This document shows, piece by piece, positions 1 to 43,770 of a stretch of DNA of 43,770 bases. Within the stretch, counting starts at the first letter, position 1, and the number at the start of each line of letters is the position of its first letter. Both the position numbers and the translations under genes were made by a program. Under the pieces are notes generated by a model. The model searched no databases, was not told the origin of the DNA, and saw only the letters and a list, made by a program, of their open reading frames with translations. Source of the stretch: Methanospirillum sp. (GTDB lineage Archaea > Halobacteriota > Methanomicrobia > Methanomicrobiales > Methanospirillaceae); NCBI GenBank assembly GCA_012728895.1, contig JAAYEG010000037.1, forward strand, positions 1 to 43,770. The letters run 5' to 3'.

Positions 1-120
1 GCGAGGTTCCCGTTCTACCTCAAGGAACTGGAGTTCAGGTATAACTACCGGGACGCCGATCTCTTTGATCGATTGATTGAAACGCTTGGTGAATATGCTC
101 GGGTGGCAGTAACTGAATAA
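1..120 (+). CDS. C-terminal fragment of an ISXO2/IS1595-like transposase
   Basis: The window opens inside an open frame that ends with TAA at 118-120. The last 39 residues contain YLKELEFRYNYRDADLF and then LIETLGEY. This resembles the tail of DDE transposases of the IS1595 (ISXO2-like) family, which typically end with a pattern like YLxEFxFRxNxR followed by a short helix. The catalytic core lies upstream of the window, so the assignment rests on the tail alone. No terminal inverted repeat could be recognised in the roughly 100 bases downstream. If correct, an insertion sequence borders the accessory region on its left. Confidence 0.6.
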   Translation, partial: ARFPFYLKELEFRYNYRDADLFDRLIETLGEYARVAVTE

Positions 121-525
121 TTACCTATTTTATATGAGCAACGATGAGCATTCCCCGCCTGCGGCAGGACGCCACATCACCGGCCCTTGGAAGAGCCGCG
201 TCAGAGACGTCTGGGCCTCGCTCTTCTCGTCGCCCTTCAGCCCCCGGGCGAACATCACGAACCCGGCGAGGCGAGTCTCGTCCATTTCAACTCATACCAA
301 TGGTCGATGCCGAACCCGTTATGCGTTCCGGACCGGTTGCCCCGTCCAACCCCTTTCCGGCCTCGCCCCCGACGAGCGGGCCGTCGTCGAATCGGCCGCC
401 TGTCGGAAAGGGTGACGGCCTCGGCACACGCCCCCGCCGCCGGCACCGGGCAGCAGCCCGATGCCGCGCCCCGGTGGGCCAATACCTATTTCCACCCGCC
501 GGCCAGAACGGAGATCCGGATACCG
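121..525. other. Intergenic stretch, no gene recognised
   Basis: About 400 bases lie between the transposase tail and the methyltransferase. Open frames are present, but they look like chance GC-rich frames (Arg/Pro/Ser-rich, no recognisable domain). The first 20 bases after the transposase stop are AT-rich. Confidence 0.4.
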
Positions 526-1224
526 ATGACCGGCCCGACGACCCCGATCCCTGCCCGGGCTCTGCTCGGGACCCTCCTCGTTGTCGTTCCGGCCTGCCTC
601 CTCCCGGTGGTCGTGGCCGGCTCCTGGGAGTGGTGGGAGGGCTGGGCCTTCGCCGCCCTTCTCTTCGGCAACTTCGTGGTCAGCCGCGCCCTGCTCGTGC
701 ACTGGAACCCGGGACTTGCCGGGGAGCGCGGCCGATCCTTTGCTGCCCCGAACGCAGAGCCGTGGGACAGGGTCCTCGCCCCCATCCTGGCCCTCGGCGG
801 CACGCTGATCGGGGTGACGGCCGGCCTGGAGATCCGGTTCGGGGCGTCGCCCGGGTTCCCCCTGCCGTTCCAGGCCGGCGCGCTCTGCCTCTTCCTGGCC
901 GGCCTCGTCCTGGGGAACTGGGCGATGCTCGCCAACCCCTTCTTCTCCGGGGTCGTCCGGATCCAGTCCGAGCGCGGCCACCGGGTGGTCTCGGCCGGCC
1001 CGTACCGCTGGCTCCGGCACCCGGGGTACGCGGCGACGCTGCTGGCCTTCGCCGCCCTGCCGGTCTTTCTCGACTCGGCCCGGGCGCTGGCACCCGCCGC
1101 GTGCCTGGTCGCCGTCGGCGTCGCCCGCACCGCCCTCGAGGACCGGTTCCTCCAGGGCGAGCTGGACGGCTACCGGGAGTACGCGGCGCGGGTGCGCTAC
1201 CGGCTGGTGCCCGGGATCTGGTGA
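526..1224 (+). CDS. Isoprenylcysteine carboxyl methyltransferase (ICMT)-like membrane methyltransferase
   Basis: A 232-residue integral membrane protein. About five hydrophobic segments are followed by RGHRVVSAGPYRWLRHPGY, the signature of the ICMT / phospholipid methyltransferase / NnrU-like superfamily. The C-terminal ALEDRFLQGELDGYREYAARV matches the conserved LExxFxxxYxxYxxxV tail that helps bind S-adenosylmethionine in this family. The substrate cannot be deduced; family members methylate isoprenylcysteine, phospholipids or small molecules at the membrane. The frame is open further upstream, but ATG 526 was chosen because it follows a GGAG about 12 bases before it and places the first hydrophobic segment near the N-terminus. 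The gene is monocistronic. Confidence 0.8.
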   Translation: MTGPTTPIPARALLGTLLVVVPACLLPVVVAGSWEWWEGWAFAALLFGNFVVSRALLVHWNPGLAGERGRSFAAPNAEPWDRVLAPILALGGTLIGVTAGLEIRFGASPGFPLPFQAGALCLFLAGLVLGNWAMLANPFFSGVVRIQSERGHRVVSAGPYRWLRHPGYAATLLAFAALPVFLDSARALAPAACLVAVGVARTALEDRFLQGELDGYREYAARVRYRLVPGIW

Positions 1225-1440
1225 GCGGGCCGGGCGGCGGATGCACTCACCTGGAAGGTCCGGGGTGAGACGATGCAGCGCGGATGTCACGAACGTGCCG
1301 CGAAGCGGGTGAGAGGCCGTCGCGGGAGTGGAGCACCGCATCTCCCATCGCCGCCCCGTGCCGTCCCTCCCCCCGGCCGAACGCGGCACGGAACCGCTCC
1401 CCGCCCCTGCGGCCCGGCCGGCGACTCCCCGCGCGGGGGG
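1225..1440. other. Short spacer, no feature recognised
   Basis: About 215 GC-rich bases separate the methyltransferase from the AT-richer control region of the PrimPol module. No gene or clear repeat was seen. Confidence 0.4.
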
Positions 1441-1444
1441 CGAA

Positions 1445-1489
1445 CTGTGTACACAGGGTACACACAAGAGTAATATATTGTGTGCACAA
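1445..1489 (+). promoter_or_regulatory. TATA box framed by two symmetric operator-like sites
   Basis: CTGTGTACACAG at 1445-1456 is a perfect 12-bp palindrome and is followed at once by another GTACACAC (1459-1466). A TATA-like TAATATATT lies at 1471-1479. TTGTG/CACAA arms with a 2-bp centre occupy 1478-1489, overlapping the last bases of the TATA box. The arrangement suggests a repressor that competes with TBP, plausibly the small protein encoded downstream at 1623 (autoregulation, inferred). GTACACAGGG recurs at 20730-20739 ahead of the second copy of that gene. Confidence 0.6.
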
Positions 1490-1583
1490 ATACGCCCGGA
1501 TTTGTCGTACACGAGGGATCGGAGCCTTCAATTTCGCGCGAGCAGCCCGCGTACTATACATGATAATACTTCGATAATCCAAT

Positions 1584-1597
1584 GTCTATGTATAGAC
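1584..1597. repeat. Short inverted repeat ahead of the RHH-like gene
   Basis: GTCTAT and ATAGAC arms surround a 2-bp centre, 25 bases before the start codon of the small gene. The surrounding block (ATGTATRGACYGCA and onward to the start codon) is conserved, with some decay, before the second copy near 20830-20872. It could be an operator or a leader element. Confidence 0.45.
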
Positions 1598-1622
1598 TGC
1601 ATCCACGGCCGGGAGCCGGCCG

Positions 1623-1856
1623 ATGAGACCGAGAACCGCGACGAGCCCGACGGCCATCACGCTTCCCGCGGAAACGAAGGCCTGGGCCGTCCGCCGGGGG
1701 CTGATCCTCTCGGCCACGTTCTCCTCGTACCTGGCCGAACTGATGAAAGCGGATCTGGACGGGGCCGACGGGCCTGGCAGCGACGAGGGCCCCGTCCAGA
1801 ACACCACCCAGCCGAAGCGGAAGGGGGTACAGAGGGGTGTACGCCGCAGCCGATAA
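1623..1856 (+). CDS. Small ribbon-helix-helix-like protein of the PrimPol module
   Basis: A 77-residue protein. Residues about 10-45 contain AITLPAETKAWAVRRG, then FSSYLAELMKADL. The short beta strand with a TLP-type start, followed by two helices, is typical of MetJ/Arc/CopG-like DNA-binding proteins. The tail is charged and low-complexity. A paralogue at 20872-21096 shares the MRP start, AITL, SxYLAxxMKxxLDGA, PGSD and QPKR blocks. The last 20 bases overlap the primase-polymerase start, and exactly the same 20-base overlap occurs in the second copy, which implies translational coupling. The likely role is an autorepressor or copy-control factor (inference). GGAG lies about 8 bases before the ATG. 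Confidence 0.6.
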   Translation: MRPRTATSPTAITLPAETKAWAVRRGLILSATFSSYLAELMKADLDGADGPGSDEGPVQNTTQPKRKGVQRGVRRSR

Positions 1857-2913
1857 CTCCTTCGATCCGCATCGCCCGGGCGCCGCCGACGCCGCCCCGG
1901 CGCCGGGCGCGATCGCGCTCCCGCCGCAGCTCCGGCGGACCGACCTCCGGTTCGTCCTCGTCCGCGCCGGCGAGAAGCGTGCCCTCGAGAGCGGCTGGCC
2001 GACCGTCGCGAACTACGCCCACGACCACGTCACCCTCGCCCTCCGGCTCGTGCGCGGCCTCCCCTACGGCCTCTTCCCCGCGCCGGCATCGCGGATCGCG
2101 ATCATCGACGCGGACCACCTGGACCGGCTCCGCGAGCTCGGCGCGCTCGACCCCCTGCCCGGGACCTTCGCCGTCGCCTCCGGTTCCTCCGCGCCCGCTC
2201 ACCCGAAGGCACACCTCTACTACGAACTCGACGGCGAGCCCCTCGCCGGCCGGCGCCCCTTCTTCGACCCCGGGACCGGCGAGCACCTCGGCGAGGTCTT
2301 CGCCCAGCACCCCGGCGGCGGCAGGGGGTTCGTCATCGGCCCCGGGTCCCGCCACGCCGCGACCGGGCGCCCCTACCGGGTCGCGCGGGACACCCCGATC
2401 GCCGCCCTCCCCCGCGACGCCTGGGCCGGCTTCGCCGCCGCCGTCCGGTGGCAGGAGCGGGCCGCGCGCCCCGTCCCCGCCGCTCCCGGCAGCTCGATCG
2501 GCGACCGCCTCGGCCTCACCGTCGACCGCGTCTGGCCCCCGCCCGCCGGCGCCCGCGTTTCGGGAGAGTGGCTCCGGTTCGCCCACCCGGTCCACGGCTC
2601 CGCGAACGGCGACAACCTCGCCGTCCACCGGACGGGGCGCGCCTGGTACTGCCACCGGTGCGGGAGCAGCGGGGACGCGCTCGCCGCCCTCGCCGTCGAC
2701 GCCGGGATCATCGCCTGCGCCGACGCCCGGCCCGGGTGCCTCGCCGATCCCGGCCTCATGCAGAAGGTCGCCGACGCCGCGCGGGCGCGCGGCCTTCCCG
2801 TTGACGAGGCCGACCGGGCCCGGCGGCGCGCCCGCCTCCCGCCGCCGTACGAGTCCCTCGACATCGCCGCGATCCGCGCCCGGATCGAAGCCGCCGTGCG
2901 GAGGGCCGCGTGA
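1837..2913 (+). CDS. Primase-polymerase (PrimPol) with CHC2-like zinc finger
   Basis: A 358-residue protein resembling the bifunctional primase/polymerase domain of archaeal plasmids and integrated elements. The catalytic acidic motif is IAIIDAD (Asp91, Asp93). It is followed by a region with PKAHLYYELDGE, Glu153 in GEVF and the glycine-rich GGGRGFVIGPGSRH (about 160-173). A zinc-finger-like segment at about 246-285 has HPVHG, NLAVH and WYCHRCGSSGDALAAL, with His250/253 and Cys272/275 as probable ligands. It probably synthesises primers for replication of the element. GTG 1837 was chosen because it follows a GAGGG run and corresponds to the start of the relic copy at 21077. The 3' end overlaps the helicase start. 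Confidence 0.8.
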   Translation: MYAAADNSFDPHRPGAADAAPAPGAIALPPQLRRTDLRFVLVRAGEKRALESGWPTVANYAHDHVTLALRLVRGLPYGLFPAPASRIAIIDADHLDRLRELGALDPLPGTFAVASGSSAPAHPKAHLYYELDGEPLAGRRPFFDPGTGEHLGEVFAQHPGGGRGFVIGPGSRHAATGRPYRVARDTPIAALPRDAWAGFAAAVRWQERAARPVPAAPGSSIGDRLGLTVDRVWPPPAGARVSGEWLRFAHPVHGSANGDNLAVHRTGRAWYCHRCGSSGDALAALAVDAGIIACADARPGCLADPGLMQKVADAARARGLPVDEADRARRRARLPPPYESLDIAAIRARIEAAVRRAA

Positions 2914-4418
2914 TGGACGCCGTGGTCCCGCCGCTCCCCGACCCTCCCCCCGCCCCCGTAGAGGCCGCGATCGACCGCGCGGGCACGCGGGAGGCGGTCG
3001 AGGCCGCCGTCACCCGCGCATGCCGGGACTTCCACCCGACCGACACCGGCAACGGCAAGCGGTTCGCGCTCCGCTGCGCCGGCGAGGCCCGGTTCTGCAT
3101 CGGGCGCGACCGCTGGTACCGGTTCGACGGCGCCCGGTGGGCGCCCGATCCCGGCCGGACCGTCCGCGAACTCGCCAAGGCCACCGCGGTCGCCATCAAC
3201 GCCGAGGCCGCCGACGAGCCCGACGACGCCCGGCGCCGGGAGCTGCAGCGGTGGGCGAAGGAGAGCGAGTCTTCCGCCCGGATCAACGCCATGCTCCAGA
3301 TGGCCTCGACCGACCCCGCGATCAGCATCGTGCCCGACGACCTGGACGCGGACCCCGATCTCTTCGCGCTCGAGAACGGCACCCTCGACCTCCGCACGCT
3401 CGCGCTCCGGCCACACCGGCGCGAGGACCTGATCACGAAGCTCGCCGGGGTGGCGTTCGACCCGGCGGCGGCGTGCCCGCGGTGGGAGGCGCACCTCCGG
3501 CTGATCTTCGCCGGCGACGAGGGCTACATCCGCTCCCTTCAGGAGCTCCTGGGCTACGCCCTGCTCAGCGGCAACCCCCTGCAGATCTTCCCGATCTGGT
3601 GGGGGAGCGGGGCGAACGGCAAGAGCGTCACCATCGCGACGGTCCGGTCGATCCTGGGTGACTACGCGGTCTCGGCCGCGGCCGAGGTCTTCATGGTGAA
3701 GGCGAAGGACGCCGGCCCGCGCCCGGACGTGCTCGCGCTCCGCGGCGCCCGCCTGGTCGTGGCCGTCGAGTCCGAGCGGGGCCACCGCCTGAACGAGGCG
3801 TTCATCAAGCAGACGACGGGCGGCGACCCGTGGACCGGCCGGAACCTGTACAGTTCGACCATGGAGACGTTCGTGCCGATCCACCTCGCGATCCTGGTGA
3901 CGAACCCGCTCCCCATCGTGACGGGGGTCGAGGACGCGATCTGGAGGCGGCTCCAGTTCTGGCCGTTCGGGGTGACCATCCCCCCCGCCAGGCGGATCGC
4001 GGAGTACGAGCGGGTGCTGCTCGGGGAGGCGCCGGGGATCCTGAACTGGATGCTGGACGGGCTCCGGCGGTTCTACGCGCAGGGCCGGAGGATCACGGTC
4101 CCGCCGCCGGTGCGGGCGGCGACGGCCCTCCAGCGGAGCGAGATGGACCCGCTCGCGCCGTTCCTGCGGGACGAGTGCGTGCGGGACTCGGCGGGCGTGG
4201 TGGACCGCGTGGTGCTCTACGACCGCTACGCGGTCTATTGCGAGGAGACGGGGGACGACCCGCTCTCGAAGAGGGCGTTCGCGAACGCGCTCAAAGAGCG
4301 GGGGATCACGGACGGCCCGAAGGCGCACGGGCGCCGGACATGGCGGGGGGTCCGCGTCCAAACGCCGGCGGAGCGCGGCGAGGCGGAGGCGACGGGGAGC
4401 CTGCAGGAGAACCTCTGA
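2910..4418 (+). CDS. D5/P4-family phage-plasmid primase-helicase (SF3 ATPase)
   Basis: A 502-residue protein. The N-terminal half contains the D5_N region, including DLDADPDLFALENGTLDLR (about 144-162). Walker A is GSGANGKS (232-239), Walker B is around RLVVAVESE (281-289), a sensor LVTNPLP lies at 329-335, and IWRRL (344-348) is a likely arginine finger. This is the usual SF3 layout of replicative helicases in phages, plasmids and integrated elements. The start is GTG 2910 or ATG 2913; either overlaps the PrimPol stop, so the two proteins are probably made together. The last about 100 residues match the winged-helix-like tail region of the second D5 protein at 13951. No integrase lies nearby. 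Confidence 0.88.
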   Translation: MMDAVVPPLPDPPPAPVEAAIDRAGTREAVEAAVTRACRDFHPTDTGNGKRFALRCAGEARFCIGRDRWYRFDGARWAPDPGRTVRELAKATAVAINAEAADEPDDARRRELQRWAKESESSARINAMLQMASTDPAISIVPDDLDADPDLFALENGTLDLRTLALRPHRREDLITKLAGVAFDPAAACPRWEAHLRLIFAGDEGYIRSLQELLGYALLSGNPLQIFPIWWGSGANGKSVTIATVRSILGDYAVSAAAEVFMVKAKDAGPRPDVLALRGARLVVAVESERGHRLNEAFIKQTTGGDPWTGRNLYSSTMETFVPIHLAILVTNPLPIVTGVEDAIWRRLQFWPFGVTIPPARRIAEYERVLLGEAPGILNWMLDGLRRFYAQGRRITVPPPVRAATALQRSEMDPLAPFLRDECVRDSAGVVDRVVLYDRYAVYCEETGDDPLSKRAFANALKERGITDGPKAHGRRTWRGVRVQTPAERGEAEATGSLQENL

Positions 4419-4426
4419 CCGTCGCG

Positions 4427-4530
4427 GGGCACGGGGGCACTGCGGGCAGATGGTCTCCGGAACTTCCACATATCCAGGTTTTCCATGGGAAGAGAGCCGG
4501 ATCTCTCTGCCCCGCAGTGCCCCTGTGCCC
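4427..4530. repeat. Hairpin-armed structured repeat, copy 1
   Basis: Two long complementary arms lie at 4427-4450 and 4506-4530. They pair with one mismatch and one extra base and are separated by 55 bases. Read on the reverse strand, the core has CCATGG, then GTGGAAGTTCCGGA. A related copy lies at 16226-16316. It sits directly after the helicase stop and ends against the stop codon of the next reverse-strand gene. It could be a bidirectional terminator, an element end, an origin or a small RNA; the sequence alone does not decide. Confidence 0.65.
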
Positions 4531-5715
4531 TCACGATGAACCGGCGTACGCGACCCGGTAGACGACGCCGTTGAAGTCGTCGCCGACCAGGAGGGCACCG
4601 TCCGGGAGGACCGCGAGCCCGGCAGGCCGGCCGAAGACTCTGTTGCCGTCGTAGAGGAACCCGGTCATGAAGTCCCCGAATCCCTCGGGCTCGCCGGCGT
4701 CCGAGAAGCGGAGCCGGGCGACGGAGTAGCCGTTCGGCGGGTTCCGGTTCCAGGAGCCGTGGAGGGTCACGAACGCGTCGCCCCGGTAGTCTTCGGGGAG
4801 GGCCGTGCCGTTGTAGAACCGGAGCTGGATCGGCGAGGCGTGGGCCGGGAGCTCAAGCACCGAGGGCTCGGTGGTGGCGGCGAACGCCTCCTTCGTGGTC
4901 CCCGCCGGCTCGAACGGCGTGAGCCGGTCGGGTACGCGGCGGCCATAGACGAATGGCCAGCCGTACTGGCCGCCGTCGACGATCCGGTTGACCTCCTCGG
5001 GCGGCAGGTCGTCGCCGCGGAGGTCAGAGCCCTGGTCCGCGCCGTACAGCTCGCCGGTGGTTGGGTGCCAGTCGAAGCCCATGGTATTTCTGAGTCCGCT
5101 CGCGTACACCCGTCGCGTCCCGTTCTCGAGCACGAGCATGGCCGCCCGCTCGGGGCTCTCCTCCTCGCAGGCGTTGCAGGTCGAGCCGAGGGTGAGGTAG
5201 AGCCGGCCGTCGGGGCCGAGCCCGAGCCCCGGGGCCTGGTGGCTGCCGCCAGCGGGCAGGCCGTCCGTGACGACCCCGGGCGTTCCGGGCGTGCCTCCGG
5301 GCCCGAGCGGGGCGGCGTAGCCTGTCGTCGGCGTTGCGAAATAGAGCGTGTCGTTCCCGAGCGCGAGCCCGTGGACGCCGGGGTAGCCCTCGAGGACGGT
5401 CTCGGCCGTCTCGGACGAGCCGTCGCCGTCGGCGTCGCGCAGAAGGATCACCGAGCCCGTCGAGGGGACGGAGGCGTAGACCGTGCCGTCGGAGGCCGCG
5501 ACCAGGACACGGACGCCGCCGAGGTCGCGGGCGAAGACGTTGGCCGCAAAGCCGGGCGGGAGCGAGAGGCGGGAGAGGAGCGACTCGTCGAAGGCCACCC
5601 GCTCGGGGGTGAAGGTGGAGACCGACGGCGGCACTCCGCCGAGGCCGCCGGGGGCGGAGCAACCGGCCGCGAGCAGGGCCGCGACGGCGAGCACGAGGAG
5701 CATCAGGAACCGCAT
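4531..5715 (-). CDS. PQQ-dependent sugar dehydrogenase-like beta-propeller lipoprotein
   Basis: A 394-residue protein. The N-terminus is a lipoprotein signal, MRFLMLLVLAVAALLAAGC, with lipobox LAAGC. The rest resembles the glucose/sorbosone dehydrogenase (six-bladed propeller) family. It begins at LPPGFAANVFARDLGGVR, continues with blade motifs such as GLGLGPDGRLYLTLGS and GLRNTMGFDWHPTTGELYGADQGSD, and ends with GLAVLPDGALLVGDD. Soluble homologues oxidise aldoses with PQQ and calcium. Archaeal lipoproteins of this type are usually of unknown substrate, so activity is not certain. It is probably anchored outside the membrane. The start codon fits the signal peptide; the upstream motif is shared with 8297-8330. 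Confidence 0.8.
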   Translation of the reverse strand: MRFLMLLVLAVAALLAAGCSAPGGLGGVPPSVSTFTPERVAFDESLLSRLSLPPGFAANVFARDLGGVRVLVAASDGTVYASVPSTGSVILLRDADGDGSSETAETVLEGYPGVHGLALGNDTLYFATPTTGYAAPLGPGGTPGTPGVVTDGLPAGGSHQAPGLGLGPDGRLYLTLGSTCNACEEESPERAAMLVLENGTRRVYASGLRNTMGFDWHPTTGELYGADQGSDLRGDDLPPEEVNRIVDGGQYGWPFVYGRRVPDRLTPFEPAGTTKEAFAATTEPSVLELPAHASPIQLRFYNGTALPEDYRGDAFVTLHGSWNRNPPNGYSVARLRFSDAGEPEGFGDFMTGFLYDGNRVFGRPAGLAVLPDGALLVGDDFNGVVYRVAYAGSS

Positions 5716-5725
5716 GCCGTGTCAG

Positions 5726-5753
5726 ATGCGCCGGGACGGGATAAGGTTTCCCG
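5726..5753 (-). promoter_or_regulatory. Conserved promoter-like motif upstream of the PQQ-dehydrogenase-like gene
   Basis: On the reverse strand CCGGGAAACCTTATCCCG sits about 20-37 bases before the start codon, the position of a BRE/TATA element for a short leader. An almost identical block (CCGGGAAACCTTCTCTCG) is found at about 8310-8328, ahead of a signal-peptide relic. A shared promoter or operator is therefore likely. Confidence 0.45.
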
Positions 5754-5855
5754 GATGAGCGGGGCTACGCCCTCCGCCCGTGCCGATCCCGGGGCCCGCC
5801 GGGCGGGGCACCAGCACGGGCGAGAGGCCCTGCCGGGTATCCCGGGGCGGGCGCG

Positions 5856-7988
5856 TCACGTCACCCAGACCGAGGGCTGCAGGACCTTGAGCAGATCGAT
5901 GCTGGAATACGGGTCGCCACTGCCCGCGGCAGTCAGACGCACGAAGAACCGGGGGTAGTACAGCCCCGGCTCGGGGAACCACTGCACGAACGGGGGGAGG
6001 ACCGCGGTGCCCTCGGCCACGCCGGGCCCGGTTGTCACCACGGTGCCCCCGGCGTCCAGCACGGTGACCTCGAGCCCGAAGGGGACGTTATCGACCGAGA
6101 CGGAGTAGGTGACCGCCTCCCCGGAGCCGATCTCGGCCGACTGCGGCGAGATGCGGGCGTCGGGCCTGGTCAGCGCGATCGGGACCGAGGCCGCGTCCGT
6201 GCCGCCGTTCACCACCGTGTAGAAGACCACGTCCCCGTCCTTCGCCGTGAAGACGGTCGGCCCGAACGGGTGCGTCCCAGAGCTGTCCGAACCGTAGTCG
6301 TACGTGAACGTCCCGTCGGAGTGCGCGACGAACCGGGTCACCTGGCACCCGTCGGGCAGGGGACCCCCGCCGCCGGACCACGCGTCCACCAGAGTGGCCT
6401 CCGTGGCGCCCCCGGTGCTCACCCGGTACGCGGGAGTGACCGTCCCCGTCCCCTGTCCGCTCAGCACGACGTGCATCGAGCTCGACCCCGGGAGCGGGGA
6501 GGCCCCGTCGAGGACCGGCTGCCGGACCCGGGCCCAGACGGCCGGCGGGTCGTCCGTCGTGGCGAGGTGCGCCGCCATCATGTTCCGGTAGGTCGCCTCG
6601 AGCGAGCGGGAGTGCGCCAGCCCCCAGGCGTCGACGGCGTCGTAGGCGGAGCCGTATGTCGTCGAGGAGGTCCAGAGTTCGCGAAACGTCGGCGGCTGTC
6701 TATTGAGCAGCTGGTGCACGACCTGCGCCGTCTGGTACTCGTGGTAGCTGTCGACCGTCGTGAGCGGCTTCGAGAAGAAGGCCGAATCGATAGGGAACAG
6801 GGGGCTGGGATCCCAGTCGAGGAGGTAGGTCGAGGCGTACTCGGCCGTGGCCTCGGTCCACCAGCGGTTGCCGTTCATCCAGGCGACCGAGACGTACGCG
6901 TTCTGGACCGCGTGGAAGAGTTCGTGCCGCATCTCCGCCTCGAGCCGGAGGTCTGCCCCGGGCCCGGGGAGGAACGGCTCCCGCGAGACCGTGATCGTCT
7001 TGGTGGTCGGGTTCCACCCGCTCTCGTAGTAGTCCCCGACGTAGACGTGGATGAAGCCGTCGCCGGTGAACCGGGAGGGGACCGGGGGCTGGAAGCCGTA
7101 GGTCTCCCGATACCGGGTGTTGGCGTCCCAGAGGATGTCCCGCACCCTGGACGCCAGGGCGTCGGCCGCGGTGTAGTTGCCGGATCCCTGCCAGGCCTTG
7201 GCGATCGCGGCGTCATCGGCGGGATCGAAGTGGATGACGAACGGGATGGCGTAGAGCTCGGTGACCGGGCCGGGCTGCAGCACGGCGGTGAAGCCGGCGA
7301 CGCAGAGGTGATCGGTCTCGAGGACGACGACGCCCCGGGAGGTGTCGATGGCGGTCGGGATCTCCACCCATTCCCCGGCCTGTGCATCCCACCGGACTTC
7401 CTGGATGGCCTGATCGGGCCTGTACCCCGTGGGGACCATCGAGGACCGGTACGGGATCTCGATCACGATCCCTGGCGCGAACCGTTCCTGGTCGCCGATG
7501 GTGATGTCGTAGACCGTCAGGTTGGACGTCCCCGCGGGCGGGGCGGGAGGGCTCGGCACGGTCGCGACGCGGACGAGGGCGGCCCGTTCCAGCGCGCCGC
7601 CGGGGACCGTCAGGTTGACCCCCGCGCCGGCGAGGGTGCGGTCCTCGGCGGACGGTGCGAGGGACTGCGAGATCAGGACGGCTGGACCGGTCGCGCCGAG
7701 CTCGTTGAAGAGCGAGACGACGTCCGCGAAGTCGATCCGGCCGTTGTCGTTGTAGTCGAACTCGGCGACGGGCTCGTTCGCCGCGAGCCAGGTCAGCTGG
7801 TTGAAGTAGAGCACGACGTCCGCGAAGTCCTTCCTGACGTTCGCGTTGAGGTCCTCGTGCTTCCCGTCGCCATCAGGGTCGGTCGGGACGAGGGTGTTTG
7901 GCGGTACGGGCACGAGATCACGAGCGGCCGCCGGGGTGACGGCCAGGAGCGCGAGGAAGAGAACGAGGAGCAGGGCCCCGGTTCGCAT
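5856..7988 (-). CDS. Secreted dockerin-bearing zinc metalloprotease
   Basis: A 710-residue protein with signal peptide MRTGALLLVLFLALLAVTPAA. Residues 37-97 form a dockerin-like pair with calcium-loop motifs DPDGDGKHEDLN and DYNDNGRIDFADVVSLFNEL. A beta-rich region about 120-235 (VNLTVPGGALERAALVRV) follows. The protease has HELFH (355-359, HExxH zinc motif) and WWTEATAEYAST downstream, whose Glu is a plausible third ligand, as in gluzincins. The C-terminal about 250 residues look like Ig-like or jelly-roll modules. The start was placed at the Met of the signal peptide although the frame is open to 8585. A T-rich element lies about 25 bases upstream. It is probably cell-surface and may pair with a cohesin elsewhere. 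Confidence 0.75.
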   Translation of the reverse strand: MRTGALLLVLFLALLAVTPAAARDLVPVPPNTLVPTDPDGDGKHEDLNANVRKDFADVVLYFNQLTWLAANEPVAEFDYNDNGRIDFADVVSLFNELGATGPAVLISQSLAPSAEDRTLAGAGVNLTVPGGALERAALVRVATVPSPPAPPAGTSNLTVYDITIGDQERFAPGIVIEIPYRSSMVPTGYRPDQAIQEVRWDAQAGEWVEIPTAIDTSRGVVVLETDHLCVAGFTAVLQPGPVTELYAIPFVIHFDPADDAAIAKAWQGSGNYTAADALASRVRDILWDANTRYRETYGFQPPVPSRFTGDGFIHVYVGDYYESGWNPTTKTITVSREPFLPGPGADLRLEAEMRHELFHAVQNAYVSVAWMNGNRWWTEATAEYASTYLLDWDPSPLFPIDSAFFSKPLTTVDSYHEYQTAQVVHQLLNRQPPTFRELWTSSTTYGSAYDAVDAWGLAHSRSLEATYRNMMAAHLATTDDPPAVWARVRQPVLDGASPLPGSSSMHVVLSGQGTGTVTPAYRVSTGGATEATLVDAWSGGGGPLPDGCQVTRFVAHSDGTFTYDYGSDSSGTHPFGPTVFTAKDGDVVFYTVVNGGTDAASVPIALTRPDARISPQSAEIGSGEAVTYSVSVDNVPFGLEVTVLDAGGTVVTTGPGVAEGTAVLPPFVQWFPEPGLYYPRFFVRLTAAGSGDPYSSIDLLKVLQPSVWVT

Positions 7989-8229
7989 ACAGGACGGGCT
8001 ATCGGAATGGCAATAAAACTTCTGGTTGTACTTCGGATAGGCCGACCGATTGGTTGCGGGGCGTCTCACGGCCTGGCGGGGAGAGTGGTTCGGGAACCCC
8101 CCCGGTGCGGGAAACGGAGCCCGGTGAGAGCCATACCCCCGGCATCCCCGGGACCGCCGGGAGGACGAGGGGCCTCGCCGTCGCTGGCGGCGATGCTGCC
8201 ATCGCGGGGCCGACCCGTGTGGGCACGGT
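7989..8229. other. Spacer between the metalloprotease gene and a lipoprotein-signal relic
   Basis: This contains the metalloprotease promoter near 8008-8020 (reverse strand, TTTTATT). On the reverse strand 7999-8229 is open in the same frame as the signal-peptide relic at 8230. The encoded residues (Pro/Ala-rich) show no domain and may be chance. Confidence 0.35.
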
Positions 8230-8335
8230 TCAGCCGGCCACGAGCATGGCCGCGACGAGGACGGCGGGAATGAGCACGCGTCCCTTGCTGCTCCGGAGGC
8301 GCCGGGACGAGAGAAGGTTTCCCGGGCCCCGGAGT
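8230..8335 (-). pseudogene. Relic of a lipoprotein promoter and signal peptide
   Basis: The promoter-like block at about 8297-8330 duplicates the one before the PQQ-dehydrogenase-like gene. Downstream, a GTG at 8277 could start VLIPAVLVAAMLVAG, which stops with TGA at 8230-8232 exactly where the lipobox Cys would be expected (TGC to TGA). A 76-codon open frame continues behind the stop without a recognisable domain. I infer a broken or truncated duplicate of a lipoprotein gene start. Confidence 0.45.
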
Positions 8336-8432
8336 GAGGTATGGGCGCCGCCGGCGCCGCACCCGGAGGTGCACCCCCTGTCGAACCGGGGCACGTGAAA
8401 GGAAATGCTGTTACACCGGCGGCACAGGGAGA

Positions 8433-8968
8433 ATGGAAGCGGTGAAAAGAATGGAAACGGGTCAAGTCGGGACCGGGGAAGCGGGGCCACCGCGATCGCT
8501 CGTGGTCGTCTGCTCGTACCATCACAACAACACGGAGAAGGTCGCCCGCGCCATCGCGGGGTGCTCGGAGCGCCGGTGACAACACCGCGGCAGGCGACGC
8601 CCGAGGAGATAGCGGCGTGCGACCTGGTCGGGTTCGGCTCGGGGAACTACGACGCGACCTTCCATCCCGCCCTCCTCAACCTCGCCGACAGGCTCCCGCC
8701 GGCCGGGAACCGGAGAGCCTTCCTCTTCTCGACCTACGGGGCCCCCGCCGTGGCCGCGGGCGGCAGCTTCGTCTCGAAGAACCACCGGCGGATGCGGGAG
8801 AAACTGCAGGCCAGGGGGTACAGGGTCGTCGGCGAGTTCGCGTGTGCGGGCTGGAACACGAACGTCTTTCTGAAGTACTTCGGCGGGCTGAACAAGGGCC
8901 GGCCCGATGCCGACGACCTCGGGCATGCCGAGGAGTTCGCCAGGAGCCTGAAGGAGAACGCCCCCTGA
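8433..8968 (+). pseudogene. Flavodoxin family gene interrupted by a single frameshift
   Basis: The first frame (ATG 8433 or 8451) gives LVVVCSYHHNNTEKVARAIAG, the FMN phosphate loop and first helix of a methanogen-type flavodoxin, then runs into TGA at 8577. The rest continues in another frame: VTTPRQATPEEIAACDLVGFGSGNYD, FLFSTYGAPA, FVSKNHRRMREKLQARGY, FACAGWNTNVFLKYFGG and NKGRPDADDLGHAEEFA. Adding one base in the GGGG run at 8558-8561 joins both halves into VARAIAGVLGAPVTTP, which is fully coherent. All conserved blocks are intact, so this is a recent lesion, a sequencing error or a frameshift site. It would act as an electron carrier in the cytoplasm. Confidence 0.8.
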
Positions 8969-9213
8969 CACGCCGAGGCGCGGTCGTCACGGGCGCGACC
9001 ATCCCGGCCACGAGCCGCCCGCCGGGACCGGCCGCCATCCATCGTCCTGACCGGATCGCGACGAACGGTCGACGGCCATGGCAAACCCTTTTTTCCGGGG
9101 CTCTCAGATTGATCCGGTAGCGCGCCCCCATTCCTGCCGGCACCCCCCACGGTCCCTGCCGGCAGACCGCGTGCCGCGCGAGCCGGGACCGTCATACGCG
9201 GGGAGTCCACAGG
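8969..9213. other. Spacer before the symporter gene
   Basis: The only AT-rich part is around 9086-9096 (CCTTTTTTCCG), a possible weak promoter or an oligo-dT terminator for the flavodoxin gene. Nothing else was recognised. Confidence 0.35.
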
Positions 9214-10437
9214 ATGAACCTCCCCCGGATCGGCTTCACGGCGAAGATCTTCCTGAGCATCCTCGCCGGCGCACTCTCCGGGCTCTTCTTCGGCGAGATG
9301 ACCGCGGTCCTCGACCCCGTCGGCCAGGCCTTCATCGGGCTCATGCAGATCACGATCATTCCCACGGTCATCATCTTCATCATCACCGGCATCGGGACCC
9401 TCAGCGAGACCGACGCGGCCGACTTCCTCCGGAAGGTCGCCGGGGTCGTCCTGGTGATCTGGGGCCTGGGCGTGCTGGTCTTCTTCGCGATGCAGTACGC
9501 CTTCCCGCCGGTCCAGCCCACCTCGTTCTTCAGCACGTCCGGGGTCTCCGACGGCGAGGAGACCGACCTGATCTCGCTCTTCATCCCGTCCAACATCTTC
9601 ACATCCCTTGCGGAGGGGCTGATGCCGGCCATCGTCCTCTTCTGCGTCCTGCTCGGGTGGGCCCTGATCGGCGACGCCCGGAACCGGCCGTTCATCGAGC
9701 TGCTCCGGAACCTCGAGGCCGCGCTCTCGAAGATCACGAGGCTGCTGATGGCGGTCGTGCCGATCGGCGTCTTTGCCATCACCGCGGTCACGTTCGGGAC
9801 CCTCACCTGGCCGCAGCTCCTCCAGATCCAGGTCTACTACGTCTCGGCCGTCGTCCTCTGCCTGATCCTCGCCCTCGTAATCCTCCCGCTCCTGGTCTAC
9901 TCCCTGACGCCGTGGAGCTACCGCGAGATCCTCGTGGCCGCGCACCGGGGCGTCCTGATGGGCTTCGCGACCGCCCGAGTCTTCATCACCCTGTCCCTTC
10001 TCACCGAGGGGGTGGCCGGCCTCTTCCGGTCGCCGACCGCCAACGGGGAGCCACCGGGCGCCGGGGAAGAGGCCGAACCGGGAACGGGCACGAGCTCGCC
10101 CGTCGAGGAGCGGGCGGCGGCGTACGGCGGCGTCCTTGTCCCGCTCGCGTACAGCCTCCCGACCCTCGGGGCGTTCGTCGTCCTGCTCTTCGTGCTCTTT
10201 ACGGCCTGGTACTATAACGACCTCTTCACCCTGCAGGAGCAGGTCCTCCTCGCGCTGCTCGGCGTCCCCAGCCTCTTCGGCTCGGCCAAGGTCTCGCTGC
10301 CGTTCATCCTCGAGATGATGCGGCTGCCGGCGGACGCCATGGAGCTCTACCTCGTCGCCAGCCCGCTCCAGGTCTACTTCACCGCGGCCCTCAGCTGCAT
10401 GTCGATCTTCGCCCTCTCCGCCATCGGCACGGCTTAA
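9214..10437 (+). CDS. Dicarboxylate/amino acid:cation symporter (DAACS/SDF family)
   Basis: A 407-residue polytopic membrane protein. It starts with a first helix including IFLSILAGALSGLFFG. IGLMQITIIPTVIIFIITGI corresponds to the conserved LKMxxxPLVF region of the family. Later come MAVVPIGVFAITAVTFG, a loop of about 40 acidic residues not typical of the family, VLVPLAYSLPTLGAF, and a C-terminal block FGSAKVSLPFILEMMRLP. Family members co-transport glutamate, aspartate or C4-dicarboxylates with sodium or protons. The gene ends with TAA 10435-10437. The following solute-binding domain continues in the same frame without its own good start, so the original gene was probably a transporter-binding protein fusion. 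Confidence 0.85.
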   Translation: MNLPRIGFTAKIFLSILAGALSGLFFGEMTAVLDPVGQAFIGLMQITIIPTVIIFIITGIGTLSETDAADFLRKVAGVVLVIWGLGVLVFFAMQYAFPPVQPTSFFSTSGVSDGEETDLISLFIPSNIFTSLAEGLMPAIVLFCVLLGWALIGDARNRPFIELLRNLEAALSKITRLLMAVVPIGVFAITAVTFGTLTWPQLLQIQVYYVSAVVLCLILALVILPLLVYSLTPWSYREILVAAHRGVLMGFATARVFITLSLLTEGVAGLFRSPTANGEPPGAGEEAEPGTGTSSPVEERAAAYGGVLVPLAYSLPTLGAFVVLLFVLFTAWYYNDLFTLQEQVLLALLGVPSLFGSAKVSLPFILEMMRLPADAMELYLVASPLQVYFTAALSCMSIFALSAIGTA

Positions 10438-11475
10438 CTCACGGGCGTCGGTAGGCTCCGGGCACGGCGGGCGCTCTTCTCCGCGGCAGTCGGCGCCGTC
10501 GCCCTCGTCTTCGTGGTCGTCGTGCTGAACGCGGCCTTCGGCGCCGTCCTCGCGACCTCGCCGCAGGAGGACGCGACCGTCCTGGGGCTGACGATGCCCC
10601 CGGGCCCCGGCGGCGCGCCCGTCGGGGAGCGGTTCGCGACCACGGTCTACCGGGACTACGCTGGGGTGCCGCCGGCGACGCAGCCGCCGGGCGCGGAGAA
10701 CGCGACGCTGCTCGACCGGGTGCGGGCGAGGGGCGCCCTCCGGGTCGGGTACATCCCGGACGCCATGCCGTTCTGCTACTTCAACCGCGAGGGCGAGCTT
10801 GTCGGCCACGATGTCCAGATGGCCCACGACCTCGCGGGGGCCCTGAACGTCTCCCGGGTCGAGTTCGTGCCCGTCGACCGGGAGAACGCGCTGGACCGGG
10901 TCAACGCCGGGGGCTGCGACATCGTGATGACCGGCCTCGTCCTGGTTTCGCCGATGATGGAGAAGGCCCGGTTCACAGCGCCGTACATGGACCTCCACCT
11001 GGCCCTCGTCACCCGGGACGAGCGGACGGGTGCCTTCGAGGACCTGGACGCGGTGGCGCGGACGGAGGGGCTCCGGATCGCCGTGGCCGGCGACACCGAC
11101 TACGACCGGGCCGCGGCCGCGCTCTTCCCCCGGGCGACCATCGTCCCGCTCGAGGACCCCGAGCAGTTCTTCGACCGGGCCGGCGCCGACGCCCTGCTGA
11201 CCACGGCAGAGACGGGGACGCCGCTGACCCTGCTCCACCCCTTCTTCGCCGTCGCGGCCGTGCAGTATTCCGGCGCCTCCGCGGCCTCGTCGGTCTACGC
11301 CCTCGCCCGGGACTGCGACGACGCCTCGCTGCTCTTCGTCGACTACTGGCTCGCCATGGAGGAGCGGTCCGGGGCCCTGGAGGCGAAGTACGACTACTGG
11401 GTGCTCGGGAAGGAGACGGGGCGCCGGGCGCCGCGGTGGTCGGTCATCCGGGACGTGCTGCATTGGGTCGGGTGA
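10438..11475 (+). CDS. Periplasmic-type amino acid binding domain (SBP_bac_3), likely separated from the symporter by a stop
   Basis: After the symporter TAA the same frame continues with LRARRALFSAAVGAVALVF, a membrane anchor, and then a solute-binding domain. Binding-domain motifs are ALRVGYIPDAMPFCYFN, ELVGHDVQMAHDLAGALN and CDIVMTGLVLVSPMMEKARF. They match extracytoplasmic amino-acid-binding proteins of the SBP_bac_3 family. The first standard start in frame is GTG 10513, inside the membrane segment; no ATG, GTG or TTG exists between the stop and there. The coordinates given are those of the open frame. It may be expressed by readthrough, by reinitiation at 10513, or not at all. Its pairing with a DAACS transporter suggests substrate delivery or sensing. 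Confidence 0.7.
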   Translation, partial: LTGVGRLRARRALFSAAVGAVALVFVVVVLNAAFGAVLATSPQEDATVLGLTMPPGPGGAPVGERFATTVYRDYAGVPPATQPPGAENATLLDRVRARGALRVGYIPDAMPFCYFNREGELVGHDVQMAHDLAGALNVSRVEFVPVDRENALDRVNAGGCDIVMTGLVLVSPMMEKARFTAPYMDLHLALVTRDERTGAFEDLDAVARTEGLRIAVAGDTDYDRAAAALFPRATIVPLEDPEQFFDRAGADALLTTAETGTPLTLLHPFFAVAAVQYSGASAASSVYALARDCDDASLLFVDYWLAMEERSGALEAKYDYWVLGKETGRRAPRWSVIRDVLHWVG

Positions 11476-11561
11476 GGACGAGGCCGTTACCGGCCGGCTG
11501 GCCCGGACGCCGGTGCCGGCGATACCGGGCCGTTCGGGGGGCCCTCCCTATCTCGACCCAC

Positions 11562-12098
11562 TCACCGGTTTTCCGATGCATCTCGTCGGTTCGACCTCCT
11601 GATCCTACCGGGTATCACGTCGGAGGCCTGGCTCGCCGAACAGCGAGATCCCTGGTGTTTCCGCATCCCGGCATACCGCATCAGAATCTCCATTTGCTCG
11701 GAGGTCTCGATGGCACGCGCTCCGGGGATCCGGCTCCGAACCTCCCGCACGGCCATCTCAAAACTCGAGCCCCGGTGGATCAGGTAGCCCGCGAGTGCCG
11801 TGCCGCTCCGTCCGGCCTGGAAACAATGGATCAGTACCGGTTCTCCTGCCTCCCGTTTCCTGTCGATGAACGCATTGATCTCATCGAGCTGCTCCACCGC
11901 TGGTGCGGTATAATCGCGAACCGGTACTTCGAGATAGTCGAACCCGATGCTCCGAATGACGGCGAGCTCACGATCAGGTCGTCTCTCGAGCGAGATGATC
12001 GCGCGTATCCCCTCGCGATAGAGATCATCGAGGTCCTCCCGGAGTGGGTACGGAGCATGAGCCAGGAGGTCGTCGATGATCCACCGGATCACAACCAT
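11562..12098 (-). CDS. Dual-specificity / tyrosine protein phosphatase
   Basis: A 178-residue protein with the Cys-dependent phosphatase loop HCFQAGRSG (Cys92, Arg97) and a probable general acid Asp62 in VPVRDYTAP. It starts with VIRWIIDDLLAHAPYP, resembling the substrate-recognition strand of archaeal and bacterial DSP-like phosphatases. The C-terminal about 25 residues are polar and variable. It would remove phosphate from protein or small-molecule targets in the cytoplasm. The gene stands alone, and no kinase is adjacent. ATG 12098 is the first Met of the conserved domain. Confidence 0.85.
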   Translation of the reverse strand: MVVIRWIIDDLLAHAPYPLREDLDDLYREGIRAIISLERRPDRELAVIRSIGFDYLEVPVRDYTAPAVEQLDEINAFIDRKREAGEPVLIHCFQAGRSGTALAGYLIHRGSSFEMAVREVRSRIPGARAIETSEQMEILMRYAGMRKHQGSRCSASQASDVIPGRIRRSNRRDASENR

Positions 12099-12516
12099 GT
12101 CATCTCAATGAGGGTGCTCATTCGTACTGAGATTACCTGTTCGCGACCCTTTCACGGATGCCGCTCTCATACGATGGACGAGACGGTGGACGCGTGGTCT
12201 CCCTCGTCGATCGAGGTCGAATTCCCCACGCACGGCCCGTTTTCCTGCCTGAAGTTCCGCGCACGGGGAGATGAAGGGAACGGCCAGGAGCTTCGGCGAT
12301 GACACCGGCAGCCGGTGCTGTCCGTTCGCCCCGACAGCCCCGGGCGCCGGCGCGGCGACGGAGGCCGTCTCGTCGAGCACGGCCCGGCACGCGGCGCCGG
12401 CGAAGGCCCCGATCGCCGCGCCACGGGCGTGGATATCGAACCCCGTGGGGCCGTGGCCGGGCAGGACCCCCCCTCGGCCGGCACGGTTAACTCCGTGCCC
12501 GCCGAGACTCTCGGCG
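12099..12516. other. Intergenic stretch with one arm of a diverged repeat
   Basis: No convincing gene is seen. Bases 12303-12366 are about 80% identical to 13862-13924 by eye (both begin ACACCGGCAGCC and end GCCGGCGCGGCGACGG). The 12105-12175 part is AT-richer and may hold the phosphatase promoter. Confidence 0.4.
12303..12366 (+). repeat. Diverged direct repeat, copy A
   Basis: This matches 13862-13924 with one single-base offset. The two copies flank the small ORF and methyltransferase region and lie next to the 3' end of the second D5 helicase. They may mark an old duplication or element boundary. Confidence 0.4.
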
Positions 12517-12690
12517 ATGGATCACGCTGAGGATCTCCGCGCGACCCTGCGAGCCCGGATTCGCGGCGCGGACGGCAGCGACGGGACCGGCAGTGGCCCC
12601 TCGGCTTTCGTCCCTTGCCCCGCCGGTGTCGGGAGCCAGATCCTCGACGAAGTGCGCCGGATCCGCATCCTCCTCGAGGAGCGGCGCTGA
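12517..12690 (+). CDS. Small hypothetical protein, 57 residues
   Basis: Starts MDHAEDLRATLRARI and ends QILDEVRRIRILLEERR, so two charged helices flank a Gly/Ser-rich middle. The helical composition looks more protein-like than the other chance frames here. No domain was recognised. There is no strong ribosome site, but AT-rich bases (GGTTAAC) lie about 30 before the ATG. Existence is uncertain. Confidence 0.35.
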   Translation: MDHAEDLRATLRARIRGADGSDGTGSGPSAFVPCPAGVGSQILDEVRRIRILLEERR

Positions 12691-13018
12691 ACCCCTGCGG
12701 TCGAGGTCTCACCTCGCCGGCGTTGGGAGAATTACCGGCATCGGGCGCCGGCCGCGACGTCTTCCCGGCCCGATGTTTCGAGGCGGGGCCGGCAGGCGTT
12801 CGAATATCGCGGGGGATTCCGGGGAATTTTCGCTATCGGTATTATCTGGAAAGGGCTGCACGGGGTTGGAGGTTCATATCCCCCCATGACCCCACCGTCT
12901 CGAACCGTATCATGGGTGTTCCGTGATGAAACACGGCCTCCCCCCCTCGACGTGCCGCCGGGCGTGGCTCAGCTGCCCGGGCCGCCGAGAATCCGCCGGG
13001 TATCCCTGCCGCCCCACG
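12691..13018. other. Intergenic stretch without a recognised gene
   Basis: About 330 bases. An AT-richer patch at 12815-12850 (GGGAATTTTCGCTATCGGTATTATC) could be promoter-like, but no gene follows on the forward strand. Nothing else was seen. Confidence 0.35.
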
Positions 13019-13765
13019 TCACCTCGCCATCAGGGCGAACACGCCCCATCCCAGGTATTCACGCGTGTACGCGGCGTAGCGTTCCGGTTCCCGGGACAGC
13101 CTATCACGGACCTCTTTCGCGAAATCGTCGTCGGGGTTCGCGTCGAGCCACCGGCGCATGGTGAGCCACTTGGAAGCTTCGTATCGGTCCCAGCCCTCCC
13201 GGCCGGCCAGGACCATCTCCACGACGTCGTAGCCGAGGGCGCCGAACGACGCGAGGAGGTCCGGAAGCATGAGAAAGTCGGAGACAGAACAATCATCGCA
13301 CTCCCTGGCAACGTCTTCAGTCGGTGGTAACCGCAGCCAGTAGGGCTCGCCGATGAGGACGATACCTCCCGATCGGAGGCTTTTCGCCAGGAGCTCGATG
13401 GTGCCGGCGACTCCACCGCCGATCCACGTGGCACCGATGCAGGCGGCCACGTCGACCTTCCCGTCGGCGACGTAGCCGGCGGCGTCGCCGTGGACGAACT
13501 CGACCCGGTCGGCGACGCCGAGGTCCTCGGCGCGGCGTCTCGCCTGCGCGGTGAACAGGCTGCTCATGTCGACGCCGACGCCGGAGATCTTGTGATCGCG
13601 CGCCCAGGTGCAGAGCATCTCGCCCGAACCGCTGCCGAGGTCGAGCAGGCGGGCTCCCGGTTCCAGGCGCAAGGCCACGCCGAGCGTGGCGAGGTTCTCC
13701 GGTGTGAACGGATTGTGGATGCGGTGAGCACTCTCGGTGATGGTGAAGATACGCGGGATGTCCAT
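13019..13765 (-). CDS. Class I SAM-dependent methyltransferase
   Basis: A 248-residue Rossmann-fold methyltransferase. Motif I is LLDLGSGSGEML (about 40-51), the acidic end of strand 2 is GVGVDMS, motif II/III is VEFVHGDAAGYVADGKVD, and motif IV is AACIGATWIGG. The C-terminal half has an insertion with ECDDCSVSDF and ends YTREYLGWGVFALMAR. The start MDIPRIFTITESAHRIHNPF resembles UbiE/arsenite-methyltransferase-like small-molecule enzymes, but the substrate is unknown. The gene lies alone between accessory elements. ATG 13765 is supported by the conserved N-terminal helix. Confidence 0.8.
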   Translation of the reverse strand: MDIPRIFTITESAHRIHNPFTPENLATLGVALRLEPGARLLDLGSGSGEMLCTWARDHKISGVGVDMSSLFTAQARRRAEDLGVADRVEFVHGDAAGYVADGKVDVAACIGATWIGGGVAGTIELLAKSLRSGGIVLIGEPYWLRLPPTEDVARECDDCSVSDFLMLPDLLASFGALGYDVVEMVLAGREGWDRYEASKWLTMRRWLDANPDDDFAKEVRDRLSREPERYAAYTREYLGWGVFALMAR

Positions 13766-13861
13766 TGAGCCAGCTCCATGTCATAGTTCAGCGCGCCGGC
13801 TCATCTAGTACAGCCCCTGTCCCGGCTCCCCTTTCGCCCCCGCAGTAAATTCAACAGTATC

Positions 13862-13924
13862 ACACCGGCAGCCACTGCTGCCCCGTCGCCCTCGCCGCCG
13901 CGGTGCCGGCGCGGCGACGGGGGC
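13862..13924 (+). repeat. Diverged direct repeat, copy B
   Basis: Partner of 12303-12366. This copy ends about 25 bases from the 3' end of the second D5 helicase gene. Confidence 0.4.
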
Positions 13925-13950
13925 CGGCATGTCCAGAACGGAGCGTCCGT

Positions 13951-15840
13951 TCACCAGGAGAAGACCTCCGGGTTCGCCTCATCGTTGTCCTTGAACCGGA
14001 TCCCGCGCCAGAACCGGACGAACTCCACCTCGCCCCGGGCATTGATCACCCTGGCCCGGCCCGGGTCGGGGGTCACACCCCGGTTCTTGAGGTGCTCGGC
14101 AAACCGCTTCGCGGACACCGGGGTGACCCCGTTGTCCTTCGCCCACGAGAGAAAGCCGGCATACAGGTCCGACCTGACCTCGCGATCGCCCGGGGCCCCG
14201 GTGACGACGCATTCCTCGTCCACGAACCGCGCGGCCACGTCGGCCTCGAGCCGGTACTCCTCGGTCGCCACGGCAAAGACCGCGGGCTGTGCGAGCCGGC
14301 CCGCCTCGCGGTACCGCGCGAGGCCGGCGAGGCACCAGTTCAGGATCCCGGACCGCTCGGCGAGCATCTTTTCGGCGATCGCCTCGTCCCGGTCCCCGGG
14401 TGGAATCGTCACCGCGAACGGCACCAGCCAGATCCGGCGCCACAGGGACGGGTCGGTCGAGACGGGCGGTCGGTGGTTCGTGGCGAACCAGATCTTGTAT
14501 CCCGGCCGGTAGGTGAACTCCTCCTGGTAGAGCTTCCGCACCGTGATCGGGTCGCGGCCGGTGAGCAGCTTGACCACGGCCTCGTCGAGCCGGGAGCCCT
14601 CGGCCCCCTCCGAGGTCGTGACGAGCCGCGCCCCGACCAGGGCTGCGAGCTCTGTCCTCGGGGCGTCGCTGTGCCGGCGGGCGAGCAGGGTCCGCGAGGC
14701 GTCGACGTTCTGCGCGTAGTCCCCCCAGATGGTAGAGAGGACCTCGAGCGTCTTCGATTTCCCGTTGGCCCCGGTCCCGTGGAGGATGAAGAAGACCTCG
14801 GCCGGGTTATCGGCGAGCAGGCTGTACCCGCACATCGACTGGAACCCGGCGATGGCCTCCGCGTCGCCTCCGAAAATCCGGGAGAGGTGCCCCTCCCAGG
14901 TCGGGCAGACCGCTCCCTCGAGGTAGTCCACGTCCGCGAGCTTGGTCAGGTAGTCCTCCGGCCGGTGTTGGCGGAACGTGCCGGTCGAGAGCTCGATGGT
15001 GCCGTTCCGGACGTTGAACAGGTCCGGGTCGGCGTCCAGGTCCGCGACCTGGACCGGCACCTCCGACTCCGCCAGGTGCAGCATGGCCTTGATCGTCCGG
15101 GCGCTCTCGGCCTGCTTCGCGAAGCCGAGCAGGGACCGCCGCGCCGCGTCGTCCTCGATCCGGGCGACCTCCGCGTAGAGCCGGCGGGCCGTCCGCTTGG
15201 CCTTCGTACGCACGCTGCCGGCCGTGTCCCGCTCCCAGATGCGTCCGTTCCAGACGAGCCACGCCTTCATCCCGGAGCAGTAAAGGACGGACTCCCAGTG
15301 CTCCGCGACGAACCGGTCGGCGAGCCCGACCTCGGTGTAGTGGTTCTCGTGCTTCGAGAGCGGGGTCACGGGCAGCCGCGTCTTCCGTGCGCGCCAGAAC
15401 TCCCCGTACACGAGGTTCGGGAGGTCCGCGGGGTCGAGCGCATGGGTGTAGTCGGCGTTGTAGAACTGTATCTCCCGGAGGGCCTCGAGCGGGGTGCGCC
15501 GCTCGAAGAGGAACAGGAGCCGGGCCGTCTCGCGGAGGGTCCGTTCGAGGTCGAGCCGCTTCCTTTCGGCGTCGGGCTCCCCGAGTACCACGTCGGACCC
15601 ACCCTCGGGTCCGGGCGCAAGAGGGGGCATGGAGGCCACCATCGCTTCCCTCTGCACCTGGAACGCGCGGACGCGCTCGGCGATCTCGTCGGCCGAGACC
15701 GCGCCGGTCACAGGCGGAACAGCGCAGTGTGGTGGACCCGGGCCGGCAGCGGGCCTGTCGTCCACGGGGACACTCGCGCCGCCACCCGCGGTGACGCCGA
15801 TGGCACCGGTATAAAGGCCGGCGCGTTCCGGGTCTTTCAT
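13951..15840 (-). CDS. Second D5/P4-family primase-helicase
   Basis: A 629-residue SF3 helicase. The first about 100 residues are low-complexity. Residues 100-180 carry a segment (LDLERTLRETARLLFLFERR to HYTEVGLADRFVAEHW) with no counterpart in the 502-residue D5 at 2910. Then follow YCSGMKAWLVWNGRIWERD (187-205), DLDADPDLFNVRNGTIEL (268-285), Walker A GTGANGKS (355-362), ARLVTTSE (404-411), sensor WFATNHRPP (451-459) and LWRRIW (466-471). The C-terminal winged region has ARFVDEECVVTG and KRFAEHLKNRGV. No primase or RHH-like gene accompanies it. A TATA-like TAGTATAATTA lies on the same strand about 260 bases upstream. It is probably the core of a decayed integrated element. Confidence 0.85.
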   Translation of the reverse strand: MKDPERAGLYTGAIGVTAGGGASVPVDDRPAAGPGPPHCAVPPVTGAVSADEIAERVRAFQVQREAMVASMPPLAPGPEGGSDVVLGEPDAERKRLDLERTLRETARLLFLFERRTPLEALREIQFYNADYTHALDPADLPNLVYGEFWRARKTRLPVTPLSKHENHYTEVGLADRFVAEHWESVLYCSGMKAWLVWNGRIWERDTAGSVRTKAKRTARRLYAEVARIEDDAARRSLLGFAKQAESARTIKAMLHLAESEVPVQVADLDADPDLFNVRNGTIELSTGTFRQHRPEDYLTKLADVDYLEGAVCPTWEGHLSRIFGGDAEAIAGFQSMCGYSLLADNPAEVFFILHGTGANGKSKTLEVLSTIWGDYAQNVDASRTLLARRHSDAPRTELAALVGARLVTTSEGAEGSRLDEAVVKLLTGRDPITVRKLYQEEFTYRPGYKIWFATNHRPPVSTDPSLWRRIWLVPFAVTIPPGDRDEAIAEKMLAERSGILNWCLAGLARYREAGRLAQPAVFAVATEEYRLEADVAARFVDEECVVTGAPGDREVRSDLYAGFLSWAKDNGVTPVSAKRFAEHLKNRGVTPDPGRARVINARGEVEFVRFWRGIRFKDNDEANPEVFSW

Positions 15841-16225
15841 GGTGCTGCCCCCCCGAGTGGAGGGCGGTTGCAGGAAGGGGTGGCGTGTCCCGGAGAAGGA
15901 GGAAGCCGTGCCCTCCGCATGACGCTTTTCCGAACGTGTCCGGAGAGGCCGCGGCGGCCGGCGGTTCTATCCCAACGCGCGCCGCCCCCGGGACGGTCGC
16001 GCACGATACAGACGATGACGACTTTGAACGAACTCCTTAACATGACTTCTATGTTGGAGCGAAGTCAGGGCAGGGTGGATATAGGACCAATGCACGTAAT
16101 TATACTAATACATTGCGCCTTCACGGTCCCGCAGGGGGCCGGGATGAGACGGCAGCCGGGAGCACGATCGGGTCGGAGGTTCTGTGTTCGTCCTCGTCTT
16201 GCCCACACCCCTTCCGGTGTCAGAT
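15841..16225. other. Long leader/promoter region of the second D5 gene
   Basis: AT-rich bases at 16091-16110 contain a TATA-like element for the reverse strand (AGTATAATTA). GACTTC (16044-16049) and GAAGTC (16061-16066) form an inverted repeat; overlapping it, AACAT (16037-16041) pairs with ATGTT (16051-16055). These are candidate operator or leader structures. A 68-codon reverse frame (15837-16043) overlaps the helicase start but lacks family features. Confidence 0.4.
16044..16066. repeat. Inverted repeat upstream of the second D5 gene
   Basis: GACTTC and GAAGTC arms are separated by 11 bases within an AT-richer region, about 200 bases before the start codon. It is possibly a regulator site. 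Confidence 0.4.
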
Positions 16226-16316
16226 CGTGCCAGTTGTGCCACTTCGAAAGAGAGATCTCCATGGGAGATGAGTACCGTGGAGAAAGTTTCCGGATCCGGC
16301 CGGCACATCTGGCACG
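16226..16316. repeat. Hairpin-armed structured repeat, copy 2
   Basis: CGTGCCAGTTGTGCC (16226-16240) pairs with GGCACATCTGGCACG (16302-16316) in 14 of 15 positions. The 61-base interior has CCATGG (16259-16264), then GTGGAGAAAGTTTCCGGA. The reverse strand of copy 1 has the same order: arms built from repeated GTGCC units, CCATGG, then GTGGAAGTTCCGGA. Both copies lie beside a D5 helicase, though on opposite sides of it. Confidence 0.65.
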
Positions 16317-16706
16317 CGGCACTCTCTCCCTGGCCGTAAACTGTGATTTTGCTCTGTATTTACCATCCAGAATTGCGATTTATGCCCGGAATGGGGATAT
16401 TCTATCTCGATCCCGGATGTGATCGATCTGACACGGCCCGAGCCCGTGGGGGAGCGGATCGCGCCGGTGTGGGGGCAGGGCCCTCCGTCGGTTCGCCCGG
16501 GATGCGGGTTGGAGACGACGCCGGTCTGCGCGGAGGTTGTTGTCGCCGGCGGGTCGGCGACCGGACGATGGTGACCCCGACCAATTCGTCGTTGACGGGA
16601 GGGTCATGACCGCGCCCGGGTCCTGGCGCGACTCCGACGCGAACGCCGGGGGACTGCGCGGGAATACCTGCCGCCGGGCACGGACGCCCCCGTCGAGGGC
16701 CGGCGA
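16317..16706. other. Intergenic stretch, no gene recognised
   Basis: The first 90 bases are AT-rich (TTTTGCTCTGTATTTACC) and could drive the forward strand. The remainder is GC-rich and contains only chance frames ahead of the D5 relic. Confidence 0.35.
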
Positions 16707-17015
16707 CGGCCCCGTCGGCGTCCAGCCGCTCTCGCGCCGACCGGTCTCGACCCGTTCCAGCAGCACGGGCAGGACTGCACCGGGGTCGGGCTCGCCGAAC
16801 GGTTCGTGGGGGAGCACCGGGAGTGGAGCCGCTCCTGTCCGAGATGAAGGCCTGGCTGCTCTGGAGCGGCCGGGTCCGGGAACGGGACGCGGCCGGCGCG
16901 ATCCGGGCGAGGGCGAAGCGGACGGCGACCTGCTCGAGGCGCCGGGTCGAGCGGCCCGGGGCCGACCTGGTGCAGCGGTTTCTGGACGAGGAGTGCGAGG
17001 TCCGAGGGGGGAAGG
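16707..17015 (+). pseudogene. Relic of a third D5 helicase with large internal deletion
   Basis: One frame gives DPFQQHGQDCTGVGLAERF then VGEH, matching SKHENHYTEVGLADRFVAEH of the intact D5 at 13951. After a frameshift near 16825 comes SEMKAWLLWSGRVRERDAAG, then RAKRTAT, matching MKAWLVWNGRIWERDTAG and AKRTARR. Directly afterwards the frame jumps to ADLVQRFLDEECEVRG, matching ADVAARFVDEECVVTG. Residues about 225-533 of the intact protein, including both Walker motifs, are absent. The order and orientation are preserved, so this is one gene shortened by an internal deletion. It cannot make an active helicase. Confidence 0.75.
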
Positions 17016-17424
17016 GAACAACGTTCGGCCCCGCCGGAAGGCGGACGCCGCGAACGGCTCCCGGGCGAACGCGAGCGGCGGGCGCGAGGGATCGAACCGG
17101 TACTTCGCGGGGATGCGCAGGAGGGCCGGGGTCCGTCTCGGCCCGAAGATCTCCCGCGTCCAAGACGAGAACGGCCGGGCGGGCCGGAGCCTCCGTTCCC
17201 GTCGTGGCAGCACGCGGACGTGGACGTCCCGTCATCCCCGCGCCGGCCCGGGTTCGTCGTCGCCCTGCGCCTCCCCCGGCGTCACGACCCCGAAAGCCGG
17301 CGGACGGACCCCGGGTCGCCTCGTGCACGCCGGAGAACGCGACCGGCCCCAACCGGGAGGGAGCCGGCGGCTCCACCCGCGGGGCGGGTCGGCCGGGAGG
17401 AGAGGGCCGGCGCTCGGCGGACGC
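17016..17424. other. Unassigned GC-rich stretch after the D5 relic
   Basis: Only Arg/Gly/Pro-rich chance frames occur on both strands. It may include more decayed element sequence, but no match was recognised. Confidence 0.35.
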
Positions 17425-17565
17425 CTACGCGGTGGCCCGGGGCTCCGTGCCGGCCCGCCCTCCCGGGGCGTCTTGGGGCGTGGCGAGGACCTGGAGCGCG
17501 ATCGCCGCGGCAACGGCGAGCGTGACCGCCCCGAGCCCGATCAGAATGATGGTCTTTCGCGTCAT
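17425..17565 (-). CDS. 46-residue single-span membrane protein
   Basis: Starts MTRKTIILIGLGAVTLAVAA, a positively charged end and one hydrophobic helix of about 20 residues, followed by a short Gly/Pro-rich tail. GGGAGAGG lies about 5 bases before the ATG (reverse strand), a good ribosome site. It is divergent from the SdpI-like pseudogene. No family was recognised; it could be a membrane peptide, a toxin-like peptide or a small transport subunit. Confidence 0.5.
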   Translation of the reverse strand: MTRKTIILIGLGAVTLAVAAAIALQVLATPQDAPGGRAGTEPRATA

Positions 17566-17784
17566 CTGCCTCTCCCAGGAAGATGGGACCCCGGGGTGAT
17601 AACCGTGCGGGTTTCTGTCGCGGATCGGGCCGCCAGCCGGGCTTCGGCGTGCCAACAGGTCGCACGGGGCCGGGGGCGGCGCGCCGGCCCGGGACGGGAT
17701 CCCGTCCCCCGCCGGGCGGGGGCTGCCCTCTCCTGCCGGCGGGAGAAAGTGAGCGCGGCGACGCTCCCGCCGGGCCTGCCATGA

Positions 17785-18330
17785 GTGGCAGGACGGAGCC
17801 CGGGGAAGGGCGCCAACACCGATTCCGCGGACCCGGTCCGTGCCGGCATCGCGCCCGACATCATCCCGGGCCTCGCGATCGCGGCCCTCGCAGATTCGGC
17901 GCTCCCGGAACGGGCCCCCTTGCAACGGAACGCCGCGGGGGAGGTGGACGGCTCCCTCAATTTTTTTTCGCCGCGATCGTCCCGCTGATGATGGAGCTCG
18001 TGACGGCGCTGCTCTTCCTCCTGCCGCTGATCGACCCGCTTCGGGAGAACCCCCCGGGCGTTCCGGCAGGGGTACGACGGATTCGTCCTGGTCTTCGCCG
18101 CCTGCCTCCCGTCACTCCACGCCCGGACCATCCCCCGTGCACCCGGTCGGCCCGGACCTCCTCTCGCCCCCCTCTTCGTGGGGCTCTATGCCTCTACCGG
18201 GGTCCGGCTCGAGCGCGCCGCGCCAGCGCACCCTCGAGTCACGCCACAGCACTGCCGCACCCTGGTTCACGGCGGACCCTGCCCGGCAGCGGCATGCACT
18301 GGATCCGGCTCGTCGGAGATGCTGGAGACA
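17785..18330 (+). pseudogene. SdpI / DUF1648-like membrane protein, broken by several frameshifts
   Basis: Frame 1 gives IIPGLAIAALADSALPERAP, then NAAGEVDG, the DUF1648 signature (LPxRVPxHWNAxGEVDG). At the T8 run 17961-17968 the frame changes and continues FFAAIVPLMMELVTALLFLLP, then LIDPLREN, the second membrane segment and conserved IDPxxxN. After the C6 run at 18050-18055 it changes again to FRQGYDGFVLVFAACLPSLH and, further on, LFVGLYASTGVRLERA. A decayed RTPWTL-like segment (PWFTADPA) follows near 18262-18290. SdpI proteins confer immunity to toxins or act as membrane sensors. Here the breaks at homopolymers suggest slippage, error or decay. Confidence 0.7.
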
Positions 18331-18439
18331 CGCCCCGGGCGGAAAAACAGCGAACCCGCCGCCGGGTCGTTTTCTTCCCGGGAAAAGTATAAATATGATT
18401 ATAATAATCATTCCGTATATCATATGGGAGCGATCGAAG
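18331..18439 (+). promoter_or_regulatory. Strong TATA promoter of the beta-propeller gene
   Basis: An AT-rich block contains AAGTATAAATATG at 18385-18397, close to the archaeal TATA consensus, followed by ATTATAATAATCA. GGGAG at 18426-18430 is a ribosome site 9 bases before ATG 18440. Expected initiation is about 18415-18425. Confidence 0.65.
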
Positions 18440-19462
18440 ATGCTATCCGAGACGTCCTCATCCTTCTGGACGACGCTGCCCGGCCTGATCACCGCGGTGG
18501 CGCTGTTGCTCACGGCCATCACGGGCTTCTACGTGGCGGTCATCCTGCCTGACAATAACAACGGGAACGTTACGCCGACCATGACGCCGACGCCGCCCAC
18601 GCCCGTGCCGACGGATACGACACCGGATCCGACGTCACCACCCCCCGCGACACCGACCCCGATCCCGGCCGAACGGCTCTGGGGGCCGACCGAGTTCGTC
18701 ACCGCCGGCACCCTCGCCGGAGGGGAGCAGCTCCTCTACGGCGTGCCCCGAGGCGGCGACGGGGTCTACCTCCACGAGGGGGCGCAACAGTGGATCAAGG
18801 TCGGCGGACCTGGGAAGATGTTCGCCCTCGACAACGTGGGGAACCTCTACGGGCTCTCGCCGGACGGCGGCGGCGTCTTCCGGTACACCGGGACGCCGAT
18901 GGCCCCCTGGACCCAGGTCGGCGGGCCGGCCGCGACCATCTACGCCGGCGGCAGCGCCCTCTTCGCCACGAACCCCCAGTCCGGTGATATCTACCGGTAC
19001 GACGGCAAGCTCTCGCCCTGGGAACGGGTCGGCAACCCGGGCAGGTTCGCCGTGGACGGCAATGGAAGACTCTTCGGCGTCTCGCCCGACGGCAGCTCCA
19101 TCCGCGCCTACGACGCGGGATCCAAGACCTGGCAGGTGATCGCGGACCAGCGGATCGCCGGTCCCATCGGTGAGCTCTACGCCGGGGGCTCCAGCCTCTA
19201 CGCAACGATGGGGAGTGATGCCGACGTCTACCGCGACACCGGCAACCCGAACGCCTGGATCAAGATCGGGGAGCACGGCAAAATGTTCGCCGTGGACGAC
19301 AGCGGGGCCCTGTACCGCCTCTCGTTCGACGGGTCCGTAATCGAACTGTACTCCGCGGGGACGTGGACGAAGGTGGGCGAGGGCGCGGAGAAGATCTTCG
19401 CCGGCGGGTCCGGCCGTCTCTTCGCCACGCAGCAGGGATCGGGCGACCTCGTGGAGTACTGA
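18440..19462 (+). CDS. Membrane-anchored beta-propeller / tectonin-like surface protein
   Basis: A 340-residue protein. One hydrophobic helix lies near the N-terminus (LPGLITAVALLLTAITGFYV), then a Thr/Pro-rich linker (TPTMTPTPPTPVPTDTTPDP) typical of archaeal extracytoplasmic proteins. The remaining about 260 residues contain about six repeats of W-K/E-VGxxG-x-FAVDxxGxLYxLSxDG, for example QQWIKVGGPGKMFALD and NAWIKIGEHGKMFAVD. This pattern resembles tectonin-like beta-propeller blades that bind carbohydrate or surface ligands. The start is fixed by the ribosome site and promoter. It is isolated among broken genes but has no visible lesion itself. Confidence 0.7.
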   Translation: MLSETSSSFWTTLPGLITAVALLLTAITGFYVAVILPDNNNGNVTPTMTPTPPTPVPTDTTPDPTSPPPATPTPIPAERLWGPTEFVTAGTLAGGEQLLYGVPRGGDGVYLHEGAQQWIKVGGPGKMFALDNVGNLYGLSPDGGGVFRYTGTPMAPWTQVGGPAATIYAGGSALFATNPQSGDIYRYDGKLSPWERVGNPGRFAVDGNGRLFGVSPDGSSIRAYDAGSKTWQVIADQRIAGPIGELYAGGSSLYATMGSDADVYRDTGNPNAWIKIGEHGKMFAVDDSGALYRLSFDGSVIELYSAGTWTKVGEGAEKIFAGGSGRLFATQQGSGDLVEY

Positions 19463-19689
19463 GACGCCCGGACCCCGCCCCCCCGCCGTCGGACGACGGT
19501 ACACCGGGAGGCAAGGACCGGTCTGGGCGGGATCTGCCAGCAACGTGCGCGGGTGCCGGCGCCCGCCTCCTCTACCTCACGGTCGAGTACCCCGCCGCGA
19601 AGCAGCGGCGTCATAACCGGGTCACGACCAAAGGAACAACATTCATCATCACCCCCTCTCAAACGGACCGATCAGGAACGAGGTGGGGA

Positions 19690-20649
19690 ATGATGACTCG
19701 AACCCTGGTATTCCACTGTCTGCTCGTACTCGTCCTGCTGCTCCCGGGCGTCGCGGCGGGCTACGATGCCGGCTGAGCCGCGGACGCCGATTGCTGGTTC
19801 CGGTCGCTCGGGGGGGCGGCCGGGTCCTACGAGGGCGTACAGCAGTCGGACGCCGGCTCATCACCCTCCAGCAAGCCGGCGACCGCAGTCTCCTGCGACC
19901 AGGACTGCAAGAGCTACGCCGCCGGCAGGATACACGGGGCCAACGCGACCGGCACCAGCGTCGGCGGCGCATGCCAGTGCTCGTGCCTGCCCGGGTACGT
20001 CCCGAACAATAACCTCGAATGCGTCTCGGTGGACGCCGCCGCCTGGCAGTCCTTCACCCGCACCTGCGGCGACCTCCAGCAGTATACGCAGGGCGGGGGC
20101 GGAACCTTCGTCGTCTCCCGGCAGGAGCTGTTGACGTACCTGGAGAGGGTCGAACAAGCGAATCCCGACGCCTCCTGGAAGCAGATCGTCGCGGCCCTGC
20201 ACGTCGCCCTGTACAACGACGACGCCCTGTCCCGGACGCTGCCCCTCATCCCCACACCCCTCTTCAAGTGGGGTCCCGAGACCGATGGCTTGGAGAACGT
20301 CGACCTGCTCTACCGGGCCCCCACGCGGGTTCCCAACCCAGACTGGTACGTCCCGAAGTTCGTCCGGGCCGACAACGGCGAGATCACCGAACTGGGCCAT
20401 GCCTACGGTGCGATCCGCATCAACCTCAACCGCGACCGCCTCCTGCAGGACTTCAGGCTCAGTGTCATCACGCACGGGGGCGACTTCTGGCAGCAGGTTC
20501 TCCACAACTGGATCCTGCGGGAAGACGTAAACCGGTTTCCCCCGGACCAGCTCCGGGGGGACTGGATGGGGGTCTGGCTCGAGAACTACTACCGGACCCA
20601 TTCCTCCACCCCCCTCTCCCAGGCGTTCGAGGCCTACTTCTCCCGGTAG
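19690..20649 (+). pseudogene. Secreted Cys-rich protein with in-frame TGA just after the signal peptide
   Basis: ATG 19690 (GAGGTGGGG before it) gives MMTRTLVFHCLLVLVLLLPG, then VAAGYDAG, a signal peptide. TGA follows at 19774-19776. The same frame then stays open to 20649, giving AADADCWFRS, CDQDCKSYAAG and CQCSCLPGYVPNNNLEC (Cys-rich), and a larger domain with VSRQELLTYLERVEQANP and LRGDWMGVWLENYYRTHSST. Composition and length (about 290 residues after the stop) fit a real secreted protein of unknown family. The TGA could be a recent nonsense mutation, an error, or suppressed. No selenocysteine machinery is visible. The downstream part has an internal GTG (20029) but would lack export signals. 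Confidence 0.6.
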
Positions 20650-20692
20650 CGCGCCGGCGCCCCCCCCGCGCCTCACGCGCGCGTCGGCGTCG

Positions 20693-20712
20693 TGGGTACC
20701 CATGGGTACCCA
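20693..20712. repeat. Perfect 20-bp palindrome
   Basis: TGGGTACCCATGGGTACCCA reads identically on both strands. It consists of two GGGTACCC units, each itself palindromic, joined by AT. It lies after the Cys-rich gene and 180 bases before the second RHH-like gene. Candidate operator, recombination site or restriction-type target. Confidence 0.7.
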
Positions 20713-20729
20713 GCAGGTTGAAATGATAA

Positions 20730-20871
20730 GTACACAGGGAACGCCCGATTCACTCGCGCACGACAGATCCAGGCCTCATGCAGCGGGGGGGCCCGTCGCC
20801 ACGTTTTAATGCTTTTTTCACGATAAGCAGATGCAGATGTATGGACCGCACCCGCGCCCAGGAGTGATCGG
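20730..20871 (+). promoter_or_regulatory. Control region of the second RHH-like gene
   Basis: GTACACAGGG (20730-20739) repeats the motif before the first copy. GTTTTAATGCTTTTTT at 20803-20818 is the most TATA-like region. The block from 20831 to the start codon (ATGCAGATGTATGGACCGCA and on) aligns with 1582-1622. So promoter, leader and gene were duplicated together. Confidence 0.5.
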
Positions 20872-21096
20872 ATGAGGCCGGGCGACGAACCCAGCCCGCC
20901 GGCCATCACCCTCCATCGCGAGGCGATGGAGCCAGCCGTGCGCACCCTCGCCGCGCCCAGCTCCGCGTACCTGGCCGCGACCATGAAACACAACCTGGAC
21001 GGCGCCGGGAAGCCTGGCAGCGACGACGGCCCCATCCAGCACCCCCACCAGCCGAAACGCAGGGAGGCAGAGACAGGTGAGCGCGCCGGCGGATAA
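20872..21096 (+). CDS. Second copy of the small RHH-like protein
   Basis: A 74-residue protein, clearly related to 1623-1856: MRPGDEPSPPAITLHREAME against MRPRTATSPTAITLPAETKA, then SSAYLAATMKHNLDGA against SSYLAELMKADLDGA, and PGSDDGPIQ and QPKRR. Substitutions such as P to R/E in helix 1 may have changed specificity. GGAG lies about 9 bases before the ATG. Its last 20 bases overlap the GTG of a PrimPol relic, as in copy 1. The gene is intact, so it may still bind operators of the first module (inference). Confidence 0.55.
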   Translation: MRPGDEPSPPAITLHREAMEPAVRTLAAPSSAYLAATMKHNLDGAGKPGSDDGPIQHPHQPKRREAETGERAGG

Positions 21097-21141
21097 CTCC
21101 ATCGGTCGACCGGCCGACCCCGCCGTTCGCCGCCAGCCGTC
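21077..21141 (+). pseudogene. 5' remnant of a second primase-polymerase gene
   Basis: GTG 21077 starts VSAPADNSIGRPADPAVRR, parallel to VYAAADNSFDPHRPGAADA at 1837. After about 20 codons similarity disappears at the point where the reverse-strand Kelch gene ends. The frame closes at 21247 inside the antisense of that gene. The rest of the PrimPol and its helicase are gone, or may be represented by the separate D5 copies. Confidence 0.6.
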
Positions 21142-22143
21142 CTACCCCGAACTCGAGCTCATGGGCGCCGTCGACACCGCCGTCCCGCCGACGACGAGGA
21201 TGCTCCCGTCGGGGAGTGCCACGCACCCGTGGTACCACCGGGGGTAGAAGAAGAAGTTCGTGTGGTTTTCGGGGTCGGGCGTCTGCTCGACCCAGCTGAC
21301 CCCCCGGTCGGTCGAGATCCAGAGGTCGGTATGCGAGAGAGGGTGGTCGGGGTCGTAGTACCGCCCGCCCGTCACGGCGATCCGGCCGTCGGGGAGGACG
21401 ACGGCGGCGAGCCCCCAGCGGTCGCCCCACCCGGCGCTCTCGGTCTGCCGGGTCCAGGTCTACCCCTGGTCGGTCGAGCGCCAGGCGTCGTTGTACTGCT
21501 CCGCGCCCCACCCGCCCATCATGACGATGCTGCCGTCCGCGAGCGCGACAGCCGCGTGGCTGTCGCGGGCGGCCCAGGGGGCGTTCTCCACCTGCCGCGT
21601 CCAGGTGACGCCTTTGTCCGTGGACCGCCAGACGTCGTCCAGCACGGCATTCGTCGAGTCCCGGCCGCCCATAACAACGATGCTTCCGTCAGGAAGACAG
21701 ACGGCGGCGTGGCGCGAGCGACCCGCCCACTGGGCGTGCTCGGTCTGCCGGACCCAGCTCGCGCCCCGGTCCGTCGACCGCCAGACGTCGTTCGCCCCGC
21801 CCCCGACGTAGCCGCCGGTCATGACGATGCACCCGTCCGGGAGCGCCACGGATGCCGCGTAGGGACGGGACGTCCACTCGACGGTATCGGACCGCCTTGT
21901 CCAGTTATCGGCCGACCAGGCCTCGTCGCCGAAGTACCAGGCCCAACCGAGAGGCGCACCGCTCGAGGCGTCCGAGAACGAGACGGCGAGCGGTGCGACG
22001 CCAGACGTCGGGACGACCGATTACTGGGCGGCGGGGACGATGGCAGCGGAGGGACTCGCGGCCAGGCCGGCGACGATGACGGCGAAGATTACGGAGACGA
22101 CGGTATCGCAGCGCACAGTACAAAATGGTGTCGGTGGAGGCAT
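21142..22143 (-). pseudogene. Secreted PKD/Kelch (sialidase-like repeat) protein with two in-frame stops
   Basis: ATG 22143 starts a signal peptide with VSVIFAVIVAGLAASPSAA, followed by AAQ and TAA (22021-22023). The same frame goes on with SVVPTSGVAPLAVSFSDASS and GWAWYFGDE, a PKD domain start, and then repeats of about 56-60 residues: HAAVCLPDGSIVVMGG, DDVWRSTDKGVTWTRQ and similar. A TAG at 21460-21462 replaces the Val of a GVTWTRQ-type unit (DQG, stop, TWTRQTESAGW). The last unit ends VALPDGSILVVGGTAV and stops at 21142, at the junction with the PrimPol remnant, so the 3' end may be truncated. Repeats of this type form beta-propellers on secreted proteins. Confidence 0.7.
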
Positions 22144-22557
22144 CGTAAACCTTTCGAGTAACCGGGATCGCGGACTCCTGGCGAGTGAAAACGGGAGCAG
22201 CCCATCAGAGTATGTCGAAGAGCAAAACAGCGTCGGCGACGTCATTCTGGCACTCCGTTGGGATGGTCCCCTCGCCGGTCCAGGAAGCGACACTCGACCG
22301 CGCTCCCGGTCGTCTCCACGCCGTTGCCCGACGAAGGGTATGTCTCCACGACTATCGGTCCTCTCCACCGCGGCGCATGTCACGGCGCGGGCCGTCCTGT
22401 TGCCACCGTGCGGCACGCACCCGCCCTGTGGCACCGGTCCACTGCCGGCGACAGTTGAAGACCGGCGGTTCCGGCGTGCATCTATAGCCATTATGAAAAT
22501 AATAACCATTAAATCCCTTCTGCCGTATCGTACAGTATCCAGACTTGGAGAGTCGCC
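22144..22557. other. Intergenic stretch with the promoter of the next gene
   Basis: Mostly unassigned. From 22480 the sequence is AT-rich (CTATAGCCATTATG, then AAAATAATAACC) and is a likely promoter for 22558. GGAGAG at 22547-22552 is the ribosome site. No gene was recognised in 22144-22480. Confidence 0.45.
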
Positions 22558-23166
22558 ATGAACCGGAAACTCATGTTGATCTCGATCTCAACCGTCGCGA
22601 TCGTCGGGATCGGGGTCGGCATCCTGCTCCCGGCCCTTCAGAGCGAATCGCTCACCGGGAGCATCGTGCCGATCACGACCATGCCCTCGATGATGTTCAC
22701 GCTCCTCCCCACGCCCACTCCGACACCCGTCCCACCCGTGAGCATCATGGTGACGGGGAGTTATTCGCCGTACCGCACGTGGAACAACGACATCAAGGCG
22801 TACGACTGGTACTGGAACCTCCACAGCGTGAACACCTACGACGCAACCCACCTGCCGCCGGGAGTGGTCCTGCAGCGGGTCTCCTGGACGATCACCGGGA
22901 CGCTGGGCATCGGTGGGACCAGGACCTGCGTGAACCGGTACATTCAGCGGTTCGAGGGATTACCCGAACTCGATCTGGCGCCCCAGGAACTCGCCCTGAC
23001 CGGTTCCGCAACCATCGACGACGGGTACTCGGTCGGCTGCTACGGCCCCGACCTCTGCCCGCCAGACGACTGGTGCGCGGGCCCGCCGTTCACGGCCACC
23101 TGTACCATCACGACCAAAGACGGCATGACCTACACCAGGTCGGCCGAGCTGGTGCTCAGTACGTAA
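22558..23166 (+). CDS. Hypothetical secreted or membrane-anchored protein with Thr/Pro linker
   Basis: A 202-residue protein. It has an N-terminal hydrophobic helix (LMLISISTVAIVGIGVGILL) and a linker LLPTPTPTPVPPV, then a globular part of about 130 residues with four to six Cys (TCVNRY, VGCYGPDLCPPDDWCAGPP, ATCTITT) that could form disulphides outside the cell. Beta-rich stretches (VSWTITGTLGIGG) suggest an Ig-like fold. The family was not recognised. The linker type is shared with 18440, so both belong to the same surface-protein class. It is intact and has its own promoter. Confidence 0.6.
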   Translation: MNRKLMLISISTVAIVGIGVGILLPALQSESLTGSIVPITTMPSMMFTLLPTPTPTPVPPVSIMVTGSYSPYRTWNNDIKAYDWYWNLHSVNTYDATHLPPGVVLQRVSWTITGTLGIGGTRTCVNRYIQRFEGLPELDLAPQELALTGSATIDDGYSVGCYGPDLCPPDDWCAGPPFTATCTITTKDGMTYTRSAELVLST

Positions 23167-23490
23167 GACGGGGTCGATGCGCGTCCCCGCTCCGCGTCCT
23201 CTTTTAAACCCCGCGAGGTCTCTCCTGATCCACTGCAAGAAGAGGCAGGCGGGGCTCCACCTGGACGCCATGACTGTCCTCGCGGTTCGCCGATGGCGGG
23301 CGGATCCCGATAGCGCCCACCGGCCGGTCTGTCACAAGCCGGAGACTGCTGCAGTACCTCCGATAGCCACGCGCCCGGAACCGGGAACGGTACGCCGTGT
23401 GGCATGATGCATCGACGGACTCGAGCCGCTCGATGATACCTGGCGGCGGGGACCCGCACCCGGCGAAAGAGATCGAGGGGGGGTGTTGGC
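23167..23490. other. Intergenic stretch, no gene recognised
   Basis: About 320 bases between the secreted protein and the dockerin remnant. TCTTTTAAACC at 23198-23208 is AT-rich and may serve as terminator or promoter. Nothing else was seen. Confidence 0.35.
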
Positions 23491-23707
23491 TCAGAGGTGG
23501 GTGAAGAGCCAGACCACGTCGGTGAAGTCGATCCTCGTGTTGCCGTTGTAACCGAACAGGGACAGCGGCTCGTTGCCGGCGACCCGATCCATCCGGGTGA
23601 AGTACCGCACGACGTCCGCGAAGTCCGGCCGGCCGTTGCCGTCCTCGTACAGCCCGTCGGCGTCGGTGTCAAGCGGCGTCCCGCCGCCCCCGGGGATGGG
23701 CGCCCCC
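23491..23707 (-). pseudogene. Orphan dockerin domain remnant next to dcd
   Basis: The frame encodes a Gly/Pro linker (GAPIPGGGGTPLDTDADGLY) and a dockerin pair with DFADVVRYFTRMDR and GYNGNTRIDFTDVVWLFTHL, closely resembling the dockerin in the metalloprotease at 5856-7988. There is no start codon between the dcd stop (23708-23710) and the linker. The domain is the 3' end of a secreted-protein gene whose front part is missing. It begins exactly at the dcd stop, which marks the border between the accessory and core halves. Fusion to dcd by frameshifting is possible but unlikely. Confidence 0.7.
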
Positions 23708-24271
23708 TCACTCCTCCCTGACGCGGGGGTTCTCGTGGTACTTCGAGAGCGTCGCCTGCCGCTGCCCCTGGTACTTCGCGTCTCCCTTCGTGCTGTACGG
23801 TTGCTCGGCACGCTCCGTGGTGTAGAAGACCAGCTGCCCGATCGGCATCCCCGCGTAGACCTTCACGGGTCGTGCGTTCACGTTGCACATCTCGAGCGTG
23901 ATGGAGCCCGCGAACCCCGCGTCGATCCAGCCCCCCGTCTGGTGGAGCTCCACGCCGAGCCGGGCGATCGAGGACTTCCCCTCGATCGACGCGACCACGT
24001 TGTCCGGCAGGGCCACGACCTCGAGCGTCTCCGCCAGCACGAACTGGCCGGGCCGGAGCACGAACTCCTTCGCGCGGCACTCGTCGACGTCGGCGCAGAC
24101 GCTCGCGCGGTCGTACGGGTCGATCACGCCGTCGCCGTGCCGGTACCAGACGAAGTGGTCGCCGAGCCGGATGTCGAGCGAGTTCGGCTGGACGAGCGCC
24201 GGTTCGAACGGGTCGATCACGATCTGCCCCCGCCTGATCCGGTCCAGGATCTGCCAGTCGACGAGGATCAT
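23708..24271 (-). CDS. dcd: dCTP deaminase
   Basis: A 187-residue trimeric-dUTPase-fold enzyme that deaminates dCTP to dUTP, supplying thymidylate synthesis. Seen motifs: [12 protein letters not shown] at the start, [11 protein letters not shown] (about 28-38), [20 protein letters not shown] and [17 protein letters not shown] (catalytic Glu and nucleotide pocket), and the C-terminal [14 protein letters not shown] typical of the family. Some archaeal members also hydrolyse dUTP; motif inspection does not decide this. It is the last gene of the reverse-strand run, overlapping the TrmJ-like gene by 4 bases (ATGA). Confidence 0.92.
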
Positions 24272-25008
24272 CGTACCACACTTGGCGGGCCGGCGTCATC
24301 ATCGTTTCGCGGCGCCGGCCCGTCGAGGAGCCGCTCGGTCCGCCGGAGGAGCCCGTGGAGCGTCGAGGCCTCCCGTATCGTCAGCTTCGCCCGGGAGAGG
24401 ACCCGCCGGGCGAGGAGCAGGGTGATCTCGCGCTTATGGGGCGGGTGCTCGACCCGGTCGAGGAAACGGTCGAGGTGGGCGTAGAGCGACTCCATCTCCG
24501 CGGGGCTCGCGAGCGCGTACGTCCCCCGCGGGATCCCGGCCAGCTCGTAGCAGACGATCCCGACCGCGTGGGAGAGGTTCAGGATGGGGTACGAGGGCGA
24601 GGTCGGGATCGTGCAGACCACCCCCGCCCGCCGGACCTCGTCGTTCGAGAGCCCGCGGTTCTCGCGCCCGAAGAGGATCGAGACCGTCCCCTCGACGTCG
24701 GCGAGGATCCCGCGGAGCTCCCGCGGCGAGAAGTACGGCATCCGCATCGGGGAGCAGACCGACTGCGCCACCTCGCCCGTGGTCGCGACCGTGAGCGCCG
24801 ACCCCGCGAAGACCCGGTCCAGGTCCGTGGTGACCGCCGACTCCAGGAGGTCGCGGGCGTGCGAGGCCATCGCCAGCGCCTCGTCGCCGAGCGGGCAGGG
24901 GTCGACCAGCGCGAGCCGCGCGAGGCCGAAGTTCTTCATCACCCGGGCGACCGAGCCGACGTTCCCCGCGTAGAGCGGGTTGACCAGGACGACCTGGACC
25001 TCGGGCAT
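24268..25008 (-). CDS. trmJ: TrmJ-like SPOUT RNA 2'-O-methyltransferase
   Basis: A 246-residue SpoU/TrmH-superfamily enzyme. The N-terminus has [20 protein letters not shown] and MKNFG, the conserved motif 1 of TrmJ. The trefoil-knot SAM site has [17 protein letters not shown] and [17 protein letters not shown]. The C-terminal about 80 residues form the helical dimer extension ([20 protein letters not shown]). Archaeal TrmJ methylates the 2'-O of tRNA cytidine 32. The start ATG 25008 begins at the conserved strand. It sits 5 bases after the GGGP synthase stop and overlaps dcd. Confidence 0.85.
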
Positions 25009-25013
25009 CCGTC

Positions 25014-25757
25014 CTACCTGGCCGCGCGGACGGTCGCCCGCAGCACCGACGGACCGGCCTCGTAGACGGCGTTCCCGACCACCACCGTGTCCGCGAACCG
25101 GGCCATCTCGGCCGCCTGCGCGGCCGTCCGGATCCCGCCCCCGTAGTAGAGGACCGCCCGGTCGACGGCCCCGCGGACCGCCTCCACGACCGCGGGATCG
25201 CCGTAGGTCCCGCTGTACTCGACGTAGACGATGGGAAAGCAGAAGTAGCGGTCCGCCACCGCCGCGTAGGCCGCCGCGGACTCGGGGGAGAGGTCGCAGA
25301 CCGACCGCGTCACCCGCCCGACGGCCGAGTCGGGGTTGAGCACGATGTAGGCCTCCTGCACGACCCTGTCCCAGGCGATGGCGGCCTGCGCGGAGCCCGC
25401 GGCGCGGCGCATCCCGTCCAGGACCCACGCGTGGTGCGTGCCCACGATCCACCGGACATCGGTGGTGTTCATCACGCTCGGGACGAAGAGGAGGTCGATC
25501 CCGTCCTGGAGGGCGCACTCCGGGCCGGCCGGCTCGATGACGAGCGGGAGGCCGTAGGCGGAGACCTGCGACCGGAGCCCGGCCAGGTTCTCCCGGGTCA
25601 CGTTCAGCGTCCCCGAGAGCATCAGGGCGTCGGTGCCACTGGTCGCGATCTCGTCGATCGCCCCGGGGGGGAGGCGCCTGTCGGGGTCGAGCTTGGTCAC
25701 GTGGACCCAGTCCTGCCATCGGGGGGGCATCCGGTACGATATCGTCGCGGGAGCCAT
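25014..25757 (-). CDS. Geranylgeranylglyceryl phosphate synthase
   Basis: A 247-residue TIM-barrel prenyltransferase that joins sn-glycerol-1-phosphate to geranylgeranyl diphosphate, the first ether-lipid step in archaea. Seen motifs: WVHVTKLDPDRRLPPGAI (N-terminal strand, conserved Asp), GTDALMLSGTLNVT, PLVIEPAGPE, YIVLNPDSAVGRVTR, YVEYSGTYGDP and YYGGGIRTAAQA, the last being the glycerol-1-phosphate phosphate loop. ATG 25757 was used; a second in-frame ATG nine codons later is possible. It follows topA by about 10 bases and precedes the TrmJ-like gene by 5, within one reverse-strand run. Confidence 0.92.
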   Translation of the reverse strand: MAPATISYRMPPRWQDWVHVTKLDPDRRLPPGAIDEIATSGTDALMLSGTLNVTRENLAGLRSQVSAYGLPLVIEPAGPECALQDGIDLLFVPSVMNTTDVRWIVGTHHAWVLDGMRRAAGSAQAAIAWDRVVQEAYIVLNPDSAVGRVTRSVCDLSPESAAAYAAVADRYFCFPIVYVEYSGTYGDPAVVEAVRGAVDRAVLYYGGGIRTAAQAAEMARFADTVVVGNAVYEAGPSVLRATVRAAR

Positions 25758-25767
25758 TAAGCTCCGA

Positions 25768-28584
25768 TCATCCGGCGGCCGGTTCCGGGGGCTCGGCCCG
25801 CGCCTGGAAGTCCTGGATCCGCCGGACGGGGAGGCCGGACTGCTGGGCCACGACGCGGGGGTCGGCGGCGACCAGGGTCTCGGCGTCGTAGACGCCGCCC
25901 GCGTAGAGCTTCTCGATCGTGGACTCGCCGATCCCCGGGATCGCGAGCAGCTCGTGCCGTCCACGCTCGAGCTGGACCCGGGTGGTCCGCTTCGGCGGGG
26001 GCGTCCCGAGCGCTTCGGCGATCAGGGTGACGTGCCGGTGGACCGTGTCGGGCGAGATGCCCGTCCGGAGCATCAGGGCGGTCGGCGGCACCCGGACGAA
26101 GTCCTCGGGGCGTTTGATCCCGGCCGCGTAGTACTTCTTGAGGCTGATCGGCGGGATCCCCATCTCCCGGAGGCGGCGGTCGCTGCTCAGGCCGACCGCG
26201 GCCTCCAGGAGGGTGGTCGCCTCTTTCTCCCCGATCCCGGACGCGATGACGGTCGCGGGGTCGGACGCGGCCAGGTGCTCGACCGTATCGATCCCCCGGG
26301 AGAAGAGGGCCTTCATGATCCTGGCGTGGCTCCTCCCCCGCCGCGGCGGGACGTGGGTCCTCACGAACTTCCTGAGCTCCGAGCGCTTCCGGAGCAGGTC
26401 GAGGACGTCGCCCGCCTCCTCCCGGAGCCGGGTGGCCGCCCCCTGGTCCAGGCCCGCGGCCAGGGCCAGGTCGGCGGGATCGGCCCCCGCGATCTCGTTG
26501 ACCGCGTACACGTGGGCCGCGTTCAGCCGGTCCATGAGGGCCGGTGTCATGGACGGCATCAGCCCCATCGTCTCGCGGTTCGAGGCGATGTGGTGGCAGA
26601 GCGGGCAGCCGATCTCCCAGGGGCGCGAGCCCTTCGCGATCAGGCGCACGTGGTTGAGCCCGTGTACGGGGCAGACCTCGTCGGTCCGTATCGCGAAACC
26701 CCAGTTGGTCGCCGGCAGCCCGATGTTGAACCGGCAGTCCGGGTAGTCGACGCACCCGATGAACTGGCTCGACCGTACGTGGTGCAGCCGCAGGTCGGAA
26801 CCGCAGACCGGGCAGGGCCCCAGGAGCTGCTCCTGCAGCGTCCGGCCCATGATGTCCCGCCCGATCTCGTCGCCGTGCACCTCGAGCTGGTCGAAGGCCC
26901 GGTGGAGCATCGCGCGCGACTCGTTCACCACCTCGTCGCGGGACCGCTGCCGCTGCTTGATCTCCTGCATGTGCGCGTCGATGGACGTGGTCATCTCGGG
27001 GCGGGTGATCAGGTCGGCGTGGTCCTCGAGGGACTCGATCACGGCCCGGCCGACCAGGGTGGGGCGGAGCGGGTTCCCCTCCACGTACTTCCGCCCGACG
27101 AGCTTGTTGATCACCTCGTGCCGGGTCGACTTGGTCCCGAGCCCGAGCGACTCCATGGTCTGGATGAGCCGGGACTGGGTGAACCGCGGGGGGGGCTGGG
27201 TCTCTTTCTCCTCGAGCCGCACCGCGGTGACCGGGAGCCGCTCGCCGACGGCGAACGGGGGGAGCTCGTTCTCTGTCGCGCTCGAGTACGGGTAGACCGT
27301 CCTCCAGCCGGGCTGCTCGAGGGTCGAGCCGGTCGTGAGGTACGGCTCTCCCCCGGCGTCGAACGAGACCTTCCTCGTGGTCCAGCGCGCGTCGGGCGAG
27401 AGGGTCGCGAGGAACCGGCGGACGACGAGCTCGTAGAGCCGCCAGCGCTCCTCGCCGAGCTCGGCGCGGGAGGCCGGGCCCGCGGGGTGGATCGGCGGGT
27501 GGTCGGTCGAGGACTTCTTACCGCGGGTCGGGCTCGAACGCCGGTTGCGCCGGACCCAGCCGATGTCGTCGCGAAACTCGGTCTTCTCGAGGGCCCCGAG
27601 GATGCCGTCGAGCCCGAGCGAGGCCGGGTAGATGGTGTTGTCGGTCCTCGGGTACGAGATGAACCCGTTCATGTAGAGGTCTTCCGCGATCCGCATCGCG
27701 TTCGAGGCGGAGAACCCGAGCCGTCCGGCCGCGACGATGAAACTCGTGGTGTCGAACGGCGGGGGTGCGCGGTCGAGCTTCGAGCCCTCGCGCGACTCGG
27801 TTACGACGAGGGGGGCGACCGTGCGGTCGCGGGCCGCAACCGCCTCGTCCCGCGAAGTGAAGCGGGCGGTCGCGTGGCGGACCGTGAACGGCTCGCCGTC
27901 CCGCTCCGAGCCGGCCGAGAGCACCCAGTAGGTCTCGGGGAGGAAGGCCTCGATCTCTTTCTCGCGGTCCACGATCATCGCGAGCGTCGGGGACTGGACG
28001 CGGCCGACCGAGAGGATGTTCCGCCCGCCCCGGCGCGCGGCGAGGCTGATGAACCGGGTCAGGGACGCCCCCCAGATCAGGTCGATGATCTGGCGGGCCT
28101 CGCCGGCGGACGCCAGCGAGAAGTCGAGCTCGGACGGGCTGGCGAACGCCGACCGGATCTCGTCGGGCGTGATCGCCGAGAACCGCGCCCGCGAGACCGG
28201 GACGTCGGGGCGGACGGCCCGGACCAGGTCGTAGGTCTCCTTGCCGATCAGCTCCCCCTCGGTGTCGTAATCGGTCGCGATCGTGACTCGGTCCGCGCGT
28301 TTGGCGAGCTTCTGGACCAGGTTCACGATCTTCCGGTCGGTCGGCGTCTTGATGGTGCGCGCGTCGATGAGGGAGCGGGGCGTGTGCTTCTCGGAGCGCC
28401 AGTTCGTGTACCCCGGTTCGAAGTCGATCCCGACCACGTGCCCGCGCAGCCCGACGACGGTCGTGTCGCCGAACGAGTAGGTGCTGACGCCGCCCTCCCG
28501 GCGGGTCTCGACGTAGCGTTTCTCGGCGAGGATGCGGGCGATCCGCTCGGCAGCGATGTTCTTCTCGGTGATGATCAGGTGCAC
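25768..28584 (-). CDS. topA: Type IA DNA topoisomerase I with C-terminal helix-hairpin-helix array
   Basis: A 938-residue enzyme that relaxes negative supercoils by single-strand passage. The Toprim domain starts MHLIITEKNIAAERIARIL, with acidic TDYDTEGE (Asp105, Asp107, Glu109). The active-site Tyr311 is in FISYPRTDNT. Two zinc-binding regions lie near 575-650 (CPVCGSDLRLHHVR ... GCVDYPDC and VCPVHGLNHV ... GCPLCHH). From about 665 onward there are repeated helix-hairpin-helix units (DPATVIASGIGEKEATTLLE, LLAIPGIGESTIEKLYAGG), which are not part of the minimal enzyme and presumably add DNA binding. The gene overlaps gatB by 10 bases. Confidence 0.93.
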   Translation of the reverse strand: MHLIITEKNIAAERIARILAEKRYVETRREGGVSTYSFGDTTVVGLRGHVVGIDFEPGYTNWRSEKHTPRSLIDARTIKTPTDRKIVNLVQKLAKRADRVTIATDYDTEGELIGKETYDLVRAVRPDVPVSRARFSAITPDEIRSAFASPSELDFSLASAGEARQIIDLIWGASLTRFISLAARRGGRNILSVGRVQSPTLAMIVDREKEIEAFLPETYWVLSAGSERDGEPFTVRHATARFTSRDEAVAARDRTVAPLVVTESREGSKLDRAPPPFDTTSFIVAAGRLGFSASNAMRIAEDLYMNGFISYPRTDNTIYPASLGLDGILGALEKTEFRDDIGWVRRNRRSSPTRGKKSSTDHPPIHPAGPASRAELGEERWRLYELVVRRFLATLSPDARWTTRKVSFDAGGEPYLTTGSTLEQPGWRTVYPYSSATENELPPFAVGERLPVTAVRLEEKETQPPPRFTQSRLIQTMESLGLGTKSTRHEVINKLVGRKYVEGNPLRPTLVGRAVIESLEDHADLITRPEMTTSIDAHMQEIKQRQRSRDEVVNESRAMLHRAFDQLEVHGDEIGRDIMGRTLQEQLLGPCPVCGSDLRLHHVRSSQFIGCVDYPDCRFNIGLPATNWGFAIRTDEVCPVHGLNHVRLIAKGSRPWEIGCPLCHHIASNRETMGLMPSMTPALMDRLNAAHVYAVNEIAGADPADLALAAGLDQGAATRLREEAGDVLDLLRKRSELRKFVRTHVPPRRGRSHARIMKALFSRGIDTVEHLAASDPATVIASGIGEKEATTLLEAAVGLSSDRRLREMGIPPISLKKYYAAGIKRPEDFVRVPPTALMLRTGISPDTVHRHVTLIAEALGTPPPKRTTRVQLERGRHELLAIPGIGESTIEKLYAGGVYDAETLVAADPRVVAQQSGLPVRRIQDFQARAEPPEPAAG

Positions 28585-29987
28585 GGCCCGTCCTCCGCCA
28601 GGGCGTCGGCGAGCCGCCGCCCGAGCTCGCGCGGGTCGGCCTGCCCGCGGGTCTTCTTCATGACCTGTCCGGCCAGGTAGTTGATCGCGTTCCCCCGGCC
28701 GGCGCGGTAGTCCGCGACGGCCTGCGGGAACTCCGCGATGACCTCCGCGATGGCGGCCGAGACCGTGTCGTCCCCCGTGACGGCGAGCCCGAGCCGCTCG
28801 ACCACGGCGTCGGGGTGCTCGTCACCGTCGAGGACGATCCGGAGCACCTCGACCCCCGACCGGTCCGTGATCCGGCCGGACTTCAGGAGCGCGAGCAGCG
28901 CCGAGAAACGGGCGGGCCCGACCGACCCGACGGGCCTCCCGCGGTAGTTGAGCTCGCCGAGGAGGGTGTCGGCGACCCATGTGGCGGCGAGCACCGGGTC
29001 GTCGCCGGCGACCGTCTCGAAGAACTCCGCGAGCCCCGGGTTCCCGGTCAGGGTCCGGGCGTGGTTCGGGGAGAGGCCGTACTGCACCCGGAACCGCTCG
29101 CGGCGGGCCGCGGGGAGCTCGGGGAGCTCGATGGCCGCCGCCCGGTCGGCGACGCGGAGCGGGGGCAGGTCGGGCTCGGGGAAGTAGCGGTAGTCGTGCT
29201 CCTCCACCTTGGTCCGCGAGGCCCGCGTGGTCCCGCGCTCCTCGACGAAGTGGCGCGTCTCGCGTTCGACCGCAACACCGCGCCGGATAAGCGACCGCTG
29301 CCGGGTGATCTCGAAGGTGAGGGCCTTCTCGACCCCCCGGTAGGACGAGATGTTCTTGATCTCCACCCGCTCGTGCCCGGCGATAGAGACGTTCGCGTCG
29401 ACGCGGAGCGATCCCTCCTTCTCGGGGTCGTAGACGTCCAGGTACTCGAGGGTGGCCCGGAGGTGCTCGATCAGCCGGCGGGCCTCTTTCGGCGAGGAGA
29501 GGTCCGGGTCGGTCACGATCTCGATCAGCGGGACGCCCGAGCGGTTGTAGTCGACCAGCGAGTACCGCGCCCGGTCGCCGCCGCCCTTGTGGACGAGCCT
29601 CCCCGGGTCCTCCTCGATGTGGATCCGGGTCAACCGGACGCGCTTCTCGAGCCCACCATCGCCCTCGATCTCGATGTAGCCGCCGAGCGCCAGGGGGCGG
29701 TCGTACTGGGTGATCTGGTAGCCCTTGGGGAGGTCCGGGTAGAAGTAGTTCTTCCGGGAGAACTCGCACTCGACCGGGACCTCGCAGTGGAAGGCCTTCG
29801 CGACCCTGAGCGCGTACTCGACCGCGGTCCTGTTCACGGCCGGCATCGTCCCGGGAAGCCCGAGGCAGACCGGGCAGACGTGCGTGTTCGGCCCGTCGTC
29901 CCGGTAGTCGGTCGAGCAGGGGCAGAAGAGCTTGGTCCGGGTGTCGAGCTGGCAGTGGATCTCGAGCCCGATCACGACGCCGCTCAT
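28575..29987 (-). CDS. gatB: Aspartyl/glutamyl-tRNA amidotransferase subunit B
   Basis: A 470-residue subunit of GatCAB. It starts VVIGLEIHCQLDTRTKLFC with CPCSTDY and CPVCLGLPGTMP, the zinc-binding cradle. It then has KNYFYPDLPKGYQITQYDRP and RIHIEEDPGRLVH (kinase-like domain), SLVDYNRSGVPLIEIVT, and SLRVDANVSI. The C-terminal about 150 residues are the YqeY-like helical tail with AINYLAGQVMKKTRGQADP. It phosphorylates and amidates mischarged tRNA with ammonia passed from GatA. In archaea this complex mainly makes Asn-tRNA, because GatDE makes Gln-tRNA (established for the family). ATGA overlap with gatA. Confidence 0.95.
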   Translation of the reverse strand: MSGVVIGLEIHCQLDTRTKLFCPCSTDYRDDGPNTHVCPVCLGLPGTMPAVNRTAVEYALRVAKAFHCEVPVECEFSRKNYFYPDLPKGYQITQYDRPLALGGYIEIEGDGGLEKRVRLTRIHIEEDPGRLVHKGGGDRARYSLVDYNRSGVPLIEIVTDPDLSSPKEARRLIEHLRATLEYLDVYDPEKEGSLRVDANVSIAGHERVEIKNISSYRGVEKALTFEITRQRSLIRRGVAVERETRHFVEERGTTRASRTKVEEHDYRYFPEPDLPPLRVADRAAAIELPELPAARRERFRVQYGLSPNHARTLTGNPGLAEFFETVAGDDPVLAATWVADTLLGELNYRGRPVGSVGPARFSALLALLKSGRITDRSGVEVLRIVLDGDEHPDAVVERLGLAVTGDDTVSAAIAEVIAEFPQAVADYRAGRGNAINYLAGQVMKKTRGQADPRELGRRLADALAEDGPCT

Positions 29988-31264
29988 GCCGCGACCTCCG
30001 CCTCGTACGCGGCCGCGATATCGATGACGGTCTCGTCGTCGAACGCGCGCCCGGTCAGCTGGAGCCCGACCGGCAGGCCGTCCACGGTCCCGCACGGGAC
30101 CGAGATGGCGGGGACGCCCGCCAGGTTCGCGGGCACCGTCAGGATGTCGGCGAGGTACATCGAGAGGGGGTCGGCCAGTTCCCCGAGCCGGAACGCGACG
30201 GTCGGCATCGTCGGGCCGGCGAGGACGTCGACCTCGCGGAAGAGCCGGGCGTAGTCGGCGCTCACGTTCGCCCGGGCCGTCTGCGCCTTTCCGTAGTACT
30301 TCCCGTAGTAGCCGGACGAGAGCGCGAAGGTCCCGAGCAGGATCCGCCGCCGGACCTCGGGGCCGAAGTGCGCGGACCGCACCAGGGTGAAGGCGTCGTG
30401 CCAGGGCCGGGCCGTCTCGACGGCGGGGCCGTACCGGACCCCGTCGTAGCGCGCGAGGTTCGACGAGGCCTCGGAGGTGCAGGTCACGTAGTAGGCGGCC
30501 AGGGCGCAGGCCATCGAGGGCATCGAGACCGGGACGACCTCGGCGCCGAGGGACGCGAGGGTCTCGATCGCGGCCCTGACGGTCGCGGCGACGCGCGGGT
30601 CCACGCCCTCGCCGAAGAACTCGTCCGGGACCCCGACCCGCCTCCCGGCGACGTCGGGCACGGGGTCGTGCGCGTAGGGCGTCCCGCGCATGGTCGTGTC
30701 GCGCGGATCGGGCTGGCCGATCACGCGGAGCAGGGTGGAGACGTCGCCGACGCTCCGTCCCATCGGCCCGATCGTCTCGAGTGAGTTCGCGTACGCGACC
30801 AGGCCGTAGCGCGAGACCCTCCCGTAGGTCGGCTTCAGACCGACGATCCCGCAGAACGCGGCCGGGCACCGGATCGAGCCCCCCGTGTCCGTGCCGAGCG
30901 CGAGGTCGGCGAGCCCCGCGGCCACGGCCGCGGCGGAGCCGCCGGAGGAGCCCCCGGGCACGCGCGTCGTGTCCCGGGGGTTGAGGGTCGGCCCGAAACC
31001 CGAGTTCTCGGTGGTGGTCCCCATGCCGAACTCGTCCATGTTCGTCTTGCCGTTGATCGCGCCCCCGGCGTCCCGGACGAGCTCGACCGCACGGGCGTCG
31101 TACGGCGGGACGTAGCCCTCGAGGATCCGCGATCCGCAGGTGGTGGGGACGCCGGCCGTCGAGATGTTGTCCTTGATCGCGACCGTCCGGCCGGCGAGAA
31201 TCCCCGTCCCGGGGCTCCGCGGCTCGAGTCGCCGGATGTAGGCGTGGTACGGGTCCTCCATCAC
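29984..31264 (-). CDS. gatA: Aspartyl/glutamyl-tRNA amidotransferase subunit A
   Basis: A 426-residue amidase-signature protein that releases ammonia from glutamine. The catalytic triad is visible: Lys in GRTVAIKDNIS, the cis-Ser in GGSSGGSAAAVAAG, and the nucleophilic Ser in TDTGGSIRCPAAFCG. The conserved GLKPTYGRVSRYGL follows. The start is GTG 31264 (overlapping the gatC stop as GTGA) or ATG 31261. The length is slightly below bacterial GatA (about 485), with a short N-terminus; the active-site parts are complete. Confidence 0.95.
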   Translation of the reverse strand: MMEDPYHAYIRRLEPRSPGTGILAGRTVAIKDNISTAGVPTTCGSRILEGYVPPYDARAVELVRDAGGAINGKTNMDEFGMGTTTENSGFGPTLNPRDTTRVPGGSSGGSAAAVAAGLADLALGTDTGGSIRCPAAFCGIVGLKPTYGRVSRYGLVAYANSLETIGPMGRSVGDVSTLLRVIGQPDPRDTTMRGTPYAHDPVPDVAGRRVGVPDEFFGEGVDPRVAATVRAAIETLASLGAEVVPVSMPSMACALAAYYVTCTSEASSNLARYDGVRYGPAVETARPWHDAFTLVRSAHFGPEVRRRILLGTFALSSGYYGKYYGKAQTARANVSADYARLFREVDVLAGPTMPTVAFRLGELADPLSMYLADILTVPANLAGVPAISVPCGTVDGLPVGLQLTGRAFDDETVIDIAAAYEAEVAA

Positions 31265-31530
31265 ATCACTCTCGGGGCCTTGATGAACCCGTCCTCGTCG
31301 GCCGGGGCGTTGGCGAGCACGGCCTCGCGGGCCAGGGAAGGGCGGGGCTCGTCGTCGCGCATCACGGTGTGCAGCGCCCGCTCCCCCGCGCCGGCCTCGC
31401 CGAGGGTGTCCAGGACCTCGAAGTAGTCCAGGATCCGGTTGAACTGCACCGTGAAGGCCGGCATCTCGTCTTCGGGTATCTGTATGTCCGCGAGCCCGGC
31501 GATCCGCCGGACCTCGCCCTCATCGACCAT
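31261..31530 (-). CDS. gatC: Aspartyl/glutamyl-tRNA amidotransferase subunit C
   Basis: An 89-residue GatC. MVDEGEVRRIAGLADIQI corresponds to the HVxxIAxLARL-type first helix. FNRILDYFEVLDTL is the second helix, and the extended tail (MRDDEPRPSLAREAVLANAP and DGFIKAPRV) wraps between GatA and GatB. The gene overlaps both neighbours by a few bases, the upstream overlap with the asparagine-synthase-like gene being 11 bases. Confidence 0.93.
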   Translation of the reverse strand: MVDEGEVRRIAGLADIQIPEDEMPAFTVQFNRILDYFEVLDTLGEAGAGERALHTVMRDDEPRPSLAREAVLANAPADEDGFIKAPRVM

Positions 31531-32518
31531 GATCGTTCGTCCTCTCCAGGGTGGTTAAGTACCCTCGCACGGAGTTTTTATAACCGTTATGACGTGCCAG
31601 GCGGCGGAGTTCTCTCGAGATCCCGGACCCGTATTGCATAGCTTTCTTGGGATACAGGGCGATATCCGGGGGAACCCACGCGGCGGCGGCGTCGCGGAGG
31701 GGGCTCTTAGAGAGCCGACCCCGGACGAGGGTGGACGGGTCGAGCGCGCGGGCCGCGCGGACGACCGCTAGGTCGAGGTAGGGCATCGAGAATGCGCACC
31801 CGAAGAGCCCGGCGACGGCCTGGTCGCGGGCCACCTGGCCCGGGAGCGAGGCGGCGTCCCTCGCCAGGAGGACCGCCGGGTCACCCCCGTCCCGGTACCG
31901 CGCGTAGCCCCCGAAGAGCTCATCGGCCCCCTGCCCGCCGAGGATCCGTCCGTGCCCGGAACCGGCCGCCCACTCGGCCACGAAATAGAGCGTGGCCGCG
32001 ATAGCGGTGTCTACCGGGTTCGGGTCCGGGATCGCGGGCAGGACCGCCCGGAGCGCCTCCTCGACCCGTGCCGGGGGGATCTCCACCTCCTCGAGATCGA
32101 GGTCGAGGTGGGTCGCTGCGTGGCGGGCCCGGGCGAGGTCGTGGCTCCCCGCGATCCCGACGACCACGCAGGGGCGGCGGGCGAGGGCTGCGACCAGGGC
32201 GGAGTCGAGGCCGCCGGAGAAGGCGACCGCTCCCTCGTCGGCCCGGAGCGCGACCGCCCTCTCCACCGCGCCGGCGAGGGGGAGGTCCGGCACCGCGGGC
32301 TCGATCCTGCCCACGCAGACCCCGTCGTGCTGGATGCTCCCGGGCCGGCAGTCGCAGGGCAGGATCCCCTGGCGGTCCCGGGCCCGCCACTCCCCTTTCG
32401 CGACACAGAACTCGCCCCCGAGCCGGGCCGCCCGGGGATCGCCCGTCGAGACCATGCGGACGACCTCCTCCGGGGCCAGCCTCCTCCCGTCGAGCTCGGC
32501 CCACCCGCGCATTGGCAT
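31520..32518 (-). CDS. Asparagine-synthase-like PP-loop protein without a glutaminase active site
   Basis: A 332-residue protein. The ATP-pyrophosphatase domain has EGAVAFSGGLDSALVAALA (PP-loop), GRILGGQGADELFGGYARY, MPYLDLAVVRAA, KSPLRDAAAAWVP and YPKKAMQYGSGI, all typical of the asparagine synthase C-terminal domain. The N-terminal about 75 residues keep only the last part of a class II glutaminase (GGEFCVAKGEWRARDRQGIL) and lack the N-terminal Cys nucleophile. It might use ammonia, obtain it from a partner, or have another substrate (as beta-lactam synthetases do). It is the first gene of the reverse-strand run and overlaps gatC, linking it to asparagine metabolism. Confidence 0.85.
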   Translation of the reverse strand: MPMRGWAELDGRRLAPEEVVRMVSTGDPRAARLGGEFCVAKGEWRARDRQGILPCDCRPGSIQHDGVCVGRIEPAVPDLPLAGAVERAVALRADEGAVAFSGGLDSALVAALARRPCVVVGIAGSHDLARARHAATHLDLDLEEVEIPPARVEEALRAVLPAIPDPNPVDTAIAATLYFVAEWAAGSGHGRILGGQGADELFGGYARYRDGGDPAVLLARDAASLPGQVARDQAVAGLFGCAFSMPYLDLAVVRAARALDPSTLVRGRLSKSPLRDAAAAWVPPDIALYPKKAMQYGSGISRELRRLARHNGYKNSVRGYLTTLERTNDHGR

Positions 32519-32581
32519 GCCCGTTCCAGTCGGGCCCCGGGGGTATTAATTAAAACGGAGGCTCCATACCTCCTTAGGCTC
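32519..32581. promoter_or_regulatory. Divergent promoter region
   Basis: TATTAATTAAAA at 32544-32555 is a TATA-like box and could serve both strands. Forward initiation about 25 bases on would fall on the ATG at 32582, suggesting a leaderless mRNA. GGAGG and CCTCC arms (32557-32573) sit around the expected start point and may be an operator. Confidence 0.5.
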
Positions 32582-33070
32582 ATGACGGGCACCGGCGGGA
32601 ACGGGGACGGGCCGTTCGACGACGAGGATATCGCGGACTCCGGCAAGGGACCGGAGGCCCGGCCCGGCGAGGAGTGGTGCGGCCCGGCCGACGACCTCGT
32701 GGAGGTCGCGGACGCCCTCTTCGAGGAGTGCGAAGAGGACGTGGCCTGCATCGCCGAGCTCCTCGATGGGATGGACGAGGACCTGCGGTGGGAGCTGCTC
32801 GATTCGACCCTATTGAACGCCTGGCAGGTCTTCTTCTACTTCTTCCGGCAGGTGCCGGACACGCTCACGCGCGAGCGGCTGGAGCTCGAGCCGGCGGTCG
32901 CCGCCAGCTCGGGTATATTGCTCGAGGAGTTCGACCTTTTGGAGCTCCTCTTCATCGTCAAAAACCGGCGGGGGTTCATCGGGGTGAGCGACGGAGAACA
33001 CCTGCTCGCCCACTACGAGGGGGCCCAGGCGATGGCCGAGGCCCGTTCCTACGCCGGTCGTTACGTCTAG
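32582..33070 (+). CDS. Acidic hypothetical protein, 162 residues
   Basis: Strongly acidic throughout (FDDEDIADSGKGPEARPGEE, EECEEDVACIAELLDGMDED). A compact helical middle is LRWELLDSTLLNAWQVFFYF, and a C-terminal part is LLFIVKNRRGFIGVSDGEHL. No catalytic motif was recognised and no family can be named. Its strong helical character and aromatic core fit a soluble cytoplasmic protein. It is divergent from the GatCAB run and convergent with the COG2122 gene, with 4 bases overlapping at the 3' ends. ATG 32582 was chosen because the promoter ends right before it. Confidence 0.65.
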   Translation: MTGTGGNGDGPFDDEDIADSGKGPEARPGEEWCGPADDLVEVADALFEECEEDVACIAELLDGMDEDLRWELLDSTLLNAWQVFFYFFRQVPDTLTRERLELEPAVAASSGILLEEFDLLELLFIVKNRRGFIGVSDGEHLLAHYEGAQAMAEARSYAGRYV

Positions 33071-33780
33071 AGCGGGCCGCCCGCGGAGATCAGGGCGCGG
33101 TCGACCCGCGCGCGGACCACCGGCGGAACCTTGCCCCAGGAGACCCTGTGGTCCCCCAGGATGACGCAGGCGCCGCCGACCCCCGCGCCGTCCAGGAGCC
33201 CGAGGGCCGAGAGATCGCCCGGGCGCAGGTCGTTGCAGAGCCGGGTTGCCCAGGCGTCGGCCAGGACGGGGTCGTCGGCGAAGACGGTCACCGCGTCGGC
33301 GACGCCAAACGAGACCGACGGGCCGACGGTCGCGGACGAGGTGCAGCAGCCGGCGACCCCGCCGGGCGGGGGCAGGATGAAGGCGAACCGGTCCGAGAAC
33401 GGCGAGCTCCCGGCGTGGATGCCGACCCGGACCGGGCGGTCGCTCGCGTACGCCACGTCCCCCCCGTTCTCGACGACGCCGAAGCGAGCGCCGCTTTCGA
33501 CCATCGCCTCCACCCCCGCCGCCGCGATCGCTCCGGCCACCGCGGCCATCGGCCCCACCCCGGCCCGGGACGCCGCGCGGACCATCCGCCCGACCACGGG
33601 GCCAGACGGCCCGGGGTCGTACGGCTCCAGGGCGGAGAGGAAGAACGGGTCGCGGGCGGCCACCCGTTCGACGGCGGACCGGGCCTCGAGGATGGCGTCC
33701 GCCGCCACCCGGAGGTGCGCCGGCTCGTCCGCGAGGAGGGTCGCGTGGGTCTCGCGGAAGTGGAACACCCTGCGGAGCAT
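33067..33780 (-). CDS. UPF0280 (COG2122) protein of the homocysteine/sulfur assimilation set
   Basis: A 237-residue protein of the ApbE-related UPF0280 family. Visible motifs: FREThATLLADEP-type start (FRETHATLLADEPAHL), GRMVRAASRAGVGPMAAVAG, ENGGDVAYASDRPVRVGIHA, CCTSSATVGPSVSFGVADAV and GGACVILGDHRVSWG. In Methanosarcina this family has been tied genetically to sulfide assimilation and homocysteine formation together with COG1900 and NIL/ferredoxin proteins; its exact chemistry is unclear. The three genes are contiguous here with ATGA overlaps, so co-translation is likely. It is the last gene of the operon. Confidence 0.85.
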   Translation of the reverse strand: MLRRVFHFRETHATLLADEPAHLRVAADAILEARSAVERVAARDPFFLSALEPYDPGPSGPVVGRMVRAASRAGVGPMAAVAGAIAAAGVEAMVESGARFGVVENGGDVAYASDRPVRVGIHAGSSPFSDRFAFILPPPGGVAGCCTSSATVGPSVSFGVADAVTVFADDPVLADAWATRLCNDLRPGDLSALGLLDGAGVGGACVILGDHRVSWGKVPPVVRARVDRALISAGGPL

Positions 33781-34166
33781 CAGGCCTGGAGGGAGAGGGC
33801 GCGGTGCGGGCAGGCGAGCTCGCACTTCCCGCAGAGGACGCACCGCTCCTCGTCGACCACGAGCCGCCAGTCCGTGTCGAACGAGAAGACATCCTGCGGG
33901 CAGATCGAGATGCAGGCCCCGCAGTCGACGCACTCCTCGCGGTTGTGGACCACCGTGCGATCGAGGCGGTGGGCTGTCGCGCCGAGGGCCTCTATCCTCT
34001 CGCGCACGAGCTCGCAGGCGTCGTCGGGCACCTCGATCAGGGCCTCGCCCTCGTGCGAGTCGATCTGCGCGCGCTCGACGTTGATCAGCACCCCCGTATC
34101 GCGCACCACCTGCGCGATGACCGGCTCTCGACCCCGCTTCCGCGAGAAGGTCACCAGCAGCTTCAT
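33780..34166 (-). CDS. NIL-domain 2[4Fe-4S] ferredoxin
   Basis: A 128-residue protein. An N-terminal NIL domain (about 1-70, MKLLVTFSRKRGREPVIAQV) is followed by two complete 4Fe-4S motifs, CVDCGACISICP and CVLCGKCELACP. NIL domains are also found in methionine ABC transporters, and this fusion partners COG1900 proteins. It is thought to provide electrons or sulfur handling for conversion of aspartate semialdehyde to homocysteine (known for Methanosarcina and Methanocaldococcus homologues). It overlaps the COG1900 gene and COG2122 gene by a few bases at each end. Confidence 0.92.
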   Translation of the reverse strand: MKLLVTFSRKRGREPVIAQVVRDTGVLINVERAQIDSHEGEALIEVPDDACELVRERIEALGATAHRLDRTVVHNREECVDCGACISICPQDVFSFDTDWRLVVDEERCVLCGKCELACPHRALSLQA

Positions 34167-35668
34167 GTCCTGCCCCTCCCGATCAGCCGGGACAGGTTCG
34201 TCCCGGTCAGCATCCCGATCACCCGCCGCTCGCCGTCGAGGACGGGCAGCGCGCTGATGTTGTTCCGTTCGAGCTTCTGGGCAGCGATGTCGACCGGCTC
34301 GTCGGGCGTGGTCGAGACGACGCGCCGGGTCATCACGTCCGCGACGCTCCTGACCTTCTCGGGCCTGAGCACGGCCTTCGAGATGTCGAAGGTCGTGACG
34401 ATCCCGGTCACCGCACCGTTCGCGTCGACCACGACCAGGTGGTTGGTCTCTCCCCGGAGGAGCTTCGCGGCCGCGGCCGTGACGGGCTGGTCGCCCGTTA
34501 TCGAGACCGCCGTCCGGTCCATGATCTCGCGCACCCGGGGGGTCTTCGCCGTCTCGCGCATGGGCCGGGCTGCCCGGTTTCTCTCGATCCGGCGCGTCGG
34601 GAGGGCGAGCGTCATCGACCCCGCCGCGACCCGGTCCGCCAGGTCGGACGCCACCTGCCTGGCGATCCGGAACGACGAGAGCGAGGACGTCGGCACCTCC
34701 TCGCCCTCGAGCTCGACCCGGCCCGAGCGGAGCTCGGCGTACGAGACCTGCCGGAGCGACGGGCGGTCCCGCGACGGGACGCCGAAGTCGAGCACGTCGA
34801 CCGAGATGTCCGCGTCGGTCACGGAGGTCGCCCGGACCGTCTCCAGGTCGAGGACCGGTATCGGGACCCCGAGCCCGACGTAGAGGGTGGCACCGTAGCC
34901 GTGCATCGTCGCGGCCCGGATGTAGTCGGGGCTCATCTGCTTCATGTCCCCGCTCACCATCAGCGTCCCGTAGCCCTTCGCGGGGGCGGCCTGGGTCCCC
35001 TCGCCGACCACCATGCCCTCGGCTCCGCCGAGGAATATGGGGACGCCCGGGCCGATGTACCGGAGCTGGGGGTCGTTCGAGATCGGGTTCAGGACCCCGG
35101 CCCCCGAGAAGGTGATGTTGCCCCGGTTGGGAAGCAGCATCCCCATGTAGGTGTGGAGGACGCGGTCGGCGGTGTTCACCGCTGCATCGTACCGCTGGTA
35201 GCCGTTGCGGGGGTTGAGCATGATCGCCTGGTTCAGGTCCTCGAGCCCGATCTCGGTCCGCACGGTCCGCCGGGGGTAGCAGTCCGTGCCCCGGGATGAG
35301 CCCCGGAGCTCGACCCGGCGTCCCGAGATCAGGTCCTCGATGACGTCACCCCCGCCGTAGCGTTCCCGCAGGGTCTCGGACTGCTGCGTCGCGCCGATGT
35401 AGGCGTCCACCGCGGCGATCCCGGCGTAGGCCTCGACATCGTTGAGCCAGACCCGCTCCATGCGGATCGGCGGGTCGGCATGGCCGAAGTTGAGGAACGC
35501 CCCCGTCGAGCACATCGCGCCGAAGGTCCCCGTGGTCACCACGTCGACCTCGGCGAGTGCCCCCTCCTCGCCGAGCTCGGCCACCACCTCCGGCATCCTC
35601 TCGGCGGTCACGACCACGGCGTTCCCGTCGCGGATCCGCTCGTTGATGAGCTCGATGGTCTTCTCCAT
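34163..35668 (-). CDS. COG1900/DUF39 homocysteine biosynthesis protein with CBS pair
   Basis: A 501-residue protein. The DUF39 domain (1-about 370) includes TTGTFGAMCSTGAFLNFGHA (Cys53) and SSRGTDCYPRRTVRTEIGL (Cys130), the two conserved cysteines implicated in persulfide sulfur transfer to aspartate semialdehyde. Glycine-rich GPGVPIFLGGAEGMVVGEG follows. Two CBS domains end the protein (IMDRTAVSITGDQPVTAAAA and VMTRRVVSTTPDEPVDIAAQ), probably sensing an adenosyl compound such as SAM or AMP (inferred). It is the first gene of a three-gene operon with a clear promoter; homologues make homocysteine in methanogens. Confidence 0.92.
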   Translation of the reverse strand: MEKTIELINERIRDGNAVVVTAERMPEVVAELGEEGALAEVDVVTTGTFGAMCSTGAFLNFGHADPPIRMERVWLNDVEAYAGIAAVDAYIGATQQSETLRERYGGGDVIEDLISGRRVELRGSSRGTDCYPRRTVRTEIGLEDLNQAIMLNPRNGYQRYDAAVNTADRVLHTYMGMLLPNRGNITFSGAGVLNPISNDPQLRYIGPGVPIFLGGAEGMVVGEGTQAAPAKGYGTLMVSGDMKQMSPDYIRAATMHGYGATLYVGLGVPIPVLDLETVRATSVTDADISVDVLDFGVPSRDRPSLRQVSYAELRSGRVELEGEEVPTSSLSSFRIARQVASDLADRVAAGSMTLALPTRRIERNRAARPMRETAKTPRVREIMDRTAVSITGDQPVTAAAAKLLRGETNHLVVVDANGAVTGIVTTFDISKAVLRPEKVRSVADVMTRRVVSTTPDEPVDIAAQKLERNNISALPVLDGERRVIGMLTGTNLSRLIGRGRT

Positions 35669-35763
35669 GCCCTGCAGGTTTGATGCAGGAATAGAAATAC
35701 GTTATTATATTACTGGTACGCATCGAGGGGGCCCTTTTTAGCGAGGTTCGCCCATACTCTTCC
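35669..35763. promoter_or_regulatory. Divergent promoter with inverted repeat near the COG1900 start site
   Basis: GTTATTATATTAC at 35701-35713 is a TATA-like element for the reverse strand, about 39 bases from the COG1900 start codon. CCTGCA (35671-35676) and TGCAGG (35684-35689) form an inverted repeat about where transcription should begin, a good repressor position. For the forward gene, CTTTTTAGC at 35734-35742 lies about 25 bases before ATG 35764, suggesting a leaderless transcript. Confidence 0.55.
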
Positions 35764-36468
35764 ATGGAGATCCAGGCATTCGCAGCAGAGATGGAGGCCC
35801 TCGCGCCCCCGGAACTGGCCGAACCGTACGACGAGGGCAGGCTCGGCCTCGTCGTCGAGGGGACGCGCCCGGCCGACCGGGTCGTCGCGGCACTGGACGC
35901 GACGGTCCGCGTTGCCAGCGAAGCGGTCGAGCTGGGTGCCGATGTCCTGTTGGTCCACCACCCGCCCCTCTTCGTCCCGGTGACGCGGATCACGGGAGAG
36001 ATCGCCCGACTCCTCCGGATCGTGCTCTCCGCCGGGCTCCACGTCTACGCGATGCACACGAATCTGGACCGGGCGCCCGGAGGGATCAACGACGCGCTCG
36101 CCGACCTGCTGGGACTCGCCGATCGGGAACCCCTCTCGATGGGGCTCGTCGGCAGCACCTCGACCGACGCGGACGGCATCGCGTCCGTCCTCGGGCCGCT
36201 CCGCGTCTTCGGCGAGCCGGGCCGGATACGCCGTCTGGCCGTGGTGGCCGGGAGCGGTTTCGACGCGGAGCTGATCGAGGAGGCGGCCCGGCACGGGGCG
36301 GAGGCCTTCCTCTCGTCCGAGCTCCGGCACCACGTGGCCCGCGACGCCCCGATCCCCTGCCTGGAGTCGACCCACTACGCCCTCGAGGCCCCGGGGATGC
36401 GGGCGCTGGCCGGCCGGATGGGCTGGACCTACGTGGACGATCCGCCCGAACTCCGGCACTGCGGTTGA
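35764..36468 (+). CDS. Nif3-like dinuclear metal centre protein
   Basis: A 234-residue member of the Nif3/YbgI family (hexameric toroid, two metal ions). Metal-binding motifs are ADVLLVHHPPLF (HHP, about 59-70), VYAMHTNLDRAPGGINDALA (HTNxD), HGAEAFLSSELRHHVARD and CLESTHYALEAPGMRAL (C-terminal HxxxE). Biochemical role is not settled; some homologues act as GTP cyclohydrolase-like or metal chaperone-like proteins. It is divergent to the homocysteine operon and followed after 7 bases by the SWIM gene. Confidence 0.88.
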   Translation: MEIQAFAAEMEALAPPELAEPYDEGRLGLVVEGTRPADRVVAALDATVRVASEAVELGADVLLVHHPPLFVPVTRITGEIARLLRIVLSAGLHVYAMHTNLDRAPGGINDALADLLGLADREPLSMGLVGSTSTDADGIASVLGPLRVFGEPGRIRRLAVVAGSGFDAELIEEAARHGAEAFLSSELRHHVARDAPIPCLESTHYALEAPGMRALAGRMGWTYVDDPPELRHCG

Positions 36469-36475
36469 GGCAACC

Positions 36476-36784
36476 ATGACCGGTGCGCCCGACCCGTCCC
36501 GGCGCCCACTCACCGAGCGGGCGCGGCAGGCGGTGATCGAGTGCTACGGCGAGCAGGGGCGGCAGGCCCTCCAGGCGGTGGACGCCGGGTCGGTGAAGCG
36601 CTACCTGGACTTCATCGTGGTCGTGGGGACGAACGACGAGTACATCGTCGAGGACGGGCTCTGCACCTGCGATCGTTCGCTCCTGCAGAACCTGTTCTGC
36701 TGGCACCAGCTCGCGGCCCGGATCGCGCTCCTCGTCGGGTCCTGCGAGGAGTACGACCTCTGGTACCACGCCTCGCTCGAGTGA
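36476..36784 (+). CDS. Small SWIM-type zinc-finger protein
   Basis: A 102-residue protein. LCTCDRSLLQNLFCWHQLAA fits the SWIM consensus CxCx(n)CxH, with Cys-X-Cys and Cys-X-His ligands. The preceding VDAGSVKRYLDFIVVVGTND and EYIVEDGL form a small beta domain typical of archaeal SWIM proteins. SWIM domains bind DNA or protein. It starts 7 bases after the Nif3-like gene and is likely co-transcribed. Confidence 0.75.
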   Translation: MTGAPDPSRRPLTERARQAVIECYGEQGRQALQAVDAGSVKRYLDFIVVVGTNDEYIVEDGLCTCDRSLLQNLFCWHQLAARIALLVGSCEEYDLWYHASLE

Positions 36785-37660
36785 GCGGGATCGCGTCGGG
36801 CTCCGCTCTCCACCCCGGGACGGCGTGCACCGCCCGGGCTTCACCGGTCTCCCGGGCCCGGCGCCGGCCCGGACGAACTGCTGCTTGTAACCGGTCTCTG
36901 CACCGGAGTTTCGCGCCGCCGTCCGGCAGTCCGGGGTGCCGGGCCTCGGGATCCCGCGGGTCACCGTCACCCCGGCGAGTCCGGGTGTCGGGCCATGTGT
37001 GCCCGTGCCCTGCCGGACCACGCGTCTTCAGCCCTCCCCGGGGACGCGGTGTCCCCTTCACGCGCCCGGCGCCCCTTCCCCGGCACGTCTCTCCCGACCG
37101 TCGCGCCCCCGTCCCCCGGCGGGCCCGGGCTCCCGGCGTCGCCGCAATGGCCGGGCACCCTGCCGGGGCGCTCCCCGCGGCGCGGGAGAGCCCGTCGGGG
37201 GTGCCGTGGCTCCCGGAGATTGCCCCCGCGGCCATCGCCGTGACGGGCCGGCAGACCCGTGGGAACCCCGGTGCCGGGAACGCCCCGTTCGCAAGAAGAC
37301 GTGCCCGCCGTGCCGCCGGCGACGATCGCCCCCGGACTCCCCGCGCCGGCAGGAGAAGCCGGTGAGCCGCCCGCCGGGCCCAACCCCGGGCGGGCGCCTC
37401 CGCCGCCGCGGGCGCCTCCGTCCTCGCGGTGACCCGGGCACCGTCCTCCACTACCCCCACGACGGCGAACCCCTTTCGGTTGATTTCCGGTCACTCTTCC
37501 CTGTTACGCCGCCCCGTCCCCCCGGGGAGGAGCATGGACGGGTCGACGCACCTCCGGTGATCCCGGGACCCGCAGCCGGAACCCCCCCGTCCTCACCCCT
37601 CCCGGTCGTCTCCCGCGCGGCACGGAGCGAGCGAACCCGTGCAATCCACCGCCGCCCTTT
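36785..37660. other. GC-rich stretch without a recognisable gene
   Basis: About 880 bases. Frames on both strands are Arg/Pro/Gly-rich and show no domain. No tRNA-like cloverleaf, IS end or repeat unit could be recognised. It is unusual in an otherwise compact core region and could be decayed sequence or a non-coding RNA. Confidence 0.4.
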
Positions 37661-37744
37661 TTATCTCGCCCGTCCAACCCTGTTCATGCGCCCTCGTGGG
37701 ACCGCGATCGGTCTGTTTCAGAGCGGCAGGGGAGAGGGGCTCTC
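37661..37744 (+). promoter_or_regulatory. alaS promoter and leader with start-proximal hairpin
   Basis: CCTTTTTATCTCG (37658-37670) is a TATA-like element about 80 bases before alaS. The last bases before the ATG, GAGAGGGGCTCTC (37732-37744), can fold as a 5-bp stem with 3-base loop and include part of the purine-rich ribosome site. A translation control role is possible. Confidence 0.45.
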
Positions 37745-40486
37745 ATGAACGACCAGGAGTATCAGCTCGAGTATTTCAAGAACGAGGGGCTCGAGCGCCG
37801 GATCTGCACGAGCTGCGGCGCCGCCTTCTGGACCCGCGATCCGGACCGCCAGATCTGCGGGGACGCCCCCTGCGAGCCGTACTCGTTCATCGGTGACCCG
37901 GTCTTCTCACCCCACACCCTCGACCAGATGCGGGAGGCCTTCCTCTCGTTCTTCGAGCAGCACGGGCACACCCGGATAGACCGTTACCCGGTCGCAGCCC
38001 GCTGGCGGGACGACATCTACCTCACCATCGCCTCGATCGCCGACTTCCAGCCGTTCGTGACGAGCGGTGTCACCCCGCCCCCGGCGAACCCGCTCACCAT
38101 CTCCCAGCCCTGCATCCGGCTGAACGACCTGGACTCGGTCGGGCGATCGGGCAGGCACCTGACCCTGTTCGAGATGATGGCGCACCACGCCTTCAACAAC
38201 GCGACGACGGAGATCTACTGGAAGGACCGCACGGTCGAGCTCTGCGACCAGTTCCTCGCCTCGATCGGCGGGGACGTCACGAGGGTCACCTACAAGGAGC
38301 ACCCGTGGGTCGGCGGCGGGAACGCGGGGCCGTCGGTCGAGGTGCTGATCGGGGGTCTCGAGGTCGCGACCCTGGTCTTCATGTCGCTGGGCCGCCAGAG
38401 GACCGGCGACCCCCCCGTCGAGCTGGAGGGGCACCTCTACTACCCGATGTCGAACCGGATCGTCGACACGGGGTACGGTCTCGAACGGCTCACGTGGGCG
38501 GCATCCGGCTCGCCGACCATCTACGACGCCGTCTTCCCCGACCTCGTCTCGCGACTCTTCTCCGAGGCCCGCCTGGACCACCACCTCAGGGATAAGAAGT
38601 TCACCAAGATCATCGCGCTCAACGCCAAGTTCGCGGGGCTCATGGACATCTCGGGGGCGAACCTCTTCACGCTCCGGAAGCGGGTGGCGTCCGCGATCGA
38701 CGTCCCGATCGACCGGCTCACAAAGATGATCACGCCGATCGAGCAGATCTACACCATCGCGGACCACACCCGCTGCCTCGCGTACATGCTCGGCGACTGC
38801 GTCGTCCCGTCGAACGTCCGTGAGGGCTACCTCGCCAGGCTCGTCCTGAGACGGACGCTCCGGGTGATGAACGACCTGAACCTGGACGTGCCCCTGGCGG
38901 ACCTCGTCGAGCAGCAGGCCGTGACGATCGGCGAGGAACGGTTCGAGCAGTCGCTCGAGACCATCCGCGAGATCGTCGAGCGCGAGACCGAGCGATACGC
39001 CGCGACCATCGAGCGCGGGACCAAGATCATCCAGAAGGTCGCGGCCACCTACAAGAAGAAGAGCCAGAAGGTCCCCCTCCCCGAGGTCATCACCCTCTAC
39101 GACTCGCACGGGCTGCCGGCCGAACTGATCCGCGAGGTCGCCGCTGCCGAGGGCGCGGTCGTCGAACTCCCGGACAACTTCTACTCGCTCGTGGCGAACA
39201 TGCACTCCGAGAGCCAGCGCGAGGCTTCTGAGGACCCGCTCGAAAAATACGAGGAGCGCGTCGCGAGCCTGCCGCCCACGCGCTCCCTCTACTACGAGCA
39301 GCCCTGCGAGATCGAGTTCGAGGCGGTGGTCCTGGACTTCTTCGACGGGCTCGTCGTCCTGGACCAGACGCTCTTCTACCCCGAGGGCGGCGGTCAGCCG
39401 GCGGACACGGGCACGCTCCTCTCGTCCGAGTCGATGGTGCGGGTCGAGGACGTGCTCAAGACGGGGGACGTGATCCTGCACCGGATCACGGGGGGCGTGC
39501 TGAAGCGCGGCGAGCGGATCAAGGGAATGGTCGACGAGGAGCGCCGCTGGTCGATGATGCGCCACCACACGGCCACCCACGTCCTGCTCCACGCCGCGAA
39601 GGAGGTGCTCGGGGCGCACGTCCACCAGGCCGGGGCCCAGAAGGGCTCGGAGTCGGCCCGGCTCGACATCCGGCACTACAAGCACATCACCGCGGACGAG
39701 CTGCGGCAGATCGAGGTCCTGGCCAACGAGATCGTCATGAACAACAAGCCGGTCTTCGTCAAGCAGGAGGACCGGCAGAGGGCCGAGCAGAAGTACGGCT
39801 TCTCGCTCTACCAGGGGGGCGTGCCGCCGGGCGCCCAGATCCGGGTGGTCCAGGTGGGGAGCGAGATCCAGGCCTGTGCGGGGACCCACGTCCGCAGCTC
39901 GGGCGAGATCGGCGCGATCAAGGTGCTCCGGGTCGAGCACATCCAGGACGGGATCGAGCGGATCGAGTTCTCGGCCGGACGGGCGGCGATCGCCGCCATG
40001 CAGCAGACCGAGGGGATCCTGGAGAGCGCCGCGGCCGAGCTCAGGATCCAGCCCGAGAACCTCCCCTCGACGGTCCAGCGGTTCTTCAGGGAGTGGAAGG
40101 ACCGGGGCAAGGAGATCGAGCGGCTCCGCAAGAAACTCGTCGAACTCGAGCTCGCCCAGATCGAGTTCGAATCGATCGGCTCGACCCGGGTCGTGATCCG
40201 CGAACTCGACGTGGATCCGTCACAGCTCGCGGCGCTGGCCCGCAAGCTGACGAAGGGAAGCGGCGTCGCCCTGCTCGTCTCGTCCGCGGAGAGCCTCCAC
40301 ATGGTCCTGGCCTCCGGGTCGCCGCGGGTGAATGCGGAGAAGGTTCTCAAAGAGCTATCGGATTCTATCGGGGGAAAGGGGGGCGGGAATGCCTCCATGG
40401 CCCACGCCATCTCGACCGACGCCGCCAGGGGCGAGGAGGCCCTGGCGGCGGGCCGGAGGCTGATCGCGTCTGCGCTGAATGGCTGA
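37745..40486 (+). CDS. alaS: Alanyl-tRNA synthetase, archaeal type
   Basis: A 913-residue enzyme that charges tRNA-Ala. The archaeal N-terminus carries a Cys-rich segment (RRICTSCGAAFWTRDPDRQI, Cys62-64 region). The catalytic core has FFEQHGHTRIDRYPV, TISQPCIRLNDLDSVGRSGR and GNAGPSVEVLIGGLEVATLV. The editing domain carries MRHHTATHVLLHAA (HxxxH) and CAGTHVRSSGEIGAIKVLR. The C-terminal about 130 residues are coiled and the C-Ala-like dimer domain ends with GKGGGNASMAHAIS. Slightly longer than bacterial versions, as usual in archaea. The HTH gene downstream overlaps it by 8 bases. Confidence 0.96.
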   Translation: MNDQEYQLEYFKNEGLERRICTSCGAAFWTRDPDRQICGDAPCEPYSFIGDPVFSPHTLDQMREAFLSFFEQHGHTRIDRYPVAARWRDDIYLTIASIADFQPFVTSGVTPPPANPLTISQPCIRLNDLDSVGRSGRHLTLFEMMAHHAFNNATTEIYWKDRTVELCDQFLASIGGDVTRVTYKEHPWVGGGNAGPSVEVLIGGLEVATLVFMSLGRQRTGDPPVELEGHLYYPMSNRIVDTGYGLERLTWAASGSPTIYDAVFPDLVSRLFSEARLDHHLRDKKFTKIIALNAKFAGLMDISGANLFTLRKRVASAIDVPIDRLTKMITPIEQIYTIADHTRCLAYMLGDCVVPSNVREGYLARLVLRRTLRVMNDLNLDVPLADLVEQQAVTIGEERFEQSLETIREIVERETERYAATIERGTKIIQKVAATYKKKSQKVPLPEVITLYDSHGLPAELIREVAAAEGAVVELPDNFYSLVANMHSESQREASEDPLEKYEERVASLPPTRSLYYEQPCEIEFEAVVLDFFDGLVVLDQTLFYPEGGGQPADTGTLLSSESMVRVEDVLKTGDVILHRITGGVLKRGERIKGMVDEERRWSMMRHHTATHVLLHAAKEVLGAHVHQAGAQKGSESARLDIRHYKHITADELRQIEVLANEIVMNNKPVFVKQEDRQRAEQKYGFSLYQGGVPPGAQIRVVQVGSEIQACAGTHVRSSGEIGAIKVLRVEHIQDGIERIEFSAGRAAIAAMQQTEGILESAAAELRIQPENLPSTVQRFFREWKDRGKEIERLRKKLVELELAQIEFESIGSTRVVIRELDVDPSQLAALARKLTKGSGVALLVSSAESLHMVLASGSPRVNAEKVLKELSDSIGGKGGGNASMAHAISTDAARGEEALAAGRRLIASALNG

Positions 40487-41045
40487 CGAGCCGACCGTCC
40501 TGCACCCGGGGGACCCCGAGGTCCAGCCTCTCGCCCGGGCGATCGCGTCCCCCACCGCCGGCGAGATCCTCCAGGCGCTCGCCCAGGAGCCGCTGACGGC
40601 CTCGGCCCTCGCGCATCGGCTCGAGATGCCGATCACCACCGCGGCCTACCACCTCGAGCGCCTGGTCGATGTCGGTGTCATCGAGGTCTCGGGGACGCGC
40701 TGGAGCTCCAAGGGCCGCGAACAGAAGGTGTACCGGCTCGCCGACCGGGTGGTGATCGTGACGCCGGCCCGCGACGACCTCCGTTCCCTGCTCCGGAAGT
40801 ACGTCTCCCTGGGGCTCGCGCTCGGGGGGGCGGTCCTTCTGGCCGGGCTCTGGGAGGGGCGGCAGGCGTTCGCGGAGATCTCGCCCGCCGGGCGGGACAG
40901 CGGCGCCCCTGTCGGCGCTCCGATGGGATTGCCCGGAATCGCCGTTCCCGACCGGGTGGCCGTGTACGTGCTCGCCGGCGGTCTCGTCGTGCTGCTCGCG
41001 CTGATCGCGTACGAGGCGCTCTCGCGGCGGCGCCGGAGCACCTGA
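40479..41045 (+). CDS. ArsR-like winged-helix protein with two membrane segments
   Basis: A 188-residue protein. Residues about 20-90 form a winged HTH (AGEILQALAQEPLTASALAH, AAYHLERLVDVGVIEVS, then a wing ending EQKVYRLA). Two hydrophobic segments follow (VSLGLALGGAVLLAGLW and VAVYVLAGGLVVLLALIAYE) with a short outside loop, so the regulator is membrane-tethered with the HTH in the cytoplasm. It overlaps the alaS end by 8 bases, suggesting co-transcription. The signal sensed is unknown. Confidence 0.75.
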   Translation: MADEPTVLHPGDPEVQPLARAIASPTAGEILQALAQEPLTASALAHRLEMPITTAAYHLERLVDVGVIEVSGTRWSSKGREQKVYRLADRVVIVTPARDDLRSLLRKYVSLGLALGGAVLLAGLWEGRQAFAEISPAGRDSGAPVGAPMGLPGIAVPDRVAVYVLAGGLVVLLALIAYEALSRRRRST

Positions 41046-41097
41046 CGAACCCCGTTCCCGGTCATCTCCCCCTGTACAGGGACGGGGACCGGGGACA

Positions 41098-41229
41098 ACG
41101 TTTTTAAACGGTCCGGGCGACGTTGCTCCACGGGGAGCTGGACGCTCCCGTCCCCGTCGCCCCGGCGAGGGACCACATTGCCGCGGGCGGAACGCCTCAC
41201 CTCCCCGAAGTCAACAGAGGAGATACGAG
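41098..41229 (+). promoter_or_regulatory. Promoter and structured leader of the ferritin-like gene
   Basis: CGTTTTTAAACGG at 41099-41111 contains a TATA-like core. After it the leader can form two hairpins: ACGGGGAGC with GCTCCCGT (41130-41151) and GTCCC-TCGCC with GGCGA-GGGAC (41150-41173). GAGGAGAT at 41217-41224 is the ribosome site. Attenuation or mRNA stability roles are possible. Confidence 0.5.
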
Positions 41230-41547
41230 ATGCCTGATTTCCTGAAACCGTTCGCAGGGAACATCCCGGACCGCAAGCTGACCATGGAAGAGCTCGTCCG
41301 GGCGATGCGCCTGAACGTCGCCGCTGAGCAGGAGGCGACCTTTCTGTACATGGCCCACGCCGAGGCGACGGACCACCCGCTGGCCAGGAAGGTCCTGATC
41401 GACATCGCGAACGAGGAGCGGGTACACGCCGGCGAGTTCAACCGCCTGATCCAGCTCCTGACCGGCGACGAGGATACCTACCTGGCCGAAGGGGCAGCAG
41501 AGGTCGACGAGATGGCCGCCGAACTCTCGAAAGAGAAGACCGGGTAG
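41230..41547 (+). CDS. Encapsulated-ferritin-like (EncFtn family) protein
   Basis: A 105-residue two-helix ferritin-like protein. Helix 1 has MEELVRAMRLNVAAEQEATFL and YMAHAEAT; helix 2 has ARKVLIDIANEERVHAGEF, with metal-binding Glu and an ExxH motif (EERVH). This resembles the N-terminal domain fused to encapsulin in Pyrococcus (TKEELMEILRLAI and REEKAHVGEF). EncFtn proteins oxidise Fe(II) and are usually cargo of encapsulin shells. No encapsulin gene is in this window, so it may work alone or with a distant shell. It might protect against oxygen or store iron. Confidence 0.75.
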   Translation: MPDFLKPFAGNIPDRKLTMEELVRAMRLNVAAEQEATFLYMAHAEATDHPLARKVLIDIANEERVHAGEFNRLIQLLTGDEDTYLAEGAAEVDEMAAELSKEKTG

Positions 41548-41569
41548 GACCGGGGGATCGCCCGCAGAG

Positions 41570-41584
41570 AGACCCCTTTTTCGC
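41570..41584 (+). terminator. Possible oligo-T terminator after the ferritin-like gene
   Basis: GACCCCTTTTTCGC contains five T residues about 25 bases after the stop, the common archaeal termination signal. Weak by itself. Confidence 0.35.
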
Positions 41585-41602
41585 AGTGCAGGCGTCCGGC
41601 CC

Positions 41603-43606
41603 CTACCCGCTTTCGGCAGCCCCGGAGAAGGTTGCGCCCACGCCCGAGAGGTCCGCCGGCGAGCCGATGAGGACGACCACGTCGCCCGCCTGGAGCGTGT
41701 CCTCCCCCTTCGGGTTCGAGACGGTCGTGCCGTCGCGCTGGATCGCGAGGACGGTCGCCCCGAAACGGCCCCGCAATCCCGAGTCCTCGAGGCGGGATCC
41801 CGCGAGGGCCGAGCCCGGGGCGACCCGGTAGGTCCGGATGTCGAGGTTGAAGAGCCGGCCCTTGGCGTCCATCCTGGCACCGGCGGGCGCCCTGAGCGAC
41901 CGGAACATCGCGTATCCGTCGGCGCGGAGCCGCTCCACGTACCGCTCGATCTCGTCGAACGGGACCATGTAGACCGAGAGGAGCCTGGAGACCAGCTCCA
42001 TCAGAGTCTCGAACTCCTCGGCCACCACCTCGTCGGCCCCGTTTGCCAGGATCAGTTCGATCTCCGTCGCGTACCGTACCCGGACGGCGATGAAGAGCCC
42101 CGGGTTGAGAGCCCGGGCCGCCCGGACGATCCGGACGATCGCCCCGGGGTCCGAGATGACGCAGATAAGGGTGCGTGCCGTCTCGACGCCGGCGCTGCGG
42201 AGCACCGCACCGAGGGACGCGTCTCCGAAGAAGATCGGTTCGCCGGCTGCCCGCTCGCGCCGCACGGTCTCGGGGTTCGCCTCGATCACCGTGTACTCGA
42301 TCCCCGACTCGCGCGCGATGCGGGCGATCTTCCGGCCGGAGAGCCCGAAGCCGACGATGACCAGGTGGTCGGCGATGGGGGCCGGCCCGGGCGGCGCCCT
42401 GGCGCGCTGGGATGCGGCGGCGGCCAGGTGATCCCCGAGCCGGCGCGAGAGCAGGATGAGGAACGGTGCGGCCGCCATCGAGAGGACGGCAGCGTTCAGG
42501 AAGACCTGGTAGGTGTCCGGGTCGATGATACCGAGCGTGAAGGCCGTCGTCCCGATCACGAACGAGAACTCGCCCACATGGGCGAGCGAGAATCCCCCGA
42601 TGACGACCGTGCGGAACGGGAGCTGGAGGGCACGGGCGGAGAGCATGCCGGTGAGCACCTTGACCCCGATGATCCCGAGCGCGAGCCCGCCGACGAGCAC
42701 GAACTCTTCCACGAGGACCGTGATATCGAGGAGCATGCCGATCGAGACGAAGAATATCCCGGCAAAGATGTCCCGGAACGGGAGGATCAGGGCGATGGTC
42801 TGGTGGCGGAACTCCGAATCGGCGATCAGCAGCCCGGCGAGAAAGGCGCCGAACGCGAACGAGAGTCCGAGCACCCCCGAGATGTAGACCGTGAGCACGC
42901 AGATCGCGATCACCGAGAAGAGGAAGAGCTCGCTCGAACGGGTCCGCGCAGCGTGGTACAGGAGAGTGGGCACCGCCCATCGGACTGCGACAAGGATGCC
43001 GACGAGCACCAGGGCCCCCTGGAGGAGGCGGAGCGGGAGCTGCTCGATCCCGGGGGGGGCCTGCCCGGAGAGGACGGGGAGAAGGAGCATGATCGGCACG
43101 ATGGCCAGGTCCTGGAAGATCAGGACGGCGAGCAGGAACCGCCCGTGGACCGATCCCGTCTCACCCCTCGCATCGAGCGTGCTCATCACGATGGCTGTGG
43201 ACGAGAGCGCGATCATGACCCCGAAGACGGCGGACTCGGCAGGGTCGAGACCGACCAGCCGGGCAACCTCCCACACGATCCCGATGGTCGCCAGGAGCTG
43301 CACCGCCCCGCCCACGAAGAACATCCGGCGGGAGCTGAGGAGCTCCCTGAACGAGATCTCGAGCCCGATCGTGAAGAGGAGCAGGATGACACCGAGCTCG
43401 GCATAACTGCTGATCATCTCCGTGTCCGTCACCAGGCCCAGGCCGGCTGGGCCGATCAGCAGCCCGGCGAGGAGGTACCCGACGACTCCCGGGATGTGGA
43501 AACGCCCGCAGACGAAGAGAGCCGCGATCGAGAACCCGAAGATCGCGAGGAATTCGAAGAGGAGCTCGGGGGCGAGGGCACCGGCTACCAGACCGACACC
43601 CCCCAC
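41603..43606 (-). CDS. Kef-type cation:proton antiporter with TrkA-N/TrkA-C domains
   Basis: A 667-residue CPA2 antiporter. Residues about 10-395 hold about 12 membrane segments, with IPGVVGYLLAGLLIGPAGLG, LLFTIGLEISFRELL, ALSSTAIVMSTLDARGE, LLAVLIFQDLAIVPIMLLLP and FGAFLAGLLIADSEF. A TrkA-N (RCK) domain begins LVIVGFGLSGRKIARIARES (NAD-binding GxGxxG). The C-terminal TrkA-C domain has YRVAPGSALAGSRLEDSGLR and GDVVVLIGSP. It probably exchanges K+ or Na+ against H+. GTG 43606 is the only start in frame; a TGA lies upstream. Promoter bases are between 43607 and 43690. Confidence 0.92.
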   Translation of the reverse strand: MGGVGLVAGALAPELLFEFLAIFGFSIAALFVCGRFHIPGVVGYLLAGLLIGPAGLGLVTDTEMISSYAELGVILLLFTIGLEISFRELLSSRRMFFVGGAVQLLATIGIVWEVARLVGLDPAESAVFGVMIALSSTAIVMSTLDARGETGSVHGRFLLAVLIFQDLAIVPIMLLLPVLSGQAPPGIEQLPLRLLQGALVLVGILVAVRWAVPTLLYHAARTRSSELFLFSVIAICVLTVYISGVLGLSFAFGAFLAGLLIADSEFRHQTIALILPFRDIFAGIFFVSIGMLLDITVLVEEFVLVGGLALGIIGVKVLTGMLSARALQLPFRTVVIGGFSLAHVGEFSFVIGTTAFTLGIIDPDTYQVFLNAAVLSMAAAPFLILLSRRLGDHLAAAASQRARAPPGPAPIADHLVIVGFGLSGRKIARIARESGIEYTVIEANPETVRRERAAGEPIFFGDASLGAVLRSAGVETARTLICVISDPGAIVRIVRAARALNPGLFIAVRVRYATEIELILANGADEVVAEEFETLMELVSRLLSVYMVPFDEIERYVERLRADGYAMFRSLRAPAGARMDAKGRLFNLDIRTYRVAPGSALAGSRLEDSGLRGRFGATVLAIQRDGTTVSNPKGEDTLQAGDVVVLIGSPADLSGVGATFSGAAESG

Positions 43607-43668
43607 TGCCGGGCGTCACCGTTCATCATAGATGCACGGTCAAACCTGTAGGATCTCATAATTACTTG

Positions 43669-43689
43669 ACACCCGATGAGACGGGGTGT
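43669..43689. repeat. Inverted repeat before the right-edge gene
   Basis: ACACCC (43669-43674) and GGGTGT (43684-43689) are separated by 9 bases and end directly at the ATG of the partial gene. Operator or terminal repeat of a mobile element are both possible. Confidence 0.45.
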
Positions 43690-43770
43690 ATGCAGAAGCT
43701 GGCGGCTGACGATCCCGAAGCGATTGTCTCTTCCTATCACCGTGGCGAGGATGTCTCGTCTGTCGCCGCC
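43690..43770 (+). CDS. Start of an unidentified gene, cut by the window edge
   Basis: Only 27 residues are visible: MQKLAADDPEAIVSSYHRGE followed by DVSSVAA. The pattern (helix, xxxGExVSxVA) is what one sees at the start of a helix-turn-helix in transposases or recombinases, but the fragment is too short for a family call. It is divergent from the Kef gene. Confidence 0.35.
   Translation, partial: MQKLAADDPEAIVSSYHRGEDVSSVAA

Follow-up and report, generated by a model that had tools for sequence, protein, structure and literature searches.

The sequence at 4424–4532, referred to here as copy 1, is most likely (probability about 0.86) a DNA replication origin of a D5/P4-type mobile replicon that now lies within a methanogen chromosome. 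It was found in a 43,770-nucleotide stretch of Methanospirillum sp. DNA, called the window below. We infer the function of copy 1 from its position, its anatomy, the coevolution of such iterons with the C-terminal domain of the initiator, and its known counterparts. The first-pass annotation had listed an origin first among several options, and this option fits the 3′ position of such arrays (29/70 genes versus 0/63 in 5′ flanks), the iterons, the coevolution, and the parallels with P4 crr, SaPI, PICI and pRN1. Copy 1, its parts and the genes before it are as follows.

1837–2913, + strand: Prim-Pol (archaeo-eukaryotic primase) ORF (PF09250, 1.4e-8), with a 4-bp overlap with the D5 ORF
2910–4418, + strand: SF3 helicase of the D5/P4 family (primase C-terminal part), the initiator presumed to read copy 1 (profile matches and predicted structure)
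4424–4532, + strand: copy 1, putative replication origin, with 2–3 iterons per arm around a core (strict 2+2 array with 1 mismatch)
4426–4449, + strand: left iteron array (GGGGCAC 4426–4432, GGGGCAC 4434–4440, degenerate GGGCAG 4444–4449)
4451–4506, no strand: core between the arrays, presumed from its composition to be the melting region
4507–4530, − strand: right inverted iteron array (CTGCCCC 4507–4513, GTGCCCC 4517–4523, partial GTGCCC 4525–4530)

Copy 1 starts about 8 bp 3′ of the D5 stop at 4418. Iteron units of 8–10 bp (GGGGCAC) are present in both arms and flank a core of about 55 bp. The G+C content was about 53% in the core, 75% in the left arm and 70% in the window. The near-perfect arm pairing reported by the first-pass annotation, placed here at about 4426–4450 with about 4506–4530, was borne out by folding of 4424–4532, which gave −73.6 kcal/mol versus −43.2 in dinucleotide shuffles (z = −7.5); none of 200 shuffles equalled it. 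What had been described as doubled GTGCC units were iteron-like direct repeats, GGGGCAC/GGGGCAC...CTGCCCC/GTGCCCC in copy 1 (4426–4523) and GTGCCAG/GTGCCAC...CCGGCAC/CTGGCAC in a second element, copy 2 (16227–16315). The window was scanned for pairs of direct 7-mers, spaced 8–11 bp, opposite a pair of inverted ones at a distance of 25–115 bp. Exactly these two arrays were found in all 43,770 bases. The ordered core similarity claimed for the two copies was weak, yet it exceeded that of shuffles (p = 0.002) with an alignment score of 25 when each copy was read in the sense of its D5 gene, which is also the relative orientation first proposed. An alignment with both copies in the + orientation was dropped once D5 remnants had fixed the sense.

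The protein of 2910–4418 matched the D5_N (9.8e-32), Pox_D5 (3e-7) and TIGR01613 (9.3e-63) profiles. Its AlphaFold2 model had a pLDDT of 90.6, and a Foldseek search with the model returned viral primase-helicases and the SaPI5 primase-helicase (7ola_C, TM 0.72 by target). A C-terminal winged-helix-like domain at about residues 412–483 is suggested by the Pox_D5 match and by the predicted secondary structure, and in this part of the model helices and strands are confidently placed in an order that would suit a winged helix. The Prim-Pol ORF shares 41% identity with the N-terminal part of an 820-aa ORF of a relative (L032), in which Prim-Pol and D5 are fused. In Streptomyces pSALBX2 the two are split with a similar 4-bp overlap.

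The genome, a methanogen MAG, contained two D5_N matches, both within the window. The window also encodes an archaeal-type alaS, gatB and a methanogenesis-marker-16-like protein, and alaS and gatB indicate a chromosomal setting. The surroundings of copy 1 yielded neither an integrase nor a structural gene. Because of this absence and the chromosomal setting, copy 1 may be silent; judged from its sequence it appears intact and is possibly functional. Elsewhere in the window, imperfect tandem copies of roughly 150–300 bp with 68–73% identity occupy 21352–21849, and dispersed direct repeats with 68–72% identity link 1572–1867 with 20821–21107 and 7698–7880 with 23494–23670.

The collection of D5 homologues covered 108 genomes of the family together with named genomes and viral contigs, and gave 70 non-redundant loci (Methanoregulaceae, bacteria and viral contigs). 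The 250 bp after each D5 stop served as the test flank, and 342 windows elsewhere in the same loci were used as controls. Inverted repeats scoring at least 11 were present in 45/70 of the 3′ flanks versus 9/342 controls (Mann–Whitney on scores, 1.4e-20). A loose iteron count (at least two direct and at least one inverted) gave no separation, with 64/70 flanks versus 298/342 controls, and a strict test was therefore devised afterwards, requiring a 2+2 array with at most two mismatches. Strict arrays were found in 29/70 3′ flanks versus 0/342 controls (p = 1.4e-25), and in none of the 63 testable 5′ flanks. In a positional profile within 1.4 kb, 28 of the 70 loci had the array at the stop, and any other 200-bp step had at most three. 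The other 41 loci failed the strict test; some of them have an inverted repeat alone and some have nothing. Iteron units varied from gene to gene (GGTGACA, TTGGACA, CCGGCAC, ATGACAC, ATCCTCC and others). The best relative in a phage collection belongs to Methanoculleus virus L4768, and there too an array follows the primase gene. The stretch L111:5300–5700 of this virus, 3′ of the primase/helicase gene, contains several successive iteron hairpins, partly within annotated small ORFs.

Copy 1 lies between convergent ORFs, D5 and a GSDH-like gene, just before the end of the latter. This position would also suit a transcription terminator or an mRNA 3′-end hairpin serving the two genes. We consider it quite improbable that copy 1 is only that, as termination needs neither tandem iterons, nor a 50–60 nt core, nor repeats specific to each gene, and the arrays recur beside D5 genes in unrelated surroundings. 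Moreover, pRN1 has a distinct small hairpin as its terminator, and this one tolerates mutation, whereas the large stem-loop does not (PMC4234260).

The region of copy 2 has the following features.

13951–15840, − strand: second intact D5 gene (D5_N, 7.5e-33)
16221–16322, − strand: copy 2, probable fossil origin (GTGCCAG 16227–16233, GTGCCAC 16236–16242, inverted CCGGCAC 16300–16306, CTGGCAC 16309–16315)
16330–16450, − strand: probably what is left of the C-terminus of a lost D5 gene, adjoining copy 2 and upstream of it in the D5 sense
16751–16979, + strand: piece of yet another D5 gene, inverted, about residues 160–218 (74.6% DNA identity to 15135–15364; tblastn 2.8e-11)

The first-pass annotation had linked both elements with D5 helicases. 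The link held for copy 1; copy 2 is not 3′ of the intact neighbouring D5 gene, and the scan found no array at the 3′ end of 13951–15840. Copy 2 (fold z = −4.5) shares 85% identity with a copy on contig C23 (L015:7321–7418). Other copies were found on contig C1 (L016:3–98), in the sister genome G005 (L014:815–932) and in G001 (L119:1882–1980). Next to the G005 hairpin, at L014:944–1063 on the minus strand, is a clear remnant of the last 40 D5 residues (tblastn 1.3e-5), with a DNA score versus D5 of 93 and a shuffled maximum of 36. The stretches beside copy 2 and the C23 copy resemble this remnant (0/2000 shuffles each), and their direct match to D5 DNA was borderline (p = 0.06 and 0.04, respectively). 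Because the G005 counterpart has this clear remnant and 16330–16450 is similar to it, copy 2 is read, by analogy, as having belonged 3′ of a D5 gene since lost and not of the intact one. Together with the C-terminal remnant, the inverted fragment at 16751–16979 suggests that D5 replicons have repeatedly inserted and decayed at this place.

The G001 locus is orthologous to copy 1, with a frameshifted D5 gene, the same downstream gene and 81% identity over the locus; its hairpin iterons differ (GGGACA). G005 and, probably, copy 2 and C23 follow decayed D5 ends, and G001 stands beside a frameshifted D5. These four copies are probably origins left after D5 decay, and C1 may be another. In C1 (L016:1–104, G000) the array is at the very contig end, the assembly apparently breaks off within the hairpin, and any D5 gene would lie past the break. 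A partial match in G002 (L011:482–511) was set aside, its second arm not being seen. A covariance model (R1) built from copy 2, C23 and G005 and searched in the 108 family genomes gave clear matches at its own three loci alone. It missed copy 1, and the family is therefore united by layout, not by sequence.

Several copies per genome, the contig end at the C1 copy and the scattered presence in the genus could indicate a MITE or another mobile repeat that is bounded by inverted repeats and owes its spread to a transposase. We regard this as very unlikely, since the arms are built of tandem units that differ between copies, copies with known surroundings sit at 3′ ends of D5 genes or their remnants, G001 retains the orthologous position between conserved flanks, and no transposase was identified.

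Arm pairing was analyzed in eight closely related origins. In these, 96% of arm cells were paired and 8/16 pairs were changed on both sides; their covariation score was reached by 0/500 shuffles, and no slide came near it. The first-pass annotation had made its proposal depend on further copies in related genomes and on arm covariation, and both are present. Most of the compensated arm changes can be traced to the presence of one putative protein-binding iteron in both arms; nested pairing contributes a modest further signal. Much of the covariation would be expected from two inverted sets of one binding site, even without a hairpin. Comparing nested with crossed iteron identity over all arrays gave no significant difference (p = 0.057); symmetric arrays gave 20 versus 7 (p = 0.0034), a restriction chosen after the first result. 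For this reason base pairing beyond iteron identity is moderately supported.

Iteron similarity was also compared with protein identity. It followed the identity of the last ~105 residues, at the C-terminus (rho = 0.573), more closely than that of the helicase core (rho = 0.495). Beyond the helicase core, the partial rho for the C-terminal domain was 0.384 (Mantel p < 1/2000), shared ancestry being not fully removed from this value. These sequence comparisons suggest that the iteron tracks the D5 C-terminal domain. This link and the direct repeats within the arms point to a double-stranded DNA site. They count against a structured small RNA gene, for which the strong fold and the covariation would speak. 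We give that reading very little weight, as both strands fold about equally (z = −7.5 and −6.7 for the reverse complement) and no Rfam family matched the window at gathering score.

Counterparts of the putative origin are known in bacteria. PICI origins lie 3′ of rep and have two iteron sets flanking an AT-rich region (PMC6092414), SaPI origins share this position and layout (PMC7581432), and the C-terminal domain of SaPI Rep recognises its origin (PMC7581432). Similarly, copy 1 is immediately 3′ of its presumed initiator gene, with two iteron sets around an AT-richer core, and the initiator is a P4/D5-family helicase with a predicted C-terminal winged helix and a related structure (7ola). SaPIs and PICIs differ in being bacterial satellite islands with other iteron sequences, described as iterons and not as stem-loops. 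In phage P4, the annotated crr adjoins alpha at its 3′ end and has 8-bp type I iterons arranged ++ then --, about 36 bp apart, the same order and position as in copy 1 beside its D5-type gene. However, the 120-bp unit of crr is present in duplicate, the P4 ori is a separate site, and the P4 primase is of the bacterial TOPRIM type. At the putative SCCmec origin, the D5-type helicase Cch2 binds short repeats downstream of its gene via its C-terminal domain (PMC7581432). These are three 5-nt direct repeats only, and deleting inverted repeats there left binding unaffected (PMC7581432). No clear iterons were seen in the stretch taken from BIP-1, which the literature names as a counterpart.

The closest archaeal counterparts are the pRN1-family plasmids of Sulfolobus. 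A 100-nt stem-loop 3′ of orf904 is necessary for pRN1 replication and alone restores replication when moved; pRN1 is said to lack iterons, and the motifs recognised by its initiator are called not yet identified (PMC4234260). Like these plasmids, copy 1 is a stem-loop of about 100 nt 3′ of a Prim-Pol/SF3/winged-helix initiator, with a stem of about 20 bp and a loop of 50–60 nt (about 21 and 58 in pRN1). In both, the stem-loop sequence varies while the flanks are conserved, as in the G001 orthologue, and direct repeats lie inside the arms. At a spacing of 9 bp, TGTCCA occurs twice in the pRN1 stem (L109; 0.0007 of shuffled arms), GTCAC twice in that of pHEN7 (L123; 0.0006) and GGAC twice in that of pRN2 (L122; 0.03). 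These repeats in known or proposed origin stems are not described in PMC4234260. The pDL10 stretch had no such direct repeats or clear iterons, and the element was not seen in the regions taken from pSSVx and pHTUR06. Unlike copy 1, pRN1 is an episomal crenarchaeal plasmid for which its authors report no iterons; unlike pRN1, copy 1 is chromosomal, with Prim-Pol and D5 in separate overlapping ORFs. A rolling-circle origin (a mechanism earlier proposed by others for pRN1, as quoted in PMC4234260) or an att/resolution or packaging site of the element is highly improbable, as ORF904 has no endonuclease activity (PMC4234260), no nickase or integrase was identified near copy 1, and the position is tied to the helicase gene and not to element ends.

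As a replication origin, copy 1 could work as follows. The C-terminal winged-helix domain would bind the iterons of each array. Two SF3 helicase hexamers would form there, one set of iterons each, and separate the strands of the core, where Prim-Pol would prime; host proteins would then carry synthesis on, probably bidirectionally. Opening may be aided by a cruciform extruded from the nested arms. The other copies would be origins stranded by decay of their D5 genes.

It seems rather likely that the stem-loop origins of archaeal pRN plasmids and the iteron origins of P4 and SaPI are one ancestral design of D5-type replicons in archaea, bacteria and viruses: inverted 9-bp iteron arrays, nested so that the arms can pair, with a code set by the C-terminal winged helix of the initiator. 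Iteron origins beside such genes are already known, and the new part is the probable merging of iteron and stem-loop origins. If this reading is true, pRN1 ORF904 would recognise the TGTCCA repeat that lies in the stem of the plasmid itself. This is a candidate answer to what the pRN1 initiator recognises, and it bears on the dispute over how pRN1 replication starts. The arrays also offer a sequence-level rule by which origins next to archaeal and bacterial D5/P4-type primase-helicases can be located, and a simple, testable code between C-terminal domain and iteron. In this methanogen lineage, they mark probable fossil replicons in the chromosome.
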